This document shows positions 1 to 37,760 of a stretch of 37,760 nt of DNA, piece by piece (within the stretch, counting starts at the first letter, position 1; every line of letters begins with the position of its first letter). A model generated the notes under the pieces. It had not been told where the DNA came from and did no database searches. It saw only the letters and a program-made list of their open reading frames with translations. The stretch is taken from the NCBI GenBank assembly GCA_949283135.1, contig CASDRM010000041.1:1-37760 (forward strand), given 5' to 3'. A program made the position numbers and the translations under genes. Origin of the DNA: an uncultured Ruminococcus sp. (lineage in GTDB: Bacteria > Bacillota > Clostridia > Oscillospirales > Ruminococcaceae).

Positions 1-2496
<2,496 letters not shown>

Positions 2497-2548
2497 TTTT
2501 CGCGGCAATATCGGCACGCGGATACGCTAAAAAGGAGGATTTTAGAAA

Positions 2549-3775
2549 ATGGAATTTCACACGGCGTTTCGCTCGGCGGATATACTTCTTCCGGAGTCGG
2601 TTGACATGACCAAGTGGTCAGTCGTAGCCTGCGACCAGTTTACCGGCGAGCCGGAATATTGGGACAGAACCGAGAAGATAGTGAGCAATGCGCCCTCGAC
2701 GCTCAGGCTGACGCTCCCCGAGATATATCTTGGCTCGCCTGATGTGGATAAGAGGATAGAAAATATCAATCAAAATATCGAAAGCTATCTGTCGGCGGGA
2801 ATATTCCGTGAGTACAAAAACTCCATGATATATGTGCGCAGAGTGCAGTCGGACGGAAAGATAAGAGAGGGAATAGTCGGTGCGGTAGACCTCGAGGAAT
2901 ACGACTACCGCCCCGGCTCCGATTCTCAGATAAGAGCCACCGAGGCGACGGTGACCGAAAGGATACCTCCGAGGCTGAAAATAAGAAAGGACGCTCCGCT
3001 GGAGCTTCCGCACATCATGATTCTCATAGACGATAAGGAAAACTCGGTCATAGAGCCGCTCGCCAAGGAAAGCCTCCCGAAGCTTTACGATTTTACGCTT
3101 ATGCGGGGCGGAGGAAGCATTTCGGGCTATCTTTTGGGAGAGCGCGAGATAAAAGCGGTGGACGGCGCGCTTGAAAGGCTGTCAGTAGGAGCTAAGATGC
3201 TCTTTGCCATGGGAGACGGAAACCACTCCCTTGCTACCGCCAAGGAGCATTACGAGAACCTCAAGCGTGAGCACCCGGGCGAGGAGCTTTCAAATCATCC
3301 CGCGAGGTACGCCCTGTGCGAGATAGTAAACCTTCACTCCCCCGCTCTCGAGTTTGAGGCGATACACAGGATAGTCACGGGAGTAGACCCGATCAAGCTT
3401 GAGCAGGCGATAAAGGAAGAGCTCGGGCTTGACGATAAGCCGTCCGAGCAGAAGCTGGTGATGGTGCACGGCGGAGCCATGGTGACTTATTATGTCCACA
3501 AGCCGCTCTCAAAGCTCGCCGTCGGAAGCCTGCAACAGTTTTTGGACGGCTATGTGAAGAATGTCGGCGGAAGCATAGACTATATCCACGGCGAGGACGT
3601 TCTTATACGCCTTGCCGAAAAGCCTGAATCTGTCGGATTTATCCTTCAGCCGATGAAGAAAAGCGAGCTCTTCGGCGCGGTGGTAGCGGACGGAGCGCTT
3701 CCGAGAAAGACCTTCTCAATGGGACACGCGGCGGACAAGAGGTACTACTTAGAGGCAAAGAAGATAGTCAGGTGA
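2549..3775 (+). CDS. DUF1015 family protein of unknown function
   Basis: A 408-residue protein matching the DUF1015 (UPF/HTH-unrelated) conserved family. The family's signature is an N-terminal AFR..DV-type opening followed by a conserved central segment with a GDGNHSLATAK motif near residue 220, the counterpart of the DG.HR..TA motif seen across the family. No signal peptide or membrane segment is apparent, so it is probably cytosolic. The ATG at 2549 is preceded by AAAAAGGAGG at good spacing. It follows secA by 52 nt without a terminator, so it may be co-transcribed with it, and it ends just before a strong hairpin terminator. The biochemical role of the family is not known to me and none is assigned here. 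Confidence 0.85.
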   Translation: MEFHTAFRSADILLPESVDMTKWSVVACDQFTGEPEYWDRTEKIVSNAPSTLRLTLPEIYLGSPDVDKRIENINQNIESYLSAGIFREYKNSMIYVRRVQSDGKIREGIVGAVDLEEYDYRPGSDSQIRATEATVTERIPPRLKIRKDAPLELPHIMILIDDKENSVIEPLAKESLPKLYDFTLMRGGGSISGYLLGEREIKAVDGALERLSVGAKMLFAMGDGNHSLATAKEHYENLKREHPGEELSNHPARYALCEIVNLHSPALEFEAIHRIVTGVDPIKLEQAIKEELGLDDKPSEQKLVMVHGGAMVTYYVHKPLSKLAVGSLQQFLDGYVKNVGGSIDYIHGEDVLIRLAEKPESVGFILQPMKKSELFGAVVADGALPRKTFSMGHAADKRYYLEAKKIVR

Positions 3776-3794
3776 GCAGCGCATAAAGCGCATA

Positions 3795-3837
3795 AATAAT
3801 TTCAGCCGTCGGGGTTTGCCCGGCGGCTGAAATTATT
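3795..3837. terminator. Bidirectional intrinsic terminator between convergent genes
   Basis: A 19-bp stem (AATAATTTCAGCCGTCGGG paired with its near-perfect complement, one G-U position) closes a 5-nt loop GTTTG. The A/T-rich outer stem supplies a U-rich tract in both directions. It sits exactly between the plus-strand DUF1015 stop at 3775 and the minus-strand HAD gene stop at 3847, so it can end both transcripts. Confidence 0.85.
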
Positions 3838-3846
3838 ATACGAACT

Positions 3847-4557
3847 TTAACGACCGCTTGTCACTGCGGCGAGGCTCGGAGGAAGCGTCTCAAAGGTAAA
3901 GCCGTGCAGCCTCAAAAGCAGCTCCAAAAGCGCTTTAGTGTCCTCCGTGCCGATGTATTCCGCGCACGCATCCAAAAGCTCCTCGCGGGTTCCATAGCCG
4001 AAGGTCACGCCCATGCAGGCTATGCCGTTCTGGTGGGCGCCGATCACGTCATAGCTCCGGTCGCCTATCATAAGAGCCTCCGACCTGTCAGACACCCCGA
4101 GCCTTTTAAGCGCCTCGGCGATGACCTCGCTTTTTGTCATCTTCTCGTTGTCAAGCGGTATCCCGCATATGCAGTCAAAGTACTTTTCAAGCTGGAACCT
4201 CGCTATGATATTGCCTGCGTACACCTCAGGCTTTGAGGTGGCGACAGCCATTTTGAAGCCCGCCGCCCTGAGCATCACCAAAAGCTCCGCGGTCCATGGA
4301 TAGAGCCTGTTCTCATATATGCCGACGGCGGAAAAATACTCTCTGTATACGCTGATTGCGTGCTTTATCTCGTCCTGGGGCATACCCAATAGCTTAGAAA
4401 ACGACTCGGCAAGCGGAGGACCTATGAATTTTCTCAGGGTATCTCTGTCCGGCTCCGCAAGACCAAGCTTATCGGCGGCGTATTTGACAGAGTTTATTAT
4501 TCCCTCGGCGGAGTCTGTAAGAGTCCCGTCAAGGTCGAATAGCAGGTAGTTTATCAT
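3847..4557 (-). CDS. HAD-superfamily hydrolase, phosphoglycolate phosphatase-like
   Basis: A 236-residue cytosolic phosphatase of the haloacid dehalogenase superfamily with a C1-type helical cap. Motif I is FDLDGTLTDS at residues 6-15, with the nucleophile Asp and the general acid Asp two residues later. The cap follows, then motif II in VATSKPE, the conserved Lys of motif III, and motif IV as GDRSYD. The layout matches Gph/PgmB/YjjG-type enzymes, but the substrate cannot be told from sequence; phosphoglycolate, a nucleotide monophosphate or a sugar phosphate are all possible. The start ATG (complement of 4555-4557) has AAAGGAC upstream. It lies 33 nt downstream of polA on the same strand, so it is probably transcribed with polA. 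Confidence 0.85.
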   Translation of the reverse strand: MINYLLFDLDGTLTDSAEGIINSVKYAADKLGLAEPDRDTLRKFIGPPLAESFSKLLGMPQDEIKHAISVYREYFSAVGIYENRLYPWTAELLVMLRAAGFKMAVATSKPEVYAGNIIARFQLEKYFDCICGIPLDNEKMTKSEVIAEALKRLGVSDRSEALMIGDRSYDVIGAHQNGIACMGVTFGYGTREELLDACAEYIGTEDTKALLELLLRLHGFTFETLPPSLAAVTSGR

Positions 4558-4590
4558 AATTTTGTCCTTTCAGAATTTGTGTAAATTTAT

Positions 4591-7128
4591 TTAGTCTTTG
4601 GCGTCATACCAGCTCTTGCCCGAGCCGAGCTCAGCTAAAAGCGGCACGCTGAGGCTGACGGCGTTCTGCATTTCCTCGGACAGCACCCCGCCCGCCTCCT
4701 GCGCGCACCCGAGCTCGGCCTCGACAATCAGCTCGTCGTGAACCTGGAGTATCAGCTTGGCTGGAAGCTTTTCCTGCTTTAAGCGCCGGTATACCCTTAT
4801 CATGGCGATTTTTATGATGTCCGCTGCCGTTCCCTGGATAGGCGCGTTCATGGCGGCGCGCCTGCCGAACGCCTGCAGGTTTTTATTTGAGCTTTTAAGC
4901 TCTGGGATATAGCGTCTTCTGCCGAATAGCGTGGTGACATAGCCGTGCTGCTCCGCGAACGCCACGGTGTCCTTCATGAATTTGTCCACCGCCGGGAAGC
5001 CGGCGAGATAGGATTTGATGTATCTGTCCGCTTCGGCTACCGAAACTCCTATGTCCTTTGAGAGGGAGAAGGCGCCTATGCCGTAGATTATGCCGAAGTT
5101 TACCGCCTTGGCGGCGCGTCGGGTGTCGTGATCGACCATCTCTGGAGGGATCCCGAACACCTCGGAGGCGGTCTTTGTGTGTATGTCCGTTCCGGACAGG
5201 AAGGTCTCACGCATTTTCTCGTCGCCGCACATCGCCGCGAGCACTCTGAGCTCTATCTGGGAGTAATCGGCGTCAAGAAGGGTCCTTCCCTCGTCCGCGA
5301 CAAAGAACTTTCTCATCCTGCTGCCTATCTCCTTGCGGACGGGGATGTTCTGCATATTGGGGTTGGCTGAGGATATCCTGCCGGTTCGCGTCTCTGTCTG
5401 CTTGAATTCGCTTCTTACCCTGCCGTCCGGGCAGACTACCTCAAGCAGCCCTTCGACATAGGTGGACTTGAGCTTTGTCAGGGTGCGGTAGTCGAGTATC
5501 AGGCTGATGACCGGGTGGTATCCCGAGAGTCCCTCGAGTATCTCCGCGCCGGTGGAATAGCCGCTTTTTGTCTTTTTGCCGAATGGGAGCCCTAACTCCT
5601 CGAATAGCACCGTGCCGAGCTGCTTTGGCGACGAGATGTTGAATTCATGCCCGCACAGGGAGTATATCTGTGACCGCAGTTCGGCTATCTTTTCGTCAAG
5701 CTCCCTGCCAAACTCGCGTATGCCGTCGGCGTCCACCTTTACGCCGAGCACCTCCATGGACGCGAGCACCTCGCAGAGCGGGAGCTCTATTTCACGGTAG
5801 AGCCTGTCCATGCCGTCCAAGGCAAGCCTGCGCTCAAGCGCCTCCCGTAGCTCCCTGAGCGAGAGAAGCCGGGAGTATTCCGAGTCCTTGTCGTAAGCGA
5901 CGCCATAAGCGGAGCACAGGTTCTCAGGCGTGTACTCGCTCGACTGGGAGTTGATCAGGTATCCCGCAAGGTCGCAGGAAAAATCCAGTCCCGAAAGCTC
6001 CCTGCCCCTTTCAAAGGCAAACTTATAGGAGGATTTTGCCTCAAAGGTAGTCTTTTTTGACTCGCAGCCGAGATAGTCGAGTATCAGCGCTTCGTCAGAG
6101 GTGGTGTATACCATGTCTCCCAAACGGACGCTGAGCACGCCCGAACCGAGCGTAAATTCGCTTTCCGACCTTGCTATCCTATCCATATCCTCCCGGCGCA
6201 GCTCGCCGAAGGTGCAGCTTTTGGAGGTATGCGCAGTTTCAGGCTGAGCTTCCGGGGCGACAGCCTTGAGTCCAAGCTTGTCCATGAGCTTATACATCTC
6301 AAGCTCGGTGAGTATGCGTGAGGCTTTCTCCTCGTTTCTCGGCCCCACGATATAGTCGCTTTCTTCAGTCGGGACAGGCGCGTCCCTGACTATAGTCGCC
6401 AGCCATTTGCTCAGCTTTGCCTGTTCCCTTCCCGCCATGAGCTTTGCCGCCACCGACTTTGTCACGCCCTCTGCGCGCCCCTCGTCGAGGCACTGATAGA
6501 GGTTTTCTATCGTGGTGTACTGCTTGATAAGAGCGGATGCGGTCTTTTCGCCTATTCCAGCCACTCCCGGGATGTTGTCCGAGCTGTCCCCCATGAGCGC
6601 CTTAAGGTCGATGAGGTTTATCGGCTCTATGCCGTAGCTCTCAAAGAATTTGTCCCGGTCATAGCTGACTGTTTCTCTTGTGGAGACGTACCTCACGGTC
6701 ACACGCTCGCCTATGAGCTGCATGTTGTCCCTGTCCCCGGAAAGAACGAAGCACTCCCCGCCCTTTTGGGAAATCAGCTTTGAGACGGAGCCCAGGATGT
6801 CGTCCGCCTCATAGCCCTCTATCTCTATGATATTCACTCCGAGGGCGGCAAGGAGCTCCTTGATTTTAGGGAGCTGCATGGCGAGCTCCTCGGGCATCGG
6901 GCGGCGGGTAGCCTTGTAGAAATCGCACGCCCTGTGCCGGAACGTGGGAGCTTTGAGGTCAAACGCGACTGCCACGCCGTCAGGCTTGACCTCCTCTAAT
7001 TCCCGAAGATATATATTCATAAAGCCTGTCACGGCGTTGGTGTAAAAGCCGGTCGAGGTGGTGAGCACTTTTATTCCGTAAAAAGCTCTGTTGAGTATTG
7101 AGTTTCCGTCGATAGCAAGTACGCGCAT
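4591..7128 (-). CDS. polA: DNA polymerase I (5' nuclease plus polymerase; proofreading site apparently lost)
   Basis: Family A polymerase of 845 residues for Okazaki-fragment processing and repair synthesis. The N-terminal 5' nuclease domain shows LAIDGNS, YEADDILG, LSGDRDNMQL and GDSSDNIPGV with its helix-hairpin-helix (GIGEKTA). The middle domain (about residues 300-450) has the fold-length of a 3'-5' exonuclease but no DTE-type metal site is visible, as in Bacillus-type Pol I, so proofreading is predicted absent. The polymerase domain carries motif A (DADYSQIELR), motif B (RRAAKAVNFGIIYG) and motif C (HDE at 797-799). The start ATG has GGAGAA upstream and a candidate promoter at 7298-7325. 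The divergent neighbour is dusB. The gene is full length and intact. Confidence 0.97.
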   Translation of the reverse strand: MRVLAIDGNSILNRAFYGIKVLTTSTGFYTNAVTGFMNIYLRELEEVKPDGVAVAFDLKAPTFRHRACDFYKATRRPMPEELAMQLPKIKELLAALGVNIIEIEGYEADDILGSVSKLISQKGGECFVLSGDRDNMQLIGERVTVRYVSTRETVSYDRDKFFESYGIEPINLIDLKALMGDSSDNIPGVAGIGEKTASALIKQYTTIENLYQCLDEGRAEGVTKSVAAKLMAGREQAKLSKWLATIVRDAPVPTEESDYIVGPRNEEKASRILTELEMYKLMDKLGLKAVAPEAQPETAHTSKSCTFGELRREDMDRIARSESEFTLGSGVLSVRLGDMVYTTSDEALILDYLGCESKKTTFEAKSSYKFAFERGRELSGLDFSCDLAGYLINSQSSEYTPENLCSAYGVAYDKDSEYSRLLSLRELREALERRLALDGMDRLYREIELPLCEVLASMEVLGVKVDADGIREFGRELDEKIAELRSQIYSLCGHEFNISSPKQLGTVLFEELGLPFGKKTKSGYSTGAEILEGLSGYHPVISLILDYRTLTKLKSTYVEGLLEVVCPDGRVRSEFKQTETRTGRISSANPNMQNIPVRKEIGSRMRKFFVADEGRTLLDADYSQIELRVLAAMCGDEKMRETFLSGTDIHTKTASEVFGIPPEMVDHDTRRAAKAVNFGIIYGIGAFSLSKDIGVSVAEADRYIKSYLAGFPAVDKFMKDTVAFAEQHGYVTTLFGRRRYIPELKSSNKNLQAFGRRAAMNAPIQGTAADIIKIAMIRVYRRLKQEKLPAKLILQVHDELIVEAELGCAQEAGGVLSEEMQNAVSLSVPLLAELGSGKSWYDAKD

Positions 7129-7297
7129 AGCATTTCTCCGTTTATTTATTTTTCAGATGCGGCGATTGCAGCCTCATGCTGCCTGCATCCGGTAATGCTT
7201 CAAGCCGTAGCCGCTTTATTAGGGTATATGACGCCATTTGAAAAAAAGCGGCAATCAAGTGGTTAAATGAGCGCAGCCAAATAGCCGCGCTACCTAT

Positions 7298-7325
7298 ATT
7301 ATACCATATTTCAGCGGAAGAACAA
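7298..7325 (-). promoter_or_regulatory. Candidate sigma-A promoter for polA (extended -10)
   Basis: On the minus strand, TATAAT occupies 7303 down to 7298 and is preceded by TGG, giving an extended -10 (TGnTATAAT). A TTGTTC element at 7325 to 7320 lies 16 nt upstream as the -35. The perfect -10 with its TG extension makes this a good candidate. It would drive polA and probably the HAD gene behind it. Confidence 0.65.
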
Positions 7326-7417
7326 GTCAAATAGCAGGTCATGTCTGAATTTTTTATTGCGCGGACATTTGTCTTTCGTGTGAAGCAGTAATTTTTGTGA
7401 AATTTGTTTTTCGGGCT

Positions 7418-7445
7418 GTTCAAGCGGCGATTTGTGTGCTATAAT
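7418..7445 (+). promoter_or_regulatory. Candidate sigma-A promoter for the dusB cluster (extended -10)
   Basis: TATAAT at 7440-7445 is preceded by TGC (7437-7439), an extended -10. The -35 is weak (GTTCAA near 7418), as is usual where the TG extension compensates. The predicted start is near 7452, about 25 nt before the dusB ATG. It is the only clear promoter before the dusB to tsaD gene cluster. Confidence 0.65.
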
Positions 7446-7475
7446 GCTTTTGAATTATCATTTTTAGGTGAAAAG

Positions 7476-8492
7476 ATGGACTATATAGAAATCGGCGGCG
7501 TAAAAATAGAAAAAAGCTGCGCCCTTTCGCCGATGGCATCGGTGGCGGACGAGGCGTACAGGCTGATGTGCAAGGAATACGGCGCGAGCCTTGTCACCAG
7601 CGAGATGGTCTCCGCGAAGGGACTGTGCTATAATTTCGAGCGCTCGGCTGAGCTCTGTCAGATGTCGGAAGCGGAGCGTCCCTACGCCATACAGCTTTTC
7701 GGCGAGGAGCCGGAGTTTATCGCGAGGGCTGTAAGGCTCCTTGGGGAGCGCGGCTTTAAGCCGGATATGATAGACATAAACATGGGCTGTCCGGTTCCGA
7801 AGGTGGTCAACCCTGGAGGCGGGAGCGCGCTGATGAAGACCCCCGAGCTTGCCGCGAAAATAGTAAGAGCCGCCGTCAGTGAGGCTGACTGCCCGGTGAC
7901 GGTAAAGATTCGTTCCGGCTGGGACGACGAGCATATAAACGCCGTGGAGTTTGCCCGGCTTATGGAGAGCTCCGGCGCGGCGGCGATAGCCGTCCACCCC
8001 AGGACACGCAGGCAGATGTACTCCGGAGAGGCGGACTGGAGCGTTATCAGGGCGGTAAAGGAGACTGTGAGCGTTCCGGTCATAGGCAACGGAGACATAA
8101 GGAGTGCCGGCGACTGCGAGAGGATGTACCGCGAGACGGGCTGCGACCTTTGCTCATTGGCGAGGGGAAGCTACGGCAGACCGTGGATATTCAGGGAGAT
8201 AAAAAGCTATCTGTCGCAGGGGATAATTATCCCCGAGCCGGATATTGAGGAAAGAATGGCGGTAATGCTTCGGCATGTCGGGCTTCTGGTGCGCCTCAAG
8301 GGAGAGGACGCCGGCATCCGCGAGGCGAGAAAGAATGTCGCGTGGTATTTCAAAGGTCTTCGCGGCGCTCCGGGCTTTCGCTCGAGAGCGGGAAGCGTCC
8401 GTTCGATTGAGGAGCTGCGCGATATGGCCGCCGAGGCGATAGAGGCGGCAAGGCGTATGGGGGAGGAAGAGGTGTATCATGAGCGGGACTGA
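7476..8492 (+). CDS. dusB: tRNA-dihydrouridine synthase (DusB-like)
   Basis: FMN- and NADPH-dependent reductase that converts uridine to dihydrouridine in the tRNA D-loop. The 338-residue product starts MDYIEIGG at the ATG at 7476. A longer frame from 7404 is rejected because it would begin upstream of the predicted promoter. Seen: LSPMASVAD near the N-terminus, QLFGEEPE, DINMGCPVPKVVNPGGGSAL with the conserved active-site Cys in GCP, VTVKIRSGWD, and the phosphate-binding VIGNGDI..A in the TIM barrel. The family is firm, but the subfamily (DusB rather than another bacterial Dus) is inferred from the length and the GCPVPKV motif. The next gene overlaps it by 14 nt, which suggests translational coupling. 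Confidence 0.93.
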   Translation: MDYIEIGGVKIEKSCALSPMASVADEAYRLMCKEYGASLVTSEMVSAKGLCYNFERSAELCQMSEAERPYAIQLFGEEPEFIARAVRLLGERGFKPDMIDINMGCPVPKVVNPGGGSALMKTPELAAKIVRAAVSEADCPVTVKIRSGWDDEHINAVEFARLMESSGAAAIAVHPRTRRQMYSGEADWSVIRAVKETVSVPVIGNGDIRSAGDCERMYRETGCDLCSLARGSYGRPWIFREIKSYLSQGIIIPEPDIEERMAVMLRHVGLLVRLKGEDAGIREARKNVAWYFKGLRGAPGFRSRAGSVRSIEELRDMAAEAIEAARRMGEEEVYHERD

Positions 8493-9210
8493 TCTGGACG
8501 AGACAGGCTTTTCCTTTGAATCGCTTGGAGAGGGCTACTCGGTATGCGTGTCGGCGGAGCACCGGTTCGGCACCGACGCGTTTTTGCTCGCCGAGTTTTC
8601 CGCGCCGCGCAGAAAGGACAGCGTATGCGACCTTTGCAGCGGAAACGGGATAGTGGCGCTTTTGATGTCAAGAAACTTCCATCCCGAGAAAATATACGCC
8701 GTGGAGCTTCAGGACAAGGCGTATAGGCAGCTCTGCCTTTCGGCGAAGGAATCAGGCGCCTCGGAGATACTGCCGGTTCATGCGGATTTAAGACAGTGGA
8801 GGGCACAGACCCAGCTCGACCTCGTGACCTGCAACCCGCCATATAAGGTAGACAACACCGGAATAAAAAACGACTCGGACGAGGTGACCATTGCCCGCCA
8901 CGAGACGATGTGCTCGATAGACGATGTGTGCTTAGCGGCAAAAAGGAGCCTGAGGTACGGCGGAAGGCTGTGCATATGCAACCGCCCGGAGAGACTCGCG
9001 GACGTGATATGCTCGATGAGGGCGAACGGGATAGAGCCGAAGAGGCTGCGCACCGTACAGAAGGATCGCTCAAGCGACCCGTGGCTGATACTTGTAGAGG
9101 GCAGGCTCGGCGGCTCGCCCTTCATGAGGATAGAGAGCCCGCTGTATATAAAGGGAGAAAACGGAGAGCCGTATTCCGAGGAAATGAAAAGAATATACCG
9201 TCTCGGCTGA
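8479..9210 (+). CDS. TrmN6-like tRNA(Val) adenine-N6 methyltransferase
   Basis: A 243-residue class I SAM-dependent methyltransferase of the YfiC/TrmN6 family, which in E. coli methylates A37 of tRNA1(Val). The SAM-binding motif appears as VCDLCSGNGIVALL around residues 50-60, followed by an acidic VELQ. The N6-adenine catalytic motif is NPPYK near residue 118. The family also contains less specific N6-adenine methyltransferases, so the exact target tRNA is an inference. The ATG at 8479 lies inside the end of dusB, and rsmI starts 21 nt after its stop. The context among tRNA and rRNA modification genes supports an RNA substrate. Confidence 0.82.
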   Translation: MSGTDLDETGFSFESLGEGYSVCVSAEHRFGTDAFLLAEFSAPRRKDSVCDLCSGNGIVALLMSRNFHPEKIYAVELQDKAYRQLCLSAKESGASEILPVHADLRQWRAQTQLDLVTCNPPYKVDNTGIKNDSDEVTIARHETMCSIDDVCLAAKRSLRYGGRLCICNRPERLADVICSMRANGIEPKRLRTVQKDRSSDPWLILVEGRLGGSPFMRIESPLYIKGENGEPYSEEMKRIYRLG

Positions 9211-9231
9211 CGGGATTTGGGAGAGAGTAGG

Positions 9232-10092
9232 ATGTCAAGCAGGCTTTATATTGTCGGAACGCCGATAGGCAATCTCGGCGACATAACATTCCGCGCGGTC
9301 GAGACGCTCAAAAGCGTCGACTTCATAGCGGCGGAGGACACAAGGGTGTCGGCTAAGCTGCTCAATTACCTTGGCATAAAAAAGCCGATGCTCAGCTATC
9401 ACGAGCATAACCACAAGTACGCGGGGGAAAGCATAATCAAGAGGCTGGAGTCGGGCGAGAGCTGCGCGGTGATAACCGACGCCGGAATGCCCTGCATATC
9501 AGACCCGGGCGAGGACATAGTCAGGCTCTGCGCCGAGCGGGGCATACCCGTCGAGGTGGTTCCAGGGCCCAGCGCGCTGATATCCGCGCTCGCGGTGAGC
9601 GGGCTGGACACCTCAAGGTTCGTATTCGAGGGCTTTCCCTCGGTTACCAAGCGCTCGAGGTATGAGGCGCTCGCAGCAGCCGCCAACGAGACAAGAACGC
9701 TTATTTACTACGAAGCCCCGCACAAGCTGTCGGCGACGCTTGCGGATCTTCTTAAATTCTTCGGAGACAGGCGTGTGACCATATGCCGTGAGCTGACAAA
9801 GCTCCACGAGGAGATAATAAGAACGACCCTTTCGGAGGCGGTCGGGCTTTATCCTGCGGACAGCTCGCCAAGGGGAGAGTTTGTTCTTATAGTCGAGGGC
9901 AGGCGCGAGACCGAGGCTGCGCCCCTTACCGCCGAGGAGGCTCTCGAAAAGGTCAGGGCGCTGGTGGAAAAGGGAATGAGAGGCGCGGACGCCTGTCGGG
10001 AGATAGCCAGGACTACAGGCTTTACAAAGAGCGAGCTGTATTCCATGCTTCTGACCTCGCCGGAACAGGACGGTACCGGTGCTAAGGAGTAA
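9232..10092 (+). CDS. rsmI: 16S rRNA (cytidine-1402 2'-O) methyltransferase RsmI
   Basis: Methylates the ribose of C1402 in the 16S decoding centre using SAM. It is a 286-residue member of the tetrapyrrole-methylase fold. Seen: LYIVGTPIGNLGDIT at residues 5-19, AAEDTR, a SYHEHN motif, VITDAGMPCISDPG, and VPGPSALISALAVSG. The ATG at 9232 is preferred over a TTG at 9217 because a GGGAG ribosome binding site sits 8 nt upstream of the ATG and the TTG overlaps that site. The gene is complete and lies between the TrmN6-like gene and rimI. Confidence 0.95.
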   Translation: MSSRLYIVGTPIGNLGDITFRAVETLKSVDFIAAEDTRVSAKLLNYLGIKKPMLSYHEHNHKYAGESIIKRLESGESCAVITDAGMPCISDPGEDIVRLCAERGIPVEVVPGPSALISALAVSGLDTSRFVFEGFPSVTKRSRYEALAAAANETRTLIYYEAPHKLSATLADLLKFFGDRRVTICRELTKLHEEIIRTTLSEAVGLYPADSSPRGEFVLIVEGRRETEAAPLTAEEALEKVRALVEKGMRGADACREIARTTGFTKSELYSMLLTSPEQDGTGAKE

Positions 10093-10113
10093 AAAGGACG
10101 CTAAGGATATTGT

Positions 10114-10551
10114 ATGAAGGATATACCCGGACTTATAATAAGAGACACCCTGCCTGAGGATCTGGCGGGTATAATGGAAATTGAGCGGAGCTGCTTTTCA
10201 TCCGAGGCGTGGAGCGAAGGCGATTTTCTGTACCGCCTTGACAAGCCGGAGTTTGTCACTCTGACCGCGACTTTTGACGGCGAGGTGGCAGGCTACATAG
10301 CGGTGACGGGAGTGTGCGGCGCTTCGGTGGACAGCGTGGCTGTGAGTAAAAAATTCAGGCGGCTGGGGATAGCCTCCCGCCTGATGACAGAAGCCCTGTC
10401 CCGCTGCGGCGAGACCGCGTTTTTGGAGGTAAGAGAGTCCAACAAGCCCGCCATAGAGCTGTATAAGAGCCTCGGCTTCAGAAAAATAGGCGTAAGGAGA
10501 GGCTATTACGACTCTCCCGAGGAGGACGCCGTTGTCATGTCAAGAGAATAG
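10114..10551 (+). CDS. rimI: GNAT acetyltransferase, RimI (ribosomal protein S18 N-alanine acetyltransferase)
   Basis: A 145-residue GNAT enzyme that in E. coli acetylates the N-terminus of ribosomal protein S18 from acetyl-CoA. The acetyl-CoA loop appears as RRLGIASRLM near residues 89-98. The C-terminal LEVRESNKPAIELYKSLGF and RRGYYDSPEEDAVVM blocks are characteristic of RimI rather than general GNATs. It stands 12 nt ahead of tsaD, the common rimI-tsaD arrangement. The usual partners tsaB and tsaE are not present in this window. Confidence 0.92.
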   Translation: MKDIPGLIIRDTLPEDLAGIMEIERSCFSSEAWSEGDFLYRLDKPEFVTLTATFDGEVAGYIAVTGVCGASVDSVAVSKKFRRLGIASRLMTEALSRCGETAFLEVRESNKPAIELYKSLGFRKIGVRRGYYDSPEEDAVVMSRE

Positions 10552-10563
10552 ATGGTGATTTAG

Positions 10564-11574
10564 ATGAAGATACTCGGAATTGAAAGCTCCTGCGATGAGA
10601 CCGCGGCTTCGGTCGTGGAGGACGGCAGGACGGTTTTGTCAAACATAGTCGCCTCGCAGATAGAGGAGCAGAAGCTGTACGGAGGAGTAGTCCCCGAGAT
10701 AGCCTCAAGGCGGCACGCCGAGAGCATCTGCGGGGTGGTCTCGGAGGCGCTGAGCGAGTCGGGCTGCAAAATGGAGGATATAGACGCCGTTGCGGTGACC
10801 TACGCTCCGGGGCTGATAGGCGCGCTTTTGGTCGGAGTGAGCTACGCGAAGGGACTCTCCTACGCGAGCGGAAAGCCGCTGGTGCCGGTTCACCACATAG
10901 CCGGGCATATAGCCGCCAACTATATTTCGCATCCGGAGCTTGAGCCACCCTATCTGTGCCTTGTGATAAGCGGAGGGCACACTCACCTCGTGGCGGTGAA
11001 CACCCACACCGAGTTCAGGATACTCGGAAGGACCCGCGACGACGCAGCCGGAGAGTGCTTTGACAAGGTGGCAAGGACGCTGGGATTTCCCTATCCGGGA
11101 GGAAAGCATATAGACGAGTCGGCAAGGCAGGGAAACCGCTTTGCGTATAGGTTCACCCATCCCAAGATGGACGGGAGCGAGTACGATTTTTCCTTCTCGG
11201 GGCTCAAGACAGCGGTGATAAACCTTGTGCACAACGCCTCGCAAAAGGGCGAGGAGCTGAATATATTCGACGTAGCCGCCTCTTTCCAGCAGACGGTCTG
11301 CGACATGCTCTCAGAAAAGCTGATGCTTGCCGCCGAGAATTACGGCTATGACAAAATAGCGGTGGCGGGCGGAGTTTCAGCAAATACCGGAGTCCGCAGC
11401 AGAATAAAACGGGAGTGCGACAAGCGCGGCTACACACTGTATATGCCCGAGTTCAGGTACTGCGGGGACAACGCGGCGATGATAGCCGCCCAGGGATATT
11501 ACGATTTTATGGCGGGAAAGCGCGCCGACGGAAGCCTGAACGCGGTAGCGACGCTCTCTCTTGAGAATATTTGA
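10564..11574 (+). CDS. tsaD: tRNA threonylcarbamoyladenosine transferase subunit TsaD
   Basis: Catalytic subunit that transfers the threonylcarbamoyl group to A37 of ANN-decoding tRNAs (t6A). It has 336 residues and the ASKHA/Kae1 fold. Seen: GIESSCDETA at the N-terminus, SRRHAE, PGLIGALLVG, the metal-binding HHIAGH near residue 112, SGGHTHL, the nucleotide-binding GGVSANTG region, and CGDNAAMIA at the C-terminus, all intact. It needs TsaB, TsaC/YwlC and TsaE, which must be encoded elsewhere. The ATG at 10564 has GGTGAT upstream. A lipoprotein gene starts 9 nt after its stop. Confidence 0.97.
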   Translation: MKILGIESSCDETAASVVEDGRTVLSNIVASQIEEQKLYGGVVPEIASRRHAESICGVVSEALSESGCKMEDIDAVAVTYAPGLIGALLVGVSYAKGLSYASGKPLVPVHHIAGHIAANYISHPELEPPYLCLVISGGHTHLVAVNTHTEFRILGRTRDDAAGECFDKVARTLGFPYPGGKHIDESARQGNRFAYRFTHPKMDGSEYDFSFSGLKTAVINLVHNASQKGEELNIFDVAASFQQTVCDMLSEKLMLAAENYGYDKIAVAGGVSANTGVRSRIKRECDKRGYTLYMPEFRYCGDNAAMIAAQGYYDFMAGKRADGSLNAVATLSLENI

Positions 11575-11583
11575 GGTTACCCG

Positions 11584-12492
11584 ATGAAAAAATACAGATT
11601 GGTTTCTATCATTATTGCCGCCGCGCTGACGCTCACTGCGCTTTGCTCCTGTGGCAGGACAATAGACGGCGAGCAGGTCACTTCAGCTACCGAAGCAACC
11701 GACTCCCCGCCGGTAAGGGAGGCGTATCCTGTGAGCTTTGACAGCGAGACCTTTGAAAGCTCGCCTGCGAGCGTGGCGTCGCTCTCCCCCGCCCTGACCG
11801 AGATACTCTGCGAGCTCGGTCTTGCCGACAGGATAGCGGGCGTGAGCTCCTATTGCGAAAAGCCGCGTGAGGACATGCCCGAGATAGGCAGTCCCGCTTT
11901 TCCGGACATAGACAGGATAATAGAGCTGTCGCCCGAGCTGCTCATAACCCAGTCGCCGCTCGCCTCTACCGATGTCGTAAGGCTCAAGCAGGCGGGGATA
12001 AGGACGCTTTATCTTCCCGTTCCGTCGAGCTTCGCCTATCTGTGTGAGGAGTATATCAGGATATCGCTGATATTTTACGGAAATGTCGATTCAAGGCAAA
12101 TTGCGGAAGCGGCTCTTGCCGGGATAGAGGCGTCCATGCTCGAGGCGCAGAGCCTTGAGGTGGACATAAGCTTTATCTGCGTAAGGGGGACAAGCGACGG
12201 CGGGTATATAGTTGACGTCGGCGAGGGCATAGAGAACGACATGCTCTCGGTGTACGGCGAGAACCTGCTTTTGGGCAGGGAGAGCGCGTTTGTTTCTGAG
12301 GAGGAGCTCAGCGAGCTCGAGCCGGACGTCATCTTTGCCGACATAGGGCTGATGGACGAATATGAGGACGAGCTTGAGGAGCTGACCGGCTCCGACCCTG
12401 AGCTGATATATATCGACTGTCAGGCGTTCGAGAGACCTTCGTCAAATCTTTCCGGCGTCATCTCCGGAATAACCGCCGTGCTCGCCGGGTAG
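11584..12492 (+). CDS. BtuF-like periplasmic-binding-fold lipoprotein (helical backbone metal receptor)
   Basis: A 302-residue exported lipoprotein with a hydrophobic signal segment (residues 6-20) and a lipobox ending at Cys23. The mature part starts with a short Thr/Ser-rich linker and then matches the BtuF/FhuD-type binding fold. Seen: VASLSPALTEILCELGLADRIAGVS, IGSPAFPDIDRIIELSPELLIT, and near the end ELSELEPDVIFAD and the final helix. By family it could bind cobalamin, a siderophore or haem, but the ligand is not readable. No permease or ATPase gene is adjacent, so it would have to serve a transporter encoded elsewhere. It probably shares transcription with tsaD, an odd position for a transport lipoprotein. 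Confidence 0.8.
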   Translation: MKKYRLVSIIIAAALTLTALCSCGRTIDGEQVTSATEATDSPPVREAYPVSFDSETFESSPASVASLSPALTEILCELGLADRIAGVSSYCEKPREDMPEIGSPAFPDIDRIIELSPELLITQSPLASTDVVRLKQAGIRTLYLPVPSSFAYLCEEYIRISLIFYGNVDSRQIAEAALAGIEASMLEAQSLEVDISFICVRGTSDGGYIVDVGEGIENDMLSVYGENLLLGRESAFVSEEELSELEPDVIFADIGLMDEYEDELEELTGSDPELIYIDCQAFERPSSNLSGVISGITAVLAG

Positions 12493-12496
12493 AGCA

Positions 12497-12535
12497 CCGT
12501 TATTAAGAAAAACTTAACGGAAAAAATTTTTCGCT
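12497..12535 (+). terminator. Weak candidate terminator after the dusB-tsaD cluster
   Basis: CCGTT..AAG pairs with CTTAACGG with a 3-nt bulge, followed by an A6 then T5 tract. The T tract is displaced by six A residues, so the element is imperfect. It sits directly ahead of a strong promoter, where an end of transcription would be expected. Confidence 0.35.
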
Positions 12536-12539
12536 TAGG

Positions 12540-12568
12540 TTGACAGAGAATGCTTTAGGGTTTATTAT
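12540..12568 (+). promoter_or_regulatory. Near-consensus sigma-A promoter for the transglutaminase lipoprotein pair
   Basis: TTGACA at 12540-12545, a 17-nt spacer, and TATTAT at 12563-12568. The predicted transcript starts near 12575, giving a leader of about 125 nt before the ATG at 12701. The leader contains a direct repeat TTGTATTA (12599-12606 and 12614-12621) and a small hairpin CGCCGC/GCGGCG (12640-12661). The promoter is among the best matches in the window. Confidence 0.8.
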
Positions 12569-12700
12569 TAAACCGTTGCAATAAAATCGGAGAGAAAATT
12601 GTATTACCTACGGTTGTATTATACAAAGACGAAATTACGCGCCGCCGTTTTGCCTGCGGCGTCCGGATTATAGTTATAAAAACAAGGAAAGGATACTTTG

Positions 12701-13996
12701 ATGCTGAAAAAAATAATTTGCACCCTTTTATCCGCCGCGCTCCTGCTCAGCTTCAGCGCGTGCTCTGACATAGGGGATTCCGGCAATCTGCCGTCAGGCA
12801 CTACCGTGTCTCAGGACTCGGAAAGCAGCTCGGTAACTACCGCTTCCGGATCGGAAGACGACTCCCGGCCGGTCACTACCGTTGCCGGTGAGGACAGCGA
12901 AATAGCCAAGAACTGGAACTATGAGTTTGATTACCACTTCATAGAGGAAAACGGAATAGAGTACATCTGGAACCAGCTCGATGAGGACACAAAAATGAAC
13001 CTCGGCGAGGTCATGAACGCCATCAGGAACGTGCAGCTATACTGCCCGCTTACCGTCGGCTTCCCCAAGGAGGACGGTCAGAAGTTCCTTGAGCTCGTGT
13101 CAAACTGCACGATGTTCTATTCATACGCCTCGAACAACTTCAGACTGCACATCGACGACAGCGATACGGTAAAGGGCGTCACCATCAGTTATCTTATCAA
13201 CTATGAGAGCGAGGGCTTCGAGAGAAACGAGGCGCTTGAAGCCAAGCTCCAGGAGATAGTCGCCGGCGCGCCTGCGGGGGATGAGTTCGAGAGGATAAAG
13301 TATCTTCACGACTACCTCATCTTGAACTGCGACTACAGCGAGGACGCTGTGAGCCCGTTTTCTGCCTACGGCTCGATAGTCGAGGGCAGGGCGACCTGCC
13401 AGGGCTACGCGGACGGAATGCACCTGCTTTTGGACAGAGCCGGCTACGAGACCGCCTACGCGGTAGGCGAGGGCTCGGAGGGTGTAAGGCATAAGTGGAA
13501 CTATGTAAAGCTCTCAGACGGCAAGTGGTATATCATCGACCCCACATGGGACGACCCGGAGAACAAGACCGAGGCTGACTACATCGGCTATGATTACTTC
13601 TTTATATCCGACGAGATGATTCTAAGAGACCACCACGCCAAGTTTGACAGCGATTACTATGAGACCCCGGTAGCCGAGTCGATGGATAAGAGCTATCACA
13701 AGATGATGGGCTATGTCGCGACAAACGCCGACGAGGCGTACGACGTGCTGCTCGCTCAGGCGATAGAGACCGCAAAGGACGGAAGAAGATACCTGTATCT
13801 GAGGTTTGACGACGGAGAGGCTTTAGCCGAGGCCTATGAGGAGATCAGCTCTGGAGGAGACGGAAACAACCGCATGCAGTCGATAATCGAGCAGGCAAAC
13901 GAGGCTGCGGGAACAAACTTCTCCACAACAAGCTGGGTAAAGAGCCTCAATGAGGAGCTCGGCACCCTCACCATAACGCTTAAGACCGCTGAATAA
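12701..13996 (+). CDS. Transglutaminase-like domain lipoprotein
   Basis: An exported protein of 431 residues with a short signal peptide and a putative lipobox FSAC (Cys21), then a Ser/Thr-rich linker to about residue 65. The C-terminal half has the transglutaminase-like protease core: Cys in RATCQGYADG, His in RHKWNYVK and Asp in IIDPTWDDP, the expected triad order. Such bacterial domains are often cysteine peptidases or amidases acting at the cell surface; the substrate is unknown. The ATG at 12701 is preferred over a TTG 3 nt upstream because AAAGGA then has 7-nt spacing. The next gene is a paralogue 26 nt downstream, so the two form an operon. Confidence 0.85.
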   Translation: MLKKIICTLLSAALLLSFSACSDIGDSGNLPSGTTVSQDSESSSVTTASGSEDDSRPVTTVAGEDSEIAKNWNYEFDYHFIEENGIEYIWNQLDEDTKMNLGEVMNAIRNVQLYCPLTVGFPKEDGQKFLELVSNCTMFYSYASNNFRLHIDDSDTVKGVTISYLINYESEGFERNEALEAKLQEIVAGAPAGDEFERIKYLHDYLILNCDYSEDAVSPFSAYGSIVEGRATCQGYADGMHLLLDRAGYETAYAVGEGSEGVRHKWNYVKLSDGKWYIIDPTWDDPENKTEADYIGYDYFFISDEMILRDHHAKFDSDYYETPVAESMDKSYHKMMGYVATNADEAYDVLLAQAIETAKDGRRYLYLRFDDGEALAEAYEEISSGGDGNNRMQSIIEQANEAAGTNFSTTSWVKSLNEELGTLTITLKTAE

Positions 13997-14022
13997 TAAG
14001 AAAATATATCGGAGGTAAAAAG

Positions 14023-15678
14023 ATGAACAGATTCAAAAGACTGACCGCGCTGCTTCTCGCGCTTGTGATGAGCGTCGGAATTCTTGCCGGATGCGGCGAT
14101 ACTATCGACGAGACTCAGACCACTACGCCGGCAGCTACGACCGAGGTGACCACCGAGCCGCCCGTAACCACCGTTCCCGCCACCACTACAGAGCCCGCTG
14201 CAACTACAGTGCCGGTTACCACCGCTCCCCCTGCGACTACCACAGAGGCAACGACGACCGAGAAGGTTACGACTTCAGCCACTGAGAGCAAGCCGCAGTT
14301 CACCGTTGAGGAAATGTCGGCGAAAATGTACGCTACCGACGCGGTAAACGTCAGAAGCGGTCCGAGCGCGGACTACGACAGAATAGGCGGCTTGCAGGCC
14401 GGAGACGAGGCGATAGTCACCGGACGTGCTTCCACAGGCTGGTACAGGATAAACTATAACGGCAAGGTTGGATATGTAAGCAACGCTTACCTGTCAGATA
14501 AAGCTCCGTCTGATGTTCCGTCCTCTGATGATGACGAGGATGTAACAATAGATGAGGGCAATGACGATGATGAGGATATCACTATCGACGAGGGCGATAA
14601 CACCGGCACAGTGGCTTACGGCGACTGGGCAGAGGACAACGGCTGGGAGTACATGCTCTCCGTGATGAATGACGACAGATACATAACCGTCATCAACCAG
14701 ATAGCCGAGGGTATGCAGAACCTTGAGACCGAGATACTTGTAGAGCCGGTTATCACCGAGGACGAGGTCTATGACTTCACTCAGCTCATTCTCCCCCTCA
14801 TTGCGGTCGAGTATTGCTATGTGGACAGAGTCACATCGGTTACGACCTATTCCAATACCGGAATGCTCAAGAGTGTTAAGGTAGACTACTATGTAAATAC
14901 CAAGGCTGAGGCTGACAAAATGGTCTCTGAGCTCAGAAGTGCGGCCAATAAGGTTCTTTCCGGTGTAAAGAGCTCCTGGAGCGACTACCAGAAGGTTCAG
15001 TACATCCACGACTGGATAATCCTCAACAGCACTCCTGATGCGGAAAATATCGGCGGACCTCATGCCTCTAACGCATACGGCGCTATAGTAGATGGCACAC
15101 CCACCTGCCTCGGCTACGCGAAGGGTCTGTTCTACCTGTTGTCCAAGGAAGGCTTTGATACCACCTTCGGAGTGGGCATAGGATCATCCGCTAAGCACAT
15201 CTGGGTAAAGGTCAAGGTCGGCTCCGAGTGGTACAACATCGACGCCACATGGGACGATCCGGTAACTCCTACTACCGCCGATCCTGATCTTATCTACTAT
15301 GATTACTTTATGGTTACTGACGAGTTCATGGAGAGATCGCATGCCGAGGTATACGACATGAGGTTCTTCCGCGAGCCTTCCGCAACATCTCTCAGATATA
15401 ACTGGCACAACGTCAACGGCTACTACGCCACCAGCATGAGTGAGGCTGAGGACATAATTGAGCAGGCTACCCGCGACGCAGTCAACGGGGGCGGAGAGTT
15501 TGAATATGTGAGAATCAAGTTCTCTTCGCAGTCGCTCTATCAGCAGTTCTCCGACAAGTACAGCCGTTCAAACTACTCGACCAGCATCCTTGAGGATATA
15601 ACCTCGAGGTACACCTGCTCGAACAAGTACCTCGGCTCGTCCACATGGACGCTGACCTATAAGCTGGTCAAGGACTGA
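14023..15678 (+). CDS. SH3b- and transglutaminase-domain lipoprotein with Thr-rich linker
   Basis: A 551-residue exported lipoprotein with signal peptide and lipobox LAGC (Cys24). Residues 31-92 are an extreme Thr/Pro/Ala/Val tract (repeats of TTT, VTT, ATT), likely an extended and possibly glycosylated wall spacer. A bacterial SH3 domain follows at about 103-160 (NVRSGPSADYDRIGGL through GKVGYVSNAYL), which typically binds peptidoglycan. Then come two imperfect acidic repeats, DDDEDVTIDEGN and DDDEDITIDEGD. The C-terminal half is a transglutaminase core with Cys in TPTCLGYAKG, His in SAKHIWVKV and Asp in NIDATWDDP. It is a tandem paralogue of the preceding gene that has gained a wall-binding module. 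GGAGG precedes the ATG. Peptidoglycan-linked peptide processing is an inference. Confidence 0.88.
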   Translation: MNRFKRLTALLLALVMSVGILAGCGDTIDETQTTTPAATTEVTTEPPVTTVPATTTEPAATTVPVTTAPPATTTEATTTEKVTTSATESKPQFTVEEMSAKMYATDAVNVRSGPSADYDRIGGLQAGDEAIVTGRASTGWYRINYNGKVGYVSNAYLSDKAPSDVPSSDDDEDVTIDEGNDDDEDITIDEGDNTGTVAYGDWAEDNGWEYMLSVMNDDRYITVINQIAEGMQNLETEILVEPVITEDEVYDFTQLILPLIAVEYCYVDRVTSVTTYSNTGMLKSVKVDYYVNTKAEADKMVSELRSAANKVLSGVKSSWSDYQKVQYIHDWIILNSTPDAENIGGPHASNAYGAIVDGTPTCLGYAKGLFYLLSKEGFDTTFGVGIGSSAKHIWVKVKVGSEWYNIDATWDDPVTPTTADPDLIYYDYFMVTDEFMERSHAEVYDMRFFREPSATSLRYNWHNVNGYYATSMSEAEDIIEQATRDAVNGGGEFEYVRIKFSSQSLYQQFSDKYSRSNYSTSILEDITSRYTCSNKYLGSSTWTLTYKLVKD

Positions 15679-15757
15679 TAGCTTAAGCGGACAGCGCTTA
15701 TGCCGCGAAGGCATTATAGGCTTTATATGAAATAAACGTCCCGGTGAAATGTCCGGG

Positions 15758-15790
15758 AAAAGAGCTCCGGCGTTTTGCCGGGGCTCTTTT
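15758..15790 (+). terminator. Intrinsic terminator after the transglutaminase pair
   Basis: AAAAGAGCTCCGGC pairs with GCCGGGGCTCTTTT (one G-U position) around a short T-rich loop, and the stem runs into TTTTATTATA. A smaller hairpin, TCCCGG/CCGGGA at 15739-15758, abuts it upstream. Confidence 0.85.
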
Positions 15791-15848
15791 ATTATACTTT
15801 TAGGCAACCTGTCTAAAAGTTATGCATGTAAAATGGTAAAAAAGAGAA

Positions 15849-15878
15849 TTTACACCACGAGGACTGATGTGTTAAACT
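15849..15878 (+). promoter_or_regulatory. Candidate promoter for the solute-binding lipoprotein
   Basis: TTTACA at 15849-15854 and TAAACT at 15873-15878 are separated by 18 nt. The element follows a terminator and precedes the gene by about 37 nt. The match is moderate. Confidence 0.45.
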
Positions 15879-15914
15879 CAAATAAGGGAATATAGGATAG
15901 GAGGCGTTACTTTG

Positions 15915-17330
15915 ATGAAGAGGATTTTAGCAATAAGCATGGCGGTTATTATGATAATCGCGCTTGTCGGCTGCGGGGATGGAGACAGGAAGATTGTAAG
16001 GCTTACCCTTGACGCGCAGGACTCTGAGGCTATTCTTGCCGCGGCCGGAATAGTTTTGCCCGACGTTGAGGCTGCCGCCGGGGCGGGCACTACGGTGCGC
16101 TTCCACCACTGGGTGGACAGCTTCCACAACTATTCGGAGGATGAAATAGTCAACACCGGATATTGGACCTTCAGTCAGAAGTACGGCGGAGAGGTTGAGT
16201 GGGTCGAGACATCATACGGCACGAGGTTTGACGACCTCGCGAACTTGATGCTCTCCAACAATCCACCTGATTTTACCACCTGCTCGGTAAACACCTTCCC
16301 CGAGAAGTGCTTAAACAAAATGTTTGAGCCTGTAGGCGAGTACATAGACTACACCGATCCGCTGTGGGAGGGCAACGCGGAGTTTGTTGACAGGTATTTC
16401 TCGATAGACGGCGAGCCGTGGATAATCTGCACAGATGTAAAGGCCACCGATGTCTGCGCGTATAACCGCAGGGTAGTACAGGAGTACGGCTTTGACGACC
16501 CTGCCGAGCTGTACTATAATGATGAGTGGACATGGGATGCGTTCTATGACATGTGCATGGATTTCACCGACCCCGATGAGCTTAGGTATGCTCTTGACGG
16601 CTGGGCGTGGCAGAACGCTCTTATCAGCTCAACCGGAGTAACCGTCATAGCCATCGACGAGGCGGGAGACTTTGTCTCCAACATAGACGCTCCTCAGTTG
16701 GAGAGCGTGCAGAGTCTTATTTATGACCTGAGCAAGAACCAGTGCAACAACCCTCAGATGATGCGCGGGACTGACATTGACGGCGCGGGCATAATGGAGG
16801 GACTTACTCTCTTCTGGCTGAGAGAAAAGTGGGCGTTCACCGGTCCGGTAGATGATATGAGCCAGATCTGGGGAGATATCTCGCAGGGCGAGCTTATGTT
16901 CGTTCCTATTCCGAGAGATTCAAACGGCGACGGCAACTACTATCTCGGCGGGCAGCCGGTTGGCTACCACATCATAAAGGGCGCGCAGAACCCGGACGGA
17001 GTAGTGCTTCTTTCGATGTGCGAGCGCTTCAAGATAATCGACCCGACGGTAATAGACATAGATACAAAGCAGCTCAAGGAGATCTATCTATGGACTGACG
17101 AGATGCTGGAGATGAACGACATCTGCCAGCAGATAGCCAAGGACTTCCCGATAGTCAACTTTACTCCGGGCTGTCCGACTAATCTCGCGAACGCCGTAAA
17201 CAGCTGCATAAACGGTACGTCAAGCCAAAATCCGACCACATGGGCTCAGCTCAAGGAATCCTACCGCGAGCAGATAAACTACTACCTTGAGGAGCTGAAC
17301 GCCAGAGTGGACGGAGCTATAGAGGAATAG
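15915..17330 (+). CDS. Extracellular solute-binding lipoprotein (ABC sugar-type SBP), orphan
   Basis: A 471-residue lipoprotein with signal peptide and classic lipobox LVGC (Cys20). The mature part resembles family 1 extracellular solute-binding proteins for oligosaccharides: VRFHHWVDSF near residue 60, GGEVEWVETSYGTRFDDLANLMLSNNPPDF-type ligand-lobe start, a hinge region YNDEWTWDAFYDMCMDF near 200, and a GGQPVGYHIIKGAQNPDG segment in the second lobe. The predicted ligand is a carbohydrate, but this is family-level only. No permease or ATPase genes flank it; it is monocistronic between two terminators. Either the TTG at 15912 (7 nt from AGGAGG) or the ATG at 15915 (10 nt) could start it; ATG is chosen. 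Confidence 0.82.
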   Translation: MKRILAISMAVIMIIALVGCGDGDRKIVRLTLDAQDSEAILAAAGIVLPDVEAAAGAGTTVRFHHWVDSFHNYSEDEIVNTGYWTFSQKYGGEVEWVETSYGTRFDDLANLMLSNNPPDFTTCSVNTFPEKCLNKMFEPVGEYIDYTDPLWEGNAEFVDRYFSIDGEPWIICTDVKATDVCAYNRRVVQEYGFDDPAELYYNDEWTWDAFYDMCMDFTDPDELRYALDGWAWQNALISSTGVTVIAIDEAGDFVSNIDAPQLESVQSLIYDLSKNQCNNPQMMRGTDIDGAGIMEGLTLFWLREKWAFTGPVDDMSQIWGDISQGELMFVPIPRDSNGDGNYYLGGQPVGYHIIKGAQNPDGVVLLSMCERFKIIDPTVIDIDTKQLKEIYLWTDEMLEMNDICQQIAKDFPIVNFTPGCPTNLANAVNSCINGTSSQNPTTWAQLKESYREQINYYLEELNARVDGAIEE

Positions 17331-17369
17331 CGGCGAAAAAGTGAAAATAATTAAATAGCTATCCGTTTG

Positions 17370-17403
17370 CGAAGGACCCCTTTTTCGGGGTCTTTCGTTT
17401 TTT
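17370..17403 (+). terminator. Intrinsic terminator after the solute-binding gene
   Basis: CGAAGGACCCC pairs with GGGGTCTTTCG (11 bp, one G-U) around a T-rich loop, followed by six T residues. It isolates the upstream gene from the sporulation genes. Confidence 0.9.
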
Positions 17404-17409
17404 GCGGTA

Positions 17410-17436
17410 ATATTCGGGATATTTCGGGCATAGGAT
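17410..17436 (+). promoter_or_regulatory. Sigma-E-like promoter candidate before yabP
   Basis: ATATT at 17410-17414 and CATAGGAT at 17429-17436 are separated by 14 nt, resembling the B. subtilis sigma-E pattern (ATATT, about 14 nt, CATAnnnT). A TATAAT hexamer also occurs at 17443-17448, but it would place a start almost on the ribosome binding site. Sigma-E control would fit the mother-cell role of yabP in Bacillus. Confidence 0.5.
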
Positions 17437-17470
17437 ATGGTATATAATTTATTGTCGGGAGGATACATAT

Positions 17471-17752
17471 ATGCCTGAACAGCCCAGCTCGGTAAGACCA
17501 CACAACCTAATACTTGAGGACAGACTCAGGCTGTCCCTTTCGGGAGTAACCGACGTCGAAAGCTTTAACGAGACGGAGATTTTTCTGTATACGTCGTTAG
17601 GCGAGCTGTCGATCAAGGGCAAGGGGCTGCATGTCGGCTCGATGAGCCTTGAGACCGGGGACGTCGAGATAACCGGAGAGGTAAAAGCGCTTGTATACGG
17701 CGACGCGGACAGAAAGAAAAACCCGACGCTTTTGGGGAAGCTGACAAGATGA
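17471..17752 (+). CDS. yabP: Sporulation protein YabP
   Basis: A 93-residue protein of the YabP/YqfC family, required in B. subtilis for normal spore formation and expressed in the mother cell. Seen: PHNLILEDR then LSLSGVTDVESFNETEIFLYTSLGELSIKG and VEITGEVKALVYGD, which parallel the VLDITGV..VESFD..E..L.T..G.L.I.G pattern of B. subtilis YabP. GGAGG lies upstream of the ATG at good spacing. It overlaps yabQ by four bases (ATGA), so the two are translationally coupled. The presence of this pair suggests that the organism has, or recently had, a sporulation programme. Confidence 0.92.
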   Translation: MPEQPSSVRPHNLILEDRLRLSLSGVTDVESFNETEIFLYTSLGELSIKGKGLHVGSMSLETGDVEITGEVKALVYGDADRKKNPTLLGKLTR

Positions 17753-18210
17753 TAAGCTACGACGGAATGTTTTTGGGAACGGAGCGGGAGCTCACGCTTT
17801 TGATGTTCGCCTTTTTGACCGGAATGGTGCTCGGCTCGGTATTTGACCTTTTCAGGGCGCTCAGGCTGAGTATAAGGCATCCCGGCTGGGCGGTTGCCGC
17901 CGAGGATATAGCTTTCTGCCTGATTTTCGGACTGACCTTTTTCAGCTTCTGCGTGGAGCTGACCGAGGGGCAGCCGAGGCTTTTTATACTTGCCGGCATG
18001 GCGGCGGGATTTTTGGTTTATCTTTGGAGCATCGGCAAAATTATCTGCGGATTTCTGTCAAAGGCGGCGGACATATGCAAAAAACCGGTCAAGGCGTTGG
18101 TCAAATTACTGAAAAAAGCGGTGGCAGTTTTGTGCGGGCTGCCGTTTTTGCGCCGTGGAAAGAAAAAATTTCAAAAAGAGCTTGAAACTTTGGAGGATGA
18201 TAGTATATAA
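17749..18210 (+). CDS. yabQ: Spore cortex membrane protein YabQ
   Basis: A 153-residue integral membrane protein with about three hydrophobic segments (roughly residues 14-34, 48-68 and 77-100) and a basic Lys-rich cytoplasmic tail. Size, topology and adjacency to yabP match YabQ, which B. subtilis needs for spore cortex formation in the forespore outer membrane. The start ATG overlaps the yabP stop. Sequence motifs in this family are weak, so the call rests mainly on context and topology. Confidence 0.85.
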   Translation: MISYDGMFLGTERELTLLMFAFLTGMVLGSVFDLFRALRLSIRHPGWAVAAEDIAFCLIFGLTFFSFCVELTEGQPRLFILAGMAAGFLVYLWSIGKIICGFLSKAADICKKPVKALVKLLKKAVAVLCGLPFLRRGKKKFQKELETLEDDSI

Positions 18211-18255
18211 TGAATGTGTATCTTTATAAAATAAATCAAGGAGGAATGGGAAACA

Positions 18256-18669
18256 GTGCATAATTTGCAGGACAATGAGCGCGATAATGCGCAGAATTCT
18301 CAGAATTCTGCCGCGGCAAAGCCTAATAAGCATAAAAAGCTCAAACGCCGTACCAAGCGCCGCTCGCATATTGTTGATTTGATAAAGCTCGCTGCTTTCT
18401 CGGTTCTTCTTGTTTATTCTGTCGGAACGATAATCTCCACGCAGGCGGATATAGCGGAGCAGAAAGCGGCTGTAGAGAAGCTTCAGGACGAGATCGCCGA
18501 GACCAAGAGGGAAAACGACGAGTATCAGAGACTTCTCGGGAGCGACATACTGAACGGCGAGGCTGAGTACGGCGAGAATGAGGAAGACTATATGCTTTCC
18601 GCCGCTATCGAACGCGGATACGCCTACCCAAGGGAGATAAGGTTCTATCCGAAGAATCACATCGAGTGA
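18256..18669 (+). CDS. Septum formation initiator, DivIC/FtsB-like
   Basis: A 137-residue bitopic membrane protein: a polar N-terminus rich in Asn, Gln and basic residues, one membrane helix at about residues 48-66 (LIKLAAFSVLLVYSVGTII), then a heptad coiled coil (IAEQKAAVEKLQDEIAETKREN) and a short C-terminal globular tail. This is the DivIC/FtsB architecture, which links FtsL and the division glycosyltransferase/transpeptidase at the septum. The yabP-yabQ-divIC-yabR order is the same as in Bacillus. The start is a GTG at 18256, with AAGGAGG about 11 nt upstream, a longer than usual spacing. Confidence 0.87.
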   Translation: MHNLQDNERDNAQNSQNSAAAKPNKHKKLKRRTKRRSHIVDLIKLAAFSVLLVYSVGTIISTQADIAEQKAAVEKLQDEIAETKRENDEYQRLLGSDILNGEAEYGENEEDYMLSAAIERGYAYPREIRFYPKNHIE

Positions 18670-18702
18670 GAGATACCACGGGGAAAGTCGAAAATGTATT
18701 TA

Positions 18703-18790
18703 CAGGGTCAGACGGGGCTTTTGTAGCTGCTTGTCCCGGGGCGGAACCACCTTTGGCGGCGGAACCCTGCTTAGAGGCAAATCTGCCTCT
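18703..18790 (+). other. Possible structured leader between divIC and the S1-domain gene
   Basis: The 162-nt gap contains CAGGGT (18703-18708) that can pair with ACCCTG (18764-18769), a direct repeat GCGGAACC (18741-18748 and 18759-18766), and a perfect 7-bp hairpin AGAGGCA/TGCCTCT with a 4-nt loop (18773-18790). No U-run follows, so it is not a simple terminator. No known RNA family is recognised. Confidence 0.35.
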
Positions 18791-18831
18791 GTATACATAA
18801 TATATAGTCGAAAGAGGAAAAGAAAATTCAT

Positions 18832-19368
18832 ATGCAACTTGAGAAAGATAGCGTCATCGAGGGAAAGGTAACCGGAATACTGAAGTTTGGAGCGTTTGTC
18901 GATCTTGGCGAAGGCAAGAGCGGCATGGTACATATCTCGGAGATTTCAAACTCGTATGTGGACGATATCAACAATTTTTTGAAGGTTGGTCAGACCGTAA
19001 AGGTCAGGGTACTCTCCATAGCGGAGGACGGAAAGATAGCGCTTTCCATCAAAAAAGCCGAGCCGCCTGCTCAGAGGGAAAATAAGCCGAAAAAGGAAGG
19101 CGGGTTCCGCCAGGATAACAGAGCCTCCTTCCAAAGACAGGGCGACAAGGACTCGGCGCCCGTTCAGAGGCATTTTTCGCCCAAGAAGCCGGTGAAAAAG
19201 GAGCCTGTAAACATTGAGGAGCTTCAGTACGCCTACGAGCCGAGGGCGGTAGCCGTAAACGCCGGCTTTGAGGACATGCTCTCGAAGTTCAAGGCTTCCA
19301 GCGAGGACAGGATGTCCGACCTCAAGCGCAGCATGGATATCAAAAAGAGGGGCGGCCGCAGAAAGTAG
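18832..19368 (+). CDS. S1-domain RNA-binding protein, YabR-like
   Basis: A 178-residue cytosolic protein with one N-terminal S1/OB domain (residues 5-75: IEGKVTGILKFGAFVDLGEGKSGMVHISEIS, then KVGQTVKVRVLSIAEDGKIALSIK). The C-terminal half is basic, Gln/Lys/Arg-rich and looks disordered until a conserved-looking DMLSKFKASSEDRMSDLKRS tail. Its position after divIC matches yabR of B. subtilis. RNA or polysome binding is predicted from the domain; the target is unknown. A ribosome binding site (GAGGAAAAG) lies upstream of the ATG. Confidence 0.87.
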   Translation: MQLEKDSVIEGKVTGILKFGAFVDLGEGKSGMVHISEISNSYVDDINNFLKVGQTVKVRVLSIAEDGKIALSIKKAEPPAQRENKPKKEGGFRQDNRASFQRQGDKDSAPVQRHFSPKKPVKKEPVNIEELQYAYEPRAVAVNAGFEDMLSKFKASSEDRMSDLKRSMDIKKRGGRRK

Positions 19369-19391
19369 CCGCGAGCGTCCCTGACAGCCAG

Positions 19392-19419
19392 AAGCCGCAG
19401 AACAAAAGCCTGCGGCTTT
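19392..19419 (+). terminator. Weak terminator-like hairpin after the S1-domain gene
   Basis: AAGCCGCAG pairs perfectly with CTGCGGCTT across a 9-nt loop. Only three T residues follow, so termination would be partial at best. The next gene could be reached by read-through. Confidence 0.4.
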
Positions 19420-19493
19420 GAATATTACCGTCCTTCCCGGGGATTTGGCAGAGCGCCGGCAGGACGCAATTTCGGGCTTTTTCGGAGGAAAAG

Positions 19494-20201
19494 ATGTTAA
19501 AAAGGTTTGTACTTGTGATTTTTGCAGTTTTGTCGGTTTCGCTTCTTGCGAGCTGCGGCGAGCAGCTTCCAATTCCCGGCGAGGAGTATATCCTTGCGGC
19601 GAGAGAGGAATACGTCTCGCTTGATTCCGCCAGAGTCGACGTCAGAAATGACGACACCGGCGTTTCTGAGCAGATTTTTATTTTCAAGTACGATGAAAAG
19701 GGTCTTATGAGCTATTCATATATCGGCAGCTCTGAGGACACCTATCTTGCCCAGTACAACAACGGCTACGAGCAGTTCACCAACGAAAACGGAGAAATAA
19801 CCATGCTTTCCGTCTCCGACCCGTCGTTTACCGCCTATTCCAAGGATGTGCCCTACCCCTATGCGACCGAGGGACTTATACTATATTATAAGGACGCGGT
19901 CATCCCGGAGGAATCCTTTATCGCTTCCAATGAGGACGCCATCGAGGTCTGTCATGTGTATGACGTCGAAAAGCTCAGAAAGGTAAATAACGACGAAAAT
20001 ATCACCGGCTTTACGGTCAAGTATTATTTTGACGGCGAGGGCGAGTTCCTGTTCATGCAGGAAATAACCGACATGCTGGTTGATGGCGAGGAAAAGACAT
20101 ACAGCTACTCGATCTATATAACTGAGCGCAATTCGGTCGAAAAAGTGGTGAATGTCGTCGATAGCTCCGCGCTTGAAGGCATCGAGGACGACGTCATTTG
20201 A
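19494..20201 (+). CDS. Hypothetical lipoprotein
   Basis: A 235-residue exported protein with a signal peptide and a good lipobox LASC (Cys21). The mature part is acidic with alternating beta-type segments (for example EQIFIFKYDEKGLMSYSYIGS and GFTVKYYFDGEGEFLFMQEI). I recognise no catalytic motif. The beta-rich pattern and repeated aromatic strands suggest a small binding or scaffold domain resembling outer-leaflet lipoproteins of unknown function. GGAGG precedes the ATG. The gene ends at a hairpin terminator and stands alone between the yabP group and the ribosomal operon. Confidence 0.7.
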   Translation: MLKRFVLVIFAVLSVSLLASCGEQLPIPGEEYILAAREEYVSLDSARVDVRNDDTGVSEQIFIFKYDEKGLMSYSYIGSSEDTYLAQYNNGYEQFTNENGEITMLSVSDPSFTAYSKDVPYPYATEGLILYYKDAVIPEESFIASNEDAIEVCHVYDVEKLRKVNNDENITGFTVKYYFDGEGEFLFMQEITDMLVDGEEKTYSYSIYITERNSVEKVVNVVDSSALEGIEDDVI

Positions 20202-20214
20202 GAAGATCCCGTGC

Positions 20215-20253
20215 GGCAGGACGTGTTTTATTTTTGCGGCGTCCTGCCCTTTT
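20215..20253 (+). terminator. Intrinsic terminator after the hypothetical lipoprotein gene
   Basis: GGCAGGACG pairs perfectly with CGTCCTGCC across a 16-nt T-rich loop and is followed by CTTTT. It separates the lipoprotein gene from the ribosomal operon promoter. Confidence 0.65.
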
Positions 20254-20349
20254 GGTAAAATGAGCGCGCAGCCGGACTTATTGTGCAAAAATTACAATGC
20301 GGTGGCAAATTTATTCCTAAAATTCTACATCATAAAAAGTAAATAAAGC
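20254..20349. other. Gap upstream of the S10 promoter
   Basis: An A/T-rich stretch with no supported gene or RNA. It is the first part of the 499-nt region between the lipoprotein gene stop and rpsJ. The remainder is promoter and leader. Confidence 0.5.
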
Positions 20350-20378
20350 TTGCAAAACATATGCCGCGATGATATCAT
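20350..20378 (+). promoter_or_regulatory. Candidate sigma-A promoter of the S10-spc-alpha operon
   Basis: TTGCAA at 20350-20355, a 17-nt spacer, and TATCAT at 20373-20378. It is the best promoter match upstream of rpsJ and would start transcription near 20385, giving a leader of about 315 nt. Confidence 0.6.
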
Positions 20379-20384
20379 ATATCT

Positions 20385-20700
20385 TGCGTGACTGCGAAAG
20401 ATATGCGATGAAGCTGAAGGTTGCCGGCGGTTTGTCGGGTAATTTCAGCCGAGTATGTCCGATTTCAAACCGGGCGACTGTAATAACAACACGGTATGTG
20501 CTTTAGCATCTTGCGAACAGCGGGGGTGTGTCTCGCTGTGGCTAAGCGATATCAGCGGTGTTTCATGTCCTCCGAAAAACGAAAGTTTTTCGGTTTTTTT
20601 ATGAAGAGACTTGAAACGCACGGCGGCGTGTTAAAAACAGATGAGCTTAAAAAGCTCCGCCCTCCGGTTCAGTGTAAAAATTCTCAAGGAGGCGTTTTTA
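20385..20700 (+). promoter_or_regulatory. Structured leader of the S10 operon with attenuator
   Basis: Three ordered structures are visible. First, CGGTTTGTCGG (20428-20438) pairs with CCGA/CAAACCG (20459-20472), 11 bp with a 3-nt bulge. Second, GCTTTAGC (20500-20507) pairs with GCTAAGC (20541-20547), enclosing ACAGCG/CGCTGT (20517-20522 and 20534-20539). Third is a perfect intrinsic terminator at 20572-20600. Part of the first stem, GTTTGTCGG (20430-20438), could instead pair with the terminator's left arm at 8 of 9 positions, a possible antiterminator. This predicts transcriptional attenuation of the ribosomal operon, perhaps by an r-protein such as L4 as in E. coli; the effector is a guess. 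Confidence 0.6.
20572..20600 (+). terminator. Attenuator: intrinsic terminator inside the S10 leader
   Basis: CCGAAAAAC, tetraloop GAAA, GTTTTTCGG, then seven T residues: a textbook terminator. It lies 100 nt upstream of the rpsJ ATG and about 190 nt after the predicted start, where no coding gene ends, so it most likely acts as a regulatory attenuator. Confidence 0.85.
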
Positions 20701-21015
20701 ATGGCAGTCAATGAAAAAATCAGAATCAAGATCAAGGGCTATGAGCACACCAATGTTGACGCGGCGGCTGCGAAAATAGTAGAAGCTGCGAAGAGAAGCG
20801 GCGCTAAGGTCTCAGGACCCATCCCGCTCCCCACGGACAAGGAGATCGTAACCATTCTTCGTGCGGTTCATAAGTACAAGGACAGCCGCGAGCAGTTCGA
20901 GCTTAGAACCCACAAGAGACTGGTAGACGTTCTTCACCCCACAAACGACACTACTGCTGCTCTTCAGAATCTTGAGCTTCCTGCTGGTGTTGACATCGTA
21001 ATGGAGATCAAGTAA
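20701..21015 (+). CDS. rpsJ: 30S ribosomal protein S10 (uS10)
   Basis: First gene of the ribosomal run, 104 residues as in other bacteria. It sits in the 30S head and as NusE joins the antitermination complex with NusB. Seen: [15 protein letters not shown] at the N-terminus, SGPIPLPT, and [20 protein letters not shown]. The ATG at 20701 follows CAAGGAGG; an upstream extension to 20641 is not part of the protein. Confidence 0.98.
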
Positions 21016-21023
21016 TCTCCTAA

Positions 21024-21087
21024 GGAAATCGCGTTTTTGATTTCTCAGCGAAAGGTCACACGGACAGGTCATGTCGGTAAATCCGAC
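21024..21087 (+). other. Hairpins in the rpsJ-rplC gap
   Basis: The 97-nt gap contains GAAATC/GATTTC (21025-21030 with 21039-21044, T-rich loop) and GTCGG/CCGAC with loop TAAAT (21073-21087). They lie just upstream of the rplC ribosome binding site. No terminator U-run follows either. Confidence 0.35.
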
Positions 21088-21112
21088 CAATAACCAATAG
21101 GAGGAAAACAAA

Positions 21113-21748
21113 ATGAAGAAAGGTATCATCGGAAAGAAGATCGGTATGACCCAGATCTTCGACGAGACCGGCAAGGTAATTCCGGTATCGGTCATCGAGG
21201 CAGGCCCCTGCGTTGTAGTCCAGAAGAAGACCGCTGAAAACGACGGCTATGAGGCTGTCCAGCTCGGCTTCGGGGACGCTACCGCCAAGAGCCTCAAGAA
21301 GCCTCTTGCGGGTCACTTCAAGAAGGCGGACGTCGCCCTCAAGAAGACGCTCAAGGAATTCAGGCTTGAGGACATTTCCGGACTTAACGTAGGCGACATA
21401 ATCAAGGCTGACCTCTTCTCGGCAGGCGAGATAGTAGACGTCTGCGGAACGAGCAAAGGTAAGGGCTTCGCCGGAACCATCAAGCGCTGGAACAACCAGA
21501 GACTCAAGGAGACCCACGGTACGGGTCCTGTTCACCGCCACGCAGGCTCAATGGGCGCGTGCTCTTCCCCTTCAAGAATCTACAAGGGTAAGGGAATGCC
21601 CGGACACCTCGGCGCTGAAAGAGTCACCATCCAGAACCTTGAGGTCGTCAAGGTTGACGCAGAAAACAACCTTATCGCTGTAAAGGGCGCGATCCCCGGA
21701 CCTAAGAACGGAATCGTTACTATCTGCAACAGCGTTAAGAAGGCTTAG
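21113..21748 (+). CDS. rplC: 50S ribosomal protein L3 (uL3)
   Basis: A 211-residue early assembly protein near the 50S peptidyl-transferase region. Seen: [15 protein letters not shown] at the N-terminus, the central [27 protein letters not shown] loop that reaches toward the peptidyl transferase centre, and [24 protein letters not shown] precedes the ATG. It is separated from rpsJ by a 97-nt gap with hairpins, longer than usual in this operon. Confidence 0.98.
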
Positions 21749-21766
21749 TGGAAGGAGGAGTAACTA

Positions 21767-22390
21767 ATGTCTAAGGTTAATGTTTACGATGTTAAGGGCA
21801 ATGTAGTTGCTGACACTGAGCTCAATGATGCAATATGGGGAATCGAACCCAACGTTCCTGTCATGCACGCAATGGTAGTCAACTACCTCGCTAACCAGAG
21901 ACAGGGCACACAGTCCACTCTTACAAGAACCGAAGTATCCGGCGGCGGAAGAAAGCCCTGGAGGCAGAAGGGCACCGGCCATGCGAGACAGGGCTCGACA
22001 AGAGCTCCTCAGTGGGTTCACGGCGGTATAGCTCTGGGACCCAAGCCCCGCAGCTACAGGTTCACAATCAACAAGAAGGTAAGAAGGCTCGCAATGAAGT
22101 CCGCTCTTTCCTCAAAGCTCGCGGACAACAGCGTAGTTGTTCTTAACAACATCAGCTTCGATACTATCAAGACAAAGAATGTCGTTGAGATGCTCAAGGC
22201 TCTCGGCGCCGAGGGCAAGGCTCTCATAGTTATGCCCGCCGTCGACGAGAATGTCATCAAGAGCGCGAGAAACATCCCCGGCGTAAAGACCACCCTGGTC
22301 AGCACCCTGAATGTTTACGATGTACTCAACTGCGACAAGTTCATCGTAGTAACCGATGCCGTCGCTAAGATTGAGGAGGTATATTGCTAA
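21767..22390 (+). CDS. rplD: 50S ribosomal protein L4 (uL4)
   Basis: A 207-residue protein whose extended loop (GGGRKPWRQKGTGHARQGSTRAPQW) lines the peptide exit tunnel. In E. coli, L4 also represses and attenuates its own S10 operon through the leader RNA, which is relevant to the attenuator found upstream here; whether this L4 does so is unknown. GGAGG lies ahead of the ATG. The stop TAA overlaps the rplW ATG by one base. Confidence 0.98.
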   Translation: MSKVNVYDVKGNVVADTELNDAIWGIEPNVPVMHAMVVNYLANQRQGTQSTLTRTEVSGGGRKPWRQKGTGHARQGSTRAPQWVHGGIALGPKPRSYRFTINKKVRRLAMKSALSSKLADNSVVVLNNISFDTIKTKNVVEMLKALGAEGKALIVMPAVDENVIKSARNIPGVKTTLVSTLNVYDVLNCDKFIVVTDAVAKIEEVYC

Positions 22391-22686
22391 TGGTAAAGAC
22401 TGCTCAGGATATAATTCTCAAGCCGGTTATAACAGAAGCCTCCATGGAGGACTTGAGAGCCGGCAAATATACCTTCAAGGTCGCTCTCACCGCTAACAAG
22501 ATAGAGATCAAGGACGCTGTCGAGGAGATCTTCGGCGTCAAGGTCGCAAGCGTTCACACCATGAGAGTAAGAGGCCGCTTCCGCAGAATGGGAAGAAACG
22601 AAGGTACTACTCCAGCCTGGAAAAAGGCTATCGTTACCCTTGCCGAGGGCTCTAAGACCATCGCCTTCTTTGACGGCATGATCTGA
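22390..22686 (+). CDS. rplW: 50S ribosomal protein L23 (uL23)
   Basis: A 98-residue protein at the tunnel exit that docks SRP and trigger factor. Seen: DIILKPVITEASM, YTFKVALTANKIEIKDAVEEIFGVKV and the RGRFRRMGRNEG loop. The ATG at 22390 is chosen, overlapping the rplD stop (TAATG), with GAGGAGG 10 nt upstream; a TTG at 22384 is not needed. A 118-nt structured gap follows. Confidence 0.96.
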   Translation: MVKTAQDIILKPVITEASMEDLRAGKYTFKVALTANKIEIKDAVEEIFGVKVASVHTMRVRGRFRRMGRNEGTTPAWKKAIVTLAEGSKTIAFFDGMI

Positions 22687-22689
22687 TGA

Positions 22690-22775
22690 CTGCCTGCGGG
22701 CGTGTCCCGCACATTCCGGCAGGAAGCCGCAGAAAGATCTGCGGGTAAGTATGGGAAGCCAAAAGAAGCTTTCCC
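22690..22775 (+). other. Three successive hairpins in the rplW-rplB gap
   Basis: Outer CTGCC/GGCAG enclosing TGCGGG/CCCGCA (22691-22722), then CCGCAG/CTGCGG with loop AAAGAT (22727-22744), then GGGAA/TTCCC (22753-22775). They fill nearly the whole 118-nt gap between L23 and L2, genes that are usually only a few bases apart. No U-run follows any of them, so this is not a terminator. Possible roles are an autoregulatory site, an RNase processing site or a translation control element. Confidence 0.45.
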
Positions 22776-22804
22776 GCAAAACCTAACTAAGGAGTGAAAA
22801 ACAC

Positions 22805-23638
22805 ATGGCTATAAAGAGCTATAAGCCGACCTCAAACGGCCGCAGAGGTATGACAGTTACCGACTACAGCGGTTTGTCCAAGGTCGCACCTGAGAGAAGC
22901 CTTCTCGAGCCTATCAAGAAGACCTCCGGCAGGAACAGCTATGGCAGAATCACCGTTCGCCACCACGGCGGCGGAGTGAGAAGAAAATACCGTGTAATCG
23001 ACTTCAAGAGAAACAAGCTTGACATGAACGCGACCGTTCTCACCTTAGAGTACGATCCCAACCGTTCGGCTCACATCGCTCTTGTACAGTACGAGGACGG
23101 TGAGAAGAGATACATCCTTGCCCCCAACGGTCTCAAGGTCGGCGACACGATCTGCGCCGGCACCGGAGCCGACATCAAGCCGGGCAACGCTCTTCCCCTT
23201 ATCAACATCCCTGTTGGTACGTTCATCCACAACATCGAGCTTTATCCCGGTAAGGGCGCTCAGCTCGTAAGATCCGCAGGCAACATGGCACAGCTTATGG
23301 GTCGTGAGGGCAGCCAGGTACTGGTAAGACTTCCCTCTGGCGAGATGCGCTATGTTCCCTCCGAGTGCATGGCTACTATCGGACAGGTCGGAAACATCGA
23401 CCACGAGAACGTCCACCTCGGCAAGGCGGGAAGAAAGCGCCACATGGGCGTAAGACCTACAGTCCGCGGTTCTGTAATGAACCCCTGCGACCACCCTCAC
23501 GGCGGTGGTGAAGGAAGAGCTCCTATCGGTCGTCCTTCTCCTGTGACCCCCTGGGGCAAGCCTACGATGGGTTACAAGACCAGAGCCAAGCACAATCGTT
23601 CCGATAAGTTTATCGTAAAGCGCCGCAATGACAAGTAA
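22805..23638 (+). CDS. rplB: 50S ribosomal protein L2 (uL2)
   Basis: A 277-residue protein needed for subunit joining and peptidyl-transferase activity. Seen: [15 protein letters not shown], the [22 protein letters not shown] block, the SH3-like and OB-like central domains, and the C-terminal [32 protein letters not shown] segment including the conserved His of the HPHGGG motif. AAGGAG lies upstream of the ATG. Confidence 0.98.
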
Positions 23639-23659
23639 TTTGAAAGGAGGCAGATGAGT

Positions 23660-23941
23660 ATGGGTAGAAGCGTTAAGAAGGGACCATATGTACAGGAATC
23701 CCTTTACAAGAAAGTAATTGCCATGAACGAAACAGGCGAAAAGAAGGCTATAAAGACCTGGAGCCGCGCGTCGGTTATCTTCCCTGATTTCGTCGGTCAT
23801 ACATTTGCCGTCCACGACGGTCGCAAGCATGTTCCGGTATATGTCACCGAGGATATGGTAGGACACAGATTGGGTGAGTTCGCTCCGACGAGAACCTTCA
23901 AGGGTCATGCCGGCTCAAAGACATCCAACAACGGTAAGTAG
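23660..23941 (+). CDS. rpsS: 30S ribosomal protein S19 (uS19)
   Basis: A 93-residue protein of the 30S head that contacts S13. Seen: [58 protein letters not shown]-type core, and a short basic tail. The ATG at 23660 is preferred over one at 23654, because AGGAGG (ending 23650) is 9 nt from the former and 3 nt from the latter, and MGRS is the family's usual opening. Confidence 0.96.
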
Positions 23942-23961
23942 GCCGAAAGGAGGAAATACAG

Positions 23962-24297
23962 ATGGAAGCAAGAGCAGTATTAAGAACTGCACGCATTGCT
24001 CCTCGCAAGGTTGAGATAGTCCTCAATCTTATAAGAGGAAAAGACCTGGAGATGGCGCTTGCAATCGTTAAGCACACTCCTAAGGCTGCCTGTGAGTATT
24101 TGGAAAAGCTCCTGGCTTCGGCTGCCGCAAACGCTGAGAACAATTTCAACATGGACAAGAAGAACCTCTATGTTGCCGAGTGCTTCGTTTGCCCGGGACC
24201 GGTTATGAAGAGAATCATGCCCAGAGCTAAGGGCAGAGCGTACAGAATCCTCAAGAGAACATCGCACATCACGGTAGTTCTCAAGGAGAAGGAATAA
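23962..24297 (+). CDS. rplV: 50S ribosomal protein L22 (uL22)
   Basis: A 111-residue protein whose beta-hairpin lines the exit tunnel, where macrolide-resistance changes arise in other bacteria. Seen: [25 protein letters not shown] at the N-terminus and [23 protein letters not shown] at the C-terminus. The hairpin sequence is typical with no insertion. AAAGGAGG precedes the ATG. Confidence 0.97.
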
Positions 24298-24317
24298 GTC
24301 GGAAGAGGAGGTAAACT

Positions 24318-25097
24318 ATGGGCCAAAAGGTAAACCCCCACGGACTTCGTGTGGGAATTATAAAGGACTGGGATTCCCGTTGGTTTGCAGATAAGAGCAC
24401 TTTCGGCGATACCCTTGTTGAAGATTACAACATTCGTAAGTTCATCAAGAAGAATCTGTATGCAGCAGGCGTCCCCAAGATTGAAATCGAGAGAACAGCA
24501 AATAAAGTCAGGATCAACATTCACTGCGCCAAGCCCGGTCAGGTTATCGGAAGAGGCGGCGAGGCTATAGAGAAGCTCAGAGCGGATGTTGAGAAGATGA
24601 TCGGCAAGCCGGTCAACCTCAATATCTTCGAGGTAAAGTCTCCTGACCTCAACGCTCAGCTGGTCGCTGAGAAGATAGCCGCCGACCTTGAGAACCGCGT
24701 GTCCTTCAGAAGGGCTATGAAGTCGGCTATCGGAAGAGCGATGAAGCTCGGCGCTAAGGGAATCAAGATCAAGGCGTCCGGCCGTCTGGGCGGAGCTGAG
24801 ATAGCAAGAAGCGAGAGCTACCACGAGGGTACTATCCCGCTTCAGACAATAAGAGCAGACATCGACTACGGCACGGCTGAGGCTGCCACCACCTACGGCA
24901 GAATCGGCGTAAAGGTATGGATCTACAAGGGCGAGATACTCAAGGGAGAGCTTCCCAAGACCGAGGAGAAGCCCGACAGAAGACCCCGCCGTCCCAGAAA
25001 CGGAGACGACAGACCTCGCCGCAGAGACGGTAACTTCGGCGGAAGAAATTCCAAGCCCCAGTACAACAGAGAAAACAGAGAAGGAGGTAATAAGTAA
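24318..25097 (+). CDS. rpsC: 30S ribosomal protein S3 (uS3) with Arg-rich C-terminal tail
   Basis: A 259-residue protein at the mRNA entry site with helicase-associated function. Seen: [24 protein letters not shown], the KH domain with [19 protein letters not shown] near residue 80, and the conserved C-terminal [21 protein letters not shown] block. About 45 residues beyond the usual end form an Arg/Asn/Asp/Gly-rich tail ([18 protein letters not shown] and on), likely disordered and RNA-binding. The stop TAA overlaps the rplP ATG by one base. Confidence 0.97.
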
Positions 25098-25528
25098 TGT
25101 TACTTCCAAAGAGAGTAAAGTATCGTAAGCAGCAGCGCGGACGCATGAAGGGCAGAGCTACAAGAGGCAACACGGTTGCATACGGAGAGTACGGTCTTCA
25201 GGCGCTTGAGCCGGCATGGATCACCTCGCAGCAGATCGAGGCCGCCCGTATCGCGATGACCCGTTACACCAAGCGTGGCGGTCAGGTATGGATAAAGATC
25301 TTCCCCGACAAGCCGGTAACCTCCAAGGCGCTCGGTACTCGTATGGGCTCCGGTAAAGGAACTCCCGACCACTGGGTCGCTGTAGTAAAGCCGGACAGAG
25401 TAATGTTCGAGATCGCCGGCGTAAGCGAGGATATCGCAAGAGAGGCAATGCGTCTTGCTATGCACAAGCTGCCTATCAAGTGCAAGTTCGTCAAAAAAGA
25501 AGCTTCGGAAACGGGTGGTGAGCAATAA
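25097..25528 (+). CDS. rplP: 50S ribosomal protein L16 (uL16)
   Basis: A 143-residue late assembly protein of the central protuberance near the A-site tRNA elbow. Seen: [18 protein letters not shown] at the N-terminus, [25 protein letters not shown], and [18 protein letters not shown]-type core. GGAGG lies just inside the end of rpsC. It overlaps the upstream and downstream genes by a single base each, a sign of tight translational coupling across rpsC-rplP-rpmC. Confidence 0.97.
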
Positions 25529-25719
25529 TGAAAGCTAATGAAATCAAAGAAATGACTCTTGTAGAGCTCAACAACAAGCTGACTGACCTCAGAAAAGAGC
25601 TGTTTAACCTTCGTTTTCAGCATGCTGTAAACCAGCTTGACAACCCTATGAGGATTAAGGCTGTTAAGAAGGATATTGCTCGTGTAAAGACCTTCATTCG
25701 TGAACAAGAGTCCAAGTAA
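25528..25719 (+). CDS. rpmC: 50S ribosomal protein L29 (uL29)
   Basis: A 63-residue two-helix protein near the tunnel exit. Seen: [25 protein letters not shown] followed by the second helix [21 protein letters not shown]. The start ATG overlaps the rplP stop by one base. Its size is normal for the family. Confidence 0.96.
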
Positions 25720-25737
25720 TTGAGAGGAGGATTTACT

Positions 25738-25998
25738 GTGAGCGAAGTAAGAAAGCTTAGAAAGACAAGAGTGGGCAAGGTTGTATCCGACAAGATGGAT
25801 AAGACTATCGTAGTCGCGCTTGAGGACAACGTAATGCACCCCCTCTACAAGAAGATCATCAAGAAGACAGTTAAGTTCAAGGCTCATGACGAGCTCAACA
25901 CCGCCCATGTAGGCGACAGAGTTGAGATCATGGAGACCCGCCCCTTGTCCAAGGACAAGAGATGGCGTCTTGTCAGGGTCGTAGAGCAGGCTAAGTAA
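25738..25998 (+). CDS. rpsQ: 30S ribosomal protein S17 (uS17)
   Basis: An 86-residue OB-fold protein and primary 16S rRNA binder. Seen: [41 protein letters not shown], and [21 protein letters not shown]. The start is a GTG at 25738, with GAGGAGG upstream; an extension to 25720 would include the ribosome binding site and is rejected. Confidence 0.96.
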
Positions 25999-26055
25999 TA
26001 AGTAGGGTGAGCGGTAAAGCTCAGATTTCTTAAAAACTGAAAGGAGGAACTTGCT

Positions 26056-26424
26056 GTGATACAAATGCAGACAAGACTCAAGGCTGCTGACAACACCGGA
26101 GCCAAGGAGCTCATGTGCATCAGGGTTTTGGGCGGCACACGCAGAAAGTACGCCAACATCGGTGACGTCGTAGTTGCCTCGGTAAAGAAGGCGGCTCCCG
26201 GCGGCATGGTCAAGAAGGGCGACGTTGTAAAAGCAGTAATAGTTCGTTCAGCTAAGGGTCTTCGTCGTGAGGATGGAACCTACATCCGTTTCGACGAGAA
26301 CGCGGCTGTTATAATCAAGGAAGATAAAACACCCAGGGGAACACGTATCTTTGGCCCGGTAGCCAGAGAGCTCAGAGACAATGATTTCGTAAAGATCATG
26401 TCATTGGCCCCCGAGGTACTTTAA
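26056..26424 (+). CDS. rplN: 50S ribosomal protein L14 (uL14)
   Basis: A 122-residue protein forming an intersubunit bridge with h14. It is the first gene of the classical spc segment. Seen: [70 protein letters not shown]. It starts with GTG at 26056, with AAGGAGG 8 nt upstream. The 57-nt gap before it shows no strong promoter. Confidence 0.98.
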
Positions 26425-26439
26425 GGAGGAACCGCTAAA

Positions 26440-26763
26440 ATGATGAATAAGATTCATGTCAAGACCGGCGACTCCGTAGTGATACTCAGCGGCAAGGACA
26501 AGGGCAAGCATGGAAAGGTGCTCGCCGTTTCTCCCAAGGAGGGCAAGGTCATCGTTGAGGGCTGCAACATAGCAACCAAGGCGGTCAAGCCCCGCAGAAG
26601 AGGAGAGGCCGGCGGAATCGTCAAGGCTGAGGCAGCAATGTACTCGAGCAAGGTAGCGCTTTTGTGCCCCAAGTGCAATCACGCAACAAGATACGGCGTG
26701 AAGCTTGACGAGGAAGGCAACAAGGTAAGAGTTTGCAAGCACTGCGGTGCTGAGATCAAGTAG
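26440..26763 (+). CDS. rplX: 50S ribosomal protein L24 (uL24) with C-terminal zinc ribbon-like Cys pairs
   Basis: A 107-residue KOW-domain protein that starts 50S assembly. Seen: [26 protein letters not shown] and [26 protein letters not shown]. The C-terminal part carries CPKC and CKHC pairs (around residues 78-81 and 99-102), a probable zinc site present in some Firmicute L24 proteins and absent in B. subtilis. Two successive ATG codons at 26440 and 26443 are possible starts, with AAGGAGG upstream. Confidence 0.96.
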
Positions 26764-26773
26764 GAGGATAAGT

Positions 26774-27313
26774 ATGGCAAGATTAAAAGAACAGTATGTC
26801 AACGAAATAGCTCCTGCGCTTATGAAGAAGTTCGGCTACAAGAACGTCATGCAGATCCCGAAGCTTGACAAGGTAGTCATCAATGTTGCCTGCGGCGAAG
26901 CCAAGGAGAACTCCAAGGTGGTCGACGCCGTTATAAACGACCTCTCTGCGATTACCGGTCAGAAGCCGATCGTCTGCAAGGCTAAGAAGTCGGTTGCTAA
27001 CTTCAAGCTCCGTGAGGGAATGCCCATAGGAGTAAAGGTAACTCTTCGTTCCGACAAGATGTATGAGTTTGTAGACAGGCTCTTCAACGTCGCGTTCCCC
27101 CGTGTGCGTGACTTCAAGGGCATCAACGCCAACTCCTTCGACGGCAGAGGAAACTACTCTACAGGTATCAAGGAGCAGCTTATATTCCCTGAGATCGAGT
27201 TCGACAAGGTAGACAAGGTTCGCGGTATGGATATAAACTTTATCACCACCGCAAAGACCGATGAAGAAGCTAAGGAGCTGCTCACACTGCTCGGCGCTCC
27301 CTTCGCTAAGTAA
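26774..27313 (+). CDS. rplE: 50S ribosomal protein L5 (uL5)
   Basis: A 179-residue 5S rRNA-binding protein of the central protuberance. Seen: [31 protein letters not shown]-type opening, [58 protein letters not shown], and the C-terminal [20 protein letters not shown]. The ATG at 26774 follows TAGGAGG; the longer frame from 26747 would overlap rplX and is rejected. Confidence 0.97.
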
Positions 27314-27327
27314 GAGGAGGATACAAG

Positions 27328-27513
27328 ATGGCTAAGAAGGCTATGATTTTGAAGCAGCAGGCTAAGCCTAAGTACTCAACTCGTGCTTACAACAGATGCA
27401 AGATATGCGGAAGACCTCACGCTTACCTGAGAAAGTTCGGCGTATGCCGTATCTGCTTCAGAAAGTTGGCGCACGACGGTCAGATTCCGGGAGTAAAGAA
27501 GGCAAGCTGGTAA
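27328..27513 (+). CDS. rpsZ: 30S ribosomal protein S14, zinc-binding type Z
   Basis: A 61-residue short S14 with a zinc ribbon formed by CKIC and CRIC (C-x2-C ... C-x2-C), the type found in Firmicutes with zinc-dependent S14. Seen: [25 protein letters not shown] and a basic tail. Bacillus genomes often keep a second, zinc-free copy under Zur control; none is present here. The symbol rpsN is also used for this gene. Confidence 0.97.
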
Positions 27514-27538
27514 ATTTCAGCAAAGGAGGCAACACAGT

Positions 27539-27937
27539 ATGCAGATTACTGATACGATAGCTGATTTGTTGACGAGAATTCGCAATGCGAGCTCCGCAAA
27601 GCATGCTACAGTAGATATTCCTGCTTCCAACATGAAAAAGGCGATTGTTGAGATCCTTCTGAGCGAAGGCTACATCAAGTCTTATCAGATAGTTGAGGAC
27701 GGCAAGCAGGGTATCATAAGAATCACACTTAAATATGACGAGAACAGAACACCGGTTATCTCCGGCATCAGAAGAGTTTCCAAGCCCGGCCTGAGGATCT
27801 ACTCAAGCTGCGAGGATATGCCCAAGGTCATGAAGGGCCTCGGAGTTGCGATAGTCTCCACCTCCAAGGGCATCATCACCGACAAGCAGGCAAGAGAGCT
27901 CGGTGTCGGCGGCGAAATTCTCGCTTTCGTCTGGTAA
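27539..27937 (+). CDS. rpsH: 30S ribosomal protein S8 (uS8)
   Basis: A 132-residue primary 16S rRNA binder; in E. coli it represses the spc operon by binding mRNA at the rplE start. Seen: [78 protein letters not shown] and the C-terminal [17 protein letters not shown] precedes the ATG. It contains no unusual insertion. Confidence 0.98.
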
Positions 27938-27949
27938 GGAGGCTAATTT

Positions 27950-28501
27950 ATGTCAAGAATAGGTTTGAAGCCGATTAGCATTCCCTCCGGCGTAAACGTC
28001 AGCGTTGCTGAGGGCAACGTCGTAACCGTCAAGGGTCCCAAGGGCACCCTTACCCAGCAGTTCAGCCACAAGCTCGGCTTCGATGTGCAGGACGGAGTTG
28101 TCCATGTGACTCGTCCCGACGACGAGCCTCAGACCAAGGCTCTCCACGGTCTTACAAGATCGCTGCTTCACAACATGGTTGAAGGCGTCACCAACGGCTA
28201 CTCCAAGACCCTTATCATCGAGGGCGTAGGTTACAGAGCCGCAAAGCAGGGAAAGAACATTGTTCTCAACCTCGGCTACTCTCATCAGGTAACGATAGCT
28301 GAGACTGCGGACATCAAGCTCGAGGTTCCCCAGCCCAACCAGATAGTAGTAAGCGGTATTGACAAGCAGAAGGTAGGTCAGTTTGCCTGCGAAGTCCGCG
28401 CAAAGCGTCCTCCTGAGCCTTACAAGGGCAAGGGTATCCGCTATGACGGCGAGGTTATCATCCGCAAGGAAGGTAAAGCCGGTAAAGGCGCAAAGAAGTA
28501 A
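27950..28501 (+). CDS. rplF: 50S ribosomal protein L6 (uL6)
   Basis: A 183-residue protein of two similar domains near the factor-binding site. Seen: SRIGLKPISIPSGVNVSV, VTVKGPKGTLTQ, the inter-domain VEGVTNGYSKTLIIEGVGYRA, and the C-terminal KRPPEPYKGKGIRYDGEVIIRKEGK. GGAGG precedes the ATG by a short spacer, inside the tightly packed spc segment. Confidence 0.98.
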   Translation: MSRIGLKPISIPSGVNVSVAEGNVVTVKGPKGTLTQQFSHKLGFDVQDGVVHVTRPDDEPQTKALHGLTRSLLHNMVEGVTNGYSKTLIIEGVGYRAAKQGKNIVLNLGYSHQVTIAETADIKLEVPQPNQIVVSGIDKQKVGQFACEVRAKRPPEPYKGKGIRYDGEVIIRKEGKAGKGAKK

Positions 28502-28520
28502 GTAAGGAGAGTAAACAGTT

Positions 28521-28880
28521 ATGGTAAAGTTGATTGACAGAGCCAAGGCGAGAGCTAAAAGGCATGCAAGAGTACGTTCCAAGGTAAACGGAACACCCGA
28601 GTGCCCCCGTCTCAATGTTTTCCGCTCTGCAAAACACATTTATGCTCAGGTTATAGATGATGTTTCAGGTACAACTCTCTGCGCTGCGTCAAGCACCGTC
28701 AAGGGCTTTGAAGGAAACGGCGGAAATGTCGAGGGCGCAAAGAAGGTCGGTCAGATGATCGCTGAGGCATGCAAGGCCAAGGGAATCGAGGAAGTCGTAT
28801 TCGACAGAGGCGGTTATGTATATCACGGACGCATCCAGGCGCTGGCAGACGGCGCTCGCGAGGGCGGACTTAAGTTCTGA
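28521..28880 (+). CDS. rplR: 50S ribosomal protein L18 (uL18)
   Basis: A 119-residue 5S rRNA-binding protein of the central protuberance. Seen: an Arg/Lys-rich opening ([42 protein letters not shown]) and the C-terminal [34 protein letters not shown] lies upstream of the ATG. Its length is typical of the family. Confidence 0.97.
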
Positions 28881-28898
28881 TAAGGGAGGTAATTCATT

Positions 28899-29396
28899 TT
28901 GAGTAGAATAGATGCTTCATCAATGGAACTTATTGATACGGTGGTAGCGATTAACCGCGTTTCCAAGACTGTTAAGGGCGGACGTATAATGAAGTTTGCC
29001 GCTTTGGTAGTCGTAGGCGACAAGAACGGCACTGTCGGATTCGGTATCGGAAAGTCGGGCGAAGTTACCGACGCGATAAGAAAGGGCATTGCGGACGCTA
29101 AGAAGAACCTTATCAAGGTTTCACTCAAGGGAACAACAATTCCCCACGAGGTAGTAGGTATATACGGCGCAGGAAGAGTACTTATGAGACCTGCCGCTGC
29201 CGGTACCGGAGTTATCGCGGGCGGACCTGTCCGTTCGGTAATCGAGGCAGCAGGCATCAAGGACATAAGAACCAAGTCCTTAAGGTCCAACAATCCCTGC
29301 AACGTAGTAAGAGCAACCTTTAACGGACTTACCAGCCTCAAGTCTGCCGAGGAAGTGGCAGCCAAGAGAGGCAAGACCGTAAAGGAATTATTCTAA
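28899..29396 (+). CDS. rpsE: 30S ribosomal protein S5 (uS5), TTG start
   Basis: A 165-residue protein at the mRNA entry site, important for accuracy. Seen: [69 protein letters not shown], and [26 protein letters not shown]. The start is a TTG at 28899: it gives the family opening MSRIDA and has GGGAGG about 9 nt upstream. The next ATG (28923) would remove conserved residues. Confidence 0.96.
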
Positions 29397-29409
29397 GGGG
29401 GAGTAGACT

Positions 29410-29589
29410 ATGGCATCCGTAAAGATCGAGCTCGTAAAGAGCCTTAACGGCAGACTCAAGGATCAGGTCGCTACTGCTAACTCCTTAGGTCTTCGCAAAA
29501 TCGGTGACACAACAGTGCAGCCGGACAACGCACAGACAAAGGGTAAGATTGACAAGATTGTACACCTTATAAAAGTTACCGAAGCATAA
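29410..29589 (+). CDS. rpmD: 50S ribosomal protein L30 (uL30)
   Basis: A small 59-residue gene between rpsE and rplO, the conserved position. The reading frame opens with [12 protein letters not shown] and contains the family blocks [23 protein letters not shown] and the closing [13 protein letters not shown]. The start ATG has GGGGGAG upstream. It was identified by reading the gap between rpsE and rplO. Confidence 0.97.
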
Positions 29590-29612
29590 GAACAAGGAGG
29601 TGCGAATTAACT

Positions 29613-30053
29613 ATGAAACTGCACGATTTGGCACCTGCCGAGGGCTCCTCAAAGGAAGTCAAGAGAATCGGAAGAGGACACGGCTCCGGTCAGGGAAAGA
29701 CAGCAGGAAAAGGACATAAAGGTCAGAACGCTCGTTCGGGCGGCGGAGTAAGACCCGGCTTCGAGGGCGGACAGACCAGACTTGCAAGAAGAATCCCGAA
29801 GAGGGGCTTCAACAACATCTTTGCAGCTAAGTATACGGCAATAAATGTATCCGATCTCGAGAAGTTCGTAGACGGCACCGTTGTTGATACTGAGCTTCTC
29901 GTTGCAGCAGGAGTCGTAAAGAACGGCGGCAACGGAATAAAGGTACTTGGCAACGGAGAGCTCACCAAGAAGCTCACCGTAAAGGCAGCCGCTTATTCTG
30001 CATCCGCAAAGGAGAAGATTGAGAAGGCGGGCGGAGAGGCAGAGGTGATCTAA
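29613..30053 (+). CDS. rplO: 50S ribosomal protein L15 (uL15)
   Basis: A 146-residue late assembly protein that links several rRNA domains. Seen: [56 protein letters not shown], and a C-terminal globular part with [28 protein letters not shown] lies upstream of the ATG. The stop is immediately followed by the secY GTG. Confidence 0.98.
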
Positions 30054-31349
30054 GTGTTTGAAACATTGCGAAATGCCTGGAAGGTTAAGGATCTGCGCAG
30101 TAAGATTTTATACACTCTTCTGATCATTGTGATATACAGGCTGGGCGGTTACATTCCGGTTCCCTTCCTCGACGCTACGGCGATTCAGGAAATGATAAGC
30201 GGAAGCAACAACATCTTCAGCTATCTGAACACCCTTTCCGGCGGCACATTCGGAAGAGCTACAATTCTGTGCCTTTCAATTTCACCTTACATCAACGCTC
30301 AGATTATCATTCAGCTTCTCACCTTCGCGATTCCCGCGCTCGAAAGACTCGCCAAGGAGGGCGATGCGGGAAGAAGGAAGCTTTCACAAATCACAAAGTA
30401 TTCGACCTTGGGCATAGCCATAATCCAGTCCTGGGGCTACTATATAGCTCTTAAGAACCAGGGTGCTCTTACCTACACCACCGGATTCTCAAAGGTCTTG
30501 GCTCAGATAGTCATCATCGCCTGCTTTACTGCCGGCGCAATGCTGGTCATCTGGCTCGGCTCTCTTATCGACAAGAAGGGAATAGGAAACGGAATATCAA
30601 TGCTCCTCTTTGCGGGAATTATAGCCGACATTCCTAACTCCTTCGGAGCTGCGTTCAGCTACCTTGCCGGAACGGGCGAGGCGCTCCAGATAGCTCTTAT
30701 TCCGATAATAGTAATCATCTTTATCCTCATGATAGCGTTCATCATCTTCATGGATAACGCCGAGAGAAGGATCCCTATCCAGTACGCCAAGCGCGTTGTT
30801 GGAAGAAAGATGTACGGCGGACAGAGCACATATCTTCCGATAAAGATCGCCATGGCGGGAGTTCTTCCCATCATCTTCGCGATGAGCTTCATGTCTATCC
30901 CGCAGACCATCGAGATGTTTACCGGAGAACCGGAGGCGGGGACTTTCTGGTACGGCTTCCTCAGAGTGTTCAGCTACACTCACCCGGTATACGCGACGCT
31001 TTACTTTATCCTCATAATCCTGTTCAGCTACTTCTATGTTTCAATGCAGTATAACCCTGTAGAGATAGCCAATAATCTTCGTCAGAACAACGGCGGAATC
31101 CCCGGAATACGTCCCGGCGCTCCCACCGCCGAGTACATCACAAGGGTGCTTTCAAAGCTCATTCTTGTAGGTGCGCTCTTCTTAGGAGTTATCGCGATAT
31201 TCCCGATATTCTTCGCTCAGATAACCGGCGTAGGCAATCTGGCTCTCGGCGGAACTTCGATACTCATCGTAGTCAGCGTAGCTCTCGAAACAGTTCGTCA
31301 GCTCGAGTCTCAGATTATGATGAGACATCACAAGGGATTCCTGGAGTAA
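30054..31349 (+). CDS. secY: SecY, pore subunit of the Sec translocase
   Basis: A 431-residue membrane protein with about ten transmembrane helices that forms the protein-conducting channel driven by SecA (also encoded in this window). Seen: FRIPVP-like IYRLGGYIPVP in the first helix, FGRATILCLSISPYINAQIIIQLL for helix 2, REGDAGRRK-type KEGDAGRRKLSQITKYSTL cytoplasmic loop, GNGISMLLFAGI, NAERRIPIQYAKRVVG in the ribosome-contact loop, and PGIRPGAPTAEYI in the last loop. The GTG start directly abuts the rplO stop, with GGTGAT inside rplO. Translation coupled to L15. Confidence 0.98.
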   Translation: MFETLRNAWKVKDLRSKILYTLLIIVIYRLGGYIPVPFLDATAIQEMISGSNNIFSYLNTLSGGTFGRATILCLSISPYINAQIIIQLLTFAIPALERLAKEGDAGRRKLSQITKYSTLGIAIIQSWGYYIALKNQGALTYTTGFSKVLAQIVIIACFTAGAMLVIWLGSLIDKKGIGNGISMLLFAGIIADIPNSFGAAFSYLAGTGEALQIALIPIIVIIFILMIAFIIFMDNAERRIPIQYAKRVVGRKMYGGQSTYLPIKIAMAGVLPIIFAMSFMSIPQTIEMFTGEPEAGTFWYGFLRVFSYTHPVYATLYFILIILFSYFYVSMQYNPVEIANNLRQNNGGIPGIRPGAPTAEYITRVLSKLILVGALFLGVIAIFPIFFAQITGVGNLALGGTSILIVVSVALETVRQLESQIMMRHHKGFLE

Positions 31350-31369
31350 TCAAGTAATTCTGCGGCAAG

Positions 31370-31433
31370 CATGTAAATTTACATGACAGACATAACTGAT
31401 TCAGTTCGGCTGCTGCTTATAAGCGGCAAGCCG
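31370..31433 (+). other. Palindrome and long hairpin in the secY-adk gap
   Basis: A perfect 16-bp palindrome CATGTAAATTTACATG (31370-31385) is followed by a 12-bp stem with one bulge spanning 31407-31433 (CGGCT..GCTT pairing with AAGC..AGCCG). The gap is 109 nt, in an operon where neighbours lie within about 25 nt. The palindrome could be an operator or a hairpin in RNA; no U-run follows either element. Confidence 0.45.
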
Positions 31434-31458
31434 GGCGTGACCTTGAAAGGAGAGTAAT

Positions 31459-32091
31459 ATGAACCTGATTTTATTAGGTGCTCCCGGAGCGGGAAAAGGC
31501 ACACAGGCGGAGGTGATCTGCAAGGCTAAGGGAATACCCGCGATCTCCACAGGCAACATGTTAAGAGAAGCAGTTAAGAACGGCACTCCGAGCGGACTTG
31601 CGGCAAAGAGCTATATGGACGCCGGCGCGCTTGTTCCCGACGAGGTTGTTATCGGCATACTCAAGGACAGGATCGCTCAGGACGATTGTAAAAACGGCTT
31701 CATTTTGGATGGCTTTCCCCGCACGGTGCCTCAGGCAGAGGCGCTGGACAGGATGGGAGTCACCATCGACAAGGTCATAGAAATTTATGTTCCGGACGAA
31801 ACGATAGCCAAGAGGCTTTCCGGCAGAAGAGTTTGCGAGAAGTGCGGAAATTCTTACCATGTAGACTACAAGCCCTCCAAGGTAGAGGGAGTGTGCGACG
31901 CCTGCGGCGGCAAGCTTGTTATCCGCAAGGACGACGAGCCGGCGACCGTTTTAGACAGGCTGAGAGTTTACCACGAGAAGACCGCTCCTCTCAAGGACTT
32001 CTACTTTGCGCAGGGCAAGCTTCAGACCGTAGAAGGTCAGGAAGACGTTTCTGAGACATCAAAGCTCACACTTGCAGCTTTAGAGGCGTAA
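31459..32091 (+). CDS. adk: Adenylate kinase, zinc-LID form
   Basis: A 210-residue enzyme that interconverts ATP and AMP with two ADP. Seen: P-loop GAPGAGKGT (residues 7-15), the AMP-binding [10 protein letters not shown] segment, [12 protein letters not shown], and the LID domain with four cysteines (CEKC and CDAC) for a structural zinc, typical of Gram-positive long-type kinases. [14 protein letters not shown] is also conserved. AAAGGAGAG precedes the ATG. It sits in its classic position between secY and map. Confidence 0.98.
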
Positions 32092-32092
32092 A

Positions 32093-32845
32093 TTGATAAG
32101 TATTAAATCTGCAAAGGATCTTGCCAAAATGCGCAAGGCAGGTGCCATTACCGCGGGAGCGCTCGAGGCTGCCGCCAAGGCGATTCACCCCGGAATGAGC
32201 ACCAAGGAGCTGGATAAGGTTATACACAACTATATAACCTCCCACGGCGCCAAGCCCTCGTTTTTGGGCTACGCGGGCTATCCCGCATCGGCGTGCATAT
32301 CTGTAAACGACACCGTGATACACGGCATTCCCTCGGCTCATGAGAAGCTCAAGGAGGGTGACATCGTATCGGTGGATGTGGGAGCTTATATAGACGGCTT
32401 CCACGGCGACGCCACAAAGACATTTATGGTCGGCGAGGTATCGCCGGTAGCTAAGGCACTGCTTTCCTCGACGGAGGAAAGCCTGATGCTCGCCATTTCG
32501 ATGGCGAAGCCGGGAATTAGGATAGGTGACCTGTCCGCGGCTATTCAGGAGTACAACGAGTCAAGAGGCTTCGGCGTTGTCCGCGAATATGTGGGACACG
32601 GAGTCGGCTCCGAGCTCCATGAAGAGCCTGAGGTTCCCAACTTCGGCAGAGCGGGGCACGGCGTAAGGCTGGTTCCCGGTCTGGTAATAGCGATTGAGCC
32701 TATGATAACCGAGGGCAGTCCGAGGGTGAAATCCCTTTCGGACGGCTGGACGGTAAAGACTGTAGACGGCTCGCTCGCGGCGCATTTTGAACACACAATC
32801 GCAATAACGCCGGATGGTGCGGTAATACTCACCTTACCCGAATAG
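32093..32845 (+). CDS. map: Methionine aminopeptidase, type I, TTG start
   Basis: A 250-residue cytosolic metalloprotease that removes the initiator Met from nascent proteins. The two-metal site ligands are all present: Asp in SVDVGAYIDG, Asp in FHGDATKTF, His in EYVGHGVGSELH, and Glu in IAIEPMITEG plus the final Glu-side HFEHTIAIT. The fold and length match type Ia, the short form without an SH3 extension. It starts with TTG at 32093, two bases after the adk stop, with AGAGG inside the adk end; the resulting MISIKSAKDLAKMRKAG matches the family opening. Confidence 0.96.
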   Translation: MISIKSAKDLAKMRKAGAITAGALEAAAKAIHPGMSTKELDKVIHNYITSHGAKPSFLGYAGYPASACISVNDTVIHGIPSAHEKLKEGDIVSVDVGAYIDGFHGDATKTFMVGEVSPVAKALLSSTEESLMLAISMAKPGIRIGDLSAAIQEYNESRGFGVVREYVGHGVGSELHEEPEVPNFGRAGHGVRLVPGLVIAIEPMITEGSPRVKSLSDGWTVKTVDGSLAAHFEHTIAITPDGAVILTLPE

Positions 32846-32855
32846 GAGGGCGTTT

Positions 32856-33104
32856 GTGAATACAGTCAAAGGCATGGTGGTCAAGTCCACAGCCGGCAGG
32901 GACAGCGGCGGGTATTTCGTTGCGACGGAGGTCTGTGACGACAGGATCCTGATAGCGGACGGCGGGGAGCGACCTCTTGAAAGACCCAAGAAGAAGAACC
33001 CCAAGCATATAAGTCCGACAGGCATGAGAATTGACACCGACGGCTTGACGAACAAAAGGCTCAGAAGGCTCCTTGGCGAGCTTCTGAGCAAGGCCGAGAC
33101 CTGA
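32856..33104 (+). CDS. KOW-domain RNA-binding protein between map and infA
   Basis: An 82-residue basic protein of the L14e-like/KOW family that is regularly found between map and infA in clostridial ribosomal operons. Seen: MVVKSTAGRDSGGYFVATEVCDDRILIADGGERPLERPKKKNPKHI, a KOW-like beta barrel (residues 6-30) and a highly basic middle. The start is GTG at 32856, with TAGGAGGGC upstream. RNA or ribosome binding is predicted, but a defined function is not known to me. Confidence 0.85.
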   Translation: MNTVKGMVVKSTAGRDSGGYFVATEVCDDRILIADGGERPLERPKKKNPKHISPTGMRIDTDGLTNKRLRRLLGELLSKAET

Positions 33105-33130
33105 CGAGATGAAAGGAAATAGTGATAACA

Positions 33131-33516
<386 letters not shown>

Positions 33517-33545
33517 TAAGAGTTAATGGAGGTGCCCATAAGAAT

Positions 33546-33914
33546 ATGGCTCGTATAGCAAGTATAGACCTTCCAAGAGAAAAGAGAATCGAAGCGGCTC
33601 TCACATACATCTATGGAATAGGTCAGCCTACAGCGGCTAAGATCTGCAAGGAGACTGGAGTAGATCCCGACATCAGAGTCAAGGATATTTCCGAGGACGA
33701 TGTTGCGAAACTCCGTGAGTATATCGATAAGCATCTTATCGTTGAGGGCGACAAGCGCAGAGAGGTACAGCTCAACATCAAGAGACTCATCGAGGTTGGC
33801 TGCTACCGCGGAACACGTCACCGCAAGGGACTTCCCGTAAGAGGTCAGAGAACCAAGACCAACGCGAGAACCCGCAAGGGACCCAAGAAGACTATCGCCA
33901 ATAAGAAGAAGTAA
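33546..33914 (+). CDS. rpsM: 30S ribosomal protein S13 (uS13)
   Basis: A 122-residue protein of the 30S head that touches L5 and P-site tRNA. Seen: [65 protein letters not shown] and a basic tail. GGAGG is 13 nt upstream of the ATG, an unusually long spacing, as in infA; no better start is apparent. Confidence 0.98.
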
Positions 33915-33929
33915 GGAGGGATATGAGAC

Positions 33930-34337
33930 ATGGCTCAGAATAAGACTGCTTCAAAGAAGACGGTTGTACGCCGCCGCAAGGAAAGAAAGAACATTGAACA
34001 GGGACAGGTTCATATCCAGTCCACTTTCAACAACACCATCGTGACCATCACCGATATGCAGGGCAACGCTATTTCATGGGCGTCCGCCGGCGGACTCGGC
34101 TTCAGAGGCTCAAAGAAGTCTACCCCCTTCGCAGCTCAGACAGCGGCTGAGACAGCGGCAAGAGCGGCAAAGGAGCACGGTCTTAAGATCGTAGAAGTAT
34201 ATGTAAAGGGACCCGGTCAGGGAAGAGAAGCTGCTATCAGAGCTCTTCAGTCCGAGGAGCTCGAGGTAAGACTCATCAAGGACGTTACCCCCATTCCTCA
34301 CAACGGCTGCCGTCCTCCCAAGCGCCGCAGAGTATAG
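33930..34337 (+). CDS. rpsK: 30S ribosomal protein S11 (uS11)
   Basis: A 135-residue platform protein near the E site. Seen: [56 protein letters not shown]-type core and the C-terminal [19 protein letters not shown] block (here [10 protein letters not shown]). AAGGAGG precedes the ATG. A 120-nt gap with hairpins separates it from rpsD. Confidence 0.98.
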
Positions 34338-34388
34338 TTTCATGCTCTTGGGCGAAAGCTTTACGAACTTAAGATAAGACACACGCTA

Positions 34389-34429
34389 CCGAGTTTACAA
34401 AGTTTACTCGGCGTCGGGGCACGCCCCGA
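34389..34429 (+). other. Two hairpins in the rpsK-rpsD gap
   Basis: CCGAGT/ACTCGG (34389-34394 and 34406-34411) is followed at once by TCGGGG/CCCCGA with a 4-nt loop (34414-34429). The gap before rpsD is 120 nt. No U-run follows, so termination is unlikely. S4 is a known mRNA-binding autorepressor in other bacteria, so a translational operator for S4 is one possibility. Confidence 0.4.
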
Positions 34430-34457
34430 TACTATTTAGAAAACGGAGGAAATTATA

Positions 34458-35054
34458 ATGGCACTCAATAAAGAACCCATACTTAAAAAGTGCAAGTCCC
34501 TCGGCATCAGCCCGATGGTAATGGGAGTTGCTAAGGAAACCAAGAGAGACCCCAAGGCAAACGTAAGGAAGAAGGAGTCTGAGTACGCCAGACAGCTCAA
34601 GGAAAAGCAGAAGCTCAAGTTCATTTACGGCGTTCTCGAGAACCAGTTCAGACACATCTATGAGAGAGCGGAGAAGATGGAGGGTCAGGCAGGTGCTAAC
34701 CTTCTCACCCTTTTGGAACTCAGACTTGACAACGTAGCCTTCAGAATGGGTCTTTCGATGACAAGACGCGAGGCAAGACAGCTCGTTTCTCACGGTCACT
34801 TCAATGTGAACGGCGCAAGAGTTGATATCCCCTCATACAGGGTCAAGGTCGGAGACGTCATCTCCCTGAGAGAGAACTCCAAGAAGAGCGTTAAGTTTAA
34901 GGAGATAGTTGAGGCTACCAACGGCAGACTTATCCCCACATGGCTCGAGGTAGACAAGGATAACCTCACCACTAAGGTCACAAGACTTCCCGTCAAGGAA
35001 GATCTCGACTATGAGGTAGAGGAGCACATGATCGTCGAGCTGTACTCCAAGTAA
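34458..35054 (+). CDS. rpsD: 30S ribosomal protein S4 (uS4), zinc-free (C-minus) type
   Basis: A 198-residue primary 16S rRNA binder that also regulates its own operon in several bacteria. Seen: the S4 domain MTRREARQLVSHGHFNVNGARVDIPSYRVKVGD near residues 96-130, and the terminal VTRLPVKEDLDYEVEEHMIVELYSK. The N-terminal four-Cys zinc cluster of C-plus S4 is absent: only one Cys is present in that region. The gene lies in the alpha segment before rpoA, unlike the separate rpsD of B. subtilis. AACGGAGG precedes the ATG. Confidence 0.98.
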   Translation: MALNKEPILKKCKSLGISPMVMGVAKETKRDPKANVRKKESEYARQLKEKQKLKFIYGVLENQFRHIYERAEKMEGQAGANLLTLLELRLDNVAFRMGLSMTRREARQLVSHGHFNVNGARVDIPSYRVKVGDVISLRENSKKSVKFKEIVEATNGRLIPTWLEVDKDNLTTKVTRLPVKEDLDYEVEEHMIVELYSK

Positions 35055-35094
35055 TATTAAGCTTATTCTTGAAAACAGTACATTCTTGCTTAAA

Positions 35095-35178
35095 GCGTTG
35101 GTGGGGTTATCCCGCCAATGCCTCAGCGAGCGTCCACGGGAGGGCAGACCGGCGCTTCGGCTATTTGCCATGTGCCGG
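35095..35178 (+). other. Structured gap between rpsD and rpoA
   Basis: The gap is 149 nt. GCGTTGGTGGG (35095-35105) pairs with CCCGCCAATGC (35111-35121), 11 bp with two G-U positions, around loop GTTAT. Then CCGGC (35149-35153) can pair with GCCGG (35174-35178), enclosing a GC-TTCG-GC mini-hairpin (35154-35161). TTAAGC just after the rpsD stop could pair with GCTTAA beside the rpoA ribosome binding site. No U-run follows, so these are not terminators. A regulatory or processing role is inference. Confidence 0.45.
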
Positions 35179-35203
35179 CGACCGAAAAGAAACGGAGGCT
35201 TAA

Positions 35204-36169
35204 ATGTTAGAAAAAATTGAAAAGCCGGATATAGAAACAGTCGAGCTCAAGAGCAACGGAACCTACGGAAAGTTTGTTTTGGAGCCCTTGGAGCGTGGCT
35301 ACGGCACGACTATAGGCAACAGCCTTAGGCGTGTATTGCTTTCATCTCTCCCCGGTGTAGCCGTCACATCCATCAAGATAGACGGCGTACAGCACGAATT
35401 ATCCACAATTCCGGGCGTTAAGGAGGATGTCTCTGAGATTGTTCTCAATCTCAAGGGCTTGACAGCAAAGCTCTACTGTGACGGACCAAAGACGGTTTAT
35501 ATAGAAGCCGAGGGCGAGTGCGAGGTAACTGCGGGAGACATCAAGACCGATTCAGAGGTCGAGATACTTGTTCCCGACATGCACATCGCAACGCTTGATA
35601 CCGGCGCGAAGCTTTACATGGAGATAGTTTTGGACAAGGGACGCGGATATGTCTCCGCCGAGAAGAACAAGGCTATAATGGTCAACGCCCCGATAGGCGT
35701 TATAGCGGTAGACAGTATTTACACCCCTGTTCTGAAGGTAAACTACACCGTAGAGAACACCAGAGTCGGACAGATAACCGACTACGACAAGCTCACCTTA
35801 GAGGTATGGACCGACGGCGTAATTTCCGCCAAAGAGGCCGTATCCATGGCAGCCAAACTCCTCAACGAGCATCTGAATTTGTTCATCAACCTGTCTGAAG
35901 AGACAAGTGTGGACGAAATTCTGGCTGAGAAAGACAACAAGTCCAAGGACAAGGTTCTTGAGATGACCATTGAGGAACTTGACTTGTCGGTTAGATCCTT
36001 CAACTGTCTCAAGAGAGCGGGAATAAACACCGTCAACGACCTGATTGAGAAGTCTGAGGAAGAAATGATGAAGGTACGAAACCTCGGTAAGAAGTCATTT
36101 GACGAGGTAAAGGAGAAGCTCGCTTCCCTTGGTCTCGAGATGAGCTACGACGAGGACATAACGAAGTAA
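35204..36169 (+). CDS. rpoA: RNA polymerase alpha subunit
   Basis: A 321-residue subunit: the N-terminal domain (to about residue 230) dimerises and assembles the core enzyme, and the C-terminal domain binds UP elements and activators. Seen: [41 protein letters not shown]-type opening, a glycine-rich [13 protein letters not shown] loop, and the CTD with [44 protein letters not shown] precedes the ATG. The gene is complete and follows rpsD after a structured 149-nt gap. Confidence 0.98.
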
Positions 36170-36182
36170 GGAGCGAACACCT

Positions 36183-36524
36183 ATGCCAGGAACAAGAAAG
36201 TTGGGCAGAACAAGCGACCAGAGAAGAGCTATGCTCAGAGCGATGGTTACCTTCCTGCTCGAGAATGGTAAGATAGAGACCACTGTTACAAGAGCTAAGG
36301 AAGTTTCCGCCATGGCTGAGAAGATGATAACTCTCGGCAAGTCGGCAGATCTTCACTCGAAGCGTCAGATTTACGCTTATGTCACTAAGGAAGACGTTTC
36401 AAAGAAGCTCATTGACGAAATTGCACCGAAGTATGCTGACCGCAACGGCGGCTACACAAGGATCATCAAGGTAGGTCCCAGACGCGGCGACGCTGCTGAG
36501 ATGGCAGTTATCCAGCTTGTGTGA
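36183..36524 (+). CDS. rplQ: 50S ribosomal protein L17 (bL17)
   Basis: A 113-residue protein and the last gene of the ribosomal run. Seen: [49 protein letters not shown] and the C-terminal [25 protein letters not shown]. The ATG is preceded by AAGGAG inside the gap. A terminator follows 18 nt after the stop, which closes the operon. Confidence 0.98.
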
Positions 36525-36541
36525 TTTTTGGTTGACATGAA

Positions 36542-36571
36542 AAAAAGCTGTTCCAACAGGGACAGCTTTTT
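36542..36571 (+). terminator. Intrinsic terminator closing the S10-spc-alpha run
   Basis: AAAAAGCTGTTCC, loop AACA, GGGACAGCTTTTT: a 13-bp stem with one G-U position whose 3' strand ends in five T residues. It ends the ribosomal operon right after rplQ. Confidence 0.9.
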
Positions 36572-36609
36572 CTGTATATTGGCGAATAAAGCCCAAGCAC
36601 AGATTAACG

Positions 36610-36638
36610 TTGACATAATTATGAAAATGTGATATGAT
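36610..36638 (+). promoter_or_regulatory. Consensus sigma-A promoter for the last lipoprotein
   Basis: TTGACA at 36610-36615, 17-nt spacer, TATGAT at 36633-36638, a strong vegetative promoter with one mismatch in the -10. It would give a leader of only about 30 nt before the ATG at 36674. Confidence 0.8.
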
Positions 36639-36673
36639 TTAGCTATCGAAGAAATAATGATGGAGCGAAGCAT

Positions 36674-37510
36674 ATGACAAGAATATTTGGCTTATTTTTT
36701 GCGATAATTCTGATTTTTACATTTTGCGCGTGCGAGCGCAGAAACGGCACAAACGAGACGCAGAGCGTCGGAACAGATACTCAGCCGGTGCAGGAGCATG
36801 TTGTAACAACCTTTGTCGCGCCCGCCGAGGAAGTTACTGAGAGCAATGAGACCGGTAGCGTTAAGGATGAGGAAAGCTCTGTGCCGGACGATGAACCGTA
36901 TACATACGAGGTCGAAATAATTGATGACGCCGGCTCCGGAGAACCTGTAAGCTATCAGGATTTAAGGGACGGATATCTTCGCTATTACGACAATCTCTCG
37001 TTTATATCGTATGAGATAGTGTCGGTATACAGCCCCGAGGAAGCGTTCGAGCTTACCGGAGAAGAGGCGTTTACGAGAAGGACTACTCTTTATAACGTTC
37101 ACGTTTATTACGACCACATTCTTGACGAGGAAGTGGACTACAATATGAATATAGCTCATGTGGGAAACACTCAGGAGCAGCTGCTTGGATTTCCGATGTA
37201 TGAGACAGGAATGAGGTTTGCCGCAGCGGTGTTTGGTTCAAGCGACACTTGGCGCGTGCCGGTAGGAGAGCTTGAATTTCTTTTGTTATCCGAAAACGGT
37301 GATGAAATCGCATATCATATAGGTTCTGCACCGGTTTCCGGCACAGATGGCAGCTTGCCGATGAATGATGAGCTTGATGCAGACGAGTGCGAGTTGATGC
37401 TTTCGGCGTCTAATAACCCGATGGTGCTTTCATCAAAGGCACGGGTCGAAGAGCTCGGAGAGTTTATTCGAGGCGACTGGAGTGGCGCAGGGATAGTCGA
37501 AGCGGAATAG
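36674..37510 (+). CDS. Hypothetical acidic lipoprotein
   Basis: A 278-residue exported protein with a signal peptide (hydrophobic residues 5-17) and a lipobox-like FCAC ending at Cys20. An acidic, Thr/Ser/Glu-rich linker extends to about residue 75. The C-terminal domain is acidic with mixed alpha/beta character (for example YEIVSVYSPEEAFELTGEEAF and YNVHVYYDHILDEEVDYNM). I recognise no catalytic motif or family. It is monocistronic with its own strong promoter and a GGAG site upstream. It could be a surface-binding lipoprotein, but no specific role can be read. Confidence 0.7.
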   Translation: MTRIFGLFFAIILIFTFCACERRNGTNETQSVGTDTQPVQEHVVTTFVAPAEEVTESNETGSVKDEESSVPDDEPYTYEVEIIDDAGSGEPVSYQDLRDGYLRYYDNLSFISYEIVSVYSPEEAFELTGEEAFTRRTTLYNVHVYYDHILDEEVDYNMNIAHVGNTQEQLLGFPMYETGMRFAAAVFGSSDTWRVPVGELEFLLLSENGDEIAYHIGSAPVSGTDGSLPMNDELDADECELMLSASNNPMVLSSKARVEELGEFIRGDWSGAGIVEAE

Positions 37511-37558
37511 TCTCTGATTTGCGCCTAAGCATATAAACCTACCGAGCACTTTAAGATA

Positions 37559-37625
37559 AACAAAAACGCCGCGAGTATTCCCGCGACGAAATTGACACTG
37601 ACGAAATTGACACTGGAGCGGATTA
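37559..37625. repeat. Repeat copy 1, including an internal 15-bp tandem duplication
   Basis: This segment matches 37709-37760 exactly for 52 bases, except that copy 1 carries an extra 15 bases: GACGAAATTGACACT occurs twice in tandem at 37585-37599 and 37600-37614. The shared part covers a minus-strand terminator and the 3' end of a tRNA-like sequence. Confidence 0.9.
37561..37588 (-). terminator. Minus-strand intrinsic terminator downstream of the tRNA-like element
   Basis: On the minus strand CGTCGCG, loop GGAATACT, CGCGGCG (7 bp with one G-U) is followed by TTTTTG. It directly follows the 3' CCA of the tRNA-like element on that strand, after a 25-nt spacer. Confidence 0.75.
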
Positions 37626-37676
37626 CGAGGCTCGAACTCGCTGCTTCTGCGCTCATGCCGGGTGAGCTAAATCCGC
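37614..37676 (-). pseudogene. tRNA-Gly-like sequence lacking the anticodon arm
   Basis: On the minus strand, acceptor GCGGATT (37676-37670) pairs perfectly with AATCCGC (37624-37618), the discriminator is T and an encoded CCA follows (37616-37614). The D-arm is GCTC/GAGC with a GG-containing loop; the T-arm is GCGAG, TTCGAGC, CTCGT. U73, the G1-C72 start and this T-arm closely match bacterial tRNA-Gly. Between D-arm and T-arm only nine bases occur (GCAGAAGCA), where about 23 (bases 26-48) are expected, so the anticodon stem-loop is missing. It is 60 nt plus CCA. It is either a decayed duplicate or a non-decoding tRNA-like RNA; no anticodon can be given. Confidence 0.6.
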
Positions 37677-37708
37677 ATATATCAGCCGGAACAAGCGGCA
37701 GTATTGTT

Positions 37709-37760
37709 AACAAAAACGCCGCGAGTATTCCCGCGACGAAATTGACACTGGAGCGGATTA
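37709..37760. repeat. Repeat copy 2, truncated by the window end
   Basis: Copy of 37559-37625 without the 15-bp duplication, 52 bases long and ending at the last base of the window. It contains a second minus-strand terminator (37711-37738), the encoded CCA and the tRNA 3' acceptor strand (37749-37760). Whether the rest of a full tRNA-Gly follows beyond the window is unknown. The two copies start 150 nt apart. Confidence 0.9.
37711..37738 (-). terminator. Minus-strand terminator, second repeat copy
   Basis: Identical hairpin and T-run to the one at 37561-37588. It would end transcription of a tRNA or tRNA-like gene that starts beyond the window end. The spacer between this terminator and the copy 1 tRNA-like sequence (37677-37710) is A/T-rich, with a small GCCG/CGGC hairpin, and shows only weak promoter matches. 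Confidence 0.7.

Follow-up and report, generated by a model that had tools for sequence, protein, structure and literature searches.

A tRNA-Gly copy without an anticodon arm in a tandem array downstream of rplQ in an uncultured Ruminococcus, most likely a decaying duplicate

Staphylococci use a non-proteinogenic tRNA-Gly for their cell-wall bridges, and this molecule keeps a complete anticodon arm. The copy described here belongs to the same tRNA-Gly family and likewise has U73, but it possesses no anticodon arm. Another point of comparison is tRNA-Other of Bacillus cereus, a pseudo-tRNA with a Trp anticodon for which expression and a deletion phenotype are reported (PMC3399842). Both are tRNA relics unsuited to translation, whereas the present copy has no anticodon. 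New tRNA gene copies can also arise by tandem duplication, as experiments in Pseudomonas have shown for far larger duplications (PMC7661048). Our locus resembles tandem tRNA duplications that include a defective copy, namely in its head-to-tail units, in the complete copy present in a relative and in the truncated copies that decay further. It differs from the usual tandem tRNA pseudogene in that the defective unit has been multiplied, is common to three species and lacks exactly the anticodon arm. No description of a bacterial tRNA lacking this arm turned up in a limited literature search.

Structure of the armless copy

The window, i.e., the whole stretch of 37,760 nucleotides that was analysed, corresponds to the entire contig C41 of a genome assembly (G000) of 1.63 Mb in 127 contigs. 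Near its end, the following features can be distinguished:

37614 to 37676, minus strand: 63-nt tRNA-Gly relic with acceptor, D arm, 9-nt linker, T arm, U73 and CCA, anticodon arm absent (direct reading, pair check, fold, homology with full-length tRNA-Gly genes in relatives)
37567 to 37588, minus strand: intrinsic terminator of the window unit with a 9-bp stem, AATA loop and TTTTTG tail (terminator scan; relatives have a near-identical one behind their complete tRNA-Gly(GCC))
37589 to 37613, minus strand: linker from CCA to terminator, holding a 15-nt direct duplication, so that the unit measures 150 and not 135 nt (direct reading, repeat search, alignment)
37677 to 37716, minus strand: spacer that separates the tRNA body from the terminator of the upstream unit, in which no sigma-70-like promoter was found (terminator and promoter scan)
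37717 to 37738, minus strand: terminator of the next (upstream) tandem unit (repeat and terminator scan)
37749 to 37760, minus strand: next tandem tRNA-Gly copy, 3' end only (TAATCCGCTCCA), cut by the contig end (direct reading)

Read 5' to 3', the body is GCGGATT-TA-GCTC-ACCCGGCAT-GAGC-GCAGAAGCA-GCGAG-TTCGAGC-CTCGT-AATCCGC-T-CCA. Standard pairs occupy all 16 stem positions (acceptor 7, D 4, T 5) and the predicted minimum-energy fold shows the same three arms, while nine bases between the D stem and the T stem stand in place of the anticodon arm and the variable loop. The original prediction had read the arms, U73, the encoded CCA and the nine-base gap in this way, and direct reading bears it out. 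It had also placed an intrinsic terminator after the body, which a terminator scan finds at 37588-37567 of the minus strand, and a recurrence of the terminator and the tRNA 3' end 150 nt away, which is an exact direct repeat (37559-37600 and 37709-37750). Fifteen nucleotides of this spacing are a local duplication of ACGAAATTGACACTG. The contig ends at 37760, inside the next repeat, and the remainder of the array was not found in the other contigs of this genome.

The suggested check with tRNA models had a negative outcome. ARAGORN calls no tRNA in the window and the Rfam tRNA model yields no match reaching E=1 over the copy; its likeness to tRNA is established instead through homology to tRNA-Gly genes. 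A chance hairpin is ruled out by 97-100 % matches of 28-31-nt stretches of the 3' half to tRNA-Gly genes of many relatives. The complete cloverleaf with a glycine anticodon that a functional tRNA-Gly would show is absent. As a possible second short tRNA of G000 we considered a 55-nt match (L033), which proved to be an ordinary tRNA with, by eye, a GGC anticodon, cut by a contig end. Elsewhere in the window (12698-15678), two adjoining secreted proteins have, by eye, related transglutaminase-like regions, the second one also a threonine-rich stretch and an SH3-like part.

Parent gene and distribution of the array

Further genus members possess a cassette tRNA-Gly(GCC)-CAATTTCGTCGCGGGAATACCTGCGGCGTTTTTG (or near), which usually closes a Val-Asp-Phe-Gly operon (e.g., L038, L042). 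It has the same acceptor stem, D stem, T arm, U73 and CCA as the window copy, and the CGTCGCGGG-AATA terminator is common to both. Unlike the window copy, the cassette has a complete anticodon arm, is not seen in tandem and has a D loop that is one base shorter. By sequence comparison, the window copy is the genus tRNA-Gly(GCC) minus about 14 nt of anticodon arm, plus one D-loop base and a few substitutions.

The same chromosomal place, behind rpoA-rplQ and with tRNA units that run on the opposite strand, is occupied in two further genomes, Candidatus Faeciplasma pullistercoris of the Oscillospiraceae (G012, DVLL01000003.1) and Ruminococcus sp. UBA1828 (G021, DDJI01000108.1). The whole region matches that of G012 at 1.8e-70. 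In G012 (contig C15), there are four units of about 135 nt, of which the furthest upstream, the head, is recognised by ARAGORN as a complete tRNA-Gly(CCC) while the remaining three are armless. This head and the tRNA-Gly(GCC) cassette of the genus provide the complete parent in relatives that is expected of a pseudogene. G021 has a single armless copy, preceded by a tRNA-Phe without the 5' acceptor part that ARAGORN does not recognise as a tRNA. This tRNA-Phe relic (L095, contig C6, minus strand, about 10070-10161) has kept its anticodon arm but not its 5' acceptor strand, and the flank is repeated on both sides. The array contigs of all three genomes end in or beside the array.

The head gene of G012 (L094:9877-9952) has the sequence of a GCC-family tRNA-Gly with one anticodon base changed, so that it reads CCC; a tandem copy may thus have switched its anticodon from GCC to CCC. 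In a non-exhaustive census it is the only tRNA-Gly(CCC) of this genome, next to one TCC and two GCC genes. In the G000 assembly, the only tRNA-Gly found is TCC, the GCC gene having probably been lost in assembly gaps at tRNA repeats.

The search of close genomes that had been proposed thus recovered the same deletion at the syntenic place in G012 and G021, and no exact armless form in the other 28 genus genomes. This distribution refers to zero-mismatch pattern hits; hits with 1-3 mismatches exist in G005, G020, G003, G011 and others. For 27 of these 28 genomes the rplQ neighbourhood was retrieved, and ARAGORN finds no tRNA-Gly in any of the 27. A GTDB-wide contig collection, in which the window's own record is possibly not included, gave matches only to DVLL01000003.1 and DDJI01000108.1. 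Among 394 genomes of the order, the armless pattern matched G000, scattered unrelated places and, in many genomes, the normal anticodon arm of a different tRNA, by eye apparently tRNA-Thr(CGT). A pattern with a canonical T arm, which is also unable to match the window copy, detected no armless tRNA in 299 genomes of the phylum.

Decay of sister copies and exchange between species

Five armless copies can be compared: that of G000, units 2-4 of G012 and that of G021. In G012 units 2 and 3, the T-loop TTCGAGC has become ATCACAC, and unit 2 has in addition a T-C mismatch at acceptor pair 4. In the G021 copy, one T-stem pair is an A-C mismatch, and neither this copy nor G012 unit 2 still has the three-arm shape as its minimum-energy fold. 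G012 unit 4 is like the window copy, with 16/16 pairs and the T-loop intact. These two copies, each the closest in its genome to the end of the array, show 3 differences over 63 bases, roughly what is seen at the fourfold sites of nine genes compared between the two genomes (5.5 % different). When the units of G012 are compared with one another, 4-11 of 63 positions differ in the bodies and 3-6 of 77 in the flanks; in this genome, conservation of the armless bodies does not exceed that of spacers and terminators.

According to the original prediction, intact pairing in all three arms spoke mildly against simple decay. This argument is weak, since only the two most similar copies (G000 and G012 unit 4) show the intact arms and the bodies are kept no better than the spacers. 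Random deletions and mismatched stems at the same locus in relatives had been named as the outcome that would speak against a function. Mismatched stems and destroyed T-loops do occur (G012 units 2 and 3, and G021), but the deletion is the same throughout.

Across the five copies, which as relatives are not independent samples, the stems are the less variable part, with changes in 4/32 stem columns versus 11/31 of the others (Fisher p=0.04). This could be at most a weak sign of function, because the copies are only five and related and because gene conversion from the complete head copy is possible. None of the 16 base pairs is changed on both sides, 13 pairs are invariant and two cells are unpaired, a comparison to which five copies give little power.

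Recombination has also been at work around the array. The upstream genes of G021, in the ribosomal-protein region, are about 81 % identical to those of G000 and G012, with 47 % fourfold differences between G000 and G021. Adjoining the array, a gene that looks like a trans-aconitate methyltransferase by prediction (L095:8880-10069 and L094:8342-9534) is identical between G012 and G021 at 800 of 810 positions, with 2 of 109 fourfold sites changed; no relative of it was found in G000. Since this gene is 99 % identical while the upstream genes reach only about 81 %, the block beside the array must have been exchanged recently, and by these comparisons the sharing of the array locus between species is at least partly recent. 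Despite the near-identical methyltransferase, G012 unit 4 and the G021 copy differ at 10 of 63 bases. They are either different units of the array or fast-changing, and either speaks against tight constraint. The lipoprotein-like gene that follows rplQ (window 36674-37510; L094:7322-8146) is a further mosaic: over its last 600 bases, G000 and G012 agree at 592 positions with no change at 89 fourfold sites, while the N-terminal parts look unrelated, which would suit an exchange of the front end.

Competing explanations and meaning

We consider the window copy a tRNA-Gly pseudogene in a small tandem array shaped by unequal crossing-over, with a complete head and non-functional followers (probability roughly 0.85). 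A tRNA-Gly and terminator cassette would have reached the place behind rplQ in one genus lineage and been duplicated head to tail in units of about 135-150 nt. One copy would then have deleted about 14 nt of the anticodon arm, perhaps through slippage at the arm's own hairpin, and unequal crossing-over would have multiplied the defective unit. A complete gene can survive at the head of such an array, as in G012, where it is now a tRNA-Gly(CCC), while follower copies with a terminator in front and no recognisable promoter would decay and recombination would move the locus between species. The window copy itself would be non-functional and a complete copy would lie past 37760 in G000. The amplification of the armless form to three copies in G012 counts against the pseudogene reading.

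The original prediction had left the choice between a pseudogene from tandem duplication and a decoy, amino acid carrier or cell-wall glycine donor. The comparative evidence favours the former, and the latter has no positive evidence in its favour. As an alternative, the copy may encode a stable tRNA-like RNA, charged with glycine or not, that is retained because of its acceptor/T-arm end; outside translation it might serve as a donor, decoy or regulator, like the staphylococcal non-proteinogenic tRNA-Gly or tRNA-Other of Bacillus cereus. The arms, U73, G1-C72 and CCA intact in G000 and G012 unit 4, a terminator kept in each unit and the lower variation of stems would suit such an RNA, and tRNA relics can gain functions (PMC3399842). 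Against it stand the loss of the T-loop motif in two of the three armless G012 copies, the T-stem mismatch of G021 and the restriction to three genomes whose locus is partly common through recent recombination. Expression and charging offer it little help either. A scan with a sigma-70-like consensus recognised no promoter in the array spacers of G000 and G012, and each unit is preceded by the terminator of the previous one; transcripts might still arise from an unusual promoter or by read-through of these terminators. The bacterial glycine identity set comprises U73, G1-C72, C2-G71, G3-C70, C35 and C36 (PMC9976931). The window copy has the acceptor elements but not C35 and C36, so the full set is absent, and because these two bases belong to it, normal glycine charging of the armless copy is unlikely. 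On balance, an RNA of this kind is improbable. Its more specific version, in which a gut Oscillospiraceae lineage keeps and amplifies the 63-nt armless tRNA-Gly as a stable small RNA of which only the acceptor/T-arm half would be used, e.g., as a decoy for tRNA-processing or tRNA-binding proteins, appears slightly more doubtful still.

The two remaining explanations are both very improbable. A short-read chimera at a repeat, the true locus holding complete tRNAs only, would fit the three contigs that all end in or beside the array, as is typical of unresolved repeats, and the metagenomic origin of DVLL01000003.1 and DDJI01000108.1, but the identical deletion was assembled independently in three genomes with differing unit lengths and sequences. 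tRNA 3' ends are common attachment sites of integrative elements, and the repeated tRNA 3' end and terminator could thus be attachment-site copies left after integration and loss, a view that the recent exchange between species downstream of rplQ would suit; however, the repeat unit of G012 is the whole spacer-tRNA-terminator in short tandem, and no integrase or cargo is evident by eye in the adjoining ORF lists up to the contig ends.

Should the copy yield a functional RNA, bacteria would possess a tRNA-like molecule entirely without an anticodon arm. The armless tRNA-Gly is most likely a rare but ordinary feature, a decaying duplicate. If it is a pseudogene only, the tandem array explains the assembly break at 37760, and the locus offers a snapshot of tRNA genes multiplying and dying via tandem duplication.
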